Shown here: positions 1-64,000 of the stretch, in pieces
Layout: the number at the start of each line of letters is the position of its first letter
Numbering within the stretch: position 1 is the stretch's first letter
The notes under the pieces: model-generated
The model's input: only the letters and a program-made list of their open reading frames with translations
Databases searched by the model: none
What the model was told of the DNA's origin: nothing
Assembly: GCF_014195535.1 (NCBI RefSeq)
Contig: NZ_JACIBY010000001.1
Span: 434,001 to 498,000, forward strand
Origin: Runella defluvii
GTDB lineage: Bacteria > Bacteroidota > Bacteroidia > Cytophagales > Spirosomataceae
Length of the DNA: 64,000 nt
Direction of reading: 5' to 3'
Position numbers and translations under genes: made by a program

Positions 1-618
1 AAATTCCAATTCCCCGTTCCGCGTGATTGGCAATACGAAAACTCACCTGTGCAGTTCCAAATGGCGGCCAAAGATGGCAAGTCGATGATGATGCTGACCG
101 TTGCTGAAGGAAAAACGCTGGATGAAGCTGCCCAAAACGTGGTCAAAAACTATAATTTCAAGGTGTTGGAAAACAAAAAAACAACCATCAATGGAATCCC
201 TACAGTGGTGATGGTTTCACAAATCCAGCAGCAACAACAGCAGCAGCAAGGAGGACAAACGGCGCCGCAACAAGCCCAAGACCCGAACACGGTTGTGCAG
301 GTGGCAACTTACTTGTACGAGTACAACGGCATGATTTTGGCGATGCACGGCATGAGTTATGCGCCTACGTTTGCGGCTAATTTACCTACGTTCCGTAATG
401 TTGGGGAGAATTTCCGTAACCTCAACGACCCCGATAAACTTAACCGTAAACCTGATCGCATTCGCATCAAAACGGTAGCGCGCACGGCTTCATTCAAAGA
501 CGTAATGAAAAGCTTTGGAATGCCCGATAACAAGTTGGAAGACTTGGGAATTTTGAACCAACTACAAGCCAACGACCAAGTACAGCAGGGTACATTGGTC
601 AAGATAATTACAAAATAA
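1..618 (+). CDS. M48-family metalloprotease-like protein, C-terminal part (cut by window edge)
   Basis: The reading frame is open from base 1, so this is the 3' end of a longer gene. About 205 residues are visible, without the HExxH catalytic core. The visible part resembles the C-terminal extension of Bacteroidota M48 (Ste24p-like) zinc proteases that have a TPR/LysM-like tail: it ends in a short module (NQLQANDQVQQGTLVKI) typical of that tail. A glutamine-rich stretch of mixed CAG/CAA codons lies near bases 226-250. The assignment rests on this C-terminal region only; the catalytic half must be checked upstream of the window. A gap of about 130 bases with its own promoter separates it from the next gene. 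Confidence 0.65.
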   Translation, partial: KFQFPVPRDWQYENSPVQFQMAAKDGKSMMMLTVAEGKTLDEAAQNVVKNYNFKVLENKKTTINGIPTVVMVSQIQQQQQQQQGGQTAPQQAQDPNTVVQVATYLYEYNGMILAMHGMSYAPTFAANLPTFRNVGENFRNLNDPDKLNRKPDRIRIKTVARTASFKDVMKSFGMPDNKLEDLGILNQLQANDQVQQGTLVKIITK

Positions 619-628
619 AACTCGTAAA

Positions 629-691
629 AACCCCTCTTGGTCGCAAAATCGCCTGAGGACGAGTAAATAAGCCCAAGTGGGGTTTGGGCTT
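629..691 (+). terminator. possible stem-loop behind the protease-like gene
   Basis: Bases 629-640 and 673-684 are complementary over 11 of 12 positions, and a smaller stem is possible at 669-676/684-691. There is no clear T run, and the second arm overlaps the -33 box of the next promoter, so the terminator role is weakly supported. Confidence 0.3.
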
Positions 692-714
692 TCGCAACGA
701 ACGGAGTAGATTTG
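683..714 (+). promoter_or_regulatory. Bacteroidota-type promoter for the long amidohydrolase gene
   Basis: TTTG at 683-686 and TAGATTTG at 707-714 are separated by exactly 20 bases, matching the Bacteroidota -33/-7 consensus. Transcription would begin near 720. That puts the in-frame codon at 684 upstream of the RNA and supports the ATG at 750 as the start of translation. Confidence 0.7.
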
Positions 715-749
715 GGTTAGAATACTCACATTTACTCCGTTTTTTTTGC

Positions 750-3700
750 ATGAAAAAAATTATTACACTTCTCATCACACTAGCGGTAACTTCGGCCGTA
801 AGGGCGCAAACGCCCACTTTCCCCCGCAACGGGGTTTATGACGAGCGGCCAGAAATGTACGCTTTTACCAACGCGACCATTTATGTCGATGCTCGCACGG
901 TTGTAGAAAATGCGACCTTGCTGATTAAAAATGGGATTGTCGTGGCAGCTGCCAAAGACGTTCAAATTCCTTCGGGGACGGTGGTTACTGACCTAAAAGG
1001 CCGTCGGATTTATCCTGCGCTTATCGACATGGAGTCGGATTACGGAATGCCCGAAATCGCGCGTGGACAGCGCGGCGGTCGTGGATTTTCTCCGCAAATT
1101 GAGTCCAATAAAAAAGGGGCGTATGGCTGGAACCAAGCCGTCAACGCCGATGCCGAAGCGGGTAAGATTTTTACCCTTAATACCACCAAAGCCGACGAAC
1201 TTCGTAAGTTGGGTTTTGGCGCGGTATTGACCCACCACCACGACGGGATTGTGCGCGGAACGGGGGCGTTGGTGAGTTTGTCCTCAGAAAGTGAGAACTC
1301 CACGGTACTTCGCCATCCTGCATCTTTTCACTTGTCGTTTAGTAAAGGGACTTCTACCCAGCAGTATCCCAACTCGCCCATGGGCTCGATGGCCCTTCTC
1401 CGCCAGACCTATTACGATGCGGAGTGGTACAAAAACAGCGGCAAAAACGTTGAGTTTAACCTCTCATTGGAGGCATTTAACAAACATACATCATTGCCAA
1501 CGATATTTGAAGCGACGGACAAATGGAGTCTGTTGCGGGCGGATAAACTCGGCGATGAATTTAAAACGCAATACATCTTTAGAGGCTCAGGCGATGAATA
1601 CCAGCGCGTGGATGAAATCAAAGCCGCAGGTGGCTCCATTATTGTTCCGATTAACTACCCATCGGCTTTTGATGTAGAAGACGCATGGGATGCCGACAAC
1701 GTAAGCCTTGCCGAAATGAAGCACTGGGAAATGGCTCCTGCCAACGCCGCTACCCTCGAAAAAGCAGGTGTGAACTTTGTGCTGACGTCGGCATTGTTAA
1801 AAACCAAAACCGAATTTTGGCCAAACCTCCGCAAAGCCATCGAACACGGCTTGAGCGAAACCAAAGCCCTCGAAGCTCTCACAACGATTCCTGCCCAATT
1901 GCTCCAATGCAGCGACAAAATCGGAAGCCTCAAAACAGGTACGTGGGCGAACTTTATCATTACGTCGGGCAGTATTTTTAGCGCGGATAATATTCTGTAC
2001 GAAAACTGGATTCGCGGCAAAAAATACGTTATTAATTCACTGAGCCAAACGGACATCCGTGGGACGTATCAGTTGAACCTGAACGATGAAAAAGGCAAAC
2101 TCGTCATTACTGGAAAGCCCGATAAGCCCGACTACCAAGTAGTGTTGCGCGATACAGTAAAGATTACGCCCAAAGTGACGTTCCTCAACGACGTCATTTC
2201 TATTAACTTCCAGCCCGACCGCCGTACGCCGAATGCAACCACTCGTTTGACGGGTTATTTGGAAGGAACCACGTTGAAAGGAAGTGGTGAAAATGCCAAA
2301 GGAGAAGCTATTAAATGGGCCGCTACGTTCCAAGAAGCCTACAAAGCGCCTGAAACCCGCCGCGATTCTACCCAACGTCCAGTACCGAATGTCGGCAAAC
2401 CGCTTTACCCATTTGTTGGGTTTGGAAACACCGAAAAACCAAAGTCTGAAACAATTTTGGTAAAAAACGCGACTGTTTGGACGAGCGAAGACGCAGGCGT
2501 GTTGACAAATACCGATGTGTTGGTCGAAAATGGAAAAATTACCAAAGTGGGTAAAAACCTTTCGGCAGCTACAGCCCGCGTGATTGACGGAACAGGCAAG
2601 CACCTTACACCAGGTATCATCGACGAACACTCGCACATTGCCCTCGCGTCGGTCAACGAAGGTGGACAATCAAGTTCGGCAGAAGTGCGCATGAGCGATG
2701 TCGTTAACCCTGATGATATTAACATTTACCGTCAGTTGGCGGGAGGCGTAACGATGTCACAGTTGTTGCACGGTTCGGCCAATTCAATCGGTGGGCAGTC
2801 GGCGGTCGTAAAACTCAAATGGGGAAGCAACGTCAACGAAATGCTTGTTCCTGAAGCGCAATACATCAAGTTTGCGTTGGGTGAAAACGTAAAACAATCC
2901 AATAGCCCCAATGCGACCATTCGTTATCCTCAAACCCGTATGGGGGTAGAACAAGTCTTTTACGACCATTTTATTCGTGCGCGTGAGTATGACCGCTCGT
3001 GGGATGCGTACAATTCGATGAAAAACAAAATTGGTGTTCCAGCCCCACGTCGTGATATTGAATTGGAAACGTTGGCCGAAATCTTGAACGGCAAGCGCTT
3101 CATTACGTGCCACTCGTACGTGCAGTCAGAAATCAACATGTTGATTAAAGTAGCCGATTCGTTAGGATTCAAAATCAACACATTTACGCACATTTTGGAA
3201 GGATACAAAGTGGCCGACAAAATGAAAAAACACGGTGTCGCTGGTTCGTCGTTTGCCGACTGGTGGGCGTACAAAATGGAGGTAAAAGACGCGATTCCGT
3301 ACAATGCCGCGATTTTGGCGAAAGTAGGCGTATTGACCAGTATCAACTCTGACGACGCCGAAATGGCGCGTCGCCTCAACCAAGAAGCGGCCAAAGCCGT
3401 TGAATACGGTGGCATTGCCGAAACGGAAGCCCTCAAAATGGTGACAATTAACCCCGCTAAAATCTTACGCCTCGACAAGCGCACAGGAAGTATCAAAGTA
3501 GGGAAAGACGCTGATTTGGTGTTGTGGAACAATCACCCGCTTTCGATTTACGCTCGTCCCGACTACACAATTGTAGAAGGTGCGATTTGTTATTCGACCG
3601 ATGGCGACGACAAGCGCCGTGGGGAAGTAGAACAAGAGCGTGCGCGTTTGATTCAGAAAATGATTTCTGCCAAAACAGGCGGTGCTACGGCCGTTCGCCC

Positions 3701-3779
3701 ACCGTTCCGTCGTCAGCGCATGTGGCATTGCGAAGACGTTGAAGGCATTATGGCAGAAGGAGAAGAAGAAGGGAAATAG
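750..3779 (+). CDS. exported tandem amidohydrolase-family protein, first domain degenerate
   Basis: A 1009-residue protein with a signal peptide (MKKIITLLITLAVTSAVRAQ) and two amidohydrolase-superfamily halves. The second half carries the metal-site signature: HSH at 627-629, His near 788 and 814, and an SDD motif with Asp near 868. It ends with the usual composite beta-sandwich segment (GSIKVGKDADLVLW). The first half has the flanking fold motifs (IYPALID, GSLKTGTWANFII) but DMESD where HxH is expected, so it is probably catalytically dead. The family hydrolyses cyclic amides or peptide-like substrates; the substrate cannot be read from sequence. The start at 750 is preferred over an in-frame upstream codon because of the signal peptide and the promoter. 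The next gene, 103 bases downstream, is a related single-domain protein, so the two probably act together in the periplasm. Confidence 0.88.
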   Translation: MKKIITLLITLAVTSAVRAQTPTFPRNGVYDERPEMYAFTNATIYVDARTVVENATLLIKNGIVVAAAKDVQIPSGTVVTDLKGRRIYPALIDMESDYGMPEIARGQRGGRGFSPQIESNKKGAYGWNQAVNADAEAGKIFTLNTTKADELRKLGFGAVLTHHHDGIVRGTGALVSLSSESENSTVLRHPASFHLSFSKGTSTQQYPNSPMGSMALLRQTYYDAEWYKNSGKNVEFNLSLEAFNKHTSLPTIFEATDKWSLLRADKLGDEFKTQYIFRGSGDEYQRVDEIKAAGGSIIVPINYPSAFDVEDAWDADNVSLAEMKHWEMAPANAATLEKAGVNFVLTSALLKTKTEFWPNLRKAIEHGLSETKALEALTTIPAQLLQCSDKIGSLKTGTWANFIITSGSIFSADNILYENWIRGKKYVINSLSQTDIRGTYQLNLNDEKGKLVITGKPDKPDYQVVLRDTVKITPKVTFLNDVISINFQPDRRTPNATTRLTGYLEGTTLKGSGENAKGEAIKWAATFQEAYKAPETRRDSTQRPVPNVGKPLYPFVGFGNTEKPKSETILVKNATVWTSEDAGVLTNTDVLVENGKITKVGKNLSAATARVIDGTGKHLTPGIIDEHSHIALASVNEGGQSSSAEVRMSDVVNPDDINIYRQLAGGVTMSQLLHGSANSIGGQSAVVKLKWGSNVNEMLVPEAQYIKFALGENVKQSNSPNATIRYPQTRMGVEQVFYDHFIRAREYDRSWDAYNSMKNKIGVPAPRRDIELETLAEILNGKRFITCHSYVQSEINMLIKVADSLGFKINTFTHILEGYKVADKMKKHGVAGSSFADWWAYKMEVKDAIPYNAAILAKVGVLTSINSDDAEMARRLNQEAAKAVEYGGIAETEALKMVTINPAKILRLDKRTGSIKVGKDADLVLWNNHPLSIYARPDYTIVEGAICYSTDGDDKRRGEVEQERARLIQKMISAKTGGATAVRPPFRRQRMWHCEDVEGIMAEGEEEGK

Positions 3780-3793
3780 CCGATGGTCGATGG

Positions 3794-3813
3794 CGCTTGC
3801 CTCTGGGCAAGCG
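3794..3813. repeat. short perfect hairpin between the two amidohydrolase genes
   Basis: An 8-base-pair stem (3794-3801/3806-3813) with a 4-base loop lies in the 103-base gap between the two same-strand amidohydrolase genes. No T run follows, so it may be an mRNA processing or stability structure rather than a terminator. Confidence 0.35.
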
Positions 3814-3882
3814 ACGACTATTAAAAGGCTTCCAGCCGCTACATTGTGTTGGTTTTTACGAATGAATTAAAAAGATATTTTC

Positions 3883-5247
3883 ATGATTGTTTCCATAAAT
3901 AAAACAAAAACAACGACCTTCAGGCGCTTGGCTGAGGTGGTTTTTGGGGCTTCCGCTCCTGTACTTTTTAGCCTTATTTCGCTTTCATCAAACGCTCAGA
4001 ATCCCGCCCCTGCCAAGCCCCAAGCCAAACCCATGGCGCTAGTGGGCGGCACGGTTCACGTGGGCAATGGGACGGTGATTGAAAAGGGTGTGGTGGTGTT
4101 TGACAAAGGGGTATTGACCGCCGTAGGCGATGCAAGTACTACGTTTGACAAATCAAAAACCGAGGTGGTGGACGTGACGGGCAAACACCTGTACCCAGGT
4201 CTCATTGCGATGGGAGCCACTACAGGGTTGGTCGAAATTTCGTCAGTACGTGCTACCGTCGATAACCAAGAAGTGGGAAGCATTACCCCGAATGTGCGGG
4301 CATTGATTGCGTATAATACCGACTCAGAAGTGATTCCTACGTTGCGTAACAATGGATTGCTACTAACCCAAGCGACGCCCCAAGGTGGTACGCTTTCAGG
4401 TTCTTCGTCGGTGATGGAATTAGACGGTTGGAACTGGGAAGATGCCGTGCTCAAAAAAGACGATGGACTTTGGCTAACGTGGCCTGCGTTCTTTGCTCGT
4501 GAGTTTAATTTCGATGATTTTTCGGTAAATCTTCAACGCAATACGCGTCGCCAAGAAGTGATTAACTCGTTGGCGCAGCTATTTTCGGATGCACGTGCCT
4601 ACAGCGAAATCAAAAACCCACCCATTACCAACCTTAAATTGGAGTCGTTGCGTGGTCTTTTTGACGGGCGCCAAAACCTCTACATCCGTGCCGATAATAG
4701 CAAAGACATTGTAGAGTCAGTGAAGTTTGCTAAGCAACATGGCGTGAAGAAAATCATCATCATTGGAGCCGAAGATGCCTTGCGCGTGGCGGAGTTTTTG
4801 AAAGAAAATAACGTAGCCGTCGTTTTGGGCGAAACGCACCGTTTGCCTACGCGCCAAGATGAGCCTGTGTACCAGCCGTACCGTTTGCCATCGTTGCTTC
4901 AAAAAGCGGGTGTAACAGTAGCTTTGAGTTATGGCGAAGCTTATTGGCGGACGCGTAACCTTCCGTTTACGGCGGGTACGGCGGCAGGATTTGGCGGAAT
5001 TTCGTCGGAAGAAGCCTTAAAAATGATTACATCAACGCCTGCCAAATTGTTGGGAATTGACAACGTCGTAGGCACGATTGAAAAAGGAAAATTGGCCACG
5101 TTGGTGGTGTGCAAAGGAGATATTTTGGATATGCGTTCCAACGGCATTGACCATGCGTTTATTCGCGGGCGCAAAATCGACCTCGACGACCGCCACAAAC
5201 GCCAATACCGCAAGTACACCGATAAGTACGAAATAGGAGAAAAATAA
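3883..5247 (+). CDS. exported amidohydrolase-family protein lacking the HxH metal motif
   Basis: A 454-residue protein with a long, somewhat polar N-terminus followed by a hydrophobic segment ending in SSNAQ, probably a signal peptide cleaved near residue 39. The N- and C-terminal beta-sandwich pieces of composite-domain amidohydrolases are clear (ALVGGTVHVGNG; GTIEKGKLATLVV), as is a helix typical of the family (SEEALKMITSTPAKLLGI). Where the catalytic HxH should follow the 'LYPGLI' motif (about residues 103-116) the sequence reads AMGATTGL, with no histidines. It is therefore probably a non-catalytic partner or regulator of the preceding protein. Same strand and close spacing suggest co-transcription. 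Confidence 0.82.
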   Translation: MIVSINKTKTTTFRRLAEVVFGASAPVLFSLISLSSNAQNPAPAKPQAKPMALVGGTVHVGNGTVIEKGVVVFDKGVLTAVGDASTTFDKSKTEVVDVTGKHLYPGLIAMGATTGLVEISSVRATVDNQEVGSITPNVRALIAYNTDSEVIPTLRNNGLLLTQATPQGGTLSGSSSVMELDGWNWEDAVLKKDDGLWLTWPAFFAREFNFDDFSVNLQRNTRRQEVINSLAQLFSDARAYSEIKNPPITNLKLESLRGLFDGRQNLYIRADNSKDIVESVKFAKQHGVKKIIIIGAEDALRVAEFLKENNVAVVLGETHRLPTRQDEPVYQPYRLPSLLQKAGVTVALSYGEAYWRTRNLPFTAGTAAGFGGISSEEALKMITSTPAKLLGIDNVVGTIEKGKLATLVVCKGDILDMRSNGIDHAFIRGRKIDLDDRHKRQYRKYTDKYEIGEK

Positions 5248-5251
5248 AAGT

Positions 5252-5314
5252 GTCGAGTGTAGAATGCAGAGTGTCGAGTTTTTAGTATTCGACATTCTGC
5301 ACTCTAAATTCGAC
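5252..5314. repeat. inverted repeat between convergent genes, possible bidirectional terminator
   Basis: Bases 5261-5277 pair with 5289-5305 at 15 or 16 of 17 positions across an 11-base loop, with extra pairing of GTCGA (5252-5256) and TCGAC (5310-5314) outside. It fills the 70-base gap between the converging amidohydrolase and ATP-grasp genes, where a bidirectional terminator would be expected. The composition (shuffled GTCGAG/GAATG words) also resembles small dispersed intergenic repeats of Bacteroidota. Confidence 0.5.
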
Positions 5315-5317
5315 ATT

Positions 5318-6748
5318 CTAATAAGTGACCCACGTGTCTTTGCCACCTCCTCCTTGCGAAGAGTTAACGACGAGGGAACCTTTGCGTAGAGCAACGCGTG
5401 TTAGTCCACCTGGGATAACGTTGATGCCATCGCCGTACAAAATGTAAGGACGTAAGTCAACGTGGCGGCCTTCGGCGTGGTCGTCCAAGAAACAAGGCAC
5501 GCGAGAAAGCGAAATTACGGGCTGAGCAATGTAATTACGCGGATTTTCTTTGATTTTTTGGCGGAAAATCTCGTGTTCTTCTTTCGTAGCTTTAGGCCCA
5601 ATCAACATCCCGTAGCCTCCCGCTTCGTTGGCTTCTTTAATAACAAGATTTTCTACGTTTTCGAGCACATATTTCAGGTCATCGTCTTCGCGACAGATGT
5701 AAGTGCGCACGTTAGGGATGATTGCCTCTTGGTCGAGGTAATACTTAATGATGCGTGGCACGTAGGCATAAATTACCTTGTCGTCGGCCACGCCCGTTCC
5801 AGGGGCATTGGCCAAGGCAACTCTCCCTTTTTTATAGACATCAAAAATACCAGGAATGCCTAGCAACGAGTGCGGGTTAAACACTTGAGGGTCGAGGAAG
5901 GTGTCGTCGAGGCGACGGTAAATGACATCCACGATTTCAAAACCACGCGTCGTGCGCATTTTAACGTAACCACCCGAAACGACTAAATCGCGGGCGTCAA
6001 CGAGCTCAACCCCCATTTGTTGAGCCAAATACGAGTGCTCAAAATACGCAGAGTTATAAATTCCAGGCGTAAGGACCACAATGTTCGGATCGGGACGGTC
6101 GGCAATAAATTTCAACATCTCAAACAACCGCGCAGGGTAGTCAGATACAGGGCGAACCCCCGTGCGAGCGAGCACTTCGGGGAAAATCTGCTTAGAAAGT
6201 TCGCGGTTTTCGAGCATGTACGAAACCCCCGACGGGCAGCGAAGGTTGTCTTCGAGTACCATGAACTGACCATCATCGCCACGGATAAGGTCGGTTCCTG
6301 TGATGTGGCACCAAATGCCTTTGGGTGGTTTTAAGCCTTTGCAGGCTTCCAGATAGCACTTAGACGTCTCGATTAAATCGCGGGGAACAACGCCATCTTT
6401 TAAAATCTTTTGATCGTTGTAAATATCGTCAATGAAAAGATTGAGCGCCGTAATGCGTTGGATAAGTCCCTTCTCCATGCGGTTCCACTCGTCGCCCGTT
6501 ACCACCCTTGGAATAATGTCCAAAGGCATAATTCGCTCAGTTCCTTCACCTTCCGAATACACGTTAAAAGTAATTCCCATCGACATCAGTGCGCGCTCCG
6601 CAGTGTGCTGACGGTTAGCGAGTTCTGTATTGTTGAGTTGCTCTACACGTTGCTTAAATGCTTCGTACCCAGGGCGTACTTTGCCATCGGGGGTAAACAT
6701 CTCATCATAGAACTTTTCGGTATCATAGTTTTTGAATGAAAATTGCAT
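5318..6748 (-). CDS. circularly permuted type 2 ATP-grasp protein
   Basis: A 476-residue protein matching the circularly permuted ATP-grasp family (formerly DUF404/DUF407). Characteristic stretches are TGTDLIRGDDGQFMVLEDN and RCPSGVSYMLENR in the middle, NAPGTGVADDK, and VIKEANEAGGYGMLIGP in the second half. ATP-grasp enzymes ligate a carboxylate to an amine through an acyl phosphate; members of this branch are thought to make or modify small peptides. In many genomes the gene is followed by an alpha-E (DUF403) gene and a transglutaminase-like protease gene. Here it stands alone between a convergent amidohydrolase and a divergent DUF5723 gene. Length is normal. The substrate is unknown. Confidence 0.87.
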   Translation of the reverse strand: MQFSFKNYDTEKFYDEMFTPDGKVRPGYEAFKQRVEQLNNTELANRQHTAERALMSMGITFNVYSEGEGTERIMPLDIIPRVVTGDEWNRMEKGLIQRITALNLFIDDIYNDQKILKDGVVPRDLIETSKCYLEACKGLKPPKGIWCHITGTDLIRGDDGQFMVLEDNLRCPSGVSYMLENRELSKQIFPEVLARTGVRPVSDYPARLFEMLKFIADRPDPNIVVLTPGIYNSAYFEHSYLAQQMGVELVDARDLVVSGGYVKMRTTRGFEIVDVIYRRLDDTFLDPQVFNPHSLLGIPGIFDVYKKGRVALANAPGTGVADDKVIYAYVPRIIKYYLDQEAIIPNVRTYICREDDDLKYVLENVENLVIKEANEAGGYGMLIGPKATKEEHEIFRQKIKENPRNYIAQPVISLSRVPCFLDDHAEGRHVDLRPYILYGDGINVIPGGLTRVALRKGSLVVNSSQGGGGKDTWVTY

Positions 6749-6988
6749 AATGGTGAAAAATCGTTGGTGAGTTATTTGTTTTGCCGAACAAGATATGGAT
6801 AAAGTAGAGATTTTACCAAATTTTCTGTGGTAATTTGTTCTTTTGGTTAGTATTAATGGACAAGTTTCGGAAATTATTGGATTATGCCGTACTTTGTATA
6901 GTATTTTGCCGTTAAGTTTTTACTTTAAATAAGTACATTGCTACTTTAGAGCCCTTACTTTTACAACACCTACTTTACTACTGTTAAA

Positions 6989-8530
6989 ATGTCGAATCGC
7001 TTTTGGATGATTGTTGTTGGATTGCTTGCTTGTGTTCAAGGTCGAGCACAACATTGGCTTGGAGTTTCGTCGAGCAATTATGCAGGAACCAACGCCCTTT
7101 TTCTCAATCCAGCGCATGCCGCCGATTCACGGCATAAGTTATACATCAATTTAGTAGGGAATGATATTTTCCTTGCCAACAATTACATCCGTTGGGTAGC
7201 TCCGTATTCCATTTTCGGAATCATGACCAATACTGTTCCTAAAAAGTACCGAAGTGAACGAGGAGCGATTGTTTGGAAAGAAGAATATTACCAAGAACGC
7301 CTCAACGGCGAGCGTAAACACATGCACGCGGGAGGTGATTTGCGCGGGCCTTCACTGCTTTATTCTTTTAACAATAATCGGTTTGCGATTGGCCTCACTA
7401 GCCGTGGGAGATATGCCATGAGTCTAACAGATGTCACGGAAGAAACCGCGCGGGTGATTCGATTTGGGACAGATAACAAAGACCTTCAAAGCAAAGATTT
7501 TCGTAACCAACAGGCGCAATTAAATACCAATGGGTTTCTCGAAATGGGGATGACGCTGGGGGCGGTAGTGGCTGATTATGATGAACATTTTTTGAAAGTG
7601 GGTGCAACCGTAAAACGGTTGGTAGGCGTCTATAACGTTCATGCCGATCTACGAAATACCGACCATCGAATTGTGGTAGAGAGCTTAAATCGTGAAAGAG
7701 AGTTTATTGTCGTTCAAAACCTTGACGCAACTTATGGCTACACCACGGGAGCAGCTTTTGATAACATTGGCCTTAGTCCTAAATTCCTCTTTGGAAAGGC
7801 TTCGGCGGGTGGCAGCTGGGGGGCTGATTTGGGGGTAGTATATGAATATCGCCCTGAGTTTAATGAATATACACGAAAAGTCCCCAAACGAGGCAAAGAA
7901 CCCGACCCAAACAAGAACAAATATAAGTTTAGGGTTTCGGCAGCGATTACGGATATTGGGCGGCTTAATTACAAAAACCTGAATTATACAAGGGAAATAG
8001 ACGTCCAAAAGGTAAGGGACGAATTTTCTTATTCGGAATTTAACATGGCCAATACAACCCCCTTGGCGGTGGCGGCAGTCAATCGTTCTTTGTCGATCAA
8101 TCCAGACGATGCGCCTCGTGCTTTTAAAGTGGGGCTTCCGCTGGCAGCCAATGTCAGTTTTGACTATCACCACTCTGGCCCTTGGTACGTGAACGCCATT
8201 TGGGTACAAGGGTTGAGGGGAAAAAACTACATGAACATTAGACCTCAGTCGGTCTTGGCCGTAACTCCAAGGTACGAAACGCGTTGGCTTGAAGTTTCTG
8301 CCCCCGTAAGTTTATATGATAACTACCGCGCTGTTGCGGTTGGATTGGCCGCGCGGGTGGGGCCGCTTATGATTGGAACTGATCATTTTACGGGGATTTT
8401 TGGCATTGGAAAACCACAGGGAGCCGATTTGTATTTTGGGCTCTATGCGCCTATCTTCCATCGAAAACCCAAAGAAGCCATCAGATGTTGGTTTCCACCC
8501 TACGAGAAACTTTTAAAGCGCAAACGTTAA
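6989..8530 (+). CDS. DUF5723-family exported protein, probable outer-membrane beta-barrel
   Basis: A 513-residue protein starting with a signal peptide (cut after GRAQ) and then a segment shared by DUF5723 proteins of Bacteroidota (LGVSSSNYAGTNALFLNP, then YINLVGNDIFLANNYI). It is rich in alternating hydrophobic/aromatic strands with glycine turns, and late segments such as LMIGTDHFTGIFG resemble PorP/SprF-like barrels. No enzymatic motif is visible. Function in the family is undefined; a surface or gliding/secretion-associated role is speculation. The start codon is the ATG directly before the signal peptide. The enoyl-CoA hydratase gene begins 9 bases after its stop, so the two are probably on one transcript. 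Confidence 0.75.
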   Translation: MSNRFWMIVVGLLACVQGRAQHWLGVSSSNYAGTNALFLNPAHAADSRHKLYINLVGNDIFLANNYIRWVAPYSIFGIMTNTVPKKYRSERGAIVWKEEYYQERLNGERKHMHAGGDLRGPSLLYSFNNNRFAIGLTSRGRYAMSLTDVTEETARVIRFGTDNKDLQSKDFRNQQAQLNTNGFLEMGMTLGAVVADYDEHFLKVGATVKRLVGVYNVHADLRNTDHRIVVESLNREREFIVVQNLDATYGYTTGAAFDNIGLSPKFLFGKASAGGSWGADLGVVYEYRPEFNEYTRKVPKRGKEPDPNKNKYKFRVSAAITDIGRLNYKNLNYTREIDVQKVRDEFSYSEFNMANTTPLAVAAVNRSLSINPDDAPRAFKVGLPLAANVSFDYHHSGPWYVNAIWVQGLRGKNYMNIRPQSVLAVTPRYETRWLEVSAPVSLYDNYRAVAVGLAARVGPLMIGTDHFTGIFGIGKPQGADLYFGLYAPIFHRKPKEAIRCWFPPYEKLLKRKR

Positions 8531-8539
8531 TCTAATAAC

Positions 8540-9295
8540 ATGGAAGCCTACGTTACCGCCGAGCATTCCGCCGAAGGAATTGCCACCATTACGTTTTTTC
8601 ATCCTGCCCAAAACTCAATGCCCAGTGCACTTCTGCAACGTTTGGCTGCTACCATTTCGGAAGTGGGAGAAGATGAGCGTACCAAAGTAATTGTGCTAAA
8701 AAGCGGAGGAGAACGTACCTTTTGTGCGGGAGCAAGTTTTGAAGAATTGGCCTCCATCGAAACCGAAGAACAAGGATTGGCTTTCTTTTCGGGTTTTGCC
8801 AAGGTCATTAATGCTTGTCGGCAAAGCTCAGCCATCGTACTTGGGCGCGTGCAGGGTAAGGCCGTGGGTGGAGGTGTAGGGCTTGCCGCTGCCACCGACT
8901 ATTGTTTGGCAACCCAACACGCTGCCGTACGTTTGAGCGAATTGCTGATTGGCATCGGGCCTTTTGTCGTAGGGCCTGCCATCGAACGAAAAATCGGTGT
9001 AGCCGCTTTTTCACAAATGACCCTCAATGCCGCTACCTTTTACTCCGCAGATTGGGCTAAAGAAAAAGGATTATATGCCGAAGTGTACGAATCCATCGAA
9101 GCGTTGGACGCTGCCCTGGCTACCTTAGCCCGTCAGCTGGCAAGTTATAACCCCGAAGCGCTTCGACAGCTTAAAAAAGTATTTTGGGAAGGAACTGAGC
9201 ACTGGAGCACGTTGCTCTACGAACGCGCAGCCATGAGCGGGCACCTCGTGTTGTCGGAACAAACGCGCGCAGCCATTGCCAAATTTAAGGCTTAA
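8540..9295 (+). CDS. enoyl-CoA hydratase/isomerase family protein
   Basis: A 251-residue crotonase-fold protein. The oxyanion-hole regions are recognisable: CAGASFEEL and the glycine-rich AVGGGVGLAAATDYCLA. The first catalytic glutamate of hydratases aligns with the Glu in RLSELLIGIG. The second glutamate position falls in AFSQMTLNA and appears to be Gln, so it may not be a standard hydratase; isomerase, hydrolase or methylglutaconyl-CoA hydratase-type chemistry is possible. It would act in cytoplasmic acyl-CoA (fatty acid or branched-chain amino acid) metabolism. It follows the DUF5723 gene by 9 bases and overlaps the convergent rarA stop by 4 bases, leaving no room for a separate terminator. 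Confidence 0.85.
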   Translation: MEAYVTAEHSAEGIATITFFHPAQNSMPSALLQRLAATISEVGEDERTKVIVLKSGGERTFCAGASFEELASIETEEQGLAFFSGFAKVINACRQSSAIVLGRVQGKAVGGGVGLAAATDYCLATQHAAVRLSELLIGIGPFVVGPAIERKIGVAAFSQMTLNAATFYSADWAKEKGLYAEVYESIEALDAALATLARQLASYNPEALRQLKKVFWEGTEHWSTLLYERAAMSGHLVLSEQTRAAIAKFKA

Positions 9296-10554
9296 TAGCC
9301 GTACCAATCTCCCCACCATTTTTGCAGGCTTTTTCGAATTTCGTTTTCGCGGGCATTTTGGCCTGGTTCGTACAATTTTGTACCCTTCAATTCGTCGGGT
9401 AAGAAATCCAAAGGCGTAAAATTGCCTTCGTAATTGTGCGCGTATTTGTAGTTTTTGCCGTAGCCAATTTCTTTCATCAACTTGGTGGGTGCATTCCGCA
9501 GGTGCAACGGAACGGGCAAATGTGCCGTTTTTTCGGCCAATTCTAAGGCTTCGTTAATGGCCACATAACTGGCATTACTTTTGGGAGAAGTCGCCAAATA
9601 CACCACCACTTGAGACAAAATAATGCGTGATTCGGGGAAACCAATCGCTTTTACGGCATCTACGCAGGCATTGGCCATAATCATGGCTGTGGGGTTGGCA
9701 TTGCCGATGTCTTCCGAGGCCAAAATCAACATCCGTCGGGCAATAAATACAGGATCTTCACCCGCGTGAATCATGCGGGCCATCCAGTACAGCGCCGCGT
9801 TGGGGTCGCTTCCGCGCATCGACTTAATAAATGCCGAAATGATGTCGTAGTGCTGTTCGCCTGACTTGTCGTATCGGGCTAAATTTTGCTGTGCCACTTC
9901 CGTTACGGTATCGTCATTAATCACGATAGGGTTTTCGTAAAAATGCGCATTGACCACCAACTCCAACAAATTAAGCAACTTACGGCCGTCTCCCCCCGAC
10001 AAGCGAAGCAAGGCGTCGTAGGAATCAAATTGAATGGTTTTTGTTTTTAAAATTTCGTCTTTTTCGGCAGCTTGGTGCAGCATTTTGATGAGCTCATCTT
10101 GACCTAGCCCTTCTAAAATATAGACTTGACAACGCGACAACAACGCAGAGTTGATTTCAAAGGAAGGGTTTTCGGTGGTAGCGCCAATGAGCGTAATTTG
10201 GCCTTTTTCTACCGCCCCCAGCAAAGCGTCTTGCTGACTCTTGTTGTAGCGGTGAATTTCGTCAATAAAAACAATAGGAGGGAATAAGCCCGAGGGTCTT
10301 GCCAACACTTCGCGCAGCTCTTTCACCCCTGAACTAATGGCGCTAAGTGAGTGAAAAACCCGCTTGGTGGTTTCAGCAATAAGGAGCGCCAACGTTGTTT
10401 TACCGACCCCTGGAGGCCCCCACAAAATCATGGACGGAATAAGGTTGTTTTCTAGGGCTCGTTTGAGTGCGCCGTTGCGGCCTAAAAGTCGAGGTTGACC
10501 GATGAAATCCTCAAGGGTGCGCGGGCGCATACGTTCGGGTAGGGGTGCTGGCAT
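9292..10554 (-). CDS. rarA: replication-associated recombination protein RarA (MgsA)
   Basis: A 420-residue AAA+ ATPase of the clamp-loader-like RarA/Mgs1/WRNIP1 family, which acts at stalled replication forks with single-strand-binding protein. It has a Walker A at 46-53 (GPPGVGKT), Walker B/DExH at about residue 98 (FIDEIHRY), sensor 1 in GATTENPSFE, and an arginine-finger region (NSALLSRCQVY). The C-terminal MgsA tetramerisation part is present (MRGSDPNAALYWMARM; ASEDIGNANP). Length is as usual. A -7 promoter element TATTTTTG lies on the minus strand at 10582-10575, 21 bases ahead of the ATG. Confidence 0.95.
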   Translation of the reverse strand: MPAPLPERMRPRTLEDFIGQPRLLGRNGALKRALENNLIPSMILWGPPGVGKTTLALLIAETTKRVFHSLSAISSGVKELREVLARPSGLFPPIVFIDEIHRYNKSQQDALLGAVEKGQITLIGATTENPSFEINSALLSRCQVYILEGLGQDELIKMLHQAAEKDEILKTKTIQFDSYDALLRLSGGDGRKLLNLLELVVNAHFYENPIVINDDTVTEVAQQNLARYDKSGEQHYDIISAFIKSMRGSDPNAALYWMARMIHAGEDPVFIARRMLILASEDIGNANPTAMIMANACVDAVKAIGFPESRIILSQVVVYLATSPKSNASYVAINEALELAEKTAHLPVPLHLRNAPTKLMKEIGYGKNYKYAHNYEGNFTPLDFLPDELKGTKLYEPGQNARENEIRKSLQKWWGDWYGY

Positions 10555-10574
10555 GATTGCTGTTATTAGTGGGG

Positions 10575-10582
10575 CAAAAATA
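10575..10582 (-). promoter_or_regulatory. -7 promoter element for rarA
   Basis: TATTTTTG on the minus strand fits TAnnTTTG and lies 21 bases before the rarA start. No TTTG is found 19-21 bases further upstream, so only the -7 half is supported. Confidence 0.5.
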
Positions 10583-10646
10583 CAAACCTTTGAGCCTTTT
10601 CGCGCAGTTTTCCTTTTTTACTATTCCCAAAATACTTTCTTGAGCG

Positions 10647-10654
10647 TATCTTTG
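10647..10654 (+). promoter_or_regulatory. -7 promoter element for the GNAT gene
   Basis: TATCTTTG, a perfect TAnnTTTG, lies 22 bases before the ATG at 10677. A clear -33 TTTG at the usual distance is missing. Confidence 0.5.
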
Positions 10655-10676
10655 GAACTATAACATTCTACATTTT

Positions 10677-11195
10677 ATGGCGCATTTTCGTATTGCTACT
10701 ACCAACGATATTGAGACAATCGCTCACCTTCACGCGGCGAGTTGGAAAACAACCTACCGAGGTATGTTGTCGGACGACTACCTCGACAATCATGTAACGG
10801 CCGACCGAATTAAGGTCTGGACCGAACGAATTGAACAACCTGCCGAAAACCAACGCATTATTTTATGTGTGGATGACCAAGAGAGAGCTATGGGATTTGT
10901 GTGTGCTTATGGTAGCTCAACCGACCCTTTCGGTACATTCATAGATAACCTACACGCGGCGCCTGAGTTGAAAGGAAGAGGGGTTGGAAGAAAGTTGATG
11001 CGGAAAGTCTATGAGTGGAGCCTCGAAGTCTATCATCAGCCGAAGCTGTATCTCAAAGTGTTGGAAGACAATCTTCCTGCACGAGGTTTTTACGAGAAAG
11101 TAGGAGGAACTAATCAGGCGACTCTCACTGAGGTAATGCCCGGAGGAAGCACCGTAAAGGCTTGTCGATTTGTGTGGGATACCTTTGAATTTTAA
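10677..11195 (+). CDS. GNAT-family N-acetyltransferase
   Basis: A 172-residue protein with the GNAT acetyl-CoA fold: an N-terminal strand-helix (FRIATTNDIETIAHLHAAS), then the pyrophosphate-binding motif A (ELKGRGVGRKLMRK, fitting R/Q-x-x-G-x-G/A), then the motif B end (LPARGFYEKVGG). The 'HAASWKTTYRGMLSDDYL' start is common in acetyltransferases annotated near phosphinothricin or ribosomal-protein acetylases, but the acceptor cannot be told. It is a single gene between divergent rarA and a convergent sigma factor gene. Confidence 0.9.
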   Translation: MAHFRIATTNDIETIAHLHAASWKTTYRGMLSDDYLDNHVTADRIKVWTERIEQPAENQRIILCVDDQERAMGFVCAYGSSTDPFGTFIDNLHAAPELKGRGVGRKLMRKVYEWSLEVYHQPKLYLKVLEDNLPARGFYEKVGGTNQATLTEVMPGGSTVKACRFVWDTFEF

Positions 11196-11200
11196 CAGAT

Positions 11201-11229
11201 AAAAAAAAGCCCGCAACTCAGTTGCGGGC
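11201..11229 (-). terminator. rho-independent terminator of the sigma-factor gene
   Basis: A perfect 9-base-pair GC-rich stem (11209-11217/11221-11229, GCCCGCAAC with GTTGCGGGC) is followed, on the minus strand, by eight T at 11208-11201. The polarity fits termination of the minus-strand sigma-factor gene ending at 11263. Confidence 0.85.
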
Positions 11230-11262
11230 GTAAGATTAAGGTGTCGGAATAGTACTATGTTT

Positions 11263-11844
11263 TTAAACAATTACGTGCTCAGCCGATAATTGCTTCTTCA
11301 TGCTTGTCAATGCGCCAAAAACCAAGTTATACACCGACTGGATATTAATTTTCATGAAGTTTGAAATTTCTTCGTTGGTCATATTGACATAGAACTTCAA
11401 GAAAATGGCCTCGCGCTGACGGCGTGGAAGGCGCTCCATGGCTTCGTTGAGGTTACGGTTGGTTTGTAAATACTCTTCTTGAGCGATTACGTACGACTCC
11501 GCCGAAGCAGTGTAAAGGTGGTGGTACTCCAAAGGAATTTCTTCGCTGCTCGTATTTTTTTGTTGAGCGTTGAGATGGCGAACCAATTTACGTTTAATCG
11601 AAGCCATCAAATAATAACGAACTGATGTGGTGTCACCAAGCGTGTGACGGTGTTGCCAAAGTTCTACAAACAAATCGTGAATACAATCTTTAATCAAAGC
11701 TTTATCGACACTAAATTGCGTACAATAGTTGTACAAAAGCTGAACGTAACATTGATAAAGTTTTGCAAACGCTGCCTCGTCGTCTTGACGAAACTGATTC
11801 CAAAGAGTTACCTCTTCCTGAGTAGTTAGATGAAACCGGGGCAT
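11263..11844 (-). CDS. RNA polymerase sigma-70 factor, ECF type
   Basis: A 193-residue ECF-type sigma factor. Region 2 lies in the first half (FAKLYQCYVQLLYNYC, then IKDCIHDLFVELWQHR). The region 4 helix-turn-helix is in the second (AMERLPRRQREAIFLKFY followed by MTNEEISNFMKINIQSVYNLV). Bacteroidota carry many such factors, often for surface polysaccharide or stress regulons; no adjacent anti-sigma gene is seen here. An in-frame TTG at 11886 would add 14 residues, but the promoter (TTTG 11915-11912, 20-base spacer, TACATTTG 11891-11884, minus strand) implies an RNA start after it. The ATG at 11844 is therefore preferred. Confidence 0.9.
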   Translation of the reverse strand: MPRFHLTTQEEVTLWNQFRQDDEAAFAKLYQCYVQLLYNYCTQFSVDKALIKDCIHDLFVELWQHRHTLGDTTSVRYYLMASIKRKLVRHLNAQQKNTSSEEIPLEYHHLYTASAESYVIAQEEYLQTNRNLNEAMERLPRRQREAIFLKFYVNMTNEEISNFMKINIQSVYNLVFGALTSMKKQLSAEHVIV

Positions 11845-11883
11845 TTGGGTGGAGGGGTTTGGGGTTTTGAAACAATCACAGCC

Positions 11884-11915
11884 CAAATGTAATTTTCTTT
11901 ATATTAAGTTGCAAA
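11884..11915 (-). promoter_or_regulatory. Bacteroidota-type promoter for the sigma-factor gene
   Basis: On the minus strand TTTG (11915-11912) and TACATTTG (11891-11884) are spaced by exactly 20 bases. Transcription would begin near 11878, giving a leader of about 34 bases to the ATG at 11844. Confidence 0.7.
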
Positions 11916-11937
11916 ATAAAAAGTGTTTTTTTTACAT

Positions 11938-13584
11938 TTAATTTTCAGAATATAATTTGGCGAATTGAAATGTACTCCCGTCAAATAGTCCTAAATCACT
12001 CATTTTCAGAGAAGGAATTACAAGTAACCCCATAAACGATAATGTCATAAAAGGGGACGCAAGCGTAGAATTTAATGTTTGCTTAACAAAAGAATCGAGG
12101 GCGGTATATTGATTTGCGACCTCGTAGCCGTCTTTATCCGACATTAAACCTGCGATTGGCAGCGATAAAATATGACCACTTCCTTCGCCGTCCACGGCAC
12201 TGACGCCGCCTTGGGCTTCAATCACCAAATTGATGGCTTTGGCAAGGCTTTCGTCGTCGCAGCCCACCGCAATAATGTTGTGCGAATCGTGCGCCACCGA
12301 CGAGGCCAATGCGCCTTGCGTAAGTCCAAAATTTTTGATAAAACCGATGGCAACAGGGGCAGGCTGATAACGATTTATGACCGCGATTTTGAGGATATCG
12401 CGCTCGGTATCCGAAACAATATAACCCGCTTCGACGCGGGCGGGTACCTCAAGCAGGTTGGTGATTAATTGACCGTCGAGTGCTTCAATGACTCTCAAAG
12501 AAAGAAAAGTACTCGGAGCTGGAATGGCTAAGTCGGATGCTTGGCAAGGCTGACAATCAAATTGATTGACGATTGGACTGCGCAAATCAGGCAAGAGAGA
12601 CGTGCCACGGTCGGCTACCTTTTCGCCATTGATGTAAGTTTCGAGAACGGTAAAATCATGGAGGTTGTCCACGATGATAAAGTCCGCCGAATCGCCTTCT
12701 CGAAGCAACCCCACGGGCAGACGATAATGCAAGACAGGATTGACACAAGCCGCCCGCAAAACATCGAAAAGCTTGTAGCCCTTGGCCAAAGCGCGTTTCA
12801 CCAGTTGATTGATGTGGCCATCGACCAAATTATCAGGGTGCTTGTCGTCCGAGCAAAACATCAGTCGGGAAGAATACTGCGCCATCAGTGGAATAAGCGC
12901 TTCAAAATTCTTGGCGGCACTTCCTTCCCGAATCAAGACGTATTCGAGTCCAAGCTGGATTTTTTCAAATGCTTCTTCGTACGTAAAACACTCGTGGTCG
13001 GTGGTGATGCCCGTTTCAATGTACTTTTTGGCGGCCTCCCCCCGAAGCCCAGGTGCGTGACCGTCGATGGGTTTATTGAAGGCATTGGCCCACTGAATCT
13101 TCATCATTACTTCAGGGGCTTCGTTAAGCACCCCAGGAAAATTCATCATTTCGGCCAAATACCCAATTTCCTTTAATGCCAACAATTGCCGAACTTCTTT
13201 GACGGAGATAGTGGCGCCTGCGGTTTCAAAAGTGGTCGCAGGTACGCACGACGGCGCACCAAAGCAAAACTTAAAGGGCACTCTTCGGCTATCTTCAATC
13301 ATGTATTCGACGCCTTTTACGCCCAATACATTCCCAATTTCGTGCGGATCTGATACTGTCCCGACAGTCCCATGAACAACCGACAGCCGTGCAAACTGAG
13401 CGGGTGTTAGCATCGAACTTTCGATATGGACGTGGGCATCAATAAAACCAGGTAGTACATAGGGAGCACCTACTCGTTCTCCTCCAAGAATAGAAATGTT
13501 GACGATGCGGGTGTCTTCAACGTCGATTTCGGCATAAGAAATAATGTGATCAAACACATTGAGGAGGTTGGCAGTAAATCGCAT
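11938..13584 (-). CDS. ade: adenine deaminase
   Basis: A 548-residue amidohydrolase-superfamily enzyme that converts adenine to hypoxanthine and ammonia in purine salvage. Family markers are PGFIDAHVHIESSML (HxH metal ligands near residue 50), GTVGTVSDPHEIGNV, DGHAPGL, and FCSDDKHPDNLVDGHI (the catalytic Asp region). The C-terminal ade domain includes VAHDSHNIIAVGCDD and LPIAGLMSD. Length fits the family. The gene is alone on its transcript; a divergent gene for a small membrane protein starts about 140 bases away. Confidence 0.96.
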   Translation of the reverse strand: MRFTANLLNVFDHIISYAEIDVEDTRIVNISILGGERVGAPYVLPGFIDAHVHIESSMLTPAQFARLSVVHGTVGTVSDPHEIGNVLGVKGVEYMIEDSRRVPFKFCFGAPSCVPATTFETAGATISVKEVRQLLALKEIGYLAEMMNFPGVLNEAPEVMMKIQWANAFNKPIDGHAPGLRGEAAKKYIETGITTDHECFTYEEAFEKIQLGLEYVLIREGSAAKNFEALIPLMAQYSSRLMFCSDDKHPDNLVDGHINQLVKRALAKGYKLFDVLRAACVNPVLHYRLPVGLLREGDSADFIIVDNLHDFTVLETYINGEKVADRGTSLLPDLRSPIVNQFDCQPCQASDLAIPAPSTFLSLRVIEALDGQLITNLLEVPARVEAGYIVSDTERDILKIAVINRYQPAPVAIGFIKNFGLTQGALASSVAHDSHNIIAVGCDDESLAKAINLVIEAQGGVSAVDGEGSGHILSLPIAGLMSDKDGYEVANQYTALDSFVKQTLNSTLASPFMTLSFMGLLVIPSLKMSDLGLFDGSTFQFAKLYSEN

Positions 13585-13721
13585 GGGGCTTGTAAAGGTT
13601 AATGGTTTGGTTAAAGGGAGAAACGACGATTTTGTGATTTGTGCCAGAAACTCCTAACTTTTCGCCAAAGAGTGCTAAAATTAGATTTTTCATTAAAAGA
13701 AATCAAATTTTTGACAATTTC

Positions 13722-14057
13722 ATGCTAAAACGACTGCGTTTACCCATGATTTCGGTGCATGTCCCCTTCCTTTGGGTAGGTGGACTGACATTTTTTCCGT
13801 GGGTCTTTTTTAAGAAACAAAATCCTCCTGCGTGGCTTATTAACCACGAGCGGATTCACCTGCGGCAACAGGCGGAGACGGGGCTGCTTCTGTTTTATGT
13901 TTGGTATCTTTTGGAATTCTTGGTGCGCCTTATCGTATATCGGCACCGCTATCGAGCCTATCGAAACATTTGTTTTGAACGCGAGGCGTATGCCAATGAC
14001 CAAAATTTGAGTTACCTCACTACCCGAAAACCGTGGGCATTTTGGAAGTATTTGTAA
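13722..14057 (+). CDS. small membrane protein with an HExxH zinc-protease motif
   Basis: From the ATG at 13722 this is 111 residues; an in-frame GTG at 13641 would add 27 residues without known motifs. It contains a first hydrophobic segment (about 15-30), an HERIH zinc-binding motif at 42-46 inside WLINHERIHLRQQAE, a second hydrophobic helix (about 54-73), and an acidic FEREAYAND segment (Glu 86, Glu 88) that could supply a third zinc ligand, as in minigluzincins. Similar short proteins occur in Bacteroidota without assigned function. It looks like a minimal membrane-embedded metallopeptidase, but activity is unproven. The promoter of the next gene begins inside its last codons. Confidence 0.7.
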   Translation: MLKRLRLPMISVHVPFLWVGGLTFFPWVFFKKQNPPAWLINHERIHLRQQAETGLLLFYVWYLLEFLVRLIVYRHRYRAYRNICFEREAYANDQNLSYLTTRKPWAFWKYL

Positions 14058-14071
14058 AAAAGTTACTTTTG
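14041..14071 (+). promoter_or_regulatory. promoter for the NAD(P)-binding protein gene, inside the end of the preceding gene
   Basis: TTTG at 14041-14044 and TACTTTTG at 14064-14071 are separated by 19 bases. The RNA would start near 14078, just before the structured leader, leaving about 120 untranslated bases, far longer than the 20-60 base leaders seen elsewhere in this window. Confidence 0.65.
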
Positions 14072-14084
14072 TCTCATTCAAATC

Positions 14085-14190
14085 TCTTTGTAAAAATACG
14101 CGAAACTTGGGTGGCTTCTGAGTATTACCATCCTGCTCAGTCGATGAAATAACGACTGATGCTTCTCTTATTTTTCAATTTTTACAAAGA
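14085..14190 (+). ncRNA. candidate structured 5' leader (cis-regulatory RNA), class unknown
   Basis: A perfect 13-base-pair closing stem (14085-14097 with 14178-14190) encloses two internal hairpins: 14109-14114/14128-14133 (GGGTGG with CCATCC, one G-U) and 14135-14143/14153-14162 (9 pairs with one bulge). This is a multi-branch junction as in riboswitches. It begins at the predicted transcript start and ends 6 bases before the ATG at 14197, so the closing stem could control access to the start codon. I do not recognise a known riboswitch class; an A/T-rich closing stem by chance is possible. Confidence 0.45.
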
Positions 14191-14196
14191 CTTTTT

Positions 14197-14853
14197 ATGA
14201 ATTCTTCCCCAATTATTGCCGTGATAGGCGGCACAGGTAAATCAGGCGCTTATTTAGTGAAAGAATTGCTTCGACAAGGCTTTCGTTTGAAGTTATTGAT
14301 TCGTGATGCTTCTTCGCGAGACTTACCTTTGTTTTATAACCATCCTGCTGTTGAAATTTTGGAGGGCAATATCCGAGATTATGAAGTCGTGCGTCGGTTG
14401 ATGCAAGGCTGCGACGCGGTGATAAGTACGTTGGGTTTGGGTATCCCTAACAGTGAACCTACAATCTTTAGTCAATCTACACAAAACATACTTAGAGCGA
14501 TGAACGAGTGTAACATCGAACGGTATATTGTGACGACAGGATTGAACGTAGATACGCCTTTTGACAAAAAAAGCGCTAAAACGCAGTTCTCAACTGAATG
14601 GATGAAAACCAATTTTCCGATTTCTACCGCCGATAAACAACGAGAATATGAACTTTTGAGCAGCAGCGAAGCGCAGTGGACATTGGTTCGGCTTCCACTT
14701 ATCGAGCTGACGGATAGTCGAAAAAAGGTGTTAATAAGTACAGAAGACATGCTGGGTGAAAGAATTAGCGCAACCGATTTGGCGTGTTTTCTAATAACTC
14801 AACTCAGTGACCGTACATATTGGCAAAAAGCGCCGTTTATTGGCTCAGTATGA
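14197..14853 (+). CDS. NAD(P)-binding atypical SDR / NmrA-like protein
   Basis: A 218-residue Rossmann-fold protein. The N-terminal dinucleotide motif is AVIGGTGKSGAYLV (GGTGxxG), followed by DAVISTLGLG at the end of strand 4. It belongs with NAD(P)H-binding (NmrA/atypical SDR) proteins, which either reduce small metabolites or sense NADPH. There is no classical YxxxK pair at the expected site, which favours a binding or sensor role or an atypical reductase. A promoter and a long, structured leader precede it. The DUF5916 gene follows after about 41 bases with its own -7 element. Confidence 0.82.
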   Translation: MNSSPIIAVIGGTGKSGAYLVKELLRQGFRLKLLIRDASSRDLPLFYNHPAVEILEGNIRDYEVVRRLMQGCDAVISTLGLGIPNSEPTIFSQSTQNILRAMNECNIERYIVTTGLNVDTPFDKKSAKTQFSTEWMKTNFPISTADKQREYELLSSSEAQWTLVRLPLIELTDSRKKVLISTEDMLGERISATDLACFLITQLSDRTYWQKAPFIGSV

Positions 14854-14854
14854 G

Positions 14855-14862
14855 TAGTTTTG
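14855..14862 (+). promoter_or_regulatory. -7 promoter element for the DUF5916 gene
   Basis: TAGTTTTG (TAnnTTTG) begins just after the stop of the preceding gene and 32 bases before the ATG at 14895. No good -33 TTTG is seen at 19-21 bases. Confidence 0.45.
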
Positions 14863-14894
14863 TGGCTTGTTAACCTAAACTGTTTTGCGTATCG

Positions 14895-17129
14895 ATGAGA
14901 CTTTTACTGTTGTTGTGTTTGCCCCTTTTTGCTTTTGCCCAAACGGCGCCGCCTTATCAAGTCAAGTTTACGACGGAAAAAATAAAAATTGACGGTGTGC
15001 TTGACGAACAGACCTGGGCGGCTATTCCTACGATTGGTACGTTTTGGCAGTATTTCCCCGCCGATACGCTCAAGGCTGTTTACAAAACCGAAGTGAAATT
15101 GACCTTTGATGACAAAAACATCTACGTCAGTGCCAAATGCCACGCGCAACATAAAAACTACGTGGTTTTGTCGTATCGTCGGGATTATCGGGCAGGCAGC
15201 AACGACAACGTGAGTTTTATCTTCGATACGTTCAACGACCGCACCAATGCCTTTCTGTTTGGTACCAATCCTTTGGGCGTCATGCGGGAGGCATTGCTGT
15301 ACAATGGAGCTACCGACAATACATTCTTCAGTGAGTTTTGGGACAATAAATGGACGGCCGAGTCAAAAATTTACGACAACTATTGGACCACTGAAGTAGC
15401 CATTCCGTTTACAACCCTGCGTTTTAAAGAAGGAACTACCCAGTGGTTGTTTAAAAGCTACCGTTTTGATACCCAAATCAATGAACAAAGTACGGTAGTT
15501 CAAATACCCCAAAATCAATTGATTATGAATTTGGGGTATTCCATTCCCATTGTTTTTGAAAAACCACTGCGTAAAACGGGGGCGAACATTTCGTTGATTC
15601 CGTACATTGCGACGGGCAATTCACAAGATTTTGTCAATCGCAATAACCCCAACAACGGCACGCGTTTCAACGTAGGCGGGGATGCTAAAATCGCCGTGAC
15701 GTCGGGACTAAATTTGGACTTGACTGTTAATCCTGACTTTTCCAATGTTGAAGCCGACCGCCAGATCATTAACCTTACTCGTTTTGACATAAACCTTCCC
15801 GAGCAGCGTCAGTTTTTTCTCGAAAATTCCGACTTGTTTTCGGGCTTTGGCAGCTACGTTATCAATCCGTTTTTGCCTCCTCAAGGCAATTTGGGCGGTG
15901 CAGGAAACCAAATTTTAAGTCCCTTTTTCTCCCGTCAAATTGGTATTGCCAAAGATTCGACCACAGGATTGGGCGTACCGAATCGCATTGTATATGGAGC
16001 GCGATTGAGTGGTAAGTTGGATGATAACTGGCGCATAGGTTTGTTGAATGCCCAAACAGCGGACGACGAGTTTAAAGGGATTTCGGGCGCTAATTTTGCC
16101 GTGGCGTCGGTGCAGCGGAAGGTGTTTAGTCGCTCTAACATTGCGGCGATTTTTGTCAATAAACAAACCTTACATCCCGAAATGGGTCGGAATTTGTCAA
16201 GTTTCAACCGTGTGGGAGGGTTGGAGTATAATTTTACTTCGCGAGACAGCCGTTGGCAAGGCAAAGCGTATTATCACCAGTCATTCAGCGAAAACAAACA
16301 AAAAGATGCGTTTGCAAACGGTTTTTCGTTGATGTACAGCGTCCTGAAATACACGTTTCGTTGGGCACACGATTGGGTAGGAAAAGGCTACGACGCCGAA
16401 GTGGGCTTTGTGCCACGCAAGGACTTTTTGCGTATCAATCCAACGCTCGGATTTTCGTTTTATCCCCGAACGCGCTTGGTCAATCGGTACAGCGTAGGAG
16501 TAGCGTTGGAGCAATATTCGATGCCTAATGTGGGTGTCACCGACCTTACAGCGGGGCCATTTTTGTCGATGTCGTTTCAGAGTTCAGCACGAATGCTCTT
16601 ATCGTTGAACCAAAACTATACCTACCTATTCTCGGATTTTGATGCTTTACGAAGCAACGGTAAATTGCCATCACTGAAGCAGGGAGGAAGTTATACGTAC
16701 TACAATGCGTCGTTGAATTACTTCTCTGACCAGCGCAAAAAATGGTGGTTGTTTGCGCAGCCGCTCGTTGGGCAGTATTATGATGGAACAATTGTGAGTT
16801 TAGCGGGTTCTATTAACTACCGTTACCAACCTTATATCGCGTTGGCAATGAATTTTACGTACAACCGCATCAACCTCCCGATTGGTGACAACAATGTGTT
16901 TTTGTTGGGGCCGCGGTTAGACTGGACGTTTTCAAAAAAAGTGTTTTTGACGACCTTTTTACAATACAACAGTCAGTTTGAGAACATGAACGTCAACACT
17001 CGTTTTCAATGGCGTTTTGCGCCCGTATCGGATTTCTTTTTGGTGTATATCGACAATTATAATACAGCCAATGGCCAATCAAGAAACCGTTCTATTCAGG
17101 CAAAATTGACCTATTGGTTCAATTTGTAG
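14895..17129 (+). CDS. DUF5916 protein with N-terminal family 9 carbohydrate-binding-like domain
   Basis: A 744-residue exported protein. It has a signal peptide (LLLLCLPLFAFAQ) and then a CBM9-like domain (KIDGVLDEQTWAAIPTIG through VAIPFTTLRF, about residues 25-210). A long DUF5916 region follows that looks like an outer-membrane beta-barrel: LDLTVNPDFSNVEADRQ, LPEQRQFFLENSDLF and many aromatic-rich strands, ending in LTYWFNL with a terminal hydrophobic residue as in barrel proteins. The family is common in Bacteroidota, often near protease or carbohydrate-use genes; its role is not established. Neighbours give no clear pathway link. Confidence 0.88.
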   Translation: MRLLLLLCLPLFAFAQTAPPYQVKFTTEKIKIDGVLDEQTWAAIPTIGTFWQYFPADTLKAVYKTEVKLTFDDKNIYVSAKCHAQHKNYVVLSYRRDYRAGSNDNVSFIFDTFNDRTNAFLFGTNPLGVMREALLYNGATDNTFFSEFWDNKWTAESKIYDNYWTTEVAIPFTTLRFKEGTTQWLFKSYRFDTQINEQSTVVQIPQNQLIMNLGYSIPIVFEKPLRKTGANISLIPYIATGNSQDFVNRNNPNNGTRFNVGGDAKIAVTSGLNLDLTVNPDFSNVEADRQIINLTRFDINLPEQRQFFLENSDLFSGFGSYVINPFLPPQGNLGGAGNQILSPFFSRQIGIAKDSTTGLGVPNRIVYGARLSGKLDDNWRIGLLNAQTADDEFKGISGANFAVASVQRKVFSRSNIAAIFVNKQTLHPEMGRNLSSFNRVGGLEYNFTSRDSRWQGKAYYHQSFSENKQKDAFANGFSLMYSVLKYTFRWAHDWVGKGYDAEVGFVPRKDFLRINPTLGFSFYPRTRLVNRYSVGVALEQYSMPNVGVTDLTAGPFLSMSFQSSARMLLSLNQNYTYLFSDFDALRSNGKLPSLKQGGSYTYYNASLNYFSDQRKKWWLFAQPLVGQYYDGTIVSLAGSINYRYQPYIALAMNFTYNRINLPIGDNNVFLLGPRLDWTFSKKVFLTTFLQYNSQFENMNVNTRFQWRFAPVSDFFLVYIDNYNTANGQSRNRSIQAKLTYWFNL

Positions 17130-17133
17130 TGTT

Positions 17134-17222
17134 AACACATAGGGCACAGTAGAATAAACACATAGAAAATAGAGAGAACAGCTTTGTTTGCTATGTGATA
17201 AATCTATGTGAGCTATGTGGTT
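17134..17222. repeat. imperfect inverted repeat with CACATAG/CTATGTG words
   Basis: Left arm 17134-17165 and right arm 17191-17222 are imperfect inverted copies of about 32 bases built from repeated CACATAG / CTATGTG words, with a 25-base centre. It lies between DUF5916 and lepA on the same strand. Similar CTATGTG-rich elements are scattered in Cytophagales intergenic regions, so it is probably a dispersed, non-coding repeat that may also act as a terminator. Confidence 0.55.
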
Positions 17223-17323
17223 ATCTAGTGATTTTATGACCAGAAAATAAGCTGAAAGCCCTGTGAAAGAAGACTATCGTTAAACAATCCCCTCTAACCC
17301 GCTGTTATTCGGCGAATCTAACG

Positions 17324-17331
17324 TAATTTTG
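17324..17331 (+). promoter_or_regulatory. -7 promoter element for lepA
   Basis: TAATTTTG fits TAnnTTTG and lies 43 bases before the lepA ATG. The -33 region has no exact TTTG. Confidence 0.45.
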
Positions 17332-17374
17332 CAAACCAATTGTCTATTGGTGAGCTAGTATAACGACTTTTTGA

Positions 17375-19162
17375 ATGAAGAATATTCGTAATTTTTGCAT
17401 TATTGCCCACATTGACCACGGCAAAAGTACTTTAGCCGATCGCTTGTTGGAGTTTACCAAAACGGTTACTGACCGTCAGATGCAGGCCCAGCTGTTAGAT
17501 GATATGGACTTGGAACGGGAACGGGGTATCACTATCAAGAGCCACGCCATCCAGATGGACTACATGTATAAAGGGGAAAAATATACCTTAAACCTCATTG
17601 ATACACCAGGCCACGTTGACTTTAGCTACGAAGTATCGCGCTCGATTGCGGCCTGTGAAGGTGCGCTGCTTTTGGTGGACGCTTCGCAAGGCGTAGAAGC
17701 GCAGACGATCTCTAACCTTTACTTGGCCATGAACCAAGGGTTGGTCATCATTCCTGTATTGAATAAAATCGACCTCCCAGGGGCAATGCCTGAAGAGGTA
17801 AAAGACGAGATGGAAGACCTGCTCGCCTGCGACCGCAACGATATCATTCCTGCGTCGGGTAAAGCAGGTATCGGGATTGAAGATATTCTCAATGCCATTG
17901 TTGAGCGCATTCCTGCTCCATCAGGAAATCCCAATACTGAGCTTCAAGCGTTGATTTTTGACTCGGTTTTTAACTCATACCGCGGGATTGAAGTAATTTT
18001 CCGTGTTCAGAACGGAAGCATTCGGAAAGGCGACAAAGTAAAATTTGTGGCTACGGGTAAAGAGTACAACGCCGACGAGATTGGTACCCTGCGTCTCGAA
18101 AAAGAGCCCAAAGATGTCATTGAATGTGGCGACGTAGGTTATTTGATTTCGGGAATTAAAGTAGCCAAAGAAGTAAAAGTAGGGGATACCATTACCCATA
18201 CGGAGAAGCCATCCAAAGAAGCTATCAAAGGCTTTGAGGAAGTAAAACCAATGGTATTTGCGGGATTATACCCCGTCGAAACCAGCGAGTTTGAAGAAAT
18301 GCGCGAAGCGATGGAAAAACTCCAGCTCAACGACGCAGCTTTGGTATGGGAGCCCGAAACATCGGCCGCCCTAGGCTTTGGTTTCCGCTGTGGGTTCTTG
18401 GGAATGCTCCACATGGAGATTGTTCAAGAGCGTTTGGAGCGTGAGTTTGACATGACCGTTATTACCACCGTTCCTTCTGTGAAATTTAAGGTAGTGACGA
18501 CCAAAGGAGCGGAATTGGAAGTAAGTGCCCCTTCTGAAATGCCCGAACCGACGTATATTTCGTGGATAGAAGAACCTTTTATTAAGGCTCAAATCATCAC
18601 GAAATCGGAATACATTGGCCCTATTTTGAAGTTGTGTATGGATAAACGAGGGCTGCTAAAAAATCAAAATTACCTGACTGCCGAGCGCGTTGAATTGATT
18701 TTTGAGATGCCGCTGGCCGAGGTAGTTTTTGATTTCTTTGACAAATTGAAAACCATTTCTCGCGGTTATGCCTCCCTTGACTATGAGTTGCTTGACTACC
18801 GCGAATCAGATATGATTAAGCTAGACGTGATGCTCAACGGCGACGGAGTGGATGCACTTTCGGCTATTGTTCACCGTACGAAGGCTTACGAATGGGGTAA
18901 AAAACTGTGCGAAAAACTACGGGAACTGATACCGCGTCAAATGTTTGAAATCGCTATCCAAGCGGCAATTGGTCAGAAAATCATTGCCCGCGAAACGGTA
19001 AAAGCGATGCGAAAAGACGTATTGGCAAAATGTTACGGAGGGGATATTTCGCGTAAACGTAAATTGTTGGAAAAGCAGAAAAAAGGAAAGAAACGAATGC
19101 GTCAAGTGGGCAGCGTAGAGATTCCTCAAGAAGCATTTATGGCGGTGTTGAAGATTAATTAA
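17375..19162 (+). CDS. lepA: elongation factor 4 (LepA), ribosome back-translocase GTPase
   Basis: A 595-residue translational GTPase. G1 is AHIDHGKS at residues 11-18, G2 RGITIKS, G3 DTPGH and G4 NKID. The LepA-specific part is complete: [19 protein letters not shown], then a C-terminal domain rich in basic residues ([16 protein letters not shown]) with [10 protein letters not shown], and the closing [12 protein letters not shown]4 acts on stalled or mistranslocated ribosomes and in 30S biogenesis under stress. Full length, single gene. The Uma2 gene starts 21 bases later. Confidence 0.97.
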
Positions 19163-19183
19163 TGATTTTAAACACACTTATTT

Positions 19184-19774
19184 ATGGGATTGCCAGAACA
19201 TAGCCACCACTACTACACAGTTGCAGAATACCTCGAACTGGAACGCCAAACAGGCATCAAGTACCAGTACGATGGGGGAGAAGTGTTTGCAATGGCAGGA
19301 GGAACAACCGAGCATAGTCGAATAAGTACTAACGTAACAGGTGAACTACGTCAGGCTTTAAAGCGGAAGCCGTGTAATGAATATAACAGCGACCTCAAAA
19401 TCGCCATTAGCGAAGAAAAGTACCGCTATGCCGATGCATCGGTGATTTGTGGACCTGTGGAGTTTTACGACGAAAATCCTGAGGCCGCTAAAAATCCCGT
19501 CCTGATTGTAGAAGTGCTTTCCGAAAGTTCAGAATCCTATGACCGAGGTGAAAAGTTTAAAACCTATCGCCAGATTGCTAGTTTTCAGGAGTATGTGTTG
19601 ATTGAACAACGGTTTCCTTTGGTAGAAGTCTTTTACAAAGTAGATGATAAAACGTGGGAATACAGAGTCTATGAACAACTCGACCAAACCGTTGTGTTTT
19701 CATCCATCCAAGCCGAAATTCCAATGGAAGAAATATACAGCGGAATAACCTTTGAATCCGCAAAGTCAAACTAA
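19184..19774 (+). CDS. Uma2 family (DUF820) restriction-like endonuclease
   Basis: A 196-residue protein of the Uma2/DUF820 family with a PD-(D/E)xK nuclease-like core. It begins with the typical YTVAEYLELE segment, then GEVFAMAGGTTEHSRI, and has catalytic-site candidates in CNEYNSDLKI, YADASVI and LIVEVLSESSESYDRG. These proteins are abundant in cyanobacteria and Bacteroidota; nuclease activity is assumed from the fold, and a role in mobile or defence elements has been proposed but not shown. It follows lepA by 21 bases, though functional linkage is unlikely. Confidence 0.88.
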   Translation: MGLPEHSHHYYTVAEYLELERQTGIKYQYDGGEVFAMAGGTTEHSRISTNVTGELRQALKRKPCNEYNSDLKIAISEEKYRYADASVICGPVEFYDENPEAAKNPVLIVEVLSESSESYDRGEKFKTYRQIASFQEYVLIEQRFPLVEVFYKVDDKTWEYRVYEQLDQTVVFSSIQAEIPMEEIYSGITFESAKSN

Positions 19775-19810
19775 TTCCCAAAGAAGATGACGACTTTTGC
19801 GTGATTCTAC

Positions 19811-19818
19811 TAATTTTG
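19811..19818 (+). promoter_or_regulatory. -7 promoter element for the E2 gene
   Basis: TAATTTTG lies 49 bases before the ATG at 19868. A TTTG at 19796-19799 is too close to be a proper -33 box, so only the -7 half is supported. Confidence 0.4.
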
Positions 19819-19867
19819 ACCCTTGAAATTTAACGAAACAAAGATTCCCTATTCATACCCACTCACT

Positions 19868-21490
19868 ATGGCAGAAGTAATCCGAATGCCCAAAATGTCT
19901 GATACAATGACCGAAGGGGTCATTGCAGCTTGGCACAAAAAAGTAGGAGATGTAATCAAATCAGGTGATATTATCGCCGAAGTAGAAACTGACAAAGCGA
20001 CGATGGACATGGAGTCGTACCAAGAAGGTACACTTCTTTACATTGGCGTAGAAAAAGGGTCGGCTGTACCCGTGGATGGTATTCTTGCCATTATCGGAGC
20101 TCCAGGCGAAGACTATCAAGCATTGTTAGGTGGAGGAGCTGCTCCTGCCCCCGCTGAAGCACCAGCCGCGCCTGCTCCACAGGAAGTAGCTGCGCCAGCA
20201 CCTGCTGCGGCGCCAGCTGCACCAGCCGCTCCAGTAAACGCAACGGTGGTACGGATGCCCAAAATGTCGGATACAATGACCGAAGGGGTGCTCGTAGCAT
20301 GGTTGAAAAAAGTAGGAGACGTAGTGAAGTCGGGCGACATTATTGCCGAAGTCGAAACTGACAAAGCAACGATGGAACTCGAAAACTATGAAGACGGAAC
20401 GCTTCTTTATTTAGGAGTGAAAGAAGGTGAAGCCGTACCTGTCGATGGCATTATTGCTATCGTTGGTGAGGCAGGCGCTGATTATCAATCTCTCCTAAGC
20501 CCACAAGCAGCTAGTGCACCTGCGCCAGCAGCCCCAGAGGTAGCAGCCTCTGCTCCAGCAGCGGCCGCAGCGCCAGCAGCTGCTACAAGCGGAGATGGAC
20601 GTATTAAGGCTTCTCCGTTGGCAAAAGCACTTGCCAAAGATAAAGGTGTTGATTTAAGCCAAGTCGTAGGTTCTGGCGAAGGTGGTCGTATTGTCAAAAA
20701 AGACATTGATGGTGCTTCGGCGGTCAGCAGCCAGCAGCCAGCTGTTAGTAGTCAGCCAGCCGCTCCAAAGGCACAACCAGCTGCACCAGCAGCAGCCCCT
20801 GCGGTTGGAGATTTCGAAGATACGCCTATATCGCAAATGCGTAAGACGATTGCTCGTCGTTTGAGCGAAAGTCTATTTACTGCTCCGCATTTCTACCTTA
20901 CAATGGAAATTACCATGGATAAAGCGATGGAATTGCGTGGTAAAATCAACGAAGTTAGCCCAGTGAAAGTGTCGTTCAACGACATGGTTATCAAGGCAGC
21001 AGCGTTGGCTCTTAAACAACACCCTGCCATCAACTCGGCATGGTTGGGCGATAAAATCCGTAAATACAACTACGTAAACGTAGGGGTAGCCGTAGCGGTT
21101 GACGAAGGTTTGTTGGTGCCTGTGGTTCGCGATGCTGATAAGAAAACACTTTCTGTCATTGCAAGCGAAGTGAAAGACATGGCAGGAAAAGCGAAAGATA
21201 AAAAACTACAACCTAAAGACTGGGAAGGCAATACATTCTCGATTTCTAACTTAGGAATGTTTGGTATCGACGAATTTACGGCCATCATCAACCCGCCAGA
21301 TTCGTGTATCATGGCCGTAGGAGGTATCAAGAAAGTAGCCGCTTTCAAAGAAGATGGTAGCATTTATCCTACCAACATCATGAAAGTAACGCTCTCGTGC
21401 GACCACCGTGTGGTGGACGGTGCTACGGGTTCTGCTTTCTTACAAACATTCAAGAAGTTGTTGGAAAACCCACTCGGAATGTTGGTTTAG
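19868..21490 (+). CDS. pdhC: pyruvate dehydrogenase complex dihydrolipoyl acetyltransferase (E2)
   Basis: A 540-residue E2 subunit that transfers acetyl groups from lipoyl arms to CoA. Two N-terminal lipoyl domains (about residues 1-80 and 130-210) each carry the ETDKAT lipoylation lysine. Ala/Pro-rich swinging linkers separate the parts; a peripheral subunit-binding domain follows (ASPLAKALAKDKGVDLSQV, GSGEGGRIVKKDI). The catalytic domain is last, with the active-site CDHRVVDGATG motif near the end. The ATG at 19868 begins exactly at MAEVIRMP; an upstream in-frame TTG would add a non-homologous tail. No E1 or E3 genes are next to it. The two lipoyl domains are a DNA-level direct repeat in places. 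Confidence 0.95.
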   Translation: MAEVIRMPKMSDTMTEGVIAAWHKKVGDVIKSGDIIAEVETDKATMDMESYQEGTLLYIGVEKGSAVPVDGILAIIGAPGEDYQALLGGGAAPAPAEAPAAPAPQEVAAPAPAAAPAAPAAPVNATVVRMPKMSDTMTEGVLVAWLKKVGDVVKSGDIIAEVETDKATMELENYEDGTLLYLGVKEGEAVPVDGIIAIVGEAGADYQSLLSPQAASAPAPAAPEVAASAPAAAAAPAAATSGDGRIKASPLAKALAKDKGVDLSQVVGSGEGGRIVKKDIDGASAVSSQQPAVSSQPAAPKAQPAAPAAAPAVGDFEDTPISQMRKTIARRLSESLFTAPHFYLTMEITMDKAMELRGKINEVSPVKVSFNDMVIKAAALALKQHPAINSAWLGDKIRKYNYVNVGVAVAVDEGLLVPVVRDADKKTLSVIASEVKDMAGKAKDKKLQPKDWEGNTFSISNLGMFGIDEFTAIINPPDSCIMAVGGIKKVAAFKEDGSIYPTNIMKVTLSCDHRVVDGATGSAFLQTFKKLLENPLGMLV

Positions 21491-21514
21491 CATTTTGACA
21501 CTATTTTTAAAAAT

Positions 21515-22057
21515 ATGCAACCAATTCATGCCACTACCGTAGTGGGAATTATTCATAACGGCGAGGTCGTTGTAGGGGCCGACGGACAAGCAACCATGGG
21601 CAATACCGTGGCCAAAAGCAATGTTCGTAAAGTAAGAAGCTTAGCAGGCGGCAAAGTCATTGCGGGTTTTGCAGGTTCTACGGCCGATGCTTTTACGCTG
21701 ATGGAGCGTTTTGAAGAAAAGCTCAACGCGTACGGCGGAAACTTAAAACGCGCTGCTATTGAATTGGCTAAAGACTGGCGTACTGATCGTTATTTGCGTC
21801 GCTTGGAAGCCATGATGATTGTGGCAGGGAAGGGCGAGTTACTCGTCATTTCAGGTACTGGAGACGTTTTAGAACCCGATAATCAGGTCGCTGCGATTGG
21901 GTCTGGGTCTATGTTTGCGCAATCAGCGGCATTGGCACTCAAAAAACATGCACAGCACCTTTCGGCCGAAGAGATGGTTCGTGAAAGTTTACACATCGCT
22001 GCCGACATCTGTATTTATACCAACCATAATTTAGTTGTGGAAAAAGTCAACGACTAA
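21515..22057 (+). CDS. hslV: HslV, proteolytic subunit of the HslUV protease
   Basis: A 180-residue N-terminal nucleophile hydrolase. Six residues precede the expected new N-terminus, the Thr-Thr of ATTVVGI, which becomes the catalytic threonine after processing. The body matches Hsl[39 protein letters not shown], and [14 protein letters not shown] near the end. It would form the ClpQ double ring that degrades proteins handed over by the HslU ATPase. hslU is not adjacent in this window, though the two are often neighbours. A strong hairpin follows the gene. Confidence 0.95.
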
Positions 22058-22091
22058 GCGATGCAGTTATAGTAGCCTTTAAATGTACACA

Positions 22092-22130
22092 AAGCGCCCC
22101 GTCAACTCAATGACGGGGCGCTTGTCGTTT
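22092..22130 (+). terminator. rho-independent terminator after hslV
   Basis: A perfect 13-base-pair stem (22092-22104 with 22111-22123, AAGCGCCCCGTCA/TGACGGGGCGCTT) has a 6-base loop and is followed by TGTCGTTTTC, a weak T tail. It lies 35 bases after the hslV stop. Confidence 0.8.
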
Positions 22131-22380
22131 TCATGGCTTGTATGTTTAAAAAAAATGGCTGTATGGCTGTTGGGTGATTCAAAAGTAGGGTGTAGTGGCA
22201 TCTCCTGCTAAAAAAAGTGATAAACACCCCTATTCGCGGTTTGAAATACAAACTTTATGTGATTTAGTTTCACATGGACAAACTCCTCGTTGGTCAGTCC
22301 AAAGACCAAATTCGTCCAATAAACCAACACCATAAGGATTATCTAACCGATATTTGTTTTTAAAAGAATTTCACAGCAAA
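22131..22380 (+). other. intergenic stretch ahead of the LytS-type kinase gene
   Basis: This is the rest of a 323-base gene-free stretch between hslV and the kinase gene. I see no ORF or RNA gene. There is a short dyad TTGGTC/GACCAA (22290-22295/22304-22309) and a one-mismatch -7 element (GATATTTG at 22349-22356), about 24 bases before the ATG at 22381. Confidence 0.4.
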
Positions 22381-23424
22381 ATGTACCAATGGCATAAATA
22401 CAAATACCACATCTTCTTTTGGACCTTTTGGGGGGCTTTGCTGCTTCTACAGGACTCAATAAGCAATTACCTTCAGGGACGATTTGAGCAAACCTTTACG
22501 TGGCACTATTTTTATTGGTTTGTGTTGCACATGGTGTTGGTGACAGGAGTTACCTATGGCTATGCGTATCTGCTTAAAATAGTCCCTTATTCTGGAAATA
22601 AAACCAAATGGCTCTTGAGCTCTTTGGCATTACAACTATCAGTAACAGCCGTTTTTTCATTCTTCCGAACCTACGTCACGGAGTTGCTTTTTGGGGCTCT
22701 TTCGGCCGAATACCTAAGTAGCTTTTTAGATTATTTTCCTTGGTTGCTGCGTACATCGTTGGTGTTTATGATTGTGGGGTTTGGGTATCGTATTTTACTG
22801 GACTATTTTGAGGAACAAAAAAAACGCCAAACATTGGAGAAAATGGCGTTGGTTGCGGAGCTAAGCTCGCTTAAAAACCAAATCAATCCTCACTTTCTTT
22901 ACAATACCCTTAGCTACCTACACGCCCAGGCAGAACCGCTTTCGGAGTCGCTGGGAGAAGCTATTTTGCTGTTATCGGATATGATGCGATATAGCTTGCA
23001 CGATACCGACGAAACGGGCTTGGTATCACTGGAAAAAGAGGTAAGCCATATTAAGAATTTTATTACGATTCATCAACTTCGTTTTGGGAATAAACTTGCC
23101 GTTGAGTTTACGGTAGAAGGTAATGTCACAAGCAAACGCATTTTGCCTTTGGTGCTGATTTCGTTTGTTGAAAATGCCTTTAAACACGGAAAAACGACCA
23201 AGGCTGAAGAACCTGTCCAGATTCAATTGCAAATAACGCCTGATTCTTCGTTGGTGTTTACGGTGAAAAACCGCAAGTCAGAAGGGCCTAAAGAAAATTC
23301 GAGCGGGATAGGGCTGAACAATGTACGACGCAGGTTAGAATTAGTTTATCCTAATTCACATCAGCTAACTATCAACGACACCAAGCATTACTTTGAGGTT
23401 AACTTGGTCATAAATCACGTTTGA
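22381..23424 (+). CDS. LytS-type sensor histidine kinase (His_kinase family)
   Basis: A 347-residue membrane kinase. Four hydrophobic segments occupy roughly residues 8-150. The phosphoacceptor region is SLKNQINPHFLYNTLSYLHAQ with His 171, the diagnostic motif of the LytS/YehU class. A HATPase domain follows (FVENAFKHG N-box, SSGIGLNNVRRRLELVYP G-box). It would autophosphorylate and pass phosphate to the response regulator encoded directly downstream. The ATG at 22381 is chosen over an in-frame TTG 27 bases earlier. Confidence 0.92.
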   Translation: MYQWHKYKYHIFFWTFWGALLLLQDSISNYLQGRFEQTFTWHYFYWFVLHMVLVTGVTYGYAYLLKIVPYSGNKTKWLLSSLALQLSVTAVFSFFRTYVTELLFGALSAEYLSSFLDYFPWLLRTSLVFMIVGFGYRILLDYFEEQKKRQTLEKMALVAELSSLKNQINPHFLYNTLSYLHAQAEPLSESLGEAILLLSDMMRYSLHDTDETGLVSLEKEVSHIKNFITIHQLRFGNKLAVEFTVEGNVTSKRILPLVLISFVENAFKHGKTTKAEEPVQIQLQITPDSSLVFTVKNRKSEGPKENSSGIGLNNVRRRLELVYPNSHQLTINDTKHYFEVNLVINHV

Positions 23425-23474
23425 CAATGAGTGAGAATCTGTACATTTGTGGTTCGGACCAACCCCCAATTACG

Positions 23475-24215
23475 ATGTCAATTCGTTGTCTTGCCGTTGA
23501 TGATGAGCAACATGCCTTGGATATAATTTCGCGATATGTCGAAAAAATCCCAAACTTAGAGCTGGTTGCCGCTACTACCGATGCCATCGAAGCCTTCCAA
23601 CTGGTTCAAAGAGAGCCGATTGATTTGGTGTTTTTGGATGTACACATGCCCGAAATTACGGGTATTCAGTTTCTAAAACTTCTCGGTGGACGAACCAAGG
23701 TCATTCTATGCACGGCTTATCCCGAATATGCGCTTGAAGGGTATGACTTAGACATTGTTGATTATTTGTTAAAACCCATGCGTTTTGAACGGTTTTTGAA
23801 AGCAGTTCAGAAAGCGCATACGTTACTTGAAGCCGAAGAACAACCCAAGACGGCTTCTACTTCGGCGACATCGTTTCTCGACGATTATATTTTTGTGAAG
23901 ACCGAAACCAAAGGAAAATTGCTGAAAGTGGTTCTTTCCGAAATAAGATACGTAGAAGGGCTAGGAAATTACGTTTCGATTTTTACCGATGACAAACGAA
24001 TCGTTACGCTTCTTACCATCAAAGAGCTCGAAGAACGTTTACCAAAACCCTATTTTCTGCGGGTACACAAGTCGTACATTGTTGCTTTGGGCAAAATACA
24101 GGGCATTGATGGCAATCAAATCATGGTTGCCGAAGGTCACATTCCATTGGGAGATACCTACCGCGAAGCCTTTTTTAATGGCCTTCAACAAAAAATAGTC
24201 GCTTCTAAAAAGTAG
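23475..24215 (+). CDS. LytTR-family response regulator
   Basis: A 246-residue two-domain regulator. The receiver domain has acidic residues at 9-11 (VDDE), the phosphorylated Asp 55 (FLDVHMPE), and the conserved Lys in DYLLKPMRFERF. It is followed by a LytTR DNA-binding domain (IRYVEGLGNYVSIFT, then FLRVHKSYIVAL). It pairs with the upstream LytS-type kinase. Alternative in-frame starts at 23427 (ATG) and 23421 (TTG) would begin at the kinase stop but add residues not seen in homologous receivers. The target genes are unknown; none is obvious next door. Confidence 0.92.
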   Translation: MSIRCLAVDDEQHALDIISRYVEKIPNLELVAATTDAIEAFQLVQREPIDLVFLDVHMPEITGIQFLKLLGGRTKVILCTAYPEYALEGYDLDIVDYLLKPMRFERFLKAVQKAHTLLEAEEQPKTASTSATSFLDDYIFVKTETKGKLLKVVLSEIRYVEGLGNYVSIFTDDKRIVTLLTIKELEERLPKPYFLRVHKSYIVALGKIQGIDGNQIMVAEGHIPLGDTYREAFFNGLQQKIVASKK

Positions 24216-24247
24216 TTACTACCTTCGTTTTATTTTCAGTCTAAACT

Positions 24248-24808
24248 ATGAAATACCTGATTGTTGGCCTTGGAAATATAGGCCCAGAATATGCCCTTAC
24301 GCGGCATAATATTGGTTTTATGGTGCTCGACCGCCTGGCAGCCCAGCACGATTTTAAGTTTACCATGCAAAAATTGGCCTATACGGCTGAGTTTAAACAC
24401 AAAGGGCGTCAAATTTACTTCATTAAGCCCACCACCTACATGAACCTCAGCGGCAAGGCGCTACGCTACTACATGGATGCCTTTAAGGTGCCTTTGGAAA
24501 ACGTAATGGTGATTACGGACGAAATCCAGTTGCCGCAGGGAAAAATAAGAATCAAACCCAAAGGGTCGAATGGAGGGCACAATGGCTTGCGCAACATTGA
24601 AGAATTGTTGGGGACGCAAGAATACGTCCGAATGCGCTTCGGAGTAGGAAGTGATTTTCCGCGCGGACAGCAGGTTAGGTATGTTTTGAGTAATTTTCCA
24701 GAAGATAGTTTTGAAGAACTACTTATTGATTTGGACCGTGCTGGCGACGCAGTACTCAGTTTTTGTACTTTAGGAATACAAAATACGATGAATAATTTCA
24801 ATCAATGA
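24248..24808 (+). CDS. pth: peptidyl-tRNA hydrolase
   Basis: A 186-residue enzyme that frees tRNA from peptidyl-tRNAs dropped by ribosomes. The family signature is complete: LIVGLGNIGPEYALTRHNIG with the catalytic His, FIKPTTYMNLSG, VITDEIQLPQGKIRIKPKG (the catalytic Asp region), and GSNGGHNGLRNIEELLG. Length is normal. It stands between the response regulator and an AT-rich spacer. Confidence 0.96.
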   Translation: MKYLIVGLGNIGPEYALTRHNIGFMVLDRLAAQHDFKFTMQKLAYTAEFKHKGRQIYFIKPTTYMNLSGKALRYYMDAFKVPLENVMVITDEIQLPQGKIRIKPKGSNGGHNGLRNIEELLGTQEYVRMRFGVGSDFPRGQQVRYVLSNFPEDSFEELLIDLDRAGDAVLSFCTLGIQNTMNNFNQ

Positions 24809-24981
24809 TTGTATTTTTTAAAGAACTTTATTTTTTTGTTAAAAAAAATTTTATCGACATTTTATTTTTTTAACCAAAATAAAATTCTGACAAAAATCAT
24901 AAATCTTACTTATACTGTTCCTAAAACCCTTATTTATAGAAGTTTAGTCGAAATAATATTTTAATTTGTGGAAAATGGAAA

Positions 24982-25012
24982 TTTGCAGATTAAAAATTTA
25001 TCCCGACCTTTG
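24982..25012 (+). promoter_or_regulatory. probable promoter for the small exported protein gene
   Basis: TTTG at 24982-24985 and GACCTTTG at 25005-25012 (one mismatch to TAnnTTTG) are spaced by 19 bases. The leader to the ATG at 25050 would be about 30 bases. The region upstream (24809-24980) is extremely AT-rich, with long A and T runs and no ORF. Confidence 0.45.
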
Positions 25013-25049
25013 TATCGTTCAATGAGCAAGAGCAAAATTGAACTTTATT

Positions 25050-25520
25050 ATGAAAGTAACGGTTAACTCAATTATATTTGCAATTGCACTCGGATTTGTA
25101 CTTTTAGCGACCGAGTCAAACGCAAAAGAAAGTAGCAAAACAAACGCCAGCCCGAAGGGTACTTCACTGGTGAAAGCGCAACAAAAGGCATTCGAGCAGT
25201 ACATCAATGAACAGTACACGCCTTTCGTTGAGCAAGAAGATTGGAAAGTTTTTGTAGAAATTGTGACTTATTACAACAACTCTCCGTCTAAGTTTTTGAA
25301 TGTTGATGCTGAAAAGCAAAAGCAGTTTAGAAACGCAGTTAGTCTAATGATTCATTCGCTGAGTACAAGCAATGAGGCAAATGCGAAAGACTGGTTGCAA
25401 AGTTTAAAAAAGACATCGCATAACATCAATTTTCTCTGGAAGCTCGACTGGAACAGTCTTATGGAAAGCGAAGAACTTGAAAATCAAGGGGAACAAATTA
25501 GCTCACTCAATGGTTTTTAA
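25050..25520 (+). CDS. small exported protein of unknown function
   Basis: A 156-residue protein with a clear signal peptide (IIFAIALGFVLLATESNAKE). The mature part is about 130 residues, mainly helical, lysine- and glutamine-rich, without cysteine or any motif I recognise. In the mature region, tyrosines cluster at QYINEQYTPFVEQEDW. It has its own promoter candidate and a terminator, so it is an independent transcript. The very AT-rich upstream spacer suggests a strong promoter or an acquired segment. Confidence 0.65.
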   Translation: MKVTVNSIIFAIALGFVLLATESNAKESSKTNASPKGTSLVKAQQKAFEQYINEQYTPFVEQEDWKVFVEIVTYYNNSPSKFLNVDAEKQKQFRNAVSLMIHSLSTSNEANAKDWLQSLKKTSHNINFLWKLDWNSLMESEELENQGEQISSLNGF

Positions 25521-25598
25521 AGAAAAAGAGAAAAATTGATAGATAATAATATTAGTTTTTTCATGTAGAAAAGGTTAAGGGTTTAGGAATAGTCAGTA

Positions 25599-25635
25599 TA
25601 AAGCCCCGCTCACGATAGCGGGGCTTTATCTTTTT
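25599..25635 (+). terminator. terminator after the small exported protein gene, also facing the DUF1501 gene
   Basis: A perfect 12-base-pair stem (25599-25610/25617-25628, around AAGCCCCGCT/AGCGGGGCTT) with a 6-base loop is followed by TCTTTTTTA on the plus strand. The converging DUF1501 gene ends in the T run at 25635, so the hairpin may serve both directions. Confidence 0.8.
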
Positions 25636-27107
25636 TAGGCAATCACGTTTTTAATTACTTTGCCCGCTGTATCGGTCAGTCGGAAATTTCTTCCTTGAAA
25701 CTCGTAAATGAGCTGTTCGTGGTCAAAACCAAGTTGGTGCAAAATCGTCGCTTGTAAATCGTGAATGTGCGTTCGGTCCTTGATGCCAAAATACCCTAGC
25801 TCATCGCTTTCTCCCATACTAAATCCTCGCTTGACACCACCGCCTGCCATCCAGCACGTAAACGCATCCGTATGGTGGTCGCGGCCTTTGAAGGGCATTT
25901 TTTTGCCGTTGCGGTTTTCTTGCATCGGCGTTCGGCCAAATTCCGTTCCCCATACCACCAACGTTTCGTCCAACATACCGCGTTGTTTCAAATCCAACAG
26001 TAAAGCCGTGATGGATTGGTCGATTTGATTGATTTTATCGCGTAACCCAAATTCCAATGAAGTCCCTTTGCCGTCGCCGTGGGTATCCCAGCCCCAGTCG
26101 TATAGCTGCACAAAACGAACGCCTTTTTCCACCAATTTACGCGCCAAAAGGCAGTTGTTAGCAAACGATGATTGCCCAGGCTGCGTGCCGTAGAGTTGAT
26201 GAATGTAGGTAGGTTCTTTGCTAATATCCATGACTTCAGGTACCGATACCTGCATTTTGAAAGCCATTTCGTACTGTGCAATGCGGGCGAGTGTTTCGGG
26301 GTCTTTAAATTCCTCGTATTGTTGCTGATTGACCGCCGTGAGGGCATCAATGGCTTTTTTGCGTAAATCTCTATCCAAACCGTTGGGGTCGCTCAAAAAC
26401 AAAACGGGGTCTCCTTCTGAACGACATTGAACTCCTTGGTAAACCGAAGGCAAAAAGCCATTTCCCCAGACCGATTTGCCTGCGTCAGGGGCTTTTCCGC
26501 CCGATGTAAGTACCACAAAACCTGGTAAGTTGGCGTTTTCGGAACCTAACCCGTACGTCACCCATGAGCCCATCGAAGGGCGCCCTAAGCGCGCACTGCC
26601 CGTGTGCATAAACAACTGCGCAGGGGCGTGGTTAAATTGGTCGGTGTACATGGCTTTCAAAAACGAAATTTCATCGGCCATTTGGGGTAAATAGGTAAAA
26701 TAATCGGACATCCACGCACCCGATTGGCCGTGTTGCTTAAACACGCCCACCGACCCAAGCATGTCGGGTACTCCGCGGATGAACGCGAATTTTTTACCTT
26801 CCAAAAAGGAAGGAGGGCAAGGTTTGCCGTCTAATTTGGCCAATTCGGGTTTATAATCCCACAGCTCAAGTTGTGACGGAGAACCGCACATGTGCAAGAA
26901 AATTACCGATTTAGCCTTCGCCGCAAAATGAGGAATCTTAACATCCAATGGATTGGTAACAAGCTGTTTTTTAGTACTTCCGTTGCCGCAGCTTCCAAAC
27001 ATGGTTCCTAAGGCCATCATGCCCAGCCCCGACGTACATTGCTTGAGAAAATGCCGCCGAGTTTCCAACAGAGCGGATTCGAGTTGAAGTTCGTTTTGAA
27101 GTTTCAT
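25635..27107 (-). CDS. DUF1501 family protein with Tat signal
   Basis: A 490-residue protein of the DUF1501 family (alkaline phosphatase/sulfatase-like fold). A twin-arginine motif (TRRHFLKQ) is at about residues 16-23, followed by a hydrophobic stretch and a possible lipobox Cys in MFGSCGNG. Family motifs are SVIFLHMCGSPSQLELWDYKP, FVQLYDWGWDTHGDGKG, VVWGTEFGRTPMQENRNGK, GRDHHTDAFTCWMAGGGVKRG and LGYFGIKDRTHIHDLQATI. It starts 3 bases after the stop of the DUF1549/DUF1553 gene, the standard arrangement in Planctomycetes, where the two are almost always paired. Function is unknown; a role in extracellular polymer breakdown is suspected from context. Confidence 0.92.
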   Translation of the reverse strand: MKLQNELQLESALLETRRHFLKQCTSGLGMMALGTMFGSCGNGSTKKQLVTNPLDVKIPHFAAKAKSVIFLHMCGSPSQLELWDYKPELAKLDGKPCPPSFLEGKKFAFIRGVPDMLGSVGVFKQHGQSGAWMSDYFTYLPQMADEISFLKAMYTDQFNHAPAQLFMHTGSARLGRPSMGSWVTYGLGSENANLPGFVVLTSGGKAPDAGKSVWGNGFLPSVYQGVQCRSEGDPVLFLSDPNGLDRDLRKKAIDALTAVNQQQYEEFKDPETLARIAQYEMAFKMQVSVPEVMDISKEPTYIHQLYGTQPGQSSFANNCLLARKLVEKGVRFVQLYDWGWDTHGDGKGTSLEFGLRDKINQIDQSITALLLDLKQRGMLDETLVVWGTEFGRTPMQENRNGKKMPFKGRDHHTDAFTCWMAGGGVKRGFSMGESDELGYFGIKDRTHIHDLQATILHQLGFDHEQLIYEFQGRNFRLTDTAGKVIKNVIA

Positions 27108-27110
27108 GGG

Positions 27111-29861
27111 TTATTCCTTCGTTATAAACTCGTCCATATTCAACATAGTATTGGCCACAAACGCCAGTGCGGCGGCTTCAGCCGTGCTGTTACACATCCA
27201 GTCTTCGCGTTTTTGGGGATTTTTTTGAAAACGCATCAGCGCTTCTTGATAGAGCTTTTCAAATACTTCTTGCTTGGGTTTTGGAAGTACATGACCCGTC
27301 ATCCACTCATATCCTTTTTGAAGCTGAGAAGCCACAGTTTTTCCTCCTTCGTGCTGCATTCGACGTGCAAAGTGTTGGGCTACATCGACAAAGGCCGAAT
27401 CGTTGAGGGTGACCAATGCCTGCAAAGGAGTGTTGGTGCGAATCCGCCGAGCCAAACACACATCGCGCGTAGAGCCATCAAACGTAAGCATACTCGGATA
27501 CGGACTTGAACGCCGAATGTAGGTATAAATGGCGCGCCGATAGGCATCTTCTCCCACGCTTTGGTTCCATTTTGAACCGCTGTACACGACTTGCCAAACC
27601 CCTTGTGGTTGGTAAGGCATGACGGGGCGGCCGTACATTTTTTTGCTCAATAAATTGCTGACGACCAAGGCTTGGTCACGAACCTGCTCGCCCGTCAATC
27701 GAACGCGAGGGCCACGCGCCAAATAACGATTGGCAGGGTCTTTCTCCAAAAGTTCATCCGTAACGTGCGAATCTTGACGGTAGGTGGCTGACAAAACAAT
27801 CTCCTTCAAAAGCGGTTTGATTTGCCATTTCATATCGTCCATAAAACGGTACGAAAGGTAGTCGAGCAACGCTTGGTGGGTAGGAGCAAAGCCTTGCGAA
27901 CCCATGTCTTCGAGGGTTTCGACAAGCCCTGTTCCAAATAACTGCTCCCACACCCGATTAACCAGCGTTCGAGCCGTGAGCGGGTTTTCTTTGGCCGTAA
28001 TCCATCGGGCCAATCCTAGTCTATTTCGGGGGGCGTTTTTAGGAAAAGGGTGTAATGAATGAGGAACATCGGGCTCGACGGCCGTGGTGGGCGAAAACAT
28101 ACTTCCCCGCTCAAAAATTCGAGTGGTACGTTTCAAATCGGCTGGATTTTCGAGCATGATAGGGACGTTTTCGGTGCGAGTGAGCAGCAGTTCGTTGAAA
28201 TGCTTGAACTGCGTATCGTAGCCTTCTTTTCCTTTTCCAGGAAAGTCGTCTTCCAAAAACATGACCCAATTGACCAAACAAACATCTTGACTTTCAGAGG
28301 CTAGTTTGGGGTTTCGGAAAATAAAATGTAGGTCTTTTCTTGTGCTAAATTTGGGGAGATTTACCCATTTTAGGAGTGTAAGGCCGTTCCAAAAATTACG
28401 TCCTTGTGCCGTATCAAGCTTTACCACGGCCAATTTAGGGCCGTTGAGGCTATCAGTTCTAATTTCAATGCTTCCACCCACTTGTGCCGTGACGTACGAA
28501 ATCAGCATCCGACTTTTGTTGATGGTTGGCGCATTTTTCAAACGGCAGGTTCCCCCATTTTGCATTCCCATGTATGAACTAGGTTCGGAAGTTCCTTTTT
28601 GAAAACTATCAAAATTGTGCGCGTAAATACGAGGCTCGACGGTTCGTAAAAAATGCACAATTTCTTTCGACTTCGTTTCAGAAACGGAAGTTTTTACCCA
28701 TTGAGCTACTTCATCCAGCTTCTTTTGGTCTGTTTCGTTGAAAAACCGCAAGTGAGCCGATTCGTCCATGACATCCTCGTCGCGCGTGTTGTTGAAGAAG
28801 GCCATGTATTTATAAAACTCTTCGTGCTTAAAAGGGTCATACGGATGGCTATGGCATTGGACACACGCAAAGGTCGTACTGTTGAAAGCTACCCAATTGG
28901 TACTTACGCGGTCGAGCACGGCAGCGACTCGAAACTCTTCATCGTCAGTTCCTCCTTCGTCATTATTGGTTGTATTTCGGTGAAAACCAGTGGCGATGAG
29001 TTGATTTTCGGTAGGATTCGGAAGCAAATCACCCGCCAATTGTTCGGTGATAAACTGGTCATAAGGCATGTTTTGATTAAACGCCTTAATGACCCAATCG
29101 CGGTAACGCCAAGCATTGCGAATATCGTCCTTTTCGTAACCTTTTGAATCGGCATAGCGAGCCAAATCGAGCCACATCGAAGCCCATTTTTCCCCAAAAG
29201 CTGGTGATTTTAACAAAGAGTCAACCACCGTTTCGTAGGCATTGGGGGCGGGATTGTTAAAAAATGCCTTGTACTGTTGCTCGGTGGGTGTAAGCCCTGT
29301 CAAATCGAGCGTTACGCGACGTAACAGCGTGGCTTTATCGGCGTCTTGGCTATGCGATAAGTGCTGTTCTTTTAATTTTTCGGTCACAAAGTGGTCAATA
29401 TCGTTGTTGACCCACGATTTTTCCCAAAACTTCCACCATGAACTACTTGGAACAGCAGGTTTTTCGACGGCTTGGTACGCCCAATGTTTGCCCCATTTTG
29501 CTCCTTGGTCAATCCATTTGGTCAAGAGCTCTATTTCCTCTTCACTGAGAGGCTCGCCCTTTTTGGGCATGAATTTTTCAGGATCAGGGTGCGTCAAACG
29601 AAGGATAAATTCGGAGTGAGCAGCATCCCCTGGAATGATGGCAGGCTTTCCAGATTTGGTTTTTCCGAAGGCTTCTTCTTCAAACAAGAGACTAAACCCG
29701 CCTGCTTTTTTTACTCCACCGTGGCAAGCCATGCACTTTTTGTTTAGAATAGGCTTGACTTGCGTATTAAAATCAATTTCACTTTCAGACAGAGAATGAT
29801 AGCCGTATGCCAAAACGCAAACAGCTACTGTACCAACGAGTAGTTTGTTCAGAAAGGTCAT
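27111..29861 (-). CDS. planctomycete-type cytochrome C, DUF1549 and DUF1553 protein (PSD1 type)
   Basis: A 916-residue exported protein. After an N-terminal hydrophobic anchor or signal (about 1-24) comes a planctomycete cytochrome C domain with the heme motif CMACH (43-47). DUF1549 follows, beginning with FVTEKLKEQHLSHSQDADK and LLRRVTLDLTGLTP, and includes a second CxxCH (CVQCH, 333-337). The C-terminal DUF1553 half has NRLGLARWITAKENPLTAR and RRIRTNTPLQALVTLND. Such proteins abound in Planctomycetes and Verrucomicrobia and are also known from some Bacteroidota. Electron transfer coupled to sugar or polymer oxidation is an inference. It lies between the GH109-like gene and DUF1501. Confidence 0.92.
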   Translation of the reverse strand: MTFLNKLLVGTVAVCVLAYGYHSLSESEIDFNTQVKPILNKKCMACHGGVKKAGGFSLLFEEEAFGKTKSGKPAIIPGDAAHSEFILRLTHPDPEKFMPKKGEPLSEEEIELLTKWIDQGAKWGKHWAYQAVEKPAVPSSSWWKFWEKSWVNNDIDHFVTEKLKEQHLSHSQDADKATLLRRVTLDLTGLTPTEQQYKAFFNNPAPNAYETVVDSLLKSPAFGEKWASMWLDLARYADSKGYEKDDIRNAWRYRDWVIKAFNQNMPYDQFITEQLAGDLLPNPTENQLIATGFHRNTTNNDEGGTDDEEFRVAAVLDRVSTNWVAFNSTTFACVQCHSHPYDPFKHEEFYKYMAFFNNTRDEDVMDESAHLRFFNETDQKKLDEVAQWVKTSVSETKSKEIVHFLRTVEPRIYAHNFDSFQKGTSEPSSYMGMQNGGTCRLKNAPTINKSRMLISYVTAQVGGSIEIRTDSLNGPKLAVVKLDTAQGRNFWNGLTLLKWVNLPKFSTRKDLHFIFRNPKLASESQDVCLVNWVMFLEDDFPGKGKEGYDTQFKHFNELLLTRTENVPIMLENPADLKRTTRIFERGSMFSPTTAVEPDVPHSLHPFPKNAPRNRLGLARWITAKENPLTARTLVNRVWEQLFGTGLVETLEDMGSQGFAPTHQALLDYLSYRFMDDMKWQIKPLLKEIVLSATYRQDSHVTDELLEKDPANRYLARGPRVRLTGEQVRDQALVVSNLLSKKMYGRPVMPYQPQGVWQVVYSGSKWNQSVGEDAYRRAIYTYIRRSSPYPSMLTFDGSTRDVCLARRIRTNTPLQALVTLNDSAFVDVAQHFARRMQHEGGKTVASQLQKGYEWMTGHVLPKPKQEVFEKLYQEALMRFQKNPQKREDWMCNSTAEAAALAFVANTMLNMDEFITKE

Positions 29862-29879
29862 GGGAATGGTGGTAAAATA

Positions 29880-29910
29880 ATCCTTCCAAGTTTTTGAAAC
29901 TTGGAAGGAT
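29880..29910. repeat. perfect 14-bp palindromic hairpin in the cassette
   Basis: Arms 29880-29893 and 29897-29910 (ATCCTTCCAAGTTT/AAACTTGGAAGGAT) are fully complementary around a 3-base loop. It sits in the 60-base gap between the GH109-like and DUF1549/1553 genes. It resembles dispersed CCTTCCAAGTTT palindromes of Bacteroidota genomes and could attenuate or process the transcript. Confidence 0.65.
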
Positions 29911-29921
29911 TGGGAGGGATA

Positions 29922-31325
29922 TTAAACGTTGGTCAAAATACCGAGTTTACGGTCTTCTTTCCAGCGTCCGCGCGTGAAGTCAGGGAATTTAACAGGAGCA
30001 TTGCCACCTTGAATTGAAAGCGCAGAAAGCGGAGTCACCGACGACCACGAGGCGGCATCATACACGTCCATGTCGAGGGCTGTTCCACGGTTGAAGCAGT
30101 CAATCAAGCGGTAAATCAGTACGAAGTCCATGCCGCCGTGACCACCGTTACGCTCGATTTCTTCCTTCATTTTTGCCCAAATAGGGTGCTTGTATTGTTC
30201 GCGTAAGGCTTTGTATTCTTCGTCTTTAATAAAACCGTGCCCTTGCCCTTTTTTGGCAAAACGGCTCGGATAGCCCGTATGGAATGCCTTGGTTCCCGCC
30301 AGCATGTTGATACGGCTGTAAGGACGAGCCGTAACAACATCGTGTTGAACCAAAATAGTACGGCCTAAGTGAGTTTTAATCAGGGTATTGTTCATGTCGC
30401 CGTGTTTGAAACCTTTTCGCCCATGAAATTCGTTGGAAGGGTCGGTCATGGTAGAAGAGTCTTCACTGAGACTGGCCTCCAAACTACTCATTGATACCAA
30501 GTGGTTGAAGCGGTCGCCACGGTCGATGTTCATGTATTGCGACACAGGGCCGAGGCCGTGCATCGGGTAAAGGTTTCCGTCACGGGTCAAATTGTGACGA
30601 ATCCGCCACATGTTGTAGTATTCAGTTTTGGAGAAAAGCAATTCCCGCAAATCGTGGATGTAGCCACATTCGGCGTAAGTAATGGTACCAAAAACACCCT
30701 GTTCGGCCATGTTTAATACCCAAAGTTCTTCGTCGCCGTAGCAAACGTTTTCGAGCATCATGCAGTTGCGTTGGGTTTGCTCGGCGGTATTTACCAGTTT
30801 CCAACAGTCCTCTACGGTATAAGCAGCAGGTACTTCCGTCGCAGCGTGTTTTCCTTGTTGCATGGCATAAACGCACATGGGGACGTGGTCTTCCCAAGGA
30901 GTGGCAATGATAACGAGGTCGATGTCATCGCGGCGACACATTTCCTTCCAGGCGTCCACTTTTGAATGATAGTAGGCGACGTCATTGACCCCTTTTGACT
31001 CAAGCCACTGTTTGGTTCGGTTGGTATATCGTTCCTGAATGTCGCAAACGGCCACAATTTTGGCTTTTGCTCCGCAGGCATGTACCAATTTTACGTGCCC
31101 CGAACCACGGTTCCCGACCCCAATAAAAGCTACCCGAACCTGCGGAATCGGTGCTGATTTTAGACCAATTACCGACTTACCAACGGCCTTTGGGATGACG
31201 GTCGTTTGAGCAATCGTTTCTTCTATTGAATTTGAGCGAGCATTAGAAACAAAAGGTAATCCTAAGGCAGAACCAATGGCTGCCGTAGCTTTTAGAAATG
31301 AGCGGCGTTCCAAGAAATTTTTCAT
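29922..31325 (-). CDS. Gfo/Idh/MocA-fold glycoside hydrolase family 109-like protein with Tat signal
   Basis: A 467-residue protein with a twin-arginine signal (ERRSFLK at 6-12) and a Rossmann domain (VAFIGVGNRGSGHVKLV). It matches GH109 alpha-N-acetylgalactosaminidases, which keep NAD bound: AATEVPAAYTVEDCW, NCMMLENVCYGDEELWVLN, CGYIHDLREL, DGNLYPMHGLGPVSQYMNI and HGGMDFVLIYRLIDCFNRG. The substrate may be another alpha-linked sugar. It heads the cassette with the DUF1549/1553 and DUF1501 genes and would act outside the cytoplasm. Other Gfo/Idh/MocA oxidoreductases are the main alternative call. Confidence 0.87.
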   Translation of the reverse strand: MKNFLERRSFLKATAAIGSALGLPFVSNARSNSIEETIAQTTVIPKAVGKSVIGLKSAPIPQVRVAFIGVGNRGSGHVKLVHACGAKAKIVAVCDIQERYTNRTKQWLESKGVNDVAYYHSKVDAWKEMCRRDDIDLVIIATPWEDHVPMCVYAMQQGKHAATEVPAAYTVEDCWKLVNTAEQTQRNCMMLENVCYGDEELWVLNMAEQGVFGTITYAECGYIHDLRELLFSKTEYYNMWRIRHNLTRDGNLYPMHGLGPVSQYMNIDRGDRFNHLVSMSSLEASLSEDSSTMTDPSNEFHGRKGFKHGDMNNTLIKTHLGRTILVQHDVVTARPYSRINMLAGTKAFHTGYPSRFAKKGQGHGFIKDEEYKALREQYKHPIWAKMKEEIERNGGHGGMDFVLIYRLIDCFNRGTALDMDVYDAASWSSVTPLSALSIQGGNAPVKFPDFTRGRWKEDRKLGILTNV

Positions 31326-31375
31326 GGAGTGGGAGGGATTGAAGGTTAGAAATATTGATGAAGCAAATTAATAAA

Positions 31376-31421
31376 TAAATTTAAAAAATAAGCAATGACT
31401 ACCGAAGTAATCATTGCTTAT
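31376..31421 (-). terminator. terminator of the minus-strand run ending with gntP
   Basis: A 15-base-pair stem with one mismatch (31388-31402/31407-31421, ATAAGCAATGACTAC/GTAATCATTGCTTAT) and a 4-base loop is followed on the minus strand by a T-rich tail (31387-31376). It lies between the GntP gene and the GH109-like gene, separating the two transcription units. Confidence 0.75.
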
Positions 31422-31476
31422 AAATAGAATTTTATGTTCAAATAGTTGATTTTTAATTAGATGGGTTTTAGCCAGA

Positions 31477-32793
31477 CTAAACAAATTGGTTTAAAATTAG
31501 AACTCCAATTAACCCCACTACCGAAACAATGGTTTCCATAATCGTCCAAGTTTGTAAGGTTTCTTTGATGGACAGGTTGAAATATTCTTTGAACAACCAA
31601 AAACCACCGTCGTTGAGGTGAGAACAAATCAAGCTACCTGAGCCGATGGCCAGCACCATTAATTCAGGCTTAACTCCCTGACTTTGAACCAAAGGAGCGA
31701 TGATTCCAACGGCCGTGAGGCCCGCTACCGTAGCCGAACCCACACAAATACGAATGACGCCCGCAATCGCCCAACCTAACAAAAGAGGTGAAATTTGGAC
31801 ACCTGCTAGTAGTTCACCAATGTACTTGCTTACCCCGCCGTCGGTGAGTATTTGTTTAAAACCACCTGCTCCTGCTACAATTAAGAGAATGATTGAGACA
31901 CTTTTGAAGGCTTCTTCCAATGATTTCATCACATGTTTGGTACTTCTGCCCCGACGGATTCCCAAGAAATAAATAGCGACCAGTACTGAAATGAGCATCG
32001 AAATAGAGGGGTCGCCCAAAAAGGTAAACGCCGTATGTAACGCCGAATTTTCCTCAAATTGTCCTTTGAGCCAAGGCATCAATGTCAGTAAAAGCAAAGG
32101 CAAAAGCGCTACTACAAGGCTGATGCTCAGGCTAGGCATTTCGTCTTCGGTGAATTGGCGGGTGTTAAAAAGAGAAGCGTCGGGCTTAGGGTTGTACTTT
32201 TTTAAGGTTTTTCCAAAAATAGGACCTGCAATGATGATGGCAGGAATCGCAACCAAAATCCCATAAAAGAGTGTCTGCCCCACATCTGCTTTAAATTGAG
32301 TAGCAATGGCCGTAGGCGAAGGGTGAGGAGGCAAGTAACCGTGCGCTACCGAAAGTGCCGATAACATCGGAATAGCGACATACAACATGGGAAGTCGGGT
32401 GGAAGCAGTAATGGTAAAAATGAGGGGGATGACAATCACAAAACCCGCATTATAAAACAAAGGCAAACCAATGATAAAACCAGCCAAGGCCAATCCCCAA
32501 GGCAGGTATTTCAGGCCAAAAATATTCATGAGGGTGGTCGTAATTCGTTGGGCTGCCCCACTATCCGCCACGAGTTTGCCAAGCATTGAACCAAAACCAA
32601 TGATAATTACCAATGACCCGAGCGTTCCGCCGATGCCTTTTTCGAGCGACTGACTGATTTGACTTACGCTCATTCCGCAGGCTAACCCTAGGCCAATACT
32701 GACGATGACGAAGGAAATGAACGTATCAAGATGGAAATAGGCAACTAACAAAACAAGGGCTACAATCCCCAACAGGACATACAAAAGCAGCAT
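31477..32793 (-). CDS. GntP-family gluconate:H+ symporter
   Basis: A 438-residue integral membrane protein with about 12 hydrophobic segments. Family features are SIGLGLACGMSVSQISQSLEKGIGGT, the loop GFGSMLGKLVADSGAAQR, GYLPPHPSPTAIA, and near the end GSGSLICSHLNDGGFWL. GntP carriers import gluconate or related sugar acids with protons. The start at 32793 is preferred: an in-frame codon at 32838 would add polar residues upstream of the first membrane helix. A -7 element TATCTTTG (minus, 32859-32852) gives it its own possible promoter, although it follows the BtuF-like gene. Confidence 0.92.
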   Translation of the reverse strand: MLLLYVLLGIVALVLLVAYFHLDTFISFVIVSIGLGLACGMSVSQISQSLEKGIGGTLGSLVIIIGFGSMLGKLVADSGAAQRITTTLMNIFGLKYLPWGLALAGFIIGLPLFYNAGFVIVIPLIFTITASTRLPMLYVAIPMLSALSVAHGYLPPHPSPTAIATQFKADVGQTLFYGILVAIPAIIIAGPIFGKTLKKYNPKPDASLFNTRQFTEDEMPSLSISLVVALLPLLLLTLMPWLKGQFEENSALHTAFTFLGDPSISMLISVLVAIYFLGIRRGRSTKHVMKSLEEAFKSVSIILLIVAGAGGFKQILTDGGVSKYIGELLAGVQISPLLLGWAIAGVIRICVGSATVAGLTAVGIIAPLVQSQGVKPELMVLAIGSGSLICSHLNDGGFWLFKEYFNLSIKETLQTWTIMETIVSVVGLIGVLILNQFV

Positions 32794-32851
32794 AGTAAGG
32801 AGGGTTTTAGGTATAAAATCGTATGAAACTGAGTACAATGTTAAAAATTTG

Positions 32852-32859
32852 CAAAGATA
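32852..32859 (-). promoter_or_regulatory. -7 promoter element for gntP
   Basis: TATCTTTG on the minus strand is a perfect TAnnTTTG, 58 bases ahead of the start at 32793. No TTTG box is found at the standard distance. Confidence 0.4.
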
Positions 32860-32872
32860 GTTTTGTACAAAA

Positions 32873-33643
32873 TCAGGAAACGAAGAATTTTGACAAACGA
32901 TCTCTCAATTCATTGAAATAAGCAACGGATTTTAATAACCTACTCCCGTACCAACTGAACAATTCACCATCAACCAACATAATATGGGCAGAGGGACAAA
33001 TTTCTTGAAATTCTAGTAAGTGTTTTTCTCGAAATGAATAAGGCTCTGAAGAAAGAAAAATGAGCTCAGGAGCAGCTTGTCGTAAGTCAGCTTCTGAGAT
33101 TTCGGGATAACGTGTCAGGTTGCCAAATACGTTGAGAAAACCAGCTTTACCTAGCATTTCGTGGATAAACGTGCCGTTCGCGGCAACCATAAAGGGCTTT
33201 TTCCAAATAAAATATGCTACGCGTGGGCGAAGCGACGGCGATTGGAGTGAGTCAAATTGGGTAGATAATTGTTGACAAATTTTGAAAGCTTCAGGTTCTT
33301 TGTGGGTGAGCTCCCCAACCTTCTGAATCATTTCAAGCGAATCGTCTAAGGTGACGATGTCAGAAATCCAAACGGGAAAGTCTCGTTGCAAAGTTTCGAT
33401 GCCTTCTTTATAATTTTCCTCTTTGTTGCCAATAATCAAATTAGGGTTCAGCGCCTTGATTTTTTCAAAGTCAAAGTTTTTGGTTCCGCCGATTTTTGCG
33501 ATGTTCTTTACTTTATCGGCGGGATGGCAACAAAATTTTGTAATACCTACTACTTTATCCTCCAAACCAAGGTCAAAAAGAAGCTCAGTTTGCGACGGAA
33601 CGAGTGACACAATTCGCTGCGGAGCTATGGAAGAAGAACGCAT
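32873..33643 (-). CDS. BtuF-like helical-backbone metal receptor (cobalamin-binding type)
   Basis: A 256-residue class III substrate-binding fold. Typical stretches are RIVSLVPSQTELLFDLGLEDKVVG, KIGGTKNFDFEKIKALNPNLIIGNKEEN, and a C-terminal LIFLSSEPYSFREKHL. In Bacteroidota such proteins are annotated as cobalamin- or metal-complex-binding. There is no signal peptide or lipobox at the N-terminus, and no permease or ATPase gene is adjacent. It may therefore be cytoplasmic or a non-transport binder. It starts 14 bases after the stop of a Wzi-family gene and is probably co-transcribed with it. Confidence 0.8.
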   Translation of the reverse strand: MRSSSIAPQRIVSLVPSQTELLFDLGLEDKVVGITKFCCHPADKVKNIAKIGGTKNFDFEKIKALNPNLIIGNKEENYKEGIETLQRDFPVWISDIVTLDDSLEMIQKVGELTHKEPEAFKICQQLSTQFDSLQSPSLRPRVAYFIWKKPFMVAANGTFIHEMLGKAGFLNVFGNLTRYPEISEADLRQAAPELIFLSSEPYSFREKHLLEFQEICPSAHIMLVDGELFSWYGSRLLKSVAYFNELRDRLSKFFVS

Positions 33644-33657
33644 ACGGATGAAGTGTC

Positions 33658-35160
33658 CTAGTTGGAAGTACGGAATTTGCCTGTACCAAAGGTTTGTCTA
33701 AAACCTATCCTAAAACCTGTATTTTTGGTATAAAGATCACCACGGTCAATAGCCGCCGAGGCAACCCACTCTAAGCCCGAGAGCGCAGGAATTTGGCCTT
33801 TGAGTTGTAACAAAGCCGAAAGTTGTTTAGGAACGGTAGGGTAGGAGTAGATGTAAGTACCGTAATTGGCACTGTAAGAGATTTTGGATAAAAACTGAAT
33901 CGAGGGGCCGATATTGCCTTCAAAACCAAGATGATATACTAAAACACGGTTGTTGTTAGCCATGTCATTGGTATTTTGTTCTTCAGGGCGGTTGGTATCT
34001 TCCTGATTGGTAATGAACGGAGTCCCAATAATTCGTCGTCGATACGACCACCCATCGTAGTACTGTTGGTGGTTGAAGTACTCGTCCTTGCCGCGCTTTT
34101 TGCCATTTGTCATCACAAACGTATCACCACCCTGACTACGGGTATTTAAGAACTCAAATACCACTTTTTTAAAGGAAATTCTACCTTTTTCTTGGCTAGG
34201 GTAAAGGTTGGTGAGTACAATTCCATTCAGGCCGTCGGCGATGCTTGTAAGGTAGAATAAAGACCCATCTTCGTAGATATTTTGGCGATACACCAAAATA
34301 TTTACTTTTTTCAAATCAAGTTCAAAGCCAACATCAACTGTACCTAAATGGTTGCCTACGCGGTTAGTAGAGTCGAAGGCATTGCCTTTTCGAACCCCAA
34401 TGTTTGGACCAATGGCAATTACTGCTAATAAATAGTCTGCAAAACTGCTGGGAAGTGTTTTATTTGTGACCGTTCCGATATCATCAAATGTTTTTCCGCC
34501 CCATTGCACTTGGTGGTTAAAACCCCCATATAGTTTGACGGAAGAGCTTTGCCTACCGATGCGAACATAAACGGACTTTTGGTGCAAATAATAACCATAG
34601 GCAAACTTGTTCGTCCCAAACCAGCTATGAGCGTAATTCCCCTTAAAAGCTAACCAAGGGTTATTTTTTCCTAATGGTTGATAATCTGGTATTTCAATTT
34701 GGATTTTAGGCATCGGAAAGGCATTTCCTGACCATATATAAGAGCCTGTGCCAAGTGTGCTGTCAGCTAGACCAAACAATTCTTTTTTGCGGCCAGCATA
34801 AAAAAGCAAATTTTTATATTTAACACCCGCATACAACTGGGGTAAGAACAGGGTGGTACTTCTACTATCTAGCAGATTTCCTACTACTTGAGTACTACCT
34901 ATGAGTTTCCATTTATTATTTTTTGCAGATAAGTTACTTTCAAAGTCGATTGCCCCGCTTAGCGCAACGGCTGTTTTTTCTGGTACGACATCGTACTGAT
35001 TCGCTCGTAACCAAAAGGGCATTTGGGTGGCCGTGTTGTAATAAAAAGCACTGAAATCAGTCCTAAAAGAATGTTTTGCAGTACTATCTTGTGCGGTAGC
35101 CAAACCTCCACAACCCAAAATTAAAAAGCAACAAGACAGTAATACGAAAAGCTTTTTCAA
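33658..35160 (-). CDS. Wzi-family capsule assembly / outer-membrane protein (copy A)
   Basis: A 500-residue exported protein with signal peptide (LLSCCFLILGCGGLATAQ; a lipobox-like Cys is present, so lipoprotein export is possible). The Wzi-family pattern is clear: PFWLRANQYDVVPEKTA near the start, LFYAGRKKELFGLADSTLGTGSYIWSGNAFPMPKI, HSWFGTNKFAYGYYLHQKSVYVR and YFNHQQYYDGWSYRRRIIGTPFI. The E. coli Wzi protein is an outer-membrane lectin barrel that anchors capsule. Copies B and C share the same ordered motifs. Confidence 0.87.
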   Translation of the reverse strand: MKKLFVLLSCCFLILGCGGLATAQDSTAKHSFRTDFSAFYYNTATQMPFWLRANQYDVVPEKTAVALSGAIDFESNLSAKNNKWKLIGSTQVVGNLLDSRSTTLFLPQLYAGVKYKNLLFYAGRKKELFGLADSTLGTGSYIWSGNAFPMPKIQIEIPDYQPLGKNNPWLAFKGNYAHSWFGTNKFAYGYYLHQKSVYVRIGRQSSSVKLYGGFNHQVQWGGKTFDDIGTVTNKTLPSSFADYLLAVIAIGPNIGVRKGNAFDSTNRVGNHLGTVDVGFELDLKKVNILVYRQNIYEDGSLFYLTSIADGLNGIVLTNLYPSQEKGRISFKKVVFEFLNTRSQGGDTFVMTNGKKRGKDEYFNHQQYYDGWSYRRRIIGTPFITNQEDTNRPEEQNTNDMANNNRVLVYHLGFEGNIGPSIQFLSKISYSANYGTYIYSYPTVPKQLSALLQLKGQIPALSGLEWVASAAIDRGDLYTKNTGFRIGFRQTFGTGKFRTSN

Positions 35161-35223
35161 TGGAAAAGAAGTAATTTCTGGACGAATAGAATACTTGTGA
35201 GAACAATGTAAAAAACAAAGTTA

Positions 35224-36672
35224 TCAAAAAAATCCTCTTTTACGAAGCCCTAATTGGATTCCCATGGAAGGTTCGTAGAGTGTACCAGCGTCGATTGCAA
35301 TGGATGTTGTCCAATCGATTCCCTGCAACCAAGGTAGTTCCTTTTGGATTTGGAGAAGGCTAGAGAATTGTTGTCTAGCGGAAGGAAATGGATAATCATA
35401 CGTACCCAAGTTGTTGCTGAAAGAGGCTTTTACTAGCCATTTCCATTCATCTATCCAACCGCTTGCACCTAAGTGAAGCATCTGAACTCTATTGTTGAGG
35501 GTTTTTGCATTTTTGATGAGGGGAAAAGAACTAATAATATCACTCTGTTTGGGGATAAAAGGCGTACCAATCATTTCACCTTTATAAGACCATCCTTCAG
35601 AATACACATAATGATTAAAATAATTGTCTCTCCCAAAAATTTGTTGTTGAAAATCAAATACATTTCCCCCTTGACTGGTGGTGTTCATCCATTCAAAATT
35701 GACTTTTTCAAGGGTAAATGTTTGCGCGTAATTTGGGGCATTTCGATTGTTAAATGTTATTCCTTGGAGTCCATCTTGAATATTTAAGAAATTATATAAG
35801 GAACCATCGTCGAATATATTTTGACGAAAAAAAGTCAAAGATTTGTTGTTAGCTAACTTCCAAACCAGCCCTAAATCAAGCGTTCCAAGGTGATTGCCCA
35901 CGCGGCTGTCCTGCCACGGTTTTCCCACCACAACGGCCCACCAAGCCTCTTTAGGAGGAAGCCCGTTAGGCCAAATTTGGTCTTCTCCACCCCATTGGGC
36001 AAGGTGATTGAATCCTCCGATTAAATTGATTTTCCAGTTTGGGCGACCCATTTTGATGAACAAGGTCTTTTGGTGATAATAGCCTTTTACCGCATTGGTT
36101 CGAGGACCATATGCAACTGCAAGGGTATCTAACCATCCGTGGGCAAAAGAGCCTTTGATGGAAAATAGTCCTCTAAAAAAAGGCAATTCTACGTAGTTGG
36201 GAATTGACAATTGAATTTTTGGGAAGGGCTGGGCGTTCCCTGACCAACTATAAGAACCAGAAGAAAGAAGTGTATCGCCCAATAGGCCCATCGTTTCGAG
36301 CCGACGACCATAAAATAATTCAATAGGCCCGTATTTGATGCCAGCAAAACTCTCAATAAGCTTAAATTTATTTGAGTTTTGTTGGGCAATAAAAGCACCA
36401 TCGAGTCCATATAAAAGCCGTATTTGGCGCCAGCTGTACTTTACGGTGTCCCCTTTAGTATTACCAAGCGAGGCCCTTGCTATAAAAGAAGAGGAGTTTT
36501 TGGGAATAACGTTGTATTGATTGGCATAGTACCAGAATGGAACGGTGGGAGAATTTGTGCCGTAGGCATTTACCGATAAATTATACTCGGACGTAGGCAA
36601 AAACTGTGCATAACTGGTAAGCGCACCAATTAAAAAATACACCAGAAAATTAATGGAATACCTATGTCTCAT
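35224..36672 (-). CDS. Wzi-family capsule assembly / outer-membrane protein (copy B)
   Basis: A 482-residue protein with a signal peptide ending near SYAQ. It shares the ordered motifs of copy A: PFWYYANQYNVIPKNS, LFYGRRLETMGLLGDTLLSSGSYSWSGNAQPFPKI, GYYHQKTLFIKMGR, NHLAQWGG, NHLGTLDLGL, FFRQNIFDDGS and YFNHYVYSEGWSYKGEMIGTPFI. A beta-barrel at the cell surface is expected. It is the second gene after the EpsB-like transferase, 22 bases behind it, and 63 bases ahead of copy A, so the three genes form a unit: sugar transfer, then two possible anchors. Confidence 0.87.
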   Translation of the reverse strand: MRHRYSINFLVYFLIGALTSYAQFLPTSEYNLSVNAYGTNSPTVPFWYYANQYNVIPKNSSSFIARASLGNTKGDTVKYSWRQIRLLYGLDGAFIAQQNSNKFKLIESFAGIKYGPIELFYGRRLETMGLLGDTLLSSGSYSWSGNAQPFPKIQLSIPNYVELPFFRGLFSIKGSFAHGWLDTLAVAYGPRTNAVKGYYHQKTLFIKMGRPNWKINLIGGFNHLAQWGGEDQIWPNGLPPKEAWWAVVVGKPWQDSRVGNHLGTLDLGLVWKLANNKSLTFFRQNIFDDGSLYNFLNIQDGLQGITFNNRNAPNYAQTFTLEKVNFEWMNTTSQGGNVFDFQQQIFGRDNYFNHYVYSEGWSYKGEMIGTPFIPKQSDIISSFPLIKNAKTLNNRVQMLHLGASGWIDEWKWLVKASFSNNLGTYDYPFPSARQQFSSLLQIQKELPWLQGIDWTTSIAIDAGTLYEPSMGIQLGLRKRGFF

Positions 36673-36694
36673 AGAGGCAGCCTCGCAAATTTAT

Positions 36695-37708
36695 CTATCG
36701 TCCCAACCCAGCTAATACTACCCTAATGGTATGTAAAATTATTTTAAAATCAAATCCGAATGATTGGTGTTTAATGTAGTACATGTCATACCTGTGTTTC
36801 CACATACCATCTTCTATGGATGCTCCGTAAGGGTATTTGACTTGTGCCCACCCAGTTAGTCCTGGTTTAATGACGTGACGAAATTCGTAATAAGGGATAG
36901 CTGTTTTCAACATTTCAATAAAAACAGCTCTTTCTGGCCGTGGCCCAATGAGAGACATTTCGCCTTTTAGTACATTAAACAACTGAGGAATCTCGTCAAT
37001 TCGTGTTTTCCTAATAAACGTACCTACCTTAGTAGCTCTTGGGTCATTTTTTTGTGCCCATTGCGCACCACTTGCTTCAGCATTAGACCGCATCGAACGA
37101 AATTTAATAACCTCAAATTCGATATTATAGAGCCCCACGCGTTTTTGGCGATAGAAAATTGATCCTTTTGACTCTAGTCGTATTGCAATAGCCGTTAGCA
37201 ACATAATAGGCGATAGAAGTGCCAAAAGAATAGATGCATAGATGATGTCAAAAAAACGCTTCGTAGCAATTTTAGTACGATTTCTCAGTACAGAGAAGGC
37301 TTCCTTGTTAAGAAAGTAATCACCATTTAAAAGGCTGATTTCTGTATATTTATTTTTTGACTCCAGAAAATCCACCAAGGGCATTACAGTAACTCCATAT
37401 TCTATATTTCTTAGTAAAAATTCTCTCTCAAGGTCGTCAATGTATGCCGCATTGTAATAAGTAATGACACCTTGCCGCTTGAAGATTTGATCACACTGAT
37501 TGAATAAGGGAGTATAAGAATAGTTCTGTAATATGTCTGTTATAAGTGGAATACTAGATTCAGGACACACAATGTATAACGGGTTTTGCACCAGTGTGGG
37601 TGAATGTTTCGGGCTAATGTCAACGTAAGAAGTAGGATATTTGGTAGAATCTTCCAATGGAATTTCTTCAAAGGTGGTAGAAAAACTTTCAACTTCAGGC
37701 TCCTTCAT
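36695..37708 (-). CDS. polyprenyl glycosylphosphotransferase, single-domain initiating type (EpsB/WbaP-like)
   Basis: A 337-residue enzyme that would move a sugar phosphate from a nucleotide sugar to undecaprenyl phosphate. An N-terminal region of about 150 residues without TM helices precedes the catalytic domain, which begins with TKRFFDIIYASILLALLSPIMLL and carries SIFYRQKRVGLYNIEFEVIKFRSM, KTRIDEIPQLFNVLKGEMSLIGPRPE and KPGLTGWAQVKYPYGAS. It is a second initiating transferase besides the WcaJ-like one at 40222-41592. It has its own well-formed promoter and leads the run Wzi-Wzi-BtuF-like. Confidence 0.93.
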   Translation of the reverse strand: MKEPEVESFSTTFEEIPLEDSTKYPTSYVDISPKHSPTLVQNPLYIVCPESSIPLITDILQNYSYTPLFNQCDQIFKRQGVITYYNAAYIDDLEREFLLRNIEYGVTVMPLVDFLESKNKYTEISLLNGDYFLNKEAFSVLRNRTKIATKRFFDIIYASILLALLSPIMLLTAIAIRLESKGSIFYRQKRVGLYNIEFEVIKFRSMRSNAEASGAQWAQKNDPRATKVGTFIRKTRIDEIPQLFNVLKGEMSLIGPRPERAVFIEMLKTAIPYYEFRHVIKPGLTGWAQVKYPYGASIEDGMWKHRYDMYYIKHQSFGFDFKIILHTIRVVLAGLGR

Positions 37709-37779
37709 TTTGTATTTTTTTTAGAAAAACACCTTAAATTTCCATAATTACAAGTATTCTCTTGTTAATAGAAGAGGTT

Positions 37780-37811
37780 CAAAGATAAAGCCCATTTTTG
37801 TAAAAACCAAA
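37780..37811 (-). promoter_or_regulatory. Bacteroidota-type promoter for the EpsB-like transferase gene
   Basis: On the minus strand TTTG (37811-37808) and TATCTTTG (37787-37780) are spaced by exactly 20 bases, a match to the consensus. The leader is about 65-70 bases and contains a short ACAAG/CTTGT dyad at 37750-37765. Confidence 0.7.
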
Positions 37812-37882
37812 GAAGCTAGATACCGTTAAATAACTTTCCCTTGAGTGTATAAGGAGGGGATTTGAAGAAAGTAGTCAAAAAT

Positions 37883-37914
37883 CTTGTGGTAATCACAAAG
37901 GCCAATTACTTTTG
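37883..37914 (+). promoter_or_regulatory. promoter for the RmlC-like gene
   Basis: CTTG (37883-37886, one mismatch to TTTG) and TACTTTTG (37907-37914) are spaced by 20 bases. The leader to the ATG at 37934 would be about 15 bases. Confidence 0.55.
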
Positions 37915-37933
37915 TAAAAAAGGTCGTTGATTC

Positions 37934-38506
37934 ATGAGTACCACCGCTATCGCAAAATCCACCCAAATTGCAGGGACACAATTACATGAAGTGAAATTGG
38001 TGTCATTGAAAGAACATAAAGACTCCAGAGGTTCCTTTACCGAAATTTTTCAGGATCATTGGGGGACGGTTCTTAAACCTGTACAGTGGAGTGTCGTGAA
38101 ATCGGAAGCGAATGTGTTTCGTGGAATGCACTACCACCAACGCCACGACGAATATTTTTGTCTCATTGATGGGCATTGCGTGCTTGGCTTGCGGGATTTA
38201 CGCGCGGGCTCTCCTACACAACATCAATCTGCCCTATTTGAACTTTTTGGTGATGATCCCGCAGCGCTTATTTTCCCGAAAGGGATGCTGCACGGCTGGT
38301 TTTTCCATACGCCTGCGCTTCATATTCAGTCAGTTTCGGAAGCCTATGTGGATTATGGAGGCGACGACAACTGGCGTTGTGCTTGGGATGATCCTGAATT
38401 GGAATTGCCTTGGGGAATTGAAAATCCTATCCTGACAGATGCTGCCTCTAATGCCCCTTCTTTGCGTACGCTAGTCGCCGCTTTAGAGCGTAAAGGCTAT
38501 ATGTAA
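37934..38506 (+). CDS. dTDP-4-dehydrorhamnose 3,5-epimerase family protein (RmlC-like)
   Basis: A 190-residue cupin with the RmlC pattern: RGSFTEIFQ at about 32-40, then the catalytic region RGMHYHQRHDEYFCLIDGH with His 66, and FPKGMLHGWFFHTPALHIQSVSEAY. In dTDP-L-rhamnose synthesis RmlC inverts C3 and C5 of the 4-keto sugar; related enzymes modify other keto sugars. No rmlA, B or D gene is near, so the exact substrate is open. It is the only plus-strand gene within the polysaccharide region. Its last 59 bases overlap the convergent GT2 gene tail. Confidence 0.9.
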   Translation: MSTTAIAKSTQIAGTQLHEVKLVSLKEHKDSRGSFTEIFQDHWGTVLKPVQWSVVKSEANVFRGMHYHQRHDEYFCLIDGHCVLGLRDLRAGSPTQHQSALFELFGDDPAALIFPKGMLHGWFFHTPALHIQSVSEAYVDYGGDDNWRCAWDDPELELPWGIENPILTDAASNAPSLRTLVAALERKGYM

Positions 38507-39308
38507 GCTTGGTTTGGATAAAAGGAACCAATTCCGCGAGGGTCTTGCCTTTAATCCGAATCCAATCATTTTGTAAGGCCGCACGCTCATCGAGTAACGA
38601 CTGGAGTACGTTTTTGCGCATAACATGGAGAAATGTTGAGTCGCTGAGTTTTGCTTCCCACTCTTTTAATTCTTCTACGCGCTTTTCGGTCGGGATTCCT
38701 GGATACGTAGCTCCTCGTTTAAAATACAGCACGGTGGCTTCGCTTCCAAAAAATGGAGAATAGTCAGGGTGTTCCATAAATTGCGCCCACATATAGTCAT
38801 CCGTAAAAACATCGGGAGGGGTAGTGCGCCAGCCGTAGGGTAGGTTCTTGTAAAATTCATAAGTATGTGCAACAGCCGAAAAGACAAAATGTTGCCTCGC
38901 ATTTGAATATCCATACCGAATGTCTCCATTTTGGAAAAGTCGGAAATAGTTGGAAGAAACAAAGTTTCCTTTTTCAAATAACTCTAGTAATGTCTCTAAG
39001 TGGTTTGGAAGCCACAAGTCGCGATCTAAAAGATACGCTACATACTTTCCCTGTGCATAGTGTGTAAGTACTTGATGCCGATTGGGTTCCCCTCTACGAA
39101 GGTGCTTTGGGAAATCAAAAAACTTGATTCGGGTATCTTGTTTAACAAGCGATTGAATCACTCCCCTCGTAAATTCATTCACCCCGTCACCAATGATAAG
39201 CAACTCAAAATCAGGGATAGTTTGTTTTAAAACACTACTCACCGAGTAAGGAAGTAGCAACCCACGGTCGTTTGTGGTAGGAAGTAAAATAGAAAATCGA
39301 GGAGACAT
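38448..39308 (-). CDS. family 2 glycosyltransferase
   Basis: A 286-residue GT-A fold enzyme. The N-terminal FSILLPTTNDRGLL, the DFELLIIGDGVNEFTRG segment and the DRDLWLPNHLETLL region (a DxD-like site as DRD) mark an inverting GT2. It has no strong membrane helix. The ATG at 39308 is preferred because it lies 13 bases after the oxidoreductase stop; an in-frame upstream start would overlap that gene. It is the last gene of the long minus-strand polysaccharide run, converging on the RmlC-like gene with a 59-base overlap. Confidence 0.87.
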   Translation of the reverse strand: MSPRFSILLPTTNDRGLLLPYSVSSVLKQTIPDFELLIIGDGVNEFTRGVIQSLVKQDTRIKFFDFPKHLRRGEPNRHQVLTHYAQGKYVAYLLDRDLWLPNHLETLLELFEKGNFVSSNYFRLFQNGDIRYGYSNARQHFVFSAVAHTYEFYKNLPYGWRTTPPDVFTDDYMWAQFMEHPDYSPFFGSEATVLYFKRGATYPGIPTEKRVEELKEWEAKLSDSTFLHVMRKNVLQSLLDERAALQNDWIRIKGKTLAELVPFIQTKLTYSLYALKRRLAYAKKGH

Positions 39309-39321
39309 GTTGCCCGAAAGT

Positions 39322-40221
39322 TTAACAAGTTGTGGCACCTAACGTGTAAAGTGCCGTAAGAACTTCAATGGTCGTGATTCCTTCCTGAAAAGTGGAAATA
39401 GGAGGTGAGCCACCGCGTAAATAGGCTAAAAATGCTTCTAATTCCTTTCGTAAAGGTGGAGTGGTGTCAAAAAAACGCTTTTCGCTATTATTTGGCGTAG
39501 GGTAGCTACATTCGTCACCGTAGAAAATTTCGATATAATCTACTTTTTCATCGGCCAAAATGGCAATCCCTTTGGTACCGTGCAGTCGAATTTCACGACG
39601 TTTATCGGCAAAGCGGTTTGAAACCTCTATTTGAACAAAAGGCGAATGACCTAGAAGGGCGGTCATACCACGGGCATTAGTTCCGTGCCATTCAATGACC
39701 GCAGAACGCGGCGCTGGAATGTACCCAAGGATTTCAAGGGCAATGGTCAAATCGTGGGGAGCTAAGTTCCAAATGCTATCGGTGTCGGTGCGGGGACTTG
39801 TCCAGTTACATCGATGCGTATAAAGAGCCGTAATCTCGCCAAGTTCTTTAGTACGAGCTAGTTGCCCTAAAAGCTGCACTCCTGCATGGTAGCGCCAAAT
39901 GTGCATCATGAACAGGGGATAGTCTTCAAACTTTTTAAGAGCGATGGCGTCTTCAAGTGAAGTAACGAGTGGCTTTTCAATAAAAACGGGTATGCCCCAC
40001 GGAACAATTTGTTCTAAAATGGAGCGGTGAGTGACGGATGGAGAGGCCAAAACTATTCCATCAGCAGTGTGCAAATCATCTAGTGAATCGACAAAAAAAT
40101 GGGGATAATCTTTCTTCGCTTCAGGATTGGGGTCGAAGATTTTTATGTCAACCGCTAGGTTACTTAATTCTCGGATGATGTTTTTACCCCAAATACCAGC
40201 CCCAATGAGTCCTATTGTCAT
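39322..40221 (-). CDS. Gfo/Idh/MocA family oxidoreductase, short form
   Basis: A 299-residue NAD(P)-dependent dehydrogenase. The N-terminal nucleotide site is IGLIGAGIWGKNIIREL, followed by ADGIVLASPSVTHRSI and the conserved IEKPL (the Lys is catalytic in the family). A second-domain stretch, WNLAPHDLTIALEIL, contains a probable catalytic His. In a polysaccharide locus such enzymes usually oxidise or reduce a nucleotide sugar. It lies directly against the WcaJ-like gene with no gap, which suggests translational coupling. Confidence 0.87.
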   Translation of the reverse strand: MTIGLIGAGIWGKNIIRELSNLAVDIKIFDPNPEAKKDYPHFFVDSLDDLHTADGIVLASPSVTHRSILEQIVPWGIPVFIEKPLVTSLEDAIALKKFEDYPLFMMHIWRYHAGVQLLGQLARTKELGEITALYTHRCNWTSPRTDTDSIWNLAPHDLTIALEILGYIPAPRSAVIEWHGTNARGMTALLGHSPFVQIEVSNRFADKRREIRLHGTKGIAILADEKVDYIEIFYGDECSYPTPNNSEKRFFDTTPPLRKELEAFLAYLRGGSPPISTFQEGITTIEVLTALYTLGATTC

Positions 40222-41592
40222 TTATTTTCCTTGTTTTTTAATCATGATGACCATTGTTTTCATGATTAACCACATATCGAAGAAGAATGAAATTTTATTG
40301 AGATAAAGTAAGTCATAGCGAAGTCTTCGCTTAATTTCGTCAGGAGAGCCCGCATAACCAAATTTGACTTGTCCAATGGAAGTGATCCCTGGTTTGACGG
40401 ATAAAATGAGTTTAAAATCATCGGGTGACTCATCCATCAACGTTTTAACATCATAATCTGCTAATGGGCGGGGGCCTACGACTGACATGTCGCCTCTAAG
40501 TACATTATAAAATTGAGGAAGCTCATCGAGTCGGGTTTTCCTTAAAAAACGTCCCCAAGGGGTTATTCTCTTGTCAAGAGTACCTTCCGAATGGCCTAGA
40601 CGTGCACCGACATACATACTTCGGAACTTGTATATTTTAAATTTTTTACCCCATTGGCCAGTTCTATCTTGCGAAAAAATGACTGGACCTTTAGACGTTA
40701 ATTTGGTTATTAAGCCTAATAAAAGGAAAATGGGAAACCCAAGTAGTAAAATAGAGCTTGAAAAAATAACATCGAAAAGTCGTTTACTTATGTACTCTTT
40801 GGAGTAATCTAAGAATTCCGATGATAGTGAGATAACTGGAGTAATCCCGTGAAATTCGAGTGAAGGTGCTTGGCTAAAAAAGAAGGCAAAGTCAACCACT
40901 AATTTGACTTTGTACGAAGCAGTATTTGACTTCTCTACCATATCCTTTAAGAGTGGATGCCCTACACGAGGAATACAGCAATAAACGGTATCAATCTGGT
41001 TCGAAGCGAGTAGTTGGTTTAAGACGCTGTAATCGCCCCTAATTAATGGCTTATTGGTAGCACTCAATTCATCAAAATAGCCGTAGAACTTGTAGCCAAA
41101 TTCGGGATGTTGGTCGTAGAAGCGCTTAATTCTTTGTGATGTATCATTGTAACCAACGATGACATAATTCAGGGTATTGTTGCCGTTGGCACGATAAATT
41201 TTAAGTAAGACCACTGCCGCAGTTCGCCAAGTGCACCCAAAAATCCAGAACAATAAGAACGTGTAAAAGAGCTGAAGTCTAGGTAGATGAAAGTCTTGAA
41301 GAAGCATCCATATGAAAACACCCAGTGCAGAAAAGAGAAGCACTGATATCAAATGCTTGTAAATAAGAGTGAATACGTGGAATTTGAGGCGAGTATGTTT
41401 GTAAGGGCGCAGGACAGAAACAATCAACAGCCAACAAAAACCAAGAAAAGATAGAAATACAATATTTTTATTGTTGATACTCGAAGAATTAGGGCTTACC
41501 AATGCGTTACCGATTTCAAAAGACACACTCAAAACGATGAGGTCAGAAACGAATTGGAGGGGTCGAAAAAAAAAGGGTAAACTAGGTCTCAT
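40222..41592 (-). CDS. undecaprenyl-phosphate glucose/galactose phosphotransferase (WcaJ-like)
   Basis: A 456-residue initiating transferase. Four to five membrane helices occupy about residues 10-135, a Rossmann-like segment (NYVIVGYNDTSQ) is at about 142-215, and the C-terminal catalytic half starts with SKRLFDVIFSSSILLLGFPIFLL and includes FSQDRTGQWGKKFKIYKFRSM, KTRLDELPQFYNVLRGDMSVVGPRP and KPGITSIGQVKFGYAG. It would load the first hexose phosphate onto undecaprenyl phosphate. A promoter with a dyad overlapping the RNA start precedes it. A T9 tract codes part of its N-terminus. Confidence 0.94.
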   Translation of the reverse strand: MRPSLPFFFRPLQFVSDLIVLSVSFEIGNALVSPNSSSINNKNIVFLSFLGFCWLLIVSVLRPYKHTRLKFHVFTLIYKHLISVLLFSALGVFIWMLLQDFHLPRLQLFYTFLLFWIFGCTWRTAAVVLLKIYRANGNNTLNYVIVGYNDTSQRIKRFYDQHPEFGYKFYGYFDELSATNKPLIRGDYSVLNQLLASNQIDTVYCCIPRVGHPLLKDMVEKSNTASYKVKLVVDFAFFFSQAPSLEFHGITPVISLSSEFLDYSKEYISKRLFDVIFSSSILLLGFPIFLLLGLITKLTSKGPVIFSQDRTGQWGKKFKIYKFRSMYVGARLGHSEGTLDKRITPWGRFLRKTRLDELPQFYNVLRGDMSVVGPRPLADYDVKTLMDESPDDFKLILSVKPGITSIGQVKFGYAGSPDEIKRRLRYDLLYLNKISFFFDMWLIMKTMVIMIKKQGK

Positions 41593-41610
41593 CCGAATTC
41601 AACAAAGAAA

Positions 41611-41653
41611 TGTACAAGTTAATAGGTTTTGTGTTGGACTATCAACTTGTACA
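41611..41653. promoter_or_regulatory. inverted repeat at the wcaJ-like transcription start, operator candidate
   Basis: Arms 41611-41625 and 41639-41653 (TGTACAAGTTAATAG/CTATCAACTTGTACA) match as inverted repeats at 14 of 15 positions around a 13-base centre. The right arm overlaps the -7 box edge at 41652-41659, so it covers the expected start of transcription. It could bind a regulator or fold in RNA. Confidence 0.5.
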
Positions 41654-41683
41654 AAAGTAACGGATTCAATTTGCCTATACAAA
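41652..41683 (-). promoter_or_regulatory. Bacteroidota-type promoter for the WcaJ-like gene
   Basis: On the minus strand TTTG (41683-41680) and TACTTTTG (41659-41652) are separated by exactly 20 bases, and the start codon is at 41592. The downstream genes to 38448 are probably read from it. Confidence 0.7.
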
Positions 41684-41716
41684 CCTTTTTATTTTGGTTA
41701 CTGACAAATCTCCGTG

Positions 41717-42688
41717 TCAAGCCGTGACAGATATAGCTACTTGTTTACTGACCCACTTGTAAGTTAATTCCATTCCTTGGCGCAGAGTGAGCGATGGCTT
41801 CCAGCCTAATTTTTTAAAGATTAGAGAGTTGTCAGAATTTCTGCCTCTAACACCTTGAGGACCAGTTATATTATTAATAGTAAGTTTTTTATTTGCAATA
41901 TCAATAACCATTTGAGCAAAATCATTGATTGAAATCATTTCTTCAGAGCCAATATTAACAGGGCCTGAAAAATCTGATTTAACCAGTGCTCGGATAGCGT
42001 CTATACAGTCATCTATGTAGAGAAATGAACGCGTTTGTTTACCATCACCCCAAACTTCAATGAATGTACCATCTGTTGCTTCTGCTACTTTACGACACAT
42101 CGCAGCAGGAGCTTTTTCTTTTCCACCTTGCCATGTACCACATGGACCAAAAATGTTGTGAAATCTTGCTATTCTGACATCAAGACCTCGATTTCTTTGA
42201 TAAGCAAGATACAAACGTTCACTAAAAAGTTTTTCCCATCCGTATTCACTGTCAGGAGCAGCTGGATAGGCGGAGTCTTCTGAACATTTGGGATTTTCAG
42301 GGTCTAGCTGGTTGTATTCAGGATACATACAAGCCGATGAAGAATAAAAAATTTTACCAACACCAGCATTTGCACTTGCTTCTAAAATATTTAGATTACA
42401 CAAAGCAGAATTGTGCATAACCGAAGCGTCGTTAAAACCCGTAAATATGTAGCCAGCGCCTCCCATATCAGCAGCTAACTGATATACTTCATCAAAGCCA
42501 CCTTCTAGAGCATTCATGGCTACATTGAGTAATGTCAAGTCCCCAATAATAAATTCATCCGCTTGGTTATTGCCAAATTCATTCTGCTTTAAATCAACCC
42601 CTCTAACCCAATAACCTTCTGATTTTAATCTATTGACAAGATGGCCACCAATAAAGCCACCTGCACCGCAAACTAACGCTTTTTTCAT
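41717..42688 (-). CDS. GDP-mannose 3,5-epimerase-like nucleotide-sugar epimerase
   Basis: A 323-residue extended SDR. The NAD site is GAGGFIGG at 8-15. The body follows plant GDP-D-mannose 3,5-epimerase: a YQLAADMGGAG stretch, SSSACMYPE with Cys 120, the YGWEK pair Tyr 149/Lys 153, RFHNIFGPCGTWQGGKEKAPA with Lys 192, WGDGKQTRSF, and GPQGVRGRNSDNSL. Those four residues fall at a constant offset of 25 from Arabidopsis catalytic Cys145, Tyr174, Lys178 and Lys217 (from memory). The product would be GDP-L-galactose and/or GDP-L-gulose for the glycan. Its start overlaps the WecG-like stop by 4 bases. Confidence 0.88.
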   Translation of the reverse strand: MKKALVCGAGGFIGGHLVNRLKSEGYWVRGVDLKQNEFGNNQADEFIIGDLTLLNVAMNALEGGFDEVYQLAADMGGAGYIFTGFNDASVMHNSALCNLNILEASANAGVGKIFYSSSACMYPEYNQLDPENPKCSEDSAYPAAPDSEYGWEKLFSERLYLAYQRNRGLDVRIARFHNIFGPCGTWQGGKEKAPAAMCRKVAEATDGTFIEVWGDGKQTRSFLYIDDCIDAIRALVKSDFSGPVNIGSEEMISINDFAQMVIDIANKKLTINNITGPQGVRGRNSDNSLIFKKLGWKPSLTLRQGMELTYKWVSKQVAISVTA

Positions 42689-43434
42689 ATTATTCTCTTC
42701 GATTTGAATTTCAAAATAAGGTAAATTAGCCTGAAGCCTCTAATATACCTTGGAATATAAAGTTTTGGTTGATGTAAACACCGGAATAACCATCCAAGAT
42801 AAATGTAATCAGCCCATTGAGGAATAGATGCTTGGCTTCCTGTCTTAAATGCAATTGCAGCCCCAGTACATAAAATAGCTGGTTTGTATGACAAGGAATT
42901 TTTTAAGTAATATCCTAATTTCTCTTGGGTTCCACCGCCAATATTTAACATAATCCATTGAGGCTTGAATTCTTCAATTTTTGATACTAATTGAGGATCG
43001 AATACATTTTTTTTGTAATAAGGAGCAGTATATGAACCAATTAAAGTCGTATTAATTCCTACTTGTTTTAAATAATTTAAATTAATTGACCCCTCTGAAT
43101 CAGATGGGTTGACAAGCATTAGACGTACATGACCAGCAAAAGTAAGCTTTTTTAGAAAAAAATTAATAAACTCCAAGCCCGAAATTTTACTTAACCTATT
43201 GGAGTTGAATAAATTCCACATGATTACCATTAGGCCACTATCAGGGATAATTATATCAGAATTAACAATAGACTTGTAGTACTCAGAGTCATTTGAAATA
43301 TTGACTAAAGCAGGAGCCGCAGGTACAGTAAGAAGCCCTCCATATTGGTTTAGATACTCATAAACGTCATTAACTTGTCCATTAAAAAACGGTATTCCTA
43401 ATATTGAAATAGTAGTTGCTGGGTTAGGAGTCAT
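42685..43434 (-). CDS. WecG/TagA/CpsF-family glycosyltransferase
   Basis: A 249-residue GT26-type enzyme that adds a sugar, often ManNAc or glucuronate, to a lipid-linked acceptor. Family markers are TVPAAPALVNISND at about 35-50, the PDSGLMVIMW segment with its catalytic-type Asp, PQWIMLNIGGGTQEKLGYYL, and CTGAAIAFKTGSQASIPQW near the C-terminus. It overlaps the epimerase gene by 4 bases (coupled translation). A 112-base gap upstream separates it from the SGNH gene; a new promoter could lie there but none is clear. Confidence 0.9.
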   Translation of the reverse strand: MTPNPATTISILGIPFFNGQVNDVYEYLNQYGGLLTVPAAPALVNISNDSEYYKSIVNSDIIIPDSGLMVIMWNLFNSNRLSKISGLEFINFFLKKLTFAGHVRLMLVNPSDSEGSINLNYLKQVGINTTLIGSYTAPYYKKNVFDPQLVSKIEEFKPQWIMLNIGGGTQEKLGYYLKNSLSYKPAILCTGAAIAFKTGSQASIPQWADYIYLGWLFRCLHQPKLYIPRYIRGFRLIYLILKFKSKRII

Positions 43435-43546
43435 AAGAATTGTTAGATAAAACAGTTGTATATGTTGAAATAGTGAAAAGATACAATTTGTGTTTTTAAT
43501 CGAGTCTTGTAACGTAAATCTTAAATAATAATTGAAAAGATATGTA

Positions 43547-44428
43547 CTATAGTTTGTTTTTATTTTCTAAGATATAAGGAAATAAAATTTTAGATAAAAA
43601 TAGTTGGCCTGAATCATTCATGTGTATGTCATCGAAATAGTATTTTTCTTGTTCAAAATCTATTCCTTTGATTATAGTTATTTTATTTTTTTTGCAAAAT
43701 TGAATAATTTCTTTTCCACCGTTTTCATACGTATGTGCTTTTTGCTCTGTTTTTGTTGAATGTATATATATATATATAGGTATATTGTTAAATTTAGATA
43801 TGTTTTTAAAATAATTAAATCCTGTATTCCATTTTTTTTGAACAGGTATCTCATGTATAGTCTTTGGGAAATATCTATTATAAATTTTTTTTAATAGAGT
43901 GTGTGTAGCAAATAATGTATTTTTGTCGGGATGGTCAGGCGAAACTCCGACAATGTTAGAGAATGTCATTGTATCAAAGGCATCATGGCTACTTACAATT
44001 AAAAAAATAATGTCGGCATCAAATAAACCATGTTTTTTTATAAATGCAGCCCCATTGTCAGGTCCCCACGACTTAGCAGAAATATTCAATACCCTTATAT
44101 TTTTCTTTAAGACCTTTGATAACTCATTTTCAAGAATTGTTGATGCTAAGTTTTCATGACTTATTAGATTGCCACCATTAATAACAGAATCTCCAATTAA
44201 TAAAATAACACTAGTGTCTTTATATGACATACTTGTACTTCTCATAGAGTATTCGTTAGTTATGAATTTATTTCTATAAATCACAGTGTTTTGGTTAGGC
44301 TTTAAGGCGTATTCGTAATCTTTGCTTTTGATATATAAAGGGTAAGTATTCAATCCAAAATAACGACAAATTACCTCCAATAAAAGAATAGTAAAAAGTA
44401 AAGCCGTTGTTATTTTATTATTTTTCAT
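43547..44428 (-). CDS. SGNH/GDSL hydrolase-like protein, membrane anchored
   Basis: A 293-residue protein with one N-terminal hydrophobic helix (about 8-24) and an SGNH-type core. Block I is LLIGDSVINGG, with Ser after Gly-Asp, and block V near the end is DDIHMNDSGQLFLS, giving the Asp-x-x-His pair. The Gly and Asn blocks are less clear. In a glycan locus such enzymes often add or remove O-acyl groups outside the cytoplasm. A (TA)8 repeat lies within its coding sequence at 43763-43778. It overlaps the upstream GT2 gene by 11 bases. Confidence 0.77.
   Translation of the reverse strand: MKNNKITTALLFTILLLEVICRYFGLNTYPLYIKSKDYEYALKPNQNTVIYRNKFITNEYSMRSTSMSYKDTSVILLIGDSVINGGNLISHENLASTILENELSKVLKKNIRVLNISAKSWGPDNGAAFIKKHGLFDADIIFLIVSSHDAFDTMTFSNIVGVSPDHPDKNTLFATHTLLKKIYNRYFPKTIHEIPVQKKWNTGFNYFKNISKFNNIPIYIYIHSTKTEQKAHTYENGGKEIIQFCKKNKITIIKGIDFEQEKYYFDDIHMNDSGQLFLSKILFPYILENKNKL
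43763..43778. repeat. (TA)8 dinucleotide repeat inside the SGNH gene
   Basis: Eight perfect TA units coding for alternating Ile-Tyr. Gain or loss of one unit shifts the frame, so the gene could be switched by replication slippage. Confidence 0.8.
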
Positions 44429-45254
44429 TTAGTTCTTTAATTTTGCAGTAAATTTGAGTATAATATGAAAGTTTCATCAGTGAAAATAAAAGCCCTGTTT
44501 TTCCATCTAAAAAACCTCTCATTAAGATAAAGCTTCCAAAAAAGTATATTATACCTACATAAGACTTTCCTAAAATGCTGTATTTGATCTTTTGAAAAAA
44601 CGTCCATTTACTTTTTAAGTGAGGATTGTATAGGTAATGGATGTATCTTTTAGATTCCCAGTCGGAGTATTCATTATGTTTATTTATATAATGGGATAAA
44701 TTTTTTACATCATTGTGGCTAATCTTAGATGTTATTTTTCCAATACTTCCATCAATAATTGGATGCTCATGCACCTCCATATCTAAATGACTCCAATATG
44801 TTTCATTGATTTTTTCGTAGTACCCTTTGCCTACTTGAAATAGAGCTAATTTTTTCAGTGGATAACCTCCTTTTAAGGGTTTTCCAAGAAAATAAACCGT
44901 GTAATAAAGCCAATACCCTACATGTGAGCTTGTTTTTAATTTATTACGAACTTCAAACTTGAACTTTTCTGTTAAAAACTCGTCAGCATCTAAAAATAAA
45001 ACCCATTTTGTTTTTGGAGGGTGATTAAATAAAAACCAATTTCTTTTTTTTGGAAACTTTCCATCCCACTCAAAATGAAGGATAGTGACATTAGACTTCC
45101 TGCTAATATTTAACGTATTATCAGTGCTACCAGAGTCAATTAATACTATTTCTTTTGCGAAATTTCTACCTATTGCATTTAAACAAAGTTGTATATTTTT
45201 TTCTTCGTTTTTTGTTGGAATTACAATAGTTAAATCAAGTATGTCTTGGGTCAT
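44418..45254 (-). CDS. family 2 glycosyltransferase (WaaE/KdtX-like)
   Basis: A 278-residue GT-A enzyme. It begins LTIVIPTKNEEKNIQLCL, has IVLIDSGSTDNTLNISR and a catalytic WVLFLDADEFL (the DxD site). EFEWDGKFPKKRNW-like residues follow the pattern of WaaE-type transferases. A hydrophobic pair near residues 235-270 may hold it at the membrane. The ATG at 45254, 7 bases after the acetyltransferase stop, fits better than an in-frame start that would overlap that gene. It is part of the tightly packed minus-strand run. Confidence 0.88.
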   Translation of the reverse strand: MTQDILDLTIVIPTKNEEKNIQLCLNAIGRNFAKEIVLIDSGSTDNTLNISRKSNVTILHFEWDGKFPKKRNWFLFNHPPKTKWVLFLDADEFLTEKFKFEVRNKLKTSSHVGYWLYYTVYFLGKPLKGGYPLKKLALFQVGKGYYEKINETYWSHLDMEVHEHPIIDGSIGKITSKISHNDVKNLSHYINKHNEYSDWESKRYIHYLYNPHLKSKWTFFQKIKYSILGKSYVGIIYFFGSFILMRGFLDGKTGLLFSLMKLSYYTQIYCKIKELNEK

Positions 45255-45261
45255 TTTGAAA

Positions 45262-45807
45262 TTAATATATTTTTTTTCTTGATTTAATGAACATACAAGG
45301 GTGACCACTGTAAACCATCCATTCTTTTAAATCTTTGATAACAACAGATCTTGCTCCAATAACACAGCCATCGCCAATATTAATTCCTGGATGAATAAAT
45401 GATTCCGCTGCAACCCAAACGTAATTACCAATTGAAATCGGCTTAGTAACTAGAGGAAATCCGATTTGGTTATAGTCATGGGTTCCTGAACAAAGATGAC
45501 AACCTTGCGATATGACACTCCTTTTTCCAATCGAAATTTTGCCCTGACAATAGAGAATTACTCCATTAGCAATGCCCGTTTGGTCACCAACTTCTAGGTT
45601 CCATGGAGCCCATATTTTGACTTTTGGATAAATATGAACCCCCTTCCCTATCTTTGCACCAAATAATCTTAAAATTGCAGAACGCCAGACATGGAATGGA
45701 GGAGGAGTAGGAGAAAAAAAAAGGAAATATACGCAGTTCCAAATAACTCTCAAAAGTCTATTTTTTATTGAGAATGATGGCCCAGAAAACGTATCAAGAT
45801 TATGCAT
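45262..45807 (-). CDS. WcaF/colanic-acid-type acetyltransferase (left-handed beta-helix)
   Basis: A 181-residue hexapeptide-repeat enzyme. The first 50 residues contain a PPFHVWRSAILRLFGAKIGKG segment typical of WcaF/putative colanic acid acetyltransferases. Hexapeptide turns follow (VHIYPKVKIWAP, IANGVILYCQGKISIGKRSVI, GCHLCSGTHDYNQ with the catalytic His, then IGNYVWVAAESFIHPGINIGDGCVIGARSVV). It would acetylate a sugar of the repeat unit, using acetyl-CoA. Its start overlaps the GT4 gene upstream by 8 bases. Confidence 0.93.
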   Translation of the reverse strand: MHNLDTFSGPSFSIKNRLLRVIWNCVYFLFFSPTPPPFHVWRSAILRLFGAKIGKGVHIYPKVKIWAPWNLEVGDQTGIANGVILYCQGKISIGKRSVISQGCHLCSGTHDYNQIGFPLVTKPISIGNYVWVAAESFIHPGINIGDGCVIGARSVVIKDLKEWMVYSGHPCMFIKSRKKIY

Positions 45808-47002
45808 TTGATTTGAATTTTTGAAATAAATTAATTAAATTTTTGTTTGTATTATTTATATTAAAACACGAGTGGTAGCAATTTAAAGCATTGTTTTCAA
45901 ATTTTATTAAATCTTCATCTTGCAGGCTAAGAAACCATTCTAAAGCATTACACAATCCTGACACTGTATCATCAACTACATATCCACATTGAAACCTCTC
46001 AATTTCTCTCCATGTATTTACTTTATTTGTTGTAATTACTATTTTGCTACACGCAAGTGCTTCTGCAACCACAATCCCGAAATTTTCTTGATGACTAGGT
46101 AGAATTAACCCAGTACTGTTGTAAATGAGATTCCATTTGTGGTCGCCTTCGACCATACCAAGAAAATGAAATTTTTCTTTTAATTGTTCACATTGGTCAA
46201 TTTTTTTATTTAATTCATTAACATAGTTACTTTTGTCAACAGGCCCAGCAATTAAGATAGTTGGTAATTTTGCAAATAAATTAGGTTTTATATTTAATAT
46301 TTGTAGATAAGAGTCTATTAAAATATGAAGACCTTTCTTCGGAGCAACACGGCCTAAAAAAAGTAAATATGGATTTGAATTATTGATACAATGTCTGTTT
46401 TTGCCTAAAGATATTTTTACTTGATTAAAACTGGGTGGAGGAATAGTTCCATAACCGATATTGATTTCTAATTTTGGTTGATAGTTGGTAAACGTTTGTT
46501 TGGCTAGCTGCATTTCTTCTTCTGTCGTAAATAAGATTCCATCGCTTTTGTTGATTACATGTTTTTCAAAAAACTTCCAAAAAATGCGATTTCTGATGGC
46601 TTTCCACTTCCTATTCGGGGCATTTTGAAAGTATGGGTCAAGCATTCCGTGTGGCATCACAAATAGCAAAGTTTTGATATGTGCCTTGTTTCTTTTTAGG
46701 TGATTGAATGCTAAATAAGTAGCAAAGCTTGGATAGAGCCATAAGCCATTTATAATCACTATATCAAAATTTGTAATATTACTTTTTAACCAAGGTAATA
46801 ATTTAAAGGAAAAATGCCATGGGCTAAAGAAAGGACCCAAGAGATGAACTTTTATATTAAGCGGACTATAGATTTTATTATCTAAACAAACTATTTCGTT
46901 ATTTATACCCTTACCAATTAGATTTATTATAGAATATTCTAAACCTTTAGCCGTGCCACCTGTACTAGAGTTCATACTGTCAATTACTTGTAATATTTTC
47001 AT
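45800..47002 (-). CDS. family 4 glycosyltransferase (GT-B fold)
   Basis: A 400-residue retaining glycosyltransferase. The N-terminus (ILQVIDSMNSSTGGTAKGLEYSI) forms the acceptor-side Rossmann domain. The C-terminal donor-binding domain has NPYLLFLGRVAPKKGLHILIDSY and the E-x7-E region SHQENFGIVVAEALACSKIVI. It belongs with glycosyltransferases that add hexoses to lipid-linked intermediates; donor and acceptor cannot be told. It overlaps the acetyltransferase by 8 bases, so the two are translated together. Confidence 0.9.
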   Translation of the reverse strand: MKILQVIDSMNSSTGGTAKGLEYSIINLIGKGINNEIVCLDNKIYSPLNIKVHLLGPFFSPWHFSFKLLPWLKSNITNFDIVIINGLWLYPSFATYLAFNHLKRNKAHIKTLLFVMPHGMLDPYFQNAPNRKWKAIRNRIFWKFFEKHVINKSDGILFTTEEEMQLAKQTFTNYQPKLEINIGYGTIPPPSFNQVKISLGKNRHCINNSNPYLLFLGRVAPKKGLHILIDSYLQILNIKPNLFAKLPTILIAGPVDKSNYVNELNKKIDQCEQLKEKFHFLGMVEGDHKWNLIYNSTGLILPSHQENFGIVVAEALACSKIVITTNKVNTWREIERFQCGYVVDDTVSGLCNALEWFLSLQDEDLIKFENNALNCYHSCFNINNTNKNLINLFQKFKSNA

Positions 47003-47015
47003 GGTTTTATGCAGT

Positions 47016-48197
47016 TCACTCCTGAAAGAATGTGTTATTTATTTTTTTGTACTCATTTTCTATTTTATTTAAAACTTCTATCACATTAAATTGCTTCGCA
47101 TTTTTCAACGATAATTGAACTTGCTGCTCTCTTTTATCAGGGTTCCAATTACAAACGCTTTCAATTAATGGGGCTATTTTCAAAGCCCATTGTTCATAGT
47201 CTTCTACTTGTTTATTATACCTAGAAATAAAGACAGCGGCATTGCCCCCTATTTCATTCATCGGAGAAACATCGGTAGTCATAACAATACTACCAGAAGA
47301 CATAGCTTCGATTATTGGCCATCCAAATCCTTCTGCTAAGGATGGAAAAAGGAACAAAGTCGCACCTGCATAAGCATACCGAAGAGATATATCGTCAATT
47401 TGTGTTAGAAAATGGATATCATTCTGGTATTTGTTATTTGCAATGAGAGCAAGCATGTCAGCAGTGGGTGGAGGTCCTACAAGAAGCAAAGGTAGGTTTT
47501 TGTTACTCAAACTACGCCATTTAATGTATAAATGTAGTACTCCGATTCTATTTTTGTACCATGTATTACCTCCAACATGTAAAAGGTATCCACCTGAAAG
47601 TTCTAAACTTGTTACACTTTCAAAAAATTGACGACCGTTTTCTTGTGTTAAAAACTCAAATAATGGGTTTAAAGGATTGTAAACAACTAAAGCGTTTTTT
47701 GAAGGAGAGGGCAATAGACCATTTAAATCACGTTGAGTTTGTTTTGAAACACAGATAAAATTTTTACCTTTTGAATAGCCCCAACGAATATAGCGTTGGT
47801 AGAGTTTTCCTGTTGTACTTGTAGTATGTTCTGGTAGTTGCTCCAATGCTGAAAGTTGAGCTAAAAAGTCATGACAGTGTATCACATGGGGCCTGTGAGC
47901 TAGAAGTGGCACCCAAGGACCTAAAGCATGATCTAAAAATACAAAAAGTGTTTTTTTTGTTGTGAATTTTGTTTTTATATATATTATAAATGGAAACAAA
48001 ATGAATTGATCAATATAACCTAGCCATTTACGAATATTTCCAGAAAATGGTAGTAAAAAGAAAATAGCTTTAGGTTCCCATACACTTACCATATGGCCCC
48101 GTTGCTGCATTCCATTTACTAGTAAATTCCTAAATCGTTCCATGCTTGGAAGATTAATAAATTTGGGATGTGCTAGAAAAACCAATTTCATTGGCAT
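47016..48197 (-). CDS. family 4 glycosyltransferase (GT-B fold)
   Basis: A 393-residue enzyme. The donor domain contains GGYLLHVGGNTWYKNRIGVLHLY and SLAEGFGWPIIEAMSSGSIVMTTDVSPMNEIGG with the catalytic E-x7-E glutamates. The N-terminal half has LVFLAHPKFINLPSMERF and a central HVIHCHDFLAQLSAL. A second in-frame Met at codon 3 is a possible start. It lies 13 bases ahead of the next GT4 gene and 45 bases behind the CgeB-like gene, within the AT-rich polysaccharide locus. Confidence 0.9.
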   Translation of the reverse strand: MPMKLVFLAHPKFINLPSMERFRNLLVNGMQQRGHMVSVWEPKAIFFLLPFSGNIRKWLGYIDQFILFPFIIYIKTKFTTKKTLFVFLDHALGPWVPLLAHRPHVIHCHDFLAQLSALEQLPEHTTSTTGKLYQRYIRWGYSKGKNFICVSKQTQRDLNGLLPSPSKNALVVYNPLNPLFEFLTQENGRQFFESVTSLELSGGYLLHVGGNTWYKNRIGVLHLYIKWRSLSNKNLPLLLVGPPPTADMLALIANNKYQNDIHFLTQIDDISLRYAYAGATLFLFPSLAEGFGWPIIEAMSSGSIVMTTDVSPMNEIGGNAAVFISRYNKQVEDYEQWALKIAPLIESVCNWNPDKREQQVQLSLKNAKQFNVIEVLNKIENEYKKINNTFFQE

Positions 48198-48242
48198 AAA
48201 TTGATTATAATGTAAAGAAATGAGGATATTAAATGCAAGTTA

Positions 48243-49274
48243 CTAAATGGAAGATAAAATTTTTTGACAAACATCTTGGTTACCAACTTTTATTTCTCTA
48301 ACTCTTTTCATACCAGAAAACCTTACTTCTTCGCGATAATTATTATTTTCAAGTAAATGTTTACAGATTTCGATACATTCATCTAATGATGACCAAAAGA
48401 GGGCGTCTTGTTTTTCCCTAAATAATTCAAGATGTTCGTTCGTACGTTGGGCACAAAGAACTCCTCCCGCATATGGAACTTCAAGACTCCTTTGTGTATG
48501 GAGATCTCTATTTCCTTTTGAAAGTAAACCAAGACATATTTTTGCACCTTGGATAGCTGAAACATATTCTCGACCACTTATAGAGTTGCCCCTATGATAA
48601 GGTTTTAACTTATTCCAGTATGGAGATTGATTCCATCTATCCCCCCAAATTGAAACATTAATATTTGATTTAATTAATGAATAAATAAACCGGTCTCTAT
48701 TTTCATTCTTCATGCATGTTCCAATGAACGCAACATCACTATGAAATTTAGGTGAAATAATTAACGGATCTGAAAAAGGAGCATGTTCTACTTCATCATA
48801 GGACATTGTAACTCTAACAACTTTTTGGGCTTTCTTTTTTGTAAACTCATTGATGTTAACGTCCCTCATTACTGCGCAAATATCATAATAGGGTATAGAC
48901 TTCAAAAGCAAGTTAAAACGTGCACCATCCCGCTTTCCTGTAGGATCATCATTATTATACAGAATAATAGGAGCTTTTTTTTGTCTAAGTACTTTAAGAG
49001 CACTTGGGCCAAAAAGTTCTCCACTATTTATCCAGATAATATCAGGTGCTGGTTGATTCTCCAATAATTCTTCACACCATCTAGTTATTTTATTATTAGT
49101 TAGAATGTACCCAGTTCTAAAATGAATAGGGTTTAAAAATCTATCAAATGGGTTGTTTAATGTTTTATAAGGATCAAAAAGTAATACATTATATCCCAGT
49201 CTTTTTAACGCTTTACTTCTGTGGAATGAAGTGCTATCAATTGAAGAACTTCCCAGATACCAAATTGTATTCAT
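48243..49274 (-). CDS. CgeB-like / glycosyltransferase family 1 domain protein
   Basis: A 343-residue GT-B-like protein. The C-terminal half has DVAFIGTCMKNENRDRFIYSL and SIWGDRW, then AKICLGLLSKGNRDLHTQRSLEVPYAGGVLCAQRTNEHLELF, the pattern of the Glyco_trans_1_2 (CgeB) family. The N-terminal half is a Rossmann-like domain (TIWYLGSSSIDSTSFHRSKAL, IILYNNDDPTG). It is likely a glycosyltransferase of the repeat-unit pathway, though the catalytic site is less certain than in the GT4 genes. It is 6 bases from the Wzy gene upstream. Confidence 0.8.
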   Translation of the reverse strand: MNTIWYLGSSSIDSTSFHRSKALKRLGYNVLLFDPYKTLNNPFDRFLNPIHFRTGYILTNNKITRWCEELLENQPAPDIIWINSGELFGPSALKVLRQKKAPIILYNNDDPTGKRDGARFNLLLKSIPYYDICAVMRDVNINEFTKKKAQKVVRVTMSYDEVEHAPFSDPLIISPKFHSDVAFIGTCMKNENRDRFIYSLIKSNINVSIWGDRWNQSPYWNKLKPYHRGNSISGREYVSAIQGAKICLGLLSKGNRDLHTQRSLEVPYAGGVLCAQRTNEHLELFREKQDALFWSSLDECIEICKHLLENNNYREEVRFSGMKRVREIKVGNQDVCQKILSSI

Positions 49275-49280
49275 CTATTT

Positions 49281-50888
49281 TTATTTTTTAATAAAAAAAC
49301 TTATAAAATAACTGAACTTAAAAATAAAGTAGTATAAAATATACATTTGAATCCAGCCACGTGTTAAAAACATGGGCAAAGTCATTACACTTTCGCTTGG
49401 GAGAAATATAAATACTGAATTGATAGCCAGTAAGATACAGAGACTGATTCTGGGCTCAAATCCATTAGAAATTGTTGATTTTAAATTTATGTAACATGAA
49501 TCAATTATATAATAACACGGGATTATAAAGATAAATAGTAACAGAAGATACCACCAGCCAAATGAAATCATTCCAGTTCCAGAAATATGGCCAGTGCGAT
49601 TTACACCTATAACACTGTAATCATTGCCAAGATAGTTAGCTTTTGCGAATAGGTAATCTCCAAACGAATAGTTGATTAAGTTTTTGTTGAGATCAATTCC
49701 TAGCAATGTCAAAATGGGCGTGGGTAAAATAGCTATAGTACGATTAATAGAAAAATCTTGAAAACCTTTGTCAATTTTAAAGTTGAGTTTTGAGGCTTCA
49801 ATAAGACTAGCATCATTAAACTTTATATTACAAAATCTTGATAATAATACATTGTTAAGATAGTACTCGTCCCATCCTGAGTCGTCACCACTCTTATTAT
49901 TTTTAAATTGTTGTAATAAGGTTTTATTTTCATATGCTTTAATAGTCATTTCAAGTAAGTTGAAACTTGAAACTTCATGGCGCTGATTCCTGACAGCAAC
50001 CATTGCAGTACTCAAATCAGATATAGGTCCTATTATCAGCCAAAATGACATAATCAATAAAATAATATTTTTCTTATTAAAAAAGTTTGCTTTTTTGATT
50101 CCTAAACCTATACAGAGTATGTATGAGTAAGCCAAACTTGTAAAACCAAACATAAATGCACCACGGCTATTTCGAGCCACGCTTACTAAAAAAATAATAA
50201 TTGTATAGACTGATATTTTAATTAGATAATTATTATTTATTTTTTCATTCCGACCATAAATGATACCAATTCCAATAAAATAAGGCGCGTAAGCGAAATT
50301 AATTAAACTTTCAATAAATTTATCAAAAGAACCTCCAGTAAGTTTTAAAGCGCTTTTTGCATATATGTAAACGTAGAATGTCGCGAATACACCTATAAGC
50401 CCAATAATCCAAATTTGTGTATCTGAAGGCGGGGTGAAAAAATCGAATCTTAATAGGATATTACGAAGTTTATTCTTGTGTAAATACGAAAATTGCCTGT
50501 ATACATAATGAGAAATTATGAGTGTAATTAAAATCAAAAATGAGTGTAAAAATACTTCATTAGATAATTTTAAATTGAACACAACAGGATTTCCCTCTAA
50601 CAAAGTAAATATAAGAGGGAGATATAATTGGGTTAGAAAAAATCCAATAATCAAAAAAATTGATAATGGGAAGTTTTTGAAAAAAGACTGCTTAAGTGTG
50701 GTTATTATTAAAATATAAAATGATATATTTATGGTCAATACAGCGATAAAATTATTGGAGTCAAAGAAAAAAATACACTGCAAAAGTGAACAAAATATCA
50801 ATGTTCGTGAAGCCCAAAGCACTAATACATTAACAAAGCTATTAGAATTGTTAATATTATTTGGTATCGTATTTTTATTTGAGCTCAT
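49281..50888 (-). CDS. Wzy-like polysaccharide polymerase
   Basis: A 535-residue integral membrane protein with about 12 or more hydrophobic helices and almost no other recognisable motif. That is typical of Wzy polymerases, which join lipid-linked repeat units in the periplasm. A large loop near residues 300-420, with FNLLEMTIKAYENKTLLQQF and NVLLSRFCNIKFNDASL, resembles oligosaccharide repeat unit polymerases. The region is strongly AT-rich (some lines below 20% GC by eye). It overlaps the GT4 gene upstream by 14 bases. Position within an otherwise complete Wzx/Wzy-type locus supports the call. Confidence 0.82.
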   Translation of the reverse strand: MSSNKNTIPNNINNSNSFVNVLVLWASRTLIFCSLLQCIFFFDSNNFIAVLTINISFYILIITTLKQSFFKNFPLSIFLIIGFFLTQLYLPLIFTLLEGNPVVFNLKLSNEVFLHSFLILITLIISHYVYRQFSYLHKNKLRNILLRFDFFTPPSDTQIWIIGLIGVFATFYVYIYAKSALKLTGGSFDKFIESLINFAYAPYFIGIGIIYGRNEKINNNYLIKISVYTIIIFLVSVARNSRGAFMFGFTSLAYSYILCIGLGIKKANFFNKKNIILLIMSFWLIIGPISDLSTAMVAVRNQRHEVSSFNLLEMTIKAYENKTLLQQFKNNKSGDDSGWDEYYLNNVLLSRFCNIKFNDASLIEASKLNFKIDKGFQDFSINRTIAILPTPILTLLGIDLNKNLINYSFGDYLFAKANYLGNDYSVIGVNRTGHISGTGMISFGWWYLLLLFIFIIPCYYIIDSCYINLKSTISNGFEPRISLCILLAINSVFIFLPSESVMTLPMFLTRGWIQMYILYYFIFKFSYFISFFIKK

Positions 50889-52041
50889 ATGTTTTGCTTT
50901 TTAAAAAGCCTACCATGTTTTTACCATAAGTATCCCATCCTTCGATTTTTTTTACCCGTAGGATAGCATTTTCTGACATTTTTTTTCTCATTAAATCATT
51001 ATCAATTAAAAACTGTAGCTTATCATGTATAGTTTGACTAGAACGAATCGGAACAATAAAGCCCTCAATGCCATCTTCAAAAAGGTCTTCTGCTCCACTG
51101 TTAGGAGTAGAAATGACAGGACACCCACACGAAAGTGCCTCTCCTTGTACTATTGCTAGACCTTCTTCAATACTGGGCAATACGAAAACGTGACTCTTAC
51201 TGTAATATTCAGCAAGACTTGTATTTGGTAAGTTGCCTTTAAATATTACGTTTTTAATGTTTTTTGATTTGATAATCTGTTTAATTTCAGGCTGAACTGA
51301 ACCAATAACAAGCAATTCTTTATTTGGATGTGATAATAAATTAAAGGCATTAAGTAAATCAATAAACCCTTTCCTTATGCTAACTGCCCCAACCCAGAGA
51401 ACTCTAAATTTATTACTCGGTGGATTGCCGATTTTTTTAAATCTTTCAAGTCTTGCTCCGTACGGTATTTTTATTACCTTTTCTTCATTAACACCCATAC
51501 TTATAAATGTGTTTTTTACAAATTGAGATGGTACAGTAATAAAATCTGCAATTTCATATTCATTAAGTTCTTTTTGAATAATGCGATTATCAACTCCTTC
51601 ATATTTAAATCCCCATCTATGATATTCATCTTTCAAAATATTATCTTGAAAAACGATGTGGGATGACCCTCTATCGCATATAAAGTTGCCGCCTAATGAT
51701 TTAGCTTTTTTCCCTGAGTATAGTCCAGTTCCTGATAATGATATTAAAGTTGTTGGACTCTTAATGTTCTGAGCTACAAAGTAATCTATACTTTCAAATG
51801 CCAACCAGTCCCACTGCTTTTTTAAGGCTGGTAGATAGTCAATCCAAGGGCCTAAAGCCATATAAGGGGCACGAAACCATGGAAAGGTTTTTATTTTATC
51901 TACGGCAATGCCGTCTTCGTCTTTTAATTTAAACGATGGATAGCCAGTCCAGATAGCTTCAAGAAGATTATACTTTTCGAGTTGGCGCGCTAAATGAAAA
52001 TGATGGAAGCGACCAATTGAAATTTGGGTAATTTTATTCAT
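50875..52041 (-). CDS. family 4 glycosyltransferase (GT-B fold)
   Basis: A 388-residue enzyme. The donor side is strong: NKFRVLWVGAVSIRKGFIDLL, VIGSVQPEI and VFVLPSIEEGLAIVQGEALSCGCPVISTPNSGAEDLF, including the E-x7-E glutamates. The acceptor side begins KITQISIGRFHHFHLARQLEKY. The gene overlaps its neighbours on both sides (14 bases with Wzy, 4 with the FkbM gene), a sign of tight co-translation. Sugar specificity is unknown. Confidence 0.92.
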   Translation of the reverse strand: MNKITQISIGRFHHFHLARQLEKYNLLEAIWTGYPSFKLKDEDGIAVDKIKTFPWFRAPYMALGPWIDYLPALKKQWDWLAFESIDYFVAQNIKSPTTLISLSGTGLYSGKKAKSLGGNFICDRGSSHIVFQDNILKDEYHRWGFKYEGVDNRIIQKELNEYEIADFITVPSQFVKNTFISMGVNEEKVIKIPYGARLERFKKIGNPPSNKFRVLWVGAVSIRKGFIDLLNAFNLLSHPNKELLVIGSVQPEIKQIIKSKNIKNVIFKGNLPNTSLAEYYSKSHVFVLPSIEEGLAIVQGEALSCGCPVISTPNSGAEDLFEDGIEGFIVPIRSSQTIHDKLQFLIDNDLMRKKMSENAILRVKKIEGWDTYGKNMVGFLKSKTYELK

Positions 52042-52697
52042 CTTTTTATAAATGAAAAATCATACCGACTTTTATGAAAACATACATATCCTTTTTTTCT
52101 AAGCTTTAACCTCATTTTCAGTGATTTCCATTTACTTATACCGTCAAAAAAATCATGAAATTCAACAAGTATTTGCCTAACCTCTATGCTACTCTCCAGA
52201 AGGTCATCAAGAACGTCATATTCAAATCCTTCTATGTCTAGTTTTACTACATCAACATATGATAACCCATAACGCAAAATTTCATCAACAAGCGATACTG
52301 ACTTAAATTCTTCATAATTACCATTGCTGCTCTGAAGAATCGTCCAAGAGCCTTCCTGAGGATCTTGAGGCTTGGCCATAAGCACTCCCATATTAGTTTT
52401 GCCTAAGGCTTTAGCATGATAAGTTATTTTATTAGGGCCATTATATTCTTTGAATGTTTTCCTACCAGTAGGGGATGGATCATACAAATATACACATCCA
52501 TCAAATTTTTCAACAAACAATTGTTCGAATGAAATATCATTTCCTGCACCTCCAGAAAAAAGTATTGGAGATTTCTGGAGTGATGCTGTATCAATACACC
52601 AATCTGCTTGAAAGTTGCCAATTACCTCGCTAGAGTTTATTCTAGTATACTGAACTCTATCTATGATTTTACGAATAGTTCTTTTTAATTTCTTCAT
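52038..52697 (-). CDS. FkbM-family methyltransferase (first of two)
   Basis: A 219-residue protein of the FkbM family. It shows PILFSGGAGNDISFEQLF in place of a classical GxGxG, a VYLYDPSPTGRKTF segment (the acidic SAM-ribose site), and the diagnostic VDVVKLDIEGFEYDVLDDLL. FkbM enzymes transfer a methyl group from S-adenosylmethionine to a hydroxyl; in glycan loci the target is a sugar or a terminal residue. It overlaps both neighbours by 4 bases. Confidence 0.88.
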   Translation of the reverse strand: MKKLKRTIRKIIDRVQYTRINSSEVIGNFQADWCIDTASLQKSPILFSGGAGNDISFEQLFVEKFDGCVYLYDPSPTGRKTFKEYNGPNKITYHAKALGKTNMGVLMAKPQDPQEGSWTILQSSNGNYEEFKSVSLVDEILRYGLSYVDVVKLDIEGFEYDVLDDLLESSIEVRQILVEFHDFFDGISKWKSLKMRLKLRKKGYVCFHKSRYDFSFIKR

Positions 52698-53671
52698 AAT
52701 GTAACAATTTTAAAAATTATTTTAGCAATTAATACCCTGCCAACTCTACCACCCAATGACACGATAAATAAAAACCACCTAATATAATTTGGTAATATAA
52801 ATGATGTATTTGTAGAAATTAAATTTAACTCTATTAGGTATTCAGAATACCCGTAAAACCATTTCCTTAGAGCAGTATCTCTTTGTAGAGAATCGTAATT
52901 TAATGTCCCTATTATTTTTAGTAATAATTTTTTGTTTCTGTTTGTATCTAACAACTTTGAGTATAGACTGCTTACTATTTTATTATTTTGAGAAATTAGT
53001 TCTCCTTTCTTATTAAGAGTAATTGAGGCGACTTTAGGGTGTCTTCTTACAAATGTGATAATTTCATCTTCAATTCCTATATTACTTTTTTCTGAAACTC
53101 TTGACCAGAAATCAAAGTCGCCAGCAAAAGGTAGTGATTGCTGAAAGTAGTTGAACTTTTTAACAATATCAGATCTTAAAGAAACATTTGAAAGATTACC
53201 TGGAATGTTTCCGAATATATAAAAAAATAAACTTGACTTAGAAGAATCAAGGACTTTTGGAGCTATTTCTTTTAGATATTTTGTCAATTTACATTGTACA
53301 ACATTATTGAAGTTAAATCTAACAAATGATATACTCTCTGGAGCTCTCTTCCAATAATTGATAATTGTTTCGATTGAAGTCTTTTTTACAAAGTAATCAT
53401 CTTGACATAAAATTTGTGATAAAGGCGATTTTGTTTTTGAAAAAATAAAATTCAAATTTTCAAAAATGCCTAGGTTTGATTCTTGAAAATAAACTTTTAT
53501 TCTTGAGTCGTTTAAAGTTTTTAAATAGTCTCGTGTTCCATCACTAGACCCATCATCACTAATAACCATTTCCCAGTTTTGAAAGGATTGTGTAATGACG
53601 GATTCTACACATTCTTTGATATATGGTAAACCATTCCAAGTCGGTGTAATTATTGATATCTCGGGTAACAT
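52694..53671 (-). CDS. family 2 glycosyltransferase
   Basis: A 325-residue GT-A enzyme. It begins ISIITPTWNGLPYIKECVESVI, has WEMVISDDGSSDGTRDYL, and a QDDYF motif as the probable DxD site (around residues 90-95). A C-terminal hydrophobic stretch (YIRWFLFIVSLGGRVGRVLIA) may tie it to the membrane. It lies 8 bases behind the flippase gene and overlaps the FkbM gene by 4 bases. Confidence 0.9.
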   Translation of the reverse strand: MLPEISIITPTWNGLPYIKECVESVITQSFQNWEMVISDDGSSDGTRDYLKTLNDSRIKVYFQESNLGIFENLNFIFSKTKSPLSQILCQDDYFVKKTSIETIINYWKRAPESISFVRFNFNNVVQCKLTKYLKEIAPKVLDSSKSSLFFYIFGNIPGNLSNVSLRSDIVKKFNYFQQSLPFAGDFDFWSRVSEKSNIGIEDEIITFVRRHPKVASITLNKKGELISQNNKIVSSLYSKLLDTNRNKKLLLKIIGTLNYDSLQRDTALRKWFYGYSEYLIELNLISTNTSFILPNYIRWFLFIVSLGGRVGRVLIAKIIFKIVTL

Positions 53672-53678
53672 ATGTGTT

Positions 53679-55187
53679 TTACGTTTTTTTTTTTAAAAAA
53701 AAGTTATAAATTTTATTTACAACTACATTTGGTAAAGCCTTAACATATTTATAAGATATCACAATTTGAAGACTAATAGATAAAACCATGATTAATATTT
53801 TAAAATTTGTATAATAAGCTAATAATAGCATCGAAAATGACGCACAAAAAACGCTTAAGGCTGAGTGGTTAAATAAATTATTGGGCCATTTTAATTTGTT
53901 TAAACTTAACCATCTTTTGCAATAAAAGTGATATCCAATTGAAAGTGTGCATTCTGAAAATACTAAAGAAACACCTATCCCAATAAGATTAAATTTGGGT
54001 ACGAGTATAACTAAACTCAATACTAATATTAGTCCAGATACTATTGATAGAATAAGTTGGTATTTTAATAAATTATTTCCTGTTATAATTGATATGGCAG
54101 GTTGAGTTATAGCATAAATTAAAACTGAAATTGAGAGTAAAGAAAATAAATATGGGTCAAAAGAGGTTTTATTTCTTGTCCAAATTAAATATAAAGGTTC
54201 CACATATACTTGTAAAATTGTTACTGCTGGAGACATAAATAGTATAACGATAGCCCAAAGCACGCTAATACTACTATTAACTTTATCTTGATCTTTTTGG
54301 TGTAAGAATTTTACTAACTCAGGCATTAGAGGGTTGACTACAGTATTCAAGCCTTGCAATGCAATATTAGAACCGGTTCTTATGGTTGTAAAAGTTACAA
54401 ACTTATTCGGACTTAAAAAAGGGGAAATTAGTGTTCTAGTTCCTTGTTGGCGAATGTTGTCGAAAAACTCTTTTATTGCAACTATTGTTGAGTTTCTTAA
54501 ATTTGTAATACCCTCTTGAAGAGAAAAGTTAACTAATCTAATGTTCTCTCTTTTCAATATTAAGTATAAGTCAAAATAAATAAAAAGGCTAGATATAAAA
54601 GTTGATAATAAGGTTACAATACTGACGGTAATTAAATCCCCTCCTTTGGTTACAGCAAATAAAGGGAAAAAAGCAGCTGAGAAGGTAGATAAAATTCCCC
54701 ACCAAGCCATTCTAGGGTAATAACCAAATGGTGTCACTGCCCTTACCAATATACCTCCCACGCTACTACTTAATAAATTGGAAAGTGTTAAAATAAATAA
54801 TACATAACCTGCCGTTTGTAAATTAAGCGATGAAATTGATACAAAAATATGTCTCAAAAAATCACATTTAATTAGTAATAAAACTGCTAGACATTGAATA
54901 AAACCAAGTAATAAGCCAATTAATATACCAGAAGATATCGTTTTATTTAGATTATTAACGTCTGTATTTTTGATTTTTAAAAATTCAAATCCTAAAAAAG
55001 TCTGATGACTTCGTTCAAAAATTGTAATAAATGACATAAGTGCTTGACATGAAATCCATATACTATATGTTTCAATAGTCCAATAAGTCAAATAAATTGG
55101 CACAAACATAATCTGGATCACCAAATTCAAACAAATACTTCCCCATGAAGCTAGACTTCCTGATATAATTCGCTTAACTGATGACAT
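53679..55187 (-). CDS. Wzx-like polysaccharide flippase
   Basis: A 502-residue membrane protein with about 12 to 14 hydrophobic helices, polar loops rich in Lys and Asn, and the general form of the MATE-like Wzx/RfbX flippases. It starts RIISGSLASWGSICLNLVIQIMF, an N-terminal amphipathic-hydrophobic pair common in this family. It would move the lipid-linked repeat unit to the outer face of the inner membrane. An A11 tract encodes its Lys-rich C-terminus. It overlaps the upstream FkbM gene by 14 bases. Confidence 0.87.
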   Translation of the reverse strand: MSSVKRIISGSLASWGSICLNLVIQIMFVPIYLTYWTIETYSIWISCQALMSFITIFERSHQTFLGFEFLKIKNTDVNNLNKTISSGILIGLLLGFIQCLAVLLLIKCDFLRHIFVSISSLNLQTAGYVLFILTLSNLLSSSVGGILVRAVTPFGYYPRMAWWGILSTFSAAFFPLFAVTKGGDLITVSIVTLLSTFISSLFIYFDLYLILKRENIRLVNFSLQEGITNLRNSTIVAIKEFFDNIRQQGTRTLISPFLSPNKFVTFTTIRTGSNIALQGLNTVVNPLMPELVKFLHQKDQDKVNSSISVLWAIVILFMSPAVTILQVYVEPLYLIWTRNKTSFDPYLFSLLSISVLIYAITQPAISIITGNNLLKYQLILSIVSGLILVLSLVILVPKFNLIGIGVSLVFSECTLSIGYHFYCKRWLSLNKLKWPNNLFNHSALSVFCASFSMLLLAYYTNFKILIMVLSISLQIVISYKYVKALPNVVVNKIYNFFLKKKT

Positions 55188-55971
55188 TGACTTTAGTATC
55201 CTTTAAGATAAAAACTTCGTTATATTGCCATTCATCAGATTCATATTGTCCTTCATAGCCTAAAGAATTTAATAAATTGTAAAGCATTTCTTTAGTTGAC
55301 CCAGCTCTCTTTAAAAATATATCTGTTATTTCGATTTGTAAACTACATACTCTTTTATCCTTTAAAATCGGCAATAAACCTAATAGTACAAAATATTCAT
55401 ATCCTTCGACATCTATTTTTATTAAATCTATGACCTTATCCTTATGTATAAAGTTATTTATAATATCACAACCTTTCATTAAAACACAACTTTGAGTACC
55501 ATCATTTTTATTTTTACTAATAAAGTTTATTCCTGTATGACTTTCGTCTGCCTTAATTCTTACTATTTCATTTTCCGACCCTAATGCTATATTAAAAAGT
55601 AGCCATTGGCATTGATGAAAATTGGATTGATTCGCAAATATTAACCTTCTATATTCTCTTAAGGAAGGTTCAAAAGAGAGTACTGACCCTTCACGTGACA
55701 GTTTTTGTGAAGCTAATGCAGAGTAATAACCATTATTCGCTCCAATGTCAATAAATACTCCATCATTTGGTAAATTAGAAATTAAATATTCTAGTTTATA
55801 GTTTTCAACTTCCTTTTTTATGAATGCTGTATCTTGTAAACTAGAGAAGTAACCTTCGAGCTTAATTCCGTTCCGTACATTTATAATGGACGTTTTAAAA
55901 AATTTATCTAAAATTAAAAGGATTCTCTGTTTACCTTTAAAATTGGGTAGATTATAAATAAGCTTTCTCAT
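55174..55971 (-). CDS. FkbM-family methyltransferase (second)
   Basis: A 265-residue FkbM-type enzyme with a clearer SAM site than the first copy: FIDIGANNGYYSALASQKL, then VLSFEPSLREYRRL (acidic residue for the SAM ribose), and IDLIKIDVEGYEYFVLLGL as the family hallmark. It would O-methylate a sugar of the same polysaccharide. It overlaps its neighbours by 14 and 4 bases. Two FkbM genes plus one further methyltransferase gene suggest a heavily methylated glycan. Confidence 0.92.
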   Translation of the reverse strand: MRKLIYNLPNFKGKQRILLILDKFFKTSIINVRNGIKLEGYFSSLQDTAFIKKEVENYKLEYLISNLPNDGVFIDIGANNGYYSALASQKLSREGSVLSFEPSLREYRRLIFANQSNFHQCQWLLFNIALGSENEIVRIKADESHTGINFISKNKNDGTQSCVLMKGCDIINNFIHKDKVIDLIKIDVEGYEYFVLLGLLPILKDKRVCSLQIEITDIFLKRAGSTKEMLYNLLNSLGYEGQYESDEWQYNEVFILKDTKVNVIS

Positions 55972-56969
55972 TTTATTTTAAAAGTGTTTATAATTTCTTT
56001 AACTCTTACTTCGGTAGTTTGTGAGTGAATCCATTTCAATGCATTTGATTGAATAGATTGGTAATCATCATTTGAAAGTTTATTGATTTGTTTTATCAGA
56101 TCTTGATAGTTTTGATAAATAATAGAATTGCTATTATCTAAACCATGTGGCGCACAATTAATATTTTTCTTATTGAGTTGTAAAAAGCAGGGAACAGCAC
56201 CATTCGCAGCTATTTCATAGTGTCTCATACAATCCCACCCTTCTCGTTTTGTTGTAATTCCAAAACGAGAACTCTGTAAATCCAAGTAATAGTCATTTTC
56301 ATTTGAAAAAACATATTTATCCCTAGCTTCATTTATGTATTGTGCTACTTCTTTATCAACAATATGTCTTGGAAAATCTTTCGTCTTTATTGGAAGTTGG
56401 TTAATGATTTTTTCTTTTGGAATAGAGAATGATATTTTGCGTAAATTTTTGTCAAATTTATACATGACTTTTACAAAACTTGGTGATAATGCTTTGTAAA
56501 TATTAAAATGAGTTTCAGTTGTCCACTCCCTTTTAAAATACAGGAAATCTTTATTAGCTCTAGGTAGAAACCAGTAGTAGTAGTGTTTGAGCCAAATACC
56601 CCTCATGGGATAGGGCTTTGGAGTATCATCTCCATCAATAATAATTGTGTTTTTGTAGTTTAACCAAGGTCTGTATTGTAAAAAGAAACCAAATTGACGC
56701 TGTATGTTACTGATTACTATTAAATCAAAGTATTCTTTTTTAATTTTTGTATCAATGTTTAGCCGGTCAATTGGCGCATCATTTAGCAAACCATTATAGA
56801 GAGTAAATCCTTCTCCATAAATTTTATTATCAAATGATTGATAGTTTTTGTATAAAAAATCGCATTTAGGATAATCAATACAATTATACCCATATATGCT
56901 TCTGAAGCCATGTAAAAGAGAATCTGCTAAGTAGTCTTGCTCAGTTGAAGTTATAAAAAGTATTCTCAT
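55968..56969 (-). CDS. possible glycosyltransferase, family not firmly assigned
   Basis: A 333-residue protein of GT-B-like appearance. The N-terminus MRILFITSTEQDYLADSLLHGF is a Rossmann-like start, IIDGDDTPKPYPMRG lies in the middle, and the C-terminal region has QSSRFGITTKREGWDCMRHYEIAANGAVPCFLQ, which resembles the donor-binding end of glycosyltransferases that handle phosphorylated or terminal sugars. I do not recognise a defined CAZy family. It sits between the class I methyltransferase and second FkbM genes, overlapping the latter by 4 bases. Confidence 0.6.
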   Translation of the reverse strand: MRILFITSTEQDYLADSLLHGFRSIYGYNCIDYPKCDFLYKNYQSFDNKIYGEGFTLYNGLLNDAPIDRLNIDTKIKKEYFDLIVISNIQRQFGFFLQYRPWLNYKNTIIIDGDDTPKPYPMRGIWLKHYYYWFLPRANKDFLYFKREWTTETHFNIYKALSPSFVKVMYKFDKNLRKISFSIPKEKIINQLPIKTKDFPRHIVDKEVAQYINEARDKYVFSNENDYYLDLQSSRFGITTKREGWDCMRHYEIAANGAVPCFLQLNKKNINCAPHGLDNSNSIIYQNYQDLIKQINKLSNDDYQSIQSNALKWIHSQTTEVRVKEIINTFKIK

Positions 56970-56972
56970 GTA

Positions 56973-57638
56973 TTATTTCTTAGCAATTAATACAATTTGC
57001 CCTCCAAAAAGACCTTTTGATAACCTAACAAATATATTTTTGAAAGCCCATTGCCGTAGTTTATATGGTATGAACTTAGTAATCGTTAATCCAGGTAAAT
57101 CACCTGTGACAAAACTATTTATAATTTTGAAATTATGTGTTATTAGTAAGTTTTTAGCACTTTTATAAGTATACCATCTTAAATGTGTGTAGTCCCATAT
57201 TCCTGTCTCTTTATAGTTGAAATTTCCTAACAAGAGTTGAAACCTTGCTTGATAAATCATAATATTGGGTAATGCGATAATCAATTTCCCATTATGAGAT
57301 AATATTTCTCTTACATCACTGAGAAGTTTTTCTGGATAAGCTATGTGTTCGATAACGTGGGAACATATAACGATGTCGTATTTATTTTGAGCAATTTCAA
57401 GTGGGAGTCCATTTTCAAGATTATGTATGTAAACATTGTTTAAATACATACCAGCATTTCGAGCTTCCTCTTCTGATAGGGTAATTCCATCAATATTTCT
57501 TCCATCTCTTGCCAAGATACGTGCATTGTCACCAAAACCACACCCAATATCTAATATTGATTTATCGGAATCAGTAACAGCATCAATGATAGCTGAATTT
57601 CCACTATTTCTATACACTTTTTCTGCTGAAATTTTCAT
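56973..57638 (-). CDS. class I SAM-dependent methyltransferase
   Basis: A 221-residue Methyltransf_11/25-type enzyme. Motif I is SILDIGCGFGDNARILA, motif II is around IDGITLSEEEARNAG, and DIVICSHVIEHIAYPEKLLSDV is a typical post-I/motif II-III region. An aromatic helix (GIWDYTHLRWYTYKS) and a basic tail follow. It is similar to methyltransferases found in capsule and LPS loci. Gaps of 3 and 8 bases link it to its neighbours, just behind the Wzc gene. Confidence 0.92.
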   Translation of the reverse strand: MKISAEKVYRNSGNSAIIDAVTDSDKSILDIGCGFGDNARILARDGRNIDGITLSEEEARNAGMYLNNVYIHNLENGLPLEIAQNKYDIVICSHVIEHIAYPEKLLSDVREILSHNGKLIIALPNIMIYQARFQLLLGNFNYKETGIWDYTHLRWYTYKSAKNLLITHNFKIINSFVTGDLPGLTITKFIPYKLRQWAFKNIFVRLSKGLFGGQIVLIAKK

Positions 57639-57646
57639 AATTTGCT

Positions 57647-59953
57647 CTAGTAGTAGCCTTTACCGTATTTAGTTCCATACCCATAGCCATACCTATATTC
57701 TCGGCTGTTACGGTAGTTAACACCATTAAATATTATACTTATTGATTTAAACTTATCATTTTTCTTTAACTCAGAGACAATTAAGAGGTCTCGTTTCGGT
57801 GTCATATCATGCCTGACTATGTAGAAACAGGCGTCAATTAATGGACTCAAAATTACTGCATCGGTCACAAGCCCAACTGGTGGAGTATCGATTAAAATAT
57901 AATCAAATTGTTGCCTGTACAATTCAAGCAAAGATTTTATACGACCATTTGATAATAATTCTGATGGATTTGGGGGAAGCGGCCCAGTCGCAATTAAAGA
58001 CAAATTATCAACACCAGTTTTTTGTAATATGCTATCTGGGGTGGTATTACCAATTAAATAATTTGTAATACCATGATCTCTTGGTAATGAGAGGTAATCA
58101 CTTAATTTTGGTTTTCTAAGGTCTAATTCTAATACTACTACTTTCTTCCCTAAAGCTGCAATACTAGCTGCGAGATTAAGGGTAACAAAACTTTTCCCTT
58201 CACCACTATTTGAAGAAGTAAAGAGTATAACCCTCCCAAGGTCATTATTTGAATTAGAGTTAATGTACTGTAGATTTGTCCTTAGGATACGAAACTGTTC
58301 TGTTATAAAACTTCGACTTTTTGTATCAAGAAGGGGGGATTTTACTTCTTTTGGTTTCAAAGCGATTTCGCCGAAAATCGAAACAGAGGTTTCTTGTTCG
58401 ATTTCTTTCTTAGTTTGAACTTTATCATTTAACATCTCTTTGAGATGTAATACTAAAATAGGGAATATAAAGCCTATCAAAAATGATATAAGGTAAATCG
58501 TCCTTTTTCTAGGTTTTATGGGGCTAGATGTTGAATGTGGTAAATCAATTATCCTACTATCTGTTACAGTAGAAGCATAAGACAGGGCAGTCTCCTCTCG
58601 TTTTTGGAGTAAGATTAGATACAAGTTTTCTTTAATATTTTGTTGTCTTTGTATGCTAACAAACTCGCGTTCTTTTCGTGGAATTGCTCGTATTGTTGTT
58701 TCAAAACGCGTATTTAATGACTGTAGCCCACTTTTTGTAATTGATAGTCCTTTCTTTTGATTATTTACACTTTCTCTGATAGCTTGTTTGGTGTTGGATA
58801 TTTGAGTGTTTAAAGTTTCTAAAAAAGGATTGCCAGGTTGTACACTTCTTGAAACTTTTTCTTTCTGTAATTCAAGTTCACCCAGTTTTTCAATAAATGA
58901 AGTAAGAATCGGGTCAGTAACCATTAAAGTTGCTGGTGCAATCTGACCCTGACCACTTTGCAGATATCTTTCCACCCCATCAAGTACCTTTAATTGTATA
59001 TCTACCTCATTAAGCTTGGTATCATTATCCTTAACTTTTTCAAGAAATAAATTCGCTTCTGTACTTAAGTCTGTAATACCTTGAGAACTTTTGTATGTTT
59101 CTACATCTTTTTCAACATTTACAAGCTCTCCTGTAATTAACTTTAAACGTTCCTCGATAAACCGCATAGTATTTGACGCTTCTCTATTTTTGTCTTGCAA
59201 AGAAGAATAAGAATAGGCATCAAGTAGCTTTGCCAAAATAATTTTCCCTTTATCTGGATCATTTGTTTCTAACCCAACCTCAAGTACAGTACTTTTGGTA
59301 TTGAGTAAGTTTACTTGAAGTTGTTGAGTTAATGACTCAATGAGATTTTCTTTGTCATAAAAAAAGATTTTAATGATTTGATTAGGAATGATTTCTTTTT
59401 TAGAAATAAATACCCGAAAACGGCCATATCCTGAATTCACTGGCTGTGTATAAAGATAAGTGCCAAGGTTGTTTTTATCTTGATTTAATAGTCTATAATG
59501 TTGATTATCAATTGTTTGTATGTATAGAGGTGTTTGATAAGCATTATTTTGAAGTTGGGTATAGTTAAGTGTAATTGGTGACTTTTTGAATAATTCACTG
59601 TCTCTAAATCTACCTTCTTCATAATACCCAACTGTAAGATTTAATTCATTTATTACATTCTCGATTAAATTGCGTGATTTTAGAATTTCAATTTCATTTT
59701 CAACTATCTTACTTCCTCCACTAATTTCTAAATCTTTTAAAATCTGATTGCCGCTTGTCATACCTTTTTTTTCATCCTTAATTAAAAGAGAGGCACTCAC
59801 CCTGTAGATTGGGGTCGTATATTGTAAATAAAAGTATGATACTGCTAAACTAAAGAATAATGATAGAATGAACCAATACCAGTATCTCAAGTATTTGAAA
59901 ATAATTAATCTAAGATTAAAATCTTGATCTTTGGATATTTCGAAGTCTTCCAT
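57647..59953 (-). CDS. Wzc-like chain-length regulator / BY-kinase with Tyr-rich tail
   Basis: A 768-residue inner-membrane protein. A Wzz-like N-terminal domain is flanked by hydrophobic helices (about 30-50 and 500-520), with long coiled-coil-prone stretches between (VEKDVETYKSSQGITD, and onward to EREFVSIQRQQNIKE). The cytoplasmic kinase domain has Walker A SSNSGEGKS (about 578-586), Walker A' VVVLELDLRKPK, and Walker B FDYILIDTPPVG (about 684-692). It ends in a tyrosine-rich tail, YRYGYGYGTKYGKGYY, the usual autophosphorylation cluster. It governs polymer length and export together with the Wza-like protein. Confidence 0.95.
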   Translation of the reverse strand: MEDFEISKDQDFNLRLIIFKYLRYWYWFILSLFFSLAVSYFYLQYTTPIYRVSASLLIKDEKKGMTSGNQILKDLEISGGSKIVENEIEILKSRNLIENVINELNLTVGYYEEGRFRDSELFKKSPITLNYTQLQNNAYQTPLYIQTIDNQHYRLLNQDKNNLGTYLYTQPVNSGYGRFRVFISKKEIIPNQIIKIFFYDKENLIESLTQQLQVNLLNTKSTVLEVGLETNDPDKGKIILAKLLDAYSYSSLQDKNREASNTMRFIEERLKLITGELVNVEKDVETYKSSQGITDLSTEANLFLEKVKDNDTKLNEVDIQLKVLDGVERYLQSGQGQIAPATLMVTDPILTSFIEKLGELELQKEKVSRSVQPGNPFLETLNTQISNTKQAIRESVNNQKKGLSITKSGLQSLNTRFETTIRAIPRKEREFVSIQRQQNIKENLYLILLQKREETALSYASTVTDSRIIDLPHSTSSPIKPRKRTIYLISFLIGFIFPILVLHLKEMLNDKVQTKKEIEQETSVSIFGEIALKPKEVKSPLLDTKSRSFITEQFRILRTNLQYINSNSNNDLGRVILFTSSNSGEGKSFVTLNLAASIAALGKKVVVLELDLRKPKLSDYLSLPRDHGITNYLIGNTTPDSILQKTGVDNLSLIATGPLPPNPSELLSNGRIKSLLELYRQQFDYILIDTPPVGLVTDAVILSPLIDACFYIVRHDMTPKRDLLIVSELKKNDKFKSISIIFNGVNYRNSREYRYGYGYGTKYGKGYY

Positions 59954-59987
59954 TTATAAAATTAAATCAGGATGTAAAAGTTGGTGA

Positions 59988-60809
59988 TTACTTGAGAATA
60001 AAATTTAATAAAACAAGAATTGTTGTTGTAATACTGGTAATTACTGGTACTAGTTGTATTGAACGGTCTGTGTAAGTTGCTTTTGCTTTAGACGGTTCAA
60101 TGTAGATTACATCACCATTCTTGATGTAATAATAGGGAGAGTTAAGGACATCTCTGTTTAATAAATTGATTCGAGAGAGTTCTCTAACCCCATTTTTTTC
60201 ACGTATAATTAAAACATTACTTCGTTCGCCGTAAATAGTTAAATCGCCTGCCATTGCAAGTGCTTCGGGCAATGTTGTTTGGTCATTGACAAGATTATAA
60301 GTGGCAGGATGGTTGACTTCTCCCAAGATTGAAAATTTATGATTCAAAAACCTAATATTAATGGCTGGATTCTTAAGTGATTTTTCGATTTCATTTCTTA
60401 TTTTTTGTGAAGCTTCTTCTAATGTTAGATTAAGAACATTTATTTTGCCTGCAAATGGAAGCTCCACAAATCCTGTTATATCAACTAAGTACCCTAATGG
60501 TTGGCGGCCTTGGTTGGCCCCTGCCTGACCTGGAAAACTAGATGTAGTTAGAGCATTTATATTTGCAAAGTTTAGTATTTCATTTGATTCTGTGCTTAAA
60601 CTTCCCACTGTTATTGAGAGGATGTCATTTGCTTGAATTCTACTAATTTCGGGTGTGATTTTAGGTAACTTGACAATTGTAGTGGTATCATTACTTTGAA
60701 AGTATACAATTTGCTTAGGGCTTACGCAACTACCAAAGCAAGCTAGGATAAAGAAAAAATAGCAAAGTATTGCCAGAGGCTTGACTTTAGAGAATATATT
60801 TAGATGCAT
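59988..60809 (-). CDS. Wza-like polysaccharide export lipoprotein
   Basis: A 273-residue outer-membrane export protein. A lipoprotein signal ends at FGSC with Cys 28 (the motif is not a perfect lipobox). A polysaccharide-export domain follows (RIQANDILSITVGSLS, then LGYLVDITGFVELPFAGKINV), then an SLBB-type segment (FSILGEVNHPATYNLVNDQTTLPEALAMAGDLTIYG). It would form the export channel with Wzc. In-frame codons at 60863 and 60845 exist, but the promoter's -7 box at 60882-60875 leaves only about five bases before the first; the ATG at 60809 gives a standard signal peptide and is preferred. Confidence 0.87.
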   Translation of the reverse strand: MHLNIFSKVKPLAILCYFFFILACFGSCVSPKQIVYFQSNDTTTIVKLPKITPEISRIQANDILSITVGSLSTESNEILNFANINALTTSSFPGQAGANQGRQPLGYLVDITGFVELPFAGKINVLNLTLEEASQKIRNEIEKSLKNPAINIRFLNHKFSILGEVNHPATYNLVNDQTTLPEALAMAGDLTIYGERSNVLIIREKNGVRELSRINLLNRDVLNSPYYYIKNGDVIYIEPSKAKATYTDRSIQLVPVITSITTTILVLLNFILK

Positions 60810-60874
60810 CTTTGTAGTGCTATCGTTTATTGTTTTGTAGAGCATTCTTTTAAATGGTTCCATTTTTTAACTTA

Positions 60875-60906
60875 CAAAGTTACTTGACGCTGTGTAGAAC
60901 TCCAAA
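60875..60906 (-). promoter_or_regulatory. Bacteroidota-type promoter for the Wza/Wzc-led run
   Basis: On the minus strand TTTG (60906-60903) and TAACTTTG (60882-60875) are spaced by exactly 20 bases. This is probably the main promoter for the closely spaced genes from Wza down to at least the Wzy region. Confidence 0.7.
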
Positions 60907-60935
60907 AAAATCCCTTCATATGCTAAAGTTTGATT

Positions 60936-62432
60936 TTATTTATGGTGAATAGGATATTTTATGTGAATAATGCCGCCATATGTATTGCTTAAAAGAGTGC
61001 CTTGGTCAATGCCGATCTTAAATGTAATGTCTCCTTTGCGGAGAATTGCAGCCTTTTTTGCTAACTCAATTGAGGAAGAAAACTGTTGTACAGGTTCTTG
61101 ATAGAGGCCATTGAGTGGGTTGAAGCTTAAATAGCTTAACCAAGTTGATAATCGAAGTTTTAGCGTTACTTTTTCAGTAAGTTGTGTTTGAAGACCACCA
61201 TAGATTGCAATGAGCCTGTTGCTATTGATTTGTTGGAAGGCGTCATTTTTATAAGAACCTCTAACATCAAACCATCGCGCTTGGCTTTCTGTCCGCATCG
61301 TAATAAATGGATTTCCGATTACTCTATGTTGATATGTCCAGCCATCAAAATATTGATAGGGATGATTGAAATAATCATCATTAAAATAAACATTTCTGGT
61401 CGTATCATAACTTGTATTTTGGTTAAGTGTTGACAAAACTTCTAATGTGATTTTGGTAAATAAACGTTGGTTCTTCCTTTGTTTTATTTGCCAACTTATA
61501 CCATAGAGCCCATCGGGTAAATTACTTAAAATTCCTCTGCTTTCTATACTATGTTGGTAATATAAAAGCCAATTATTCCTACCATAATTTATGCTAGTAG
61601 CGAAATCTATTGAGCCAACATGATTACCTAATTGATTTTCGAACATGGACGGTGAAGATTTCCGAGCTAAAAACACATTAATAAAATCTTTAAATGAACT
61701 TGGGAAGTCCCCATTGGGGTCGGTCCGGTTGTATTTTATTAACCACGGTGCATTCCCCCCCCATTGTGCAAAGTGAACAATACCTGCATATACCCTCCAA
61801 AACGGGCTTCTGGGTTGAAATTTGAAGTACAGTACCTTTTGATGTAAAAAATAATTGCTAGCAAATTGCTGCTTCCCAAACCAGCCATGAGCAATGTTTG
61901 CATTGATGAATACTTTGTTTTTGAAGATTGGTAAAGGAACAAATCCATTCGTTCCAATGTGGATTTTAGGGATTGGCAGTGCGTTACCAGACCAGGTGTA
62001 AGAGCCTGAACTAAGAGTAGTATCAGTAATACCAATTGTCTCTTTTTTTCTGCCGACATATATACACCAATTTTTGTATTCGGCAGATAAATATGATACA
62101 GGAAGTTGAAAGATTGACTTATCCGATATGCCTGCGACTAGTTCGAGGTGTCCAGTCCAACTAACATTACCTGTTTTATGTTTATTTTCACTGCTAAGCC
62201 TAATTAATGAAAAAGGAGAGGATATTGGTACGGATCCGTATTCTAAATTTCTGTTCCAAAATGGCGTACGGTTGCTATTTGCCCAACCACCTATAAATTC
62301 TATATGATTTGAAGTATAAATAGAGTTAGTATCTTTTTGCGCAACGAGCGAGTTAGATACTACATTAAGTAATACTATCAAAACAACTGAGAAGTTATGA
62401 ATCTGTTGAAGTTTTTGGTTAGTACTAAACAC
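60936..62432 (-). CDS. Wzi-family capsule assembly / outer-membrane protein (copy C)
   Basis: A 498-residue protein from a GTG start, with signal peptide (VVLIVLLNVVSNSLVAQ). It carries the same ordered motifs as copies A and B: IGGWANSNRTPFWNRNLEYGSVP, YVGRKKETIGITDTTLSSGSYTWSGNALPIPKI, HGWFGKQQFASNYFLHQKVLYFK, HFAQWGGNAPW and YFNHPYQYFDGWTYQHRVIGNPFI. It lies directly upstream of Wza, so this copy belongs to the export machinery of the large locus. A G8 tract (coding strand, 61762-61755) is within the HFAQWGGN codons and could slip. Confidence 0.87.
   Translation of the reverse strand: MFSTNQKLQQIHNFSVVLIVLLNVVSNSLVAQKDTNSIYTSNHIEFIGGWANSNRTPFWNRNLEYGSVPISSPFSLIRLSSENKHKTGNVSWTGHLELVAGISDKSIFQLPVSYLSAEYKNWCIYVGRKKETIGITDTTLSSGSYTWSGNALPIPKIHIGTNGFVPLPIFKNKVFINANIAHGWFGKQQFASNYFLHQKVLYFKFQPRSPFWRVYAGIVHFAQWGGNAPWLIKYNRTDPNGDFPSSFKDFINVFLARKSSPSMFENQLGNHVGSIDFATSINYGRNNWLLYYQHSIESRGILSNLPDGLYGISWQIKQRKNQRLFTKITLEVLSTLNQNTSYDTTRNVYFNDDYFNHPYQYFDGWTYQHRVIGNPFITMRTESQARWFDVRGSYKNDAFQQINSNRLIAIYGGLQTQLTEKVTLKLRLSTWLSYLSFNPLNGLYQEPVQQFSSSIELAKKAAILRKGDITFKIGIDQGTLLSNTYGGIIHIKYPIHHK
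61755..61762. repeat. eight-base C/G tract inside the wzi-like gene (copy C)
   Basis: The plus strand reads C8, so the coding strand has G8 in the codons for Trp-Gly-Gly-Asn. In many bacteria such tracts in surface genes change length during replication and switch the gene on and off. Confidence 0.65.
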
Positions 62433-62536
62433 TTTCGGGCCAAATTAATAAGAGGGAGAAAGAATTACTACTGCCAAATGTACAGTTTTATTTTCTTAAT
62501 AGTGATAATTTACTACGGCTAGAACAATTGGATTCA

Positions 62537-62544
62537 TATATTTG
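62537..62544 (+). promoter_or_regulatory. -7 promoter element for the thioredoxin-fold gene
   Basis: TATATTTG fits TAnnTTTG and lies 59 bases before the ATG at 62604. No standard -33 TTTG is present. Confidence 0.4.
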
Positions 62545-62603
62545 CCGAGAATTTTTGAGCGATACTCAGATTCCTTACATCAAAATATAACTATCTTAAT
62601 TAT

Positions 62604-63869
62604 ATGTACTGGTCAATTGTTAATCGAAACACATTCCAATTGAAAGTTAGTATACTATTATCAATTAGTATATTAGGGCTTTGGAGAACTAGCTATGCAC
62701 AAGGGATAGGTTTTCTAGCAGGAAGCTATCAAGCTGCTGTGGAGACAGCTAAGCGGTCTAATAAGCCACTTTTTGTAGAAGTCTATCTTACAGGATGCCC
62801 ACACTGTGCAGCGTTAGCTCCTGTTCTCGAAGAAAAAAAAGTAGGAGATTATTTTAACACTCATTTTGTCTCCTACAAAATGGAAGCGAACTCAGAGGAG
62901 TCTAAAATTATGCAACAGCAAAAAGGGATATCTTATGTGGAATTTCCATTGTTCTTCTTTTTTGATTCCAGTTCTGGACAATTGACCCACTACGCAGCAC
63001 CAGCTGAAAAGCCCAGTCGTGCTGAAGCGATAGAAGAAGTCCTTCGTCATGGGAAAGATGCTACTGATCCAACAAAACGAGTTACTTCGTATCCTAATCG
63101 ATTTGCTAAAGGGGACCGTGATTTATTATTTTTGGTTAACTACGGTAAGTTTGCAAAGATGACAAAGGATAACGACCGACTTTGGCAGATAAATAATGAA
63201 CTAGGTAAGATTTTTACGAAGCCAGTAGACATGGAAAGTCCTAATGGCTTCTATGTTCTTCAACGGTTAATAAATGATATAGAGAATCCGATGGCGGCGT
63301 ATTTCTTCAAAAACATAGGTAAGTACAAAGCCAAATTTCCAGCCAAAGACGTACAAGAGACAGGAGAGTCGATTTTGTATTTTACACTGTACGGCCGTAG
63401 AGCGAACACACTCAATGTCGCTGACGTAGTTAAAGTTCGTCAGGCGTTTGTTCAATTGGGAATCACACAATCGGTCGCGAGTACTAGAACAGTTTTGAAA
63501 GAACTCGAAGCGTATTTTCGGGCAAAAGATACGAAGGGTGCCACAGAGAGGTTAAATGCTCACAAGAAATATGGAACGCTTCGTTTTGCCGACTATTCGT
63601 ATTTAGTCAGATACTTTAATGAAAATGCAAGCGATGTTACTTATGTCCCATCCTTAATTATATGGGCTAATGAAGGCTTGAAACTTGTGAAACCTACAGA
63701 GAGAAATACGAAAGAGGTGGCTGATATGTATGGAGAGTTGGCAACAGCCTATCTCAAAGTCAATAAAAAAGAAGATGCCAAGAAAGCGTTACAGTCGGCT
63801 ATCGCCGTTGCAAAAGCCGCTAAAATCGATGGTAAAGCATTTAATGAGAAACTTTCAAAGATTAAATAA
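62604..63869 (+). CDS. exported thioredoxin-fold protein with CPHC motif and helical C-terminal region
   Basis: A 421-residue protein with an N-terminal signal (VSILLSISILGLWRTSYAQ). A thioredoxin-like domain spans about residues 35-150, with CPHC at 65-68 in YLTGCPHCAALAP and ISYVEFPLFFFF as the cis-Pro-side strand. The remaining 270 residues are mainly helical, with a TPR-like end (MYGELATAYLKVNKKEDAKKAL). Family members reduce or isomerise disulfides in the periplasm, or act on c-type cytochromes. It faces the capsule locus divergently, about 170 bases from the Wzi-like gene, but no functional link is visible. Confidence 0.87.
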   Translation: MYWSIVNRNTFQLKVSILLSISILGLWRTSYAQGIGFLAGSYQAAVETAKRSNKPLFVEVYLTGCPHCAALAPVLEEKKVGDYFNTHFVSYKMEANSEESKIMQQQKGISYVEFPLFFFFDSSSGQLTHYAAPAEKPSRAEAIEEVLRHGKDATDPTKRVTSYPNRFAKGDRDLLFLVNYGKFAKMTKDNDRLWQINNELGKIFTKPVDMESPNGFYVLQRLINDIENPMAAYFFKNIGKYKAKFPAKDVQETGESILYFTLYGRRANTLNVADVVKVRQAFVQLGITQSVASTRTVLKELEAYFRAKDTKGATERLNAHKKYGTLRFADYSYLVRYFNENASDVTYVPSLIIWANEGLKLVKPTERNTKEVADMYGELATAYLKVNKKEDAKKALQSAIAVAKAAKIDGKAFNEKLSKIK

Positions 63870-64000
63870 ATGCAAGAATCTGATATTCATCATTGAATAG
63901 GAGTGACTTTGAACGCATTTTTATGATTTGAGCTGGTTATTAAAAAAAACTTAAAATACACTAACCTATTTTTTTTGAATTGTAGATACTTATTGTATTT

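Follow-up and report, generated by a model that had tools for sequence, protein, structure and literature searches.

A conserved three-way-junction leader upstream of a reductase-like gene in Bacteroidota is a candidate cis-regulatory RNA

Within the window, a 64,000-nucleotide stretch of the Runella defluvii genome, there is a structured leader directly upstream of a gene for an NAD(P)-binding, reductase-like protein of 218 amino acids (PF13460; 14197..14853). This gene and all features of the leader lie on the + strand. Comparison with related genomes shows a common fold with covarying stems, a fixed register relative to the promoter, a near-fixed distance to the AUG and linkage to one gene. 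Since fold, start point and near-fixed AUG distance have been kept in front of a single reductase-like gene, the leader is very probably an RNA switch. Judged from the sequence comparison, it is likely to act in cis on translation of the one gene behind it, with an unpaired 5' tail and the junction sensing an effector and the closing stem as the movable part.

The segment 14076-14199 has a minimum free energy of -29.2 kcal/mol (z = -4.26), and none of 200 shuffled sequences was equally stable; a longer segment, 14078-14220, gave z = -3.39. The predicted fold is a three-way junction. The closing stem P1 is formed by 13 bp in the window, between a 5' strand at 14085..14097, which is changed on both sides of its pairs in relatives, and a 3' strand at 14178..14190 that ends 6 nt before the AUG, and its arms are separated by 80 bases. 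P1 encloses the hairpins P2 (14109..14133; 14109-14114/14128-14133, 6 bp) and P3 (14135..14162; 14135-14143/14153-14162, 9 bp), which correspond to helix 4 and to helices 5 and 6, respectively, of the 58-leader alignment A10 described below. P3 is connected to P1 by a 3' junction strand (14163..14177) with conserved T columns, T being found in 45/58, 46/57 and 56/58 of the A10 rows having a letter there. A sequence-only reading of this DNA had placed the three stems at just these coordinates, with P1 ending 6 bases before the ATG at 14197, and the computed fold reproduces both. No second copy of the leader was found by DNA match in its own genome. There is no terminator-like site (a terminator hairpin followed by a U run) within 13900-14300, and the leader thus does not have the make-up of an intrinsic-terminator attenuator.

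The -7 promoter element TACTTTTG lies at 14064..14071 and is of the sigma-A type TAHHTTTG. The published element is described as T-12 A-11 T-8 T-7 T-6 G-5, with G virtually absent in between (PMC6847099), and TAHHTTTG is placed at -12 to -5 (PMC9723704). In the 58 leaders of A10 the element stands in one constant register with respect to the RNA motif, the six positions being T in 56, A in 57, T in 56, T in 58, T in 49 and G in 42 leaders, and the two middle positions are G in 0/58 and 1/58. By sequence and register it therefore has the form of a sigma-A (ABfr) promoter. Further upstream little is conserved beyond the adjoining AT-rich stretch and a mild preference for T near -33, where the window has TTTG (14041..14044; T in 35/58 and 34/58 leaders). 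The -7 half of the promoter proposed in the sequence-only reading fits the published element, and its TTTG half is a weak -33-like element.

Transfer of the published -12 to -5 placement to TACTTTTG puts +1 at the A of position 14076, 2 nt upstream of the start near 14078 that had been proposed earlier. The message should then begin 5'-AUUCAAAUC, which forms a predicted unpaired tail (14076..14084) conserved over the 58 rows of A10: A in 58, T in 58, T in 54, A or C in 46 and 12, a mixed position, A in 57, A or C in 45 and 11, T in 57 and C in 55, or AUU(A/C)NANUC in the RNA. No pseudoknot between the tail and the P2 loop, the P3 loop or the 3' junction was detected against shuffled stretches, the mean longest complement being 3.0, 2.9 and 4.1 compared with 2.9, 2.9 and 4.3 after shuffling. 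On inspection by eye, a strand exchange between tail and P1 is conceivable where the tail reads AUUAAAAUC. It was not adopted, because the window (AUUCAAAUC) and the leaders L024, L031, L032 and L035 lack the match.

The stems were examined in two alignments. In an unfitted MAFFT alignment of 33 leaders (A2), RNAalifold predicted P1 alone, with nine pairs of which seven were changed on both sides. In the model-fitted A10, 90.0% of the cells are paired, compared with 66.9% for shuffled and 45-53% for slid versions, and two-sided changes occur in 30 of the 34 pairs, among them every pair of P2 (9/9) and of P3 (9/9). Two inner P1 pairs depart from pairing only through unpaired cells. The model both shaped A10 and selected its rows; the compensatory changes support P1 in the unfitted alignment and all stems in the fitted one. 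It was made from 70 sources, minus nine without a model match and minus L056-L058, which gave minus-strand matches too; same-genome duplicates (such as L050, L063-L085, L097-L099, L101 and L103-L108), the chance matches L119 and L120 and the distant homologues L109-L117 had been omitted beforehand. The loops of P2 and P3 are variable in sequence and length. G-U cells outnumber A-C cells by 110 to 53, as expected of the sense strand, and an antisense RNA was rejected since minus-strand matches are far weaker (35.4 versus 109.7 bits in L058). The leader is placed constantly between the promoter and the start codon of the homologous gene. Checks in relatives thus found both conservation of the leader and covariation of the 13-bp stem, and the earlier proposal of an undescribed cis-regulatory RNA is strengthened by conservation before orthologues in other families and by stems changed on both sides.

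As a check independent of this fitting and selection, we added a model-free test. For this, 54 orthologue leaders were picked by protein match alone, covering homologues down to about 40% identity (30 loci of the window's family, 12 of 13 loci from named genomes and 12 from a phylum sample). Their median z was -4.1, with z < -2 in 48, the junction shape in 46 and both in 42 by hand count from the exceptions. The control comprised 77 regions upstream of other ORFs of at least 200 aa in L051-L062 and the window, taken from six frames with overlaps unfiltered. Here the median z was -0.46, with z < -2 in 14, the shape in 14 and both in 1. In A10, every one of the 58 leaders combines z < -2 (median -4.8) with the junction shape; among 3480 shuffles of these model-selected leaders the shape appeared in 686.

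The geometry before the start codon could be counted in 57 leaders, L086 giving no start. P1 ends 4-7 nt before the AUG in 54 of them, the length from +1 to the AUG is 101-138 nt (median 120), and there is an A at -3 in 37. An ATG-started ORF of at least 5 codons is present in 32/57 leaders, at scattered positions, and 19/57 contain no ATG at all. A leader-peptide attenuator was rejected on these grounds, as the short ORFs share no common place. P1 differs from the other stems in composition, with G-C pairs making up 12% compared with 41% for P2 and 39% for P3. From AT-rich to GC-rich leaders the G-C share rises from 0.11 to 0.17 in P1 (rho 0.35, p 0.007), from 0.23 to 0.63 in P2 (rho 0.59) and from 0.32 to 0.49 in P3 (rho 0.47). 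P1 may be kept weak and partly fixed in sequence because it must open or be recognised.

Orthologous loci were taken as the best 30 from 150 genomes of the window's family, together with 13 from named genomes (Runella, Dyadobacter, Flavobacterium, Algoriphagus, Chryseobacterium, [Flexibacter] and a MAG). One relative, G002, matches the window across the locus at 94% DNA identity. A 5' block like [CT]ATT[AC]AAATC, its letters chosen by eye, could be placed in 40 of 42 distinct leaders, L055 having it further upstream and L049 having none, and most have the closing stem. A covariance model built from seven Flavobacterium-type leaders (R1) found leaders of the window's family that it had not seen (L025, 6e-11; L026, 1e-9; L023, 1e-8). 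Searched against the window's own genome, with 150 of 1392 candidates scored, it gave the window leader as the only match at E ≤ 10, and a weak one (26.6 bits, E 2.08).

A second model (R2, 25 leaders; one match per genome) matched 24/150 genomes of the window's family (E ≤ 1) and, at E ≤ 0.1, 12/395 genomes of the phylum sample and 4/199, 10/151 and 6/147 genomes of three other families. These are 51 distinct genomes, and in 49 (34/34 and 15/17 loci) an orthologue with PF13460 lies directly behind the match. The remaining two matches (L119 and L120) are weak (E 0.004 and 0.06) and have no orthologue; inspection by eye showed no -7 element where one would be expected, and we take them to be chance matches. 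In the phylum sample a close orthologue (E < 1e-50) is present in 14 genomes, 12 of which have an R2 match; the misses are G358 and G412. There was no match in the other 381 genomes among the best first-look candidates scored per genome, and these 381 include four with more distant homologues, at 38% identity in G020 and at 34-36% in three others. The large R2 runs scored no more than the 9 to 24 best first-look candidates of a genome, under stricter filters, so further divergent copies could be missed. A deeper run (20 genomes, 150 candidates each, E ≤ 5) returned the same 12 orthologue leaders and nothing in five genomes. Four weak matches elsewhere (E 0.49-1.97; G151:C1:3840839-3840962, G005:C1:730359-730411, G358:C1:2874602-2874706 and G412:C35:34123-34213) are at the level expected by chance.

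The nine of the 70 sources without a model match are L034, L036, L037, L039, L049, L052, L055, L100 and L102. By eye, L034, L036, L037, L039 and L100 have the 5' block and P1, and P1 is doubtful in L052. In L034, L036, L037 and L039 the P1 sequence is quite different, and these would widen the covariation record. The leader of Chryseobacterium indologenes (L055, upstream of 2986) and the similar one of G358 (L102) keep the 5' block as ATTAAAATCTC and have no clear P1; they run on into a local hairpin and a longer leader of ~200 nt with another fold, and may represent either a divergent variant or a replacement. By eye no such leader was seen in L049 or before the 38-40%-identical homologues L113-L117.

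Four genomes of the same genus (G001, G006, G011 and G012) have a second lineage of the gene, at 61-62% identity, which is accompanied in each by a leader copy of its own and lies on a contig different from that of the window's locus; G011 has no match to that locus. At the corresponding place in G007, of the same genus, the last codons of the gene remain (about 1862-1972 of L012 against window 14814-14908; alignment score 66, compared with a maximum of 27 in 200 shuffles), and the leader and the rest of the gene are missing. The order there is the upstream gene, the remnant of the 3' end and a DUF5916 gene. Insertion of a cassette had been suspected, because the gene is absent at this place from other genomes of the genus. 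It was rejected for G007 alone, where the intergenic stretch keeps the 3' end of the gene and so points to loss, leader and gene seeming to have gone together.

In Pfam the encoded protein matches NAD_binding_10 first (9e-32) and NmrA second (1.6e-13, above its cut-off). Its predicted structure has a mean pLDDT of 90.3 (14 sequences). The nearest solved structure is human biliverdin IX-beta reductase (E 1e-14, 23% identity), other near ones are small NAD(P)-binding reductase- or epimerase-like proteins, and the top phmmer match is a flavin/biliverdin reductase. No NCBIfam model scored above its cut-off for the three proteins scanned. On these predictions the protein resembles the biliverdin-IX-beta/flavin reductases and is not a proven NADPH sensor. 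The NADPH-sensor-like family assigned in the sequence-only reading has the second-ranked NmrA match behind it, but the closest match is not NmrA and the nearest structures are reductases. Among the 13 named loci and the window, neighbouring genes are common only to loci of the Flavobacterium type and, separately, to the window and R. limosa. In the Flavobacterium type, genes of the ATP synthase alpha/beta and delta/epsilon families are found upstream and an aminotransferase downstream; the neighbours thus give no general clue to function. In seven Flavobacterium-type genomes (L053, L054 and L056-L060) the next gene on the same strand, Aminotran_1_2 in L053, begins about 80 bases downstream and is possibly co-transcribed.

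How might the leader work? Flavobacterium johnsoniae mRNAs are described as lacking Shine-Dalgarno sequences, with initiation tuned by structure near the start codon and by an A at -3 (PMC6847099). As the stem ends 4-7 nt before the AUG and neither a terminator-like site nor a common ATG-started short ORF was found, we read the leader as a translation switch. Transcription from 14076 would give the unpaired tail AUUCAAAUC followed by the junction of P1, P2 and P3. Closed P1 would hold back initiation and opened P1 would let translation proceed; since the AUG lies outside P1, blocking may be partial. The tail, P1 and the junction nucleotides could together form the effector-sensing site, with P2 and P3 as its scaffold, and the effector would set whether P1 blocks the start region. 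Linkage to one gene fits both a metabolite and the gene's own protein as effector. If the leader is such a switch, our tentative preference is for a small molecule handled by the enzyme, that is, a riboswitch; the encoded protein itself would be a less likely effector, and anything else slightly less likely again.

Taken over all readings, a metabolite riboswitch, whose junction and tail bind a substrate, product or cofactor of the reductase (a flavin, a tetrapyrrole or a nicotinamide compound), is a possibility to be held with reserve. The three-way junction, the conserved unpaired nucleotides and a P1 adjoining the start codon are what it would lead us to expect, and the variable loops of P2 and P3 and the missing tail-loop pseudoknot are not. 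Metabolite riboswitches more typically spread over several genes than stay linked to one. Association with several genes of one pathway, usual in riboswitches and not obligatory, is not seen here, where among the best candidates scored 49 of the 51 genome matches lie before one family and none before another, barring the two chance-like ones. The yjdF motif, as presented in PMC4793209, shows that near-exclusive association with one gene is possible, and the icd-II motif is described as a junction of three stems with the ribosome-binding site in P1 (PMC8632094).

Autogenous control, in which the NAD(P)-binding protein would bind the tail, P1 and junction of its own leader and repress its own translation, is somewhat unlikely when set beside all other readings, and it draws on the same linkage: the RNA stands before this gene family in those 49 matches, is found in none of the 381 phylum-sample genomes without a close orthologue, and seems to have been lost together with the gene in G007, while neighbouring genes are shared only within the groups of loci named above. 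The sequence of P1 and the tail is conserved, as a protein site would be. Among the best candidates per genome, the RNA is thus found only before the gene of the protein that would bind it; a dedicated metabolite switch fits equally, as a metabolite handled by this enzyme alone predicts identical linkage. Against it, the protein is Rossmann-fold and reductase-like, with no RNA-binding domain seen.

A 5' structure of constant geometry could also protect the 5' end of the mRNA or fix a constant level of translation, with no sensing. This is improbable, as such a role needs neither conserved single-stranded nucleotides nor linkage to one gene, and a protective hairpin would be expected before other genes, of which the candidates scored held no convincing case. 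Still less probable is an RNA thermometer, with an AU-rich P1 that merely melts as the temperature rises. It would account for the low G-C share of P1, which barely follows the GC content of the leader where that of P2 does, and for its position just before the AUG; but the AUG is not inside P1, and the conserved tail and junction nucleotides, the two covarying hairpins and the sequence conservation of P1 exceed what a melting stem needs. We consider it very improbable that the leader is read through its 5' end, by a protein or fold that recognises an NAD- or flavin-initiated (cofactor-capped) terminus. This is conceivable because the predicted +1 is an A that is conserved and opens a near-invariant tail, and because the gene product is NAD(P)-binding; if true, the cofactor level at initiation would set translation of the reductase. 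Finally, the inverted repeat CTTTRTAAAA...TTTTAYAAAG, which adjoins the promoter and whose arms lie 80 bases apart in the window, is most improbably a DNA-level feature, either two operator half-sites in inverted orientation or repeats at the ends of a small mobile element, given that P2 and P3 covary too (18/18 pairs changed on both sides), that the orientation before the one gene is constant and the distance nearly so, that G-U exceeds A-C, and that DNA matching showed no further copy in the genome and no plasmid match.

The earlier reading had recognised no known riboswitch, in agreement with Rfam 15, where no model matches the leader in the window or in 18 loci of relatives. The window gave no match, nor did the 281 bases around the leader up to E 10. 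In 12 relatives there was none on the leader, the one match being a cobalamin riboswitch elsewhere in L062, and six further loci gave three matches below the gathering score, none on the leader. The cobalamin riboswitch (L062 1807-2014, - strand, 98.7 bits) lies near the same gene in a Bacteroidetes MAG and is unrelated to the leader. Limited literature searches, with supplements outside their reach, found no description of the motif, and the main texts of surveys of motifs in 26 and in 50 genomes contain no words beginning Bacteroid or Flavobacter. A 2017 paper reportedly covers 224 motifs, and this one may be among them. On Rfam 15 and these searches, the leader appears to be undescribed.

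There are partial likenesses to known systems, as far as the sources describe them. The icd-II motif is likewise a three-stem junction, its first stem including the ribosome-binding region, and lies upstream of a dehydrogenase gene (PMC8632094); it is likened here by description only and belongs to another gene in other bacteria. The yjdF motif, the azaaromatic riboswitch, is likewise linked almost exclusively to one gene of unknown role (PMC4793209), but the gene is a different one and no Rfam model matches our leader. Leaders of ribosomal proteins are autogenous structured leaders tied to a gene whose product may bind them (PMC7247131), whereas the product here is reductase-like. The nadA and pnuC motifs (NAD+-I and NAD+-II riboswitches) have the nicotinamide cofactor theme in common, and pnuC can sequester the ribosome-binding site; nadA consists of two tandem bulged stem-loops (PMC7297122) in contrast to the three-way junction found here. 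From the same phylum, and also found by comparison, are Bacteroid-trp, Bacteroidales-1, Bacteroides-1, Flavo-1 and 6S-flavo (PMC2864571), which differ in carrying Rfam accessions. Structured 5' elements of Flavobacterium psychrophilum are likewise Bacteroidota leaders without Rfam matches, the named examples being pheA, hisG, ftsY, acsA, alaS and rimP; overlap with the 64 leaders of Table S7 is possible (PMC9723704).

With its defined fold, predicted start site and single target gene, the leader is a well-supported orphan regulatory RNA of bacteria that translate without reliance on Shine-Dalgarno pairing. Naming its effector would tell the role of an unnamed family of reductase-like proteins, and would also show how an RNA gates initiation without a Shine-Dalgarno sequence.
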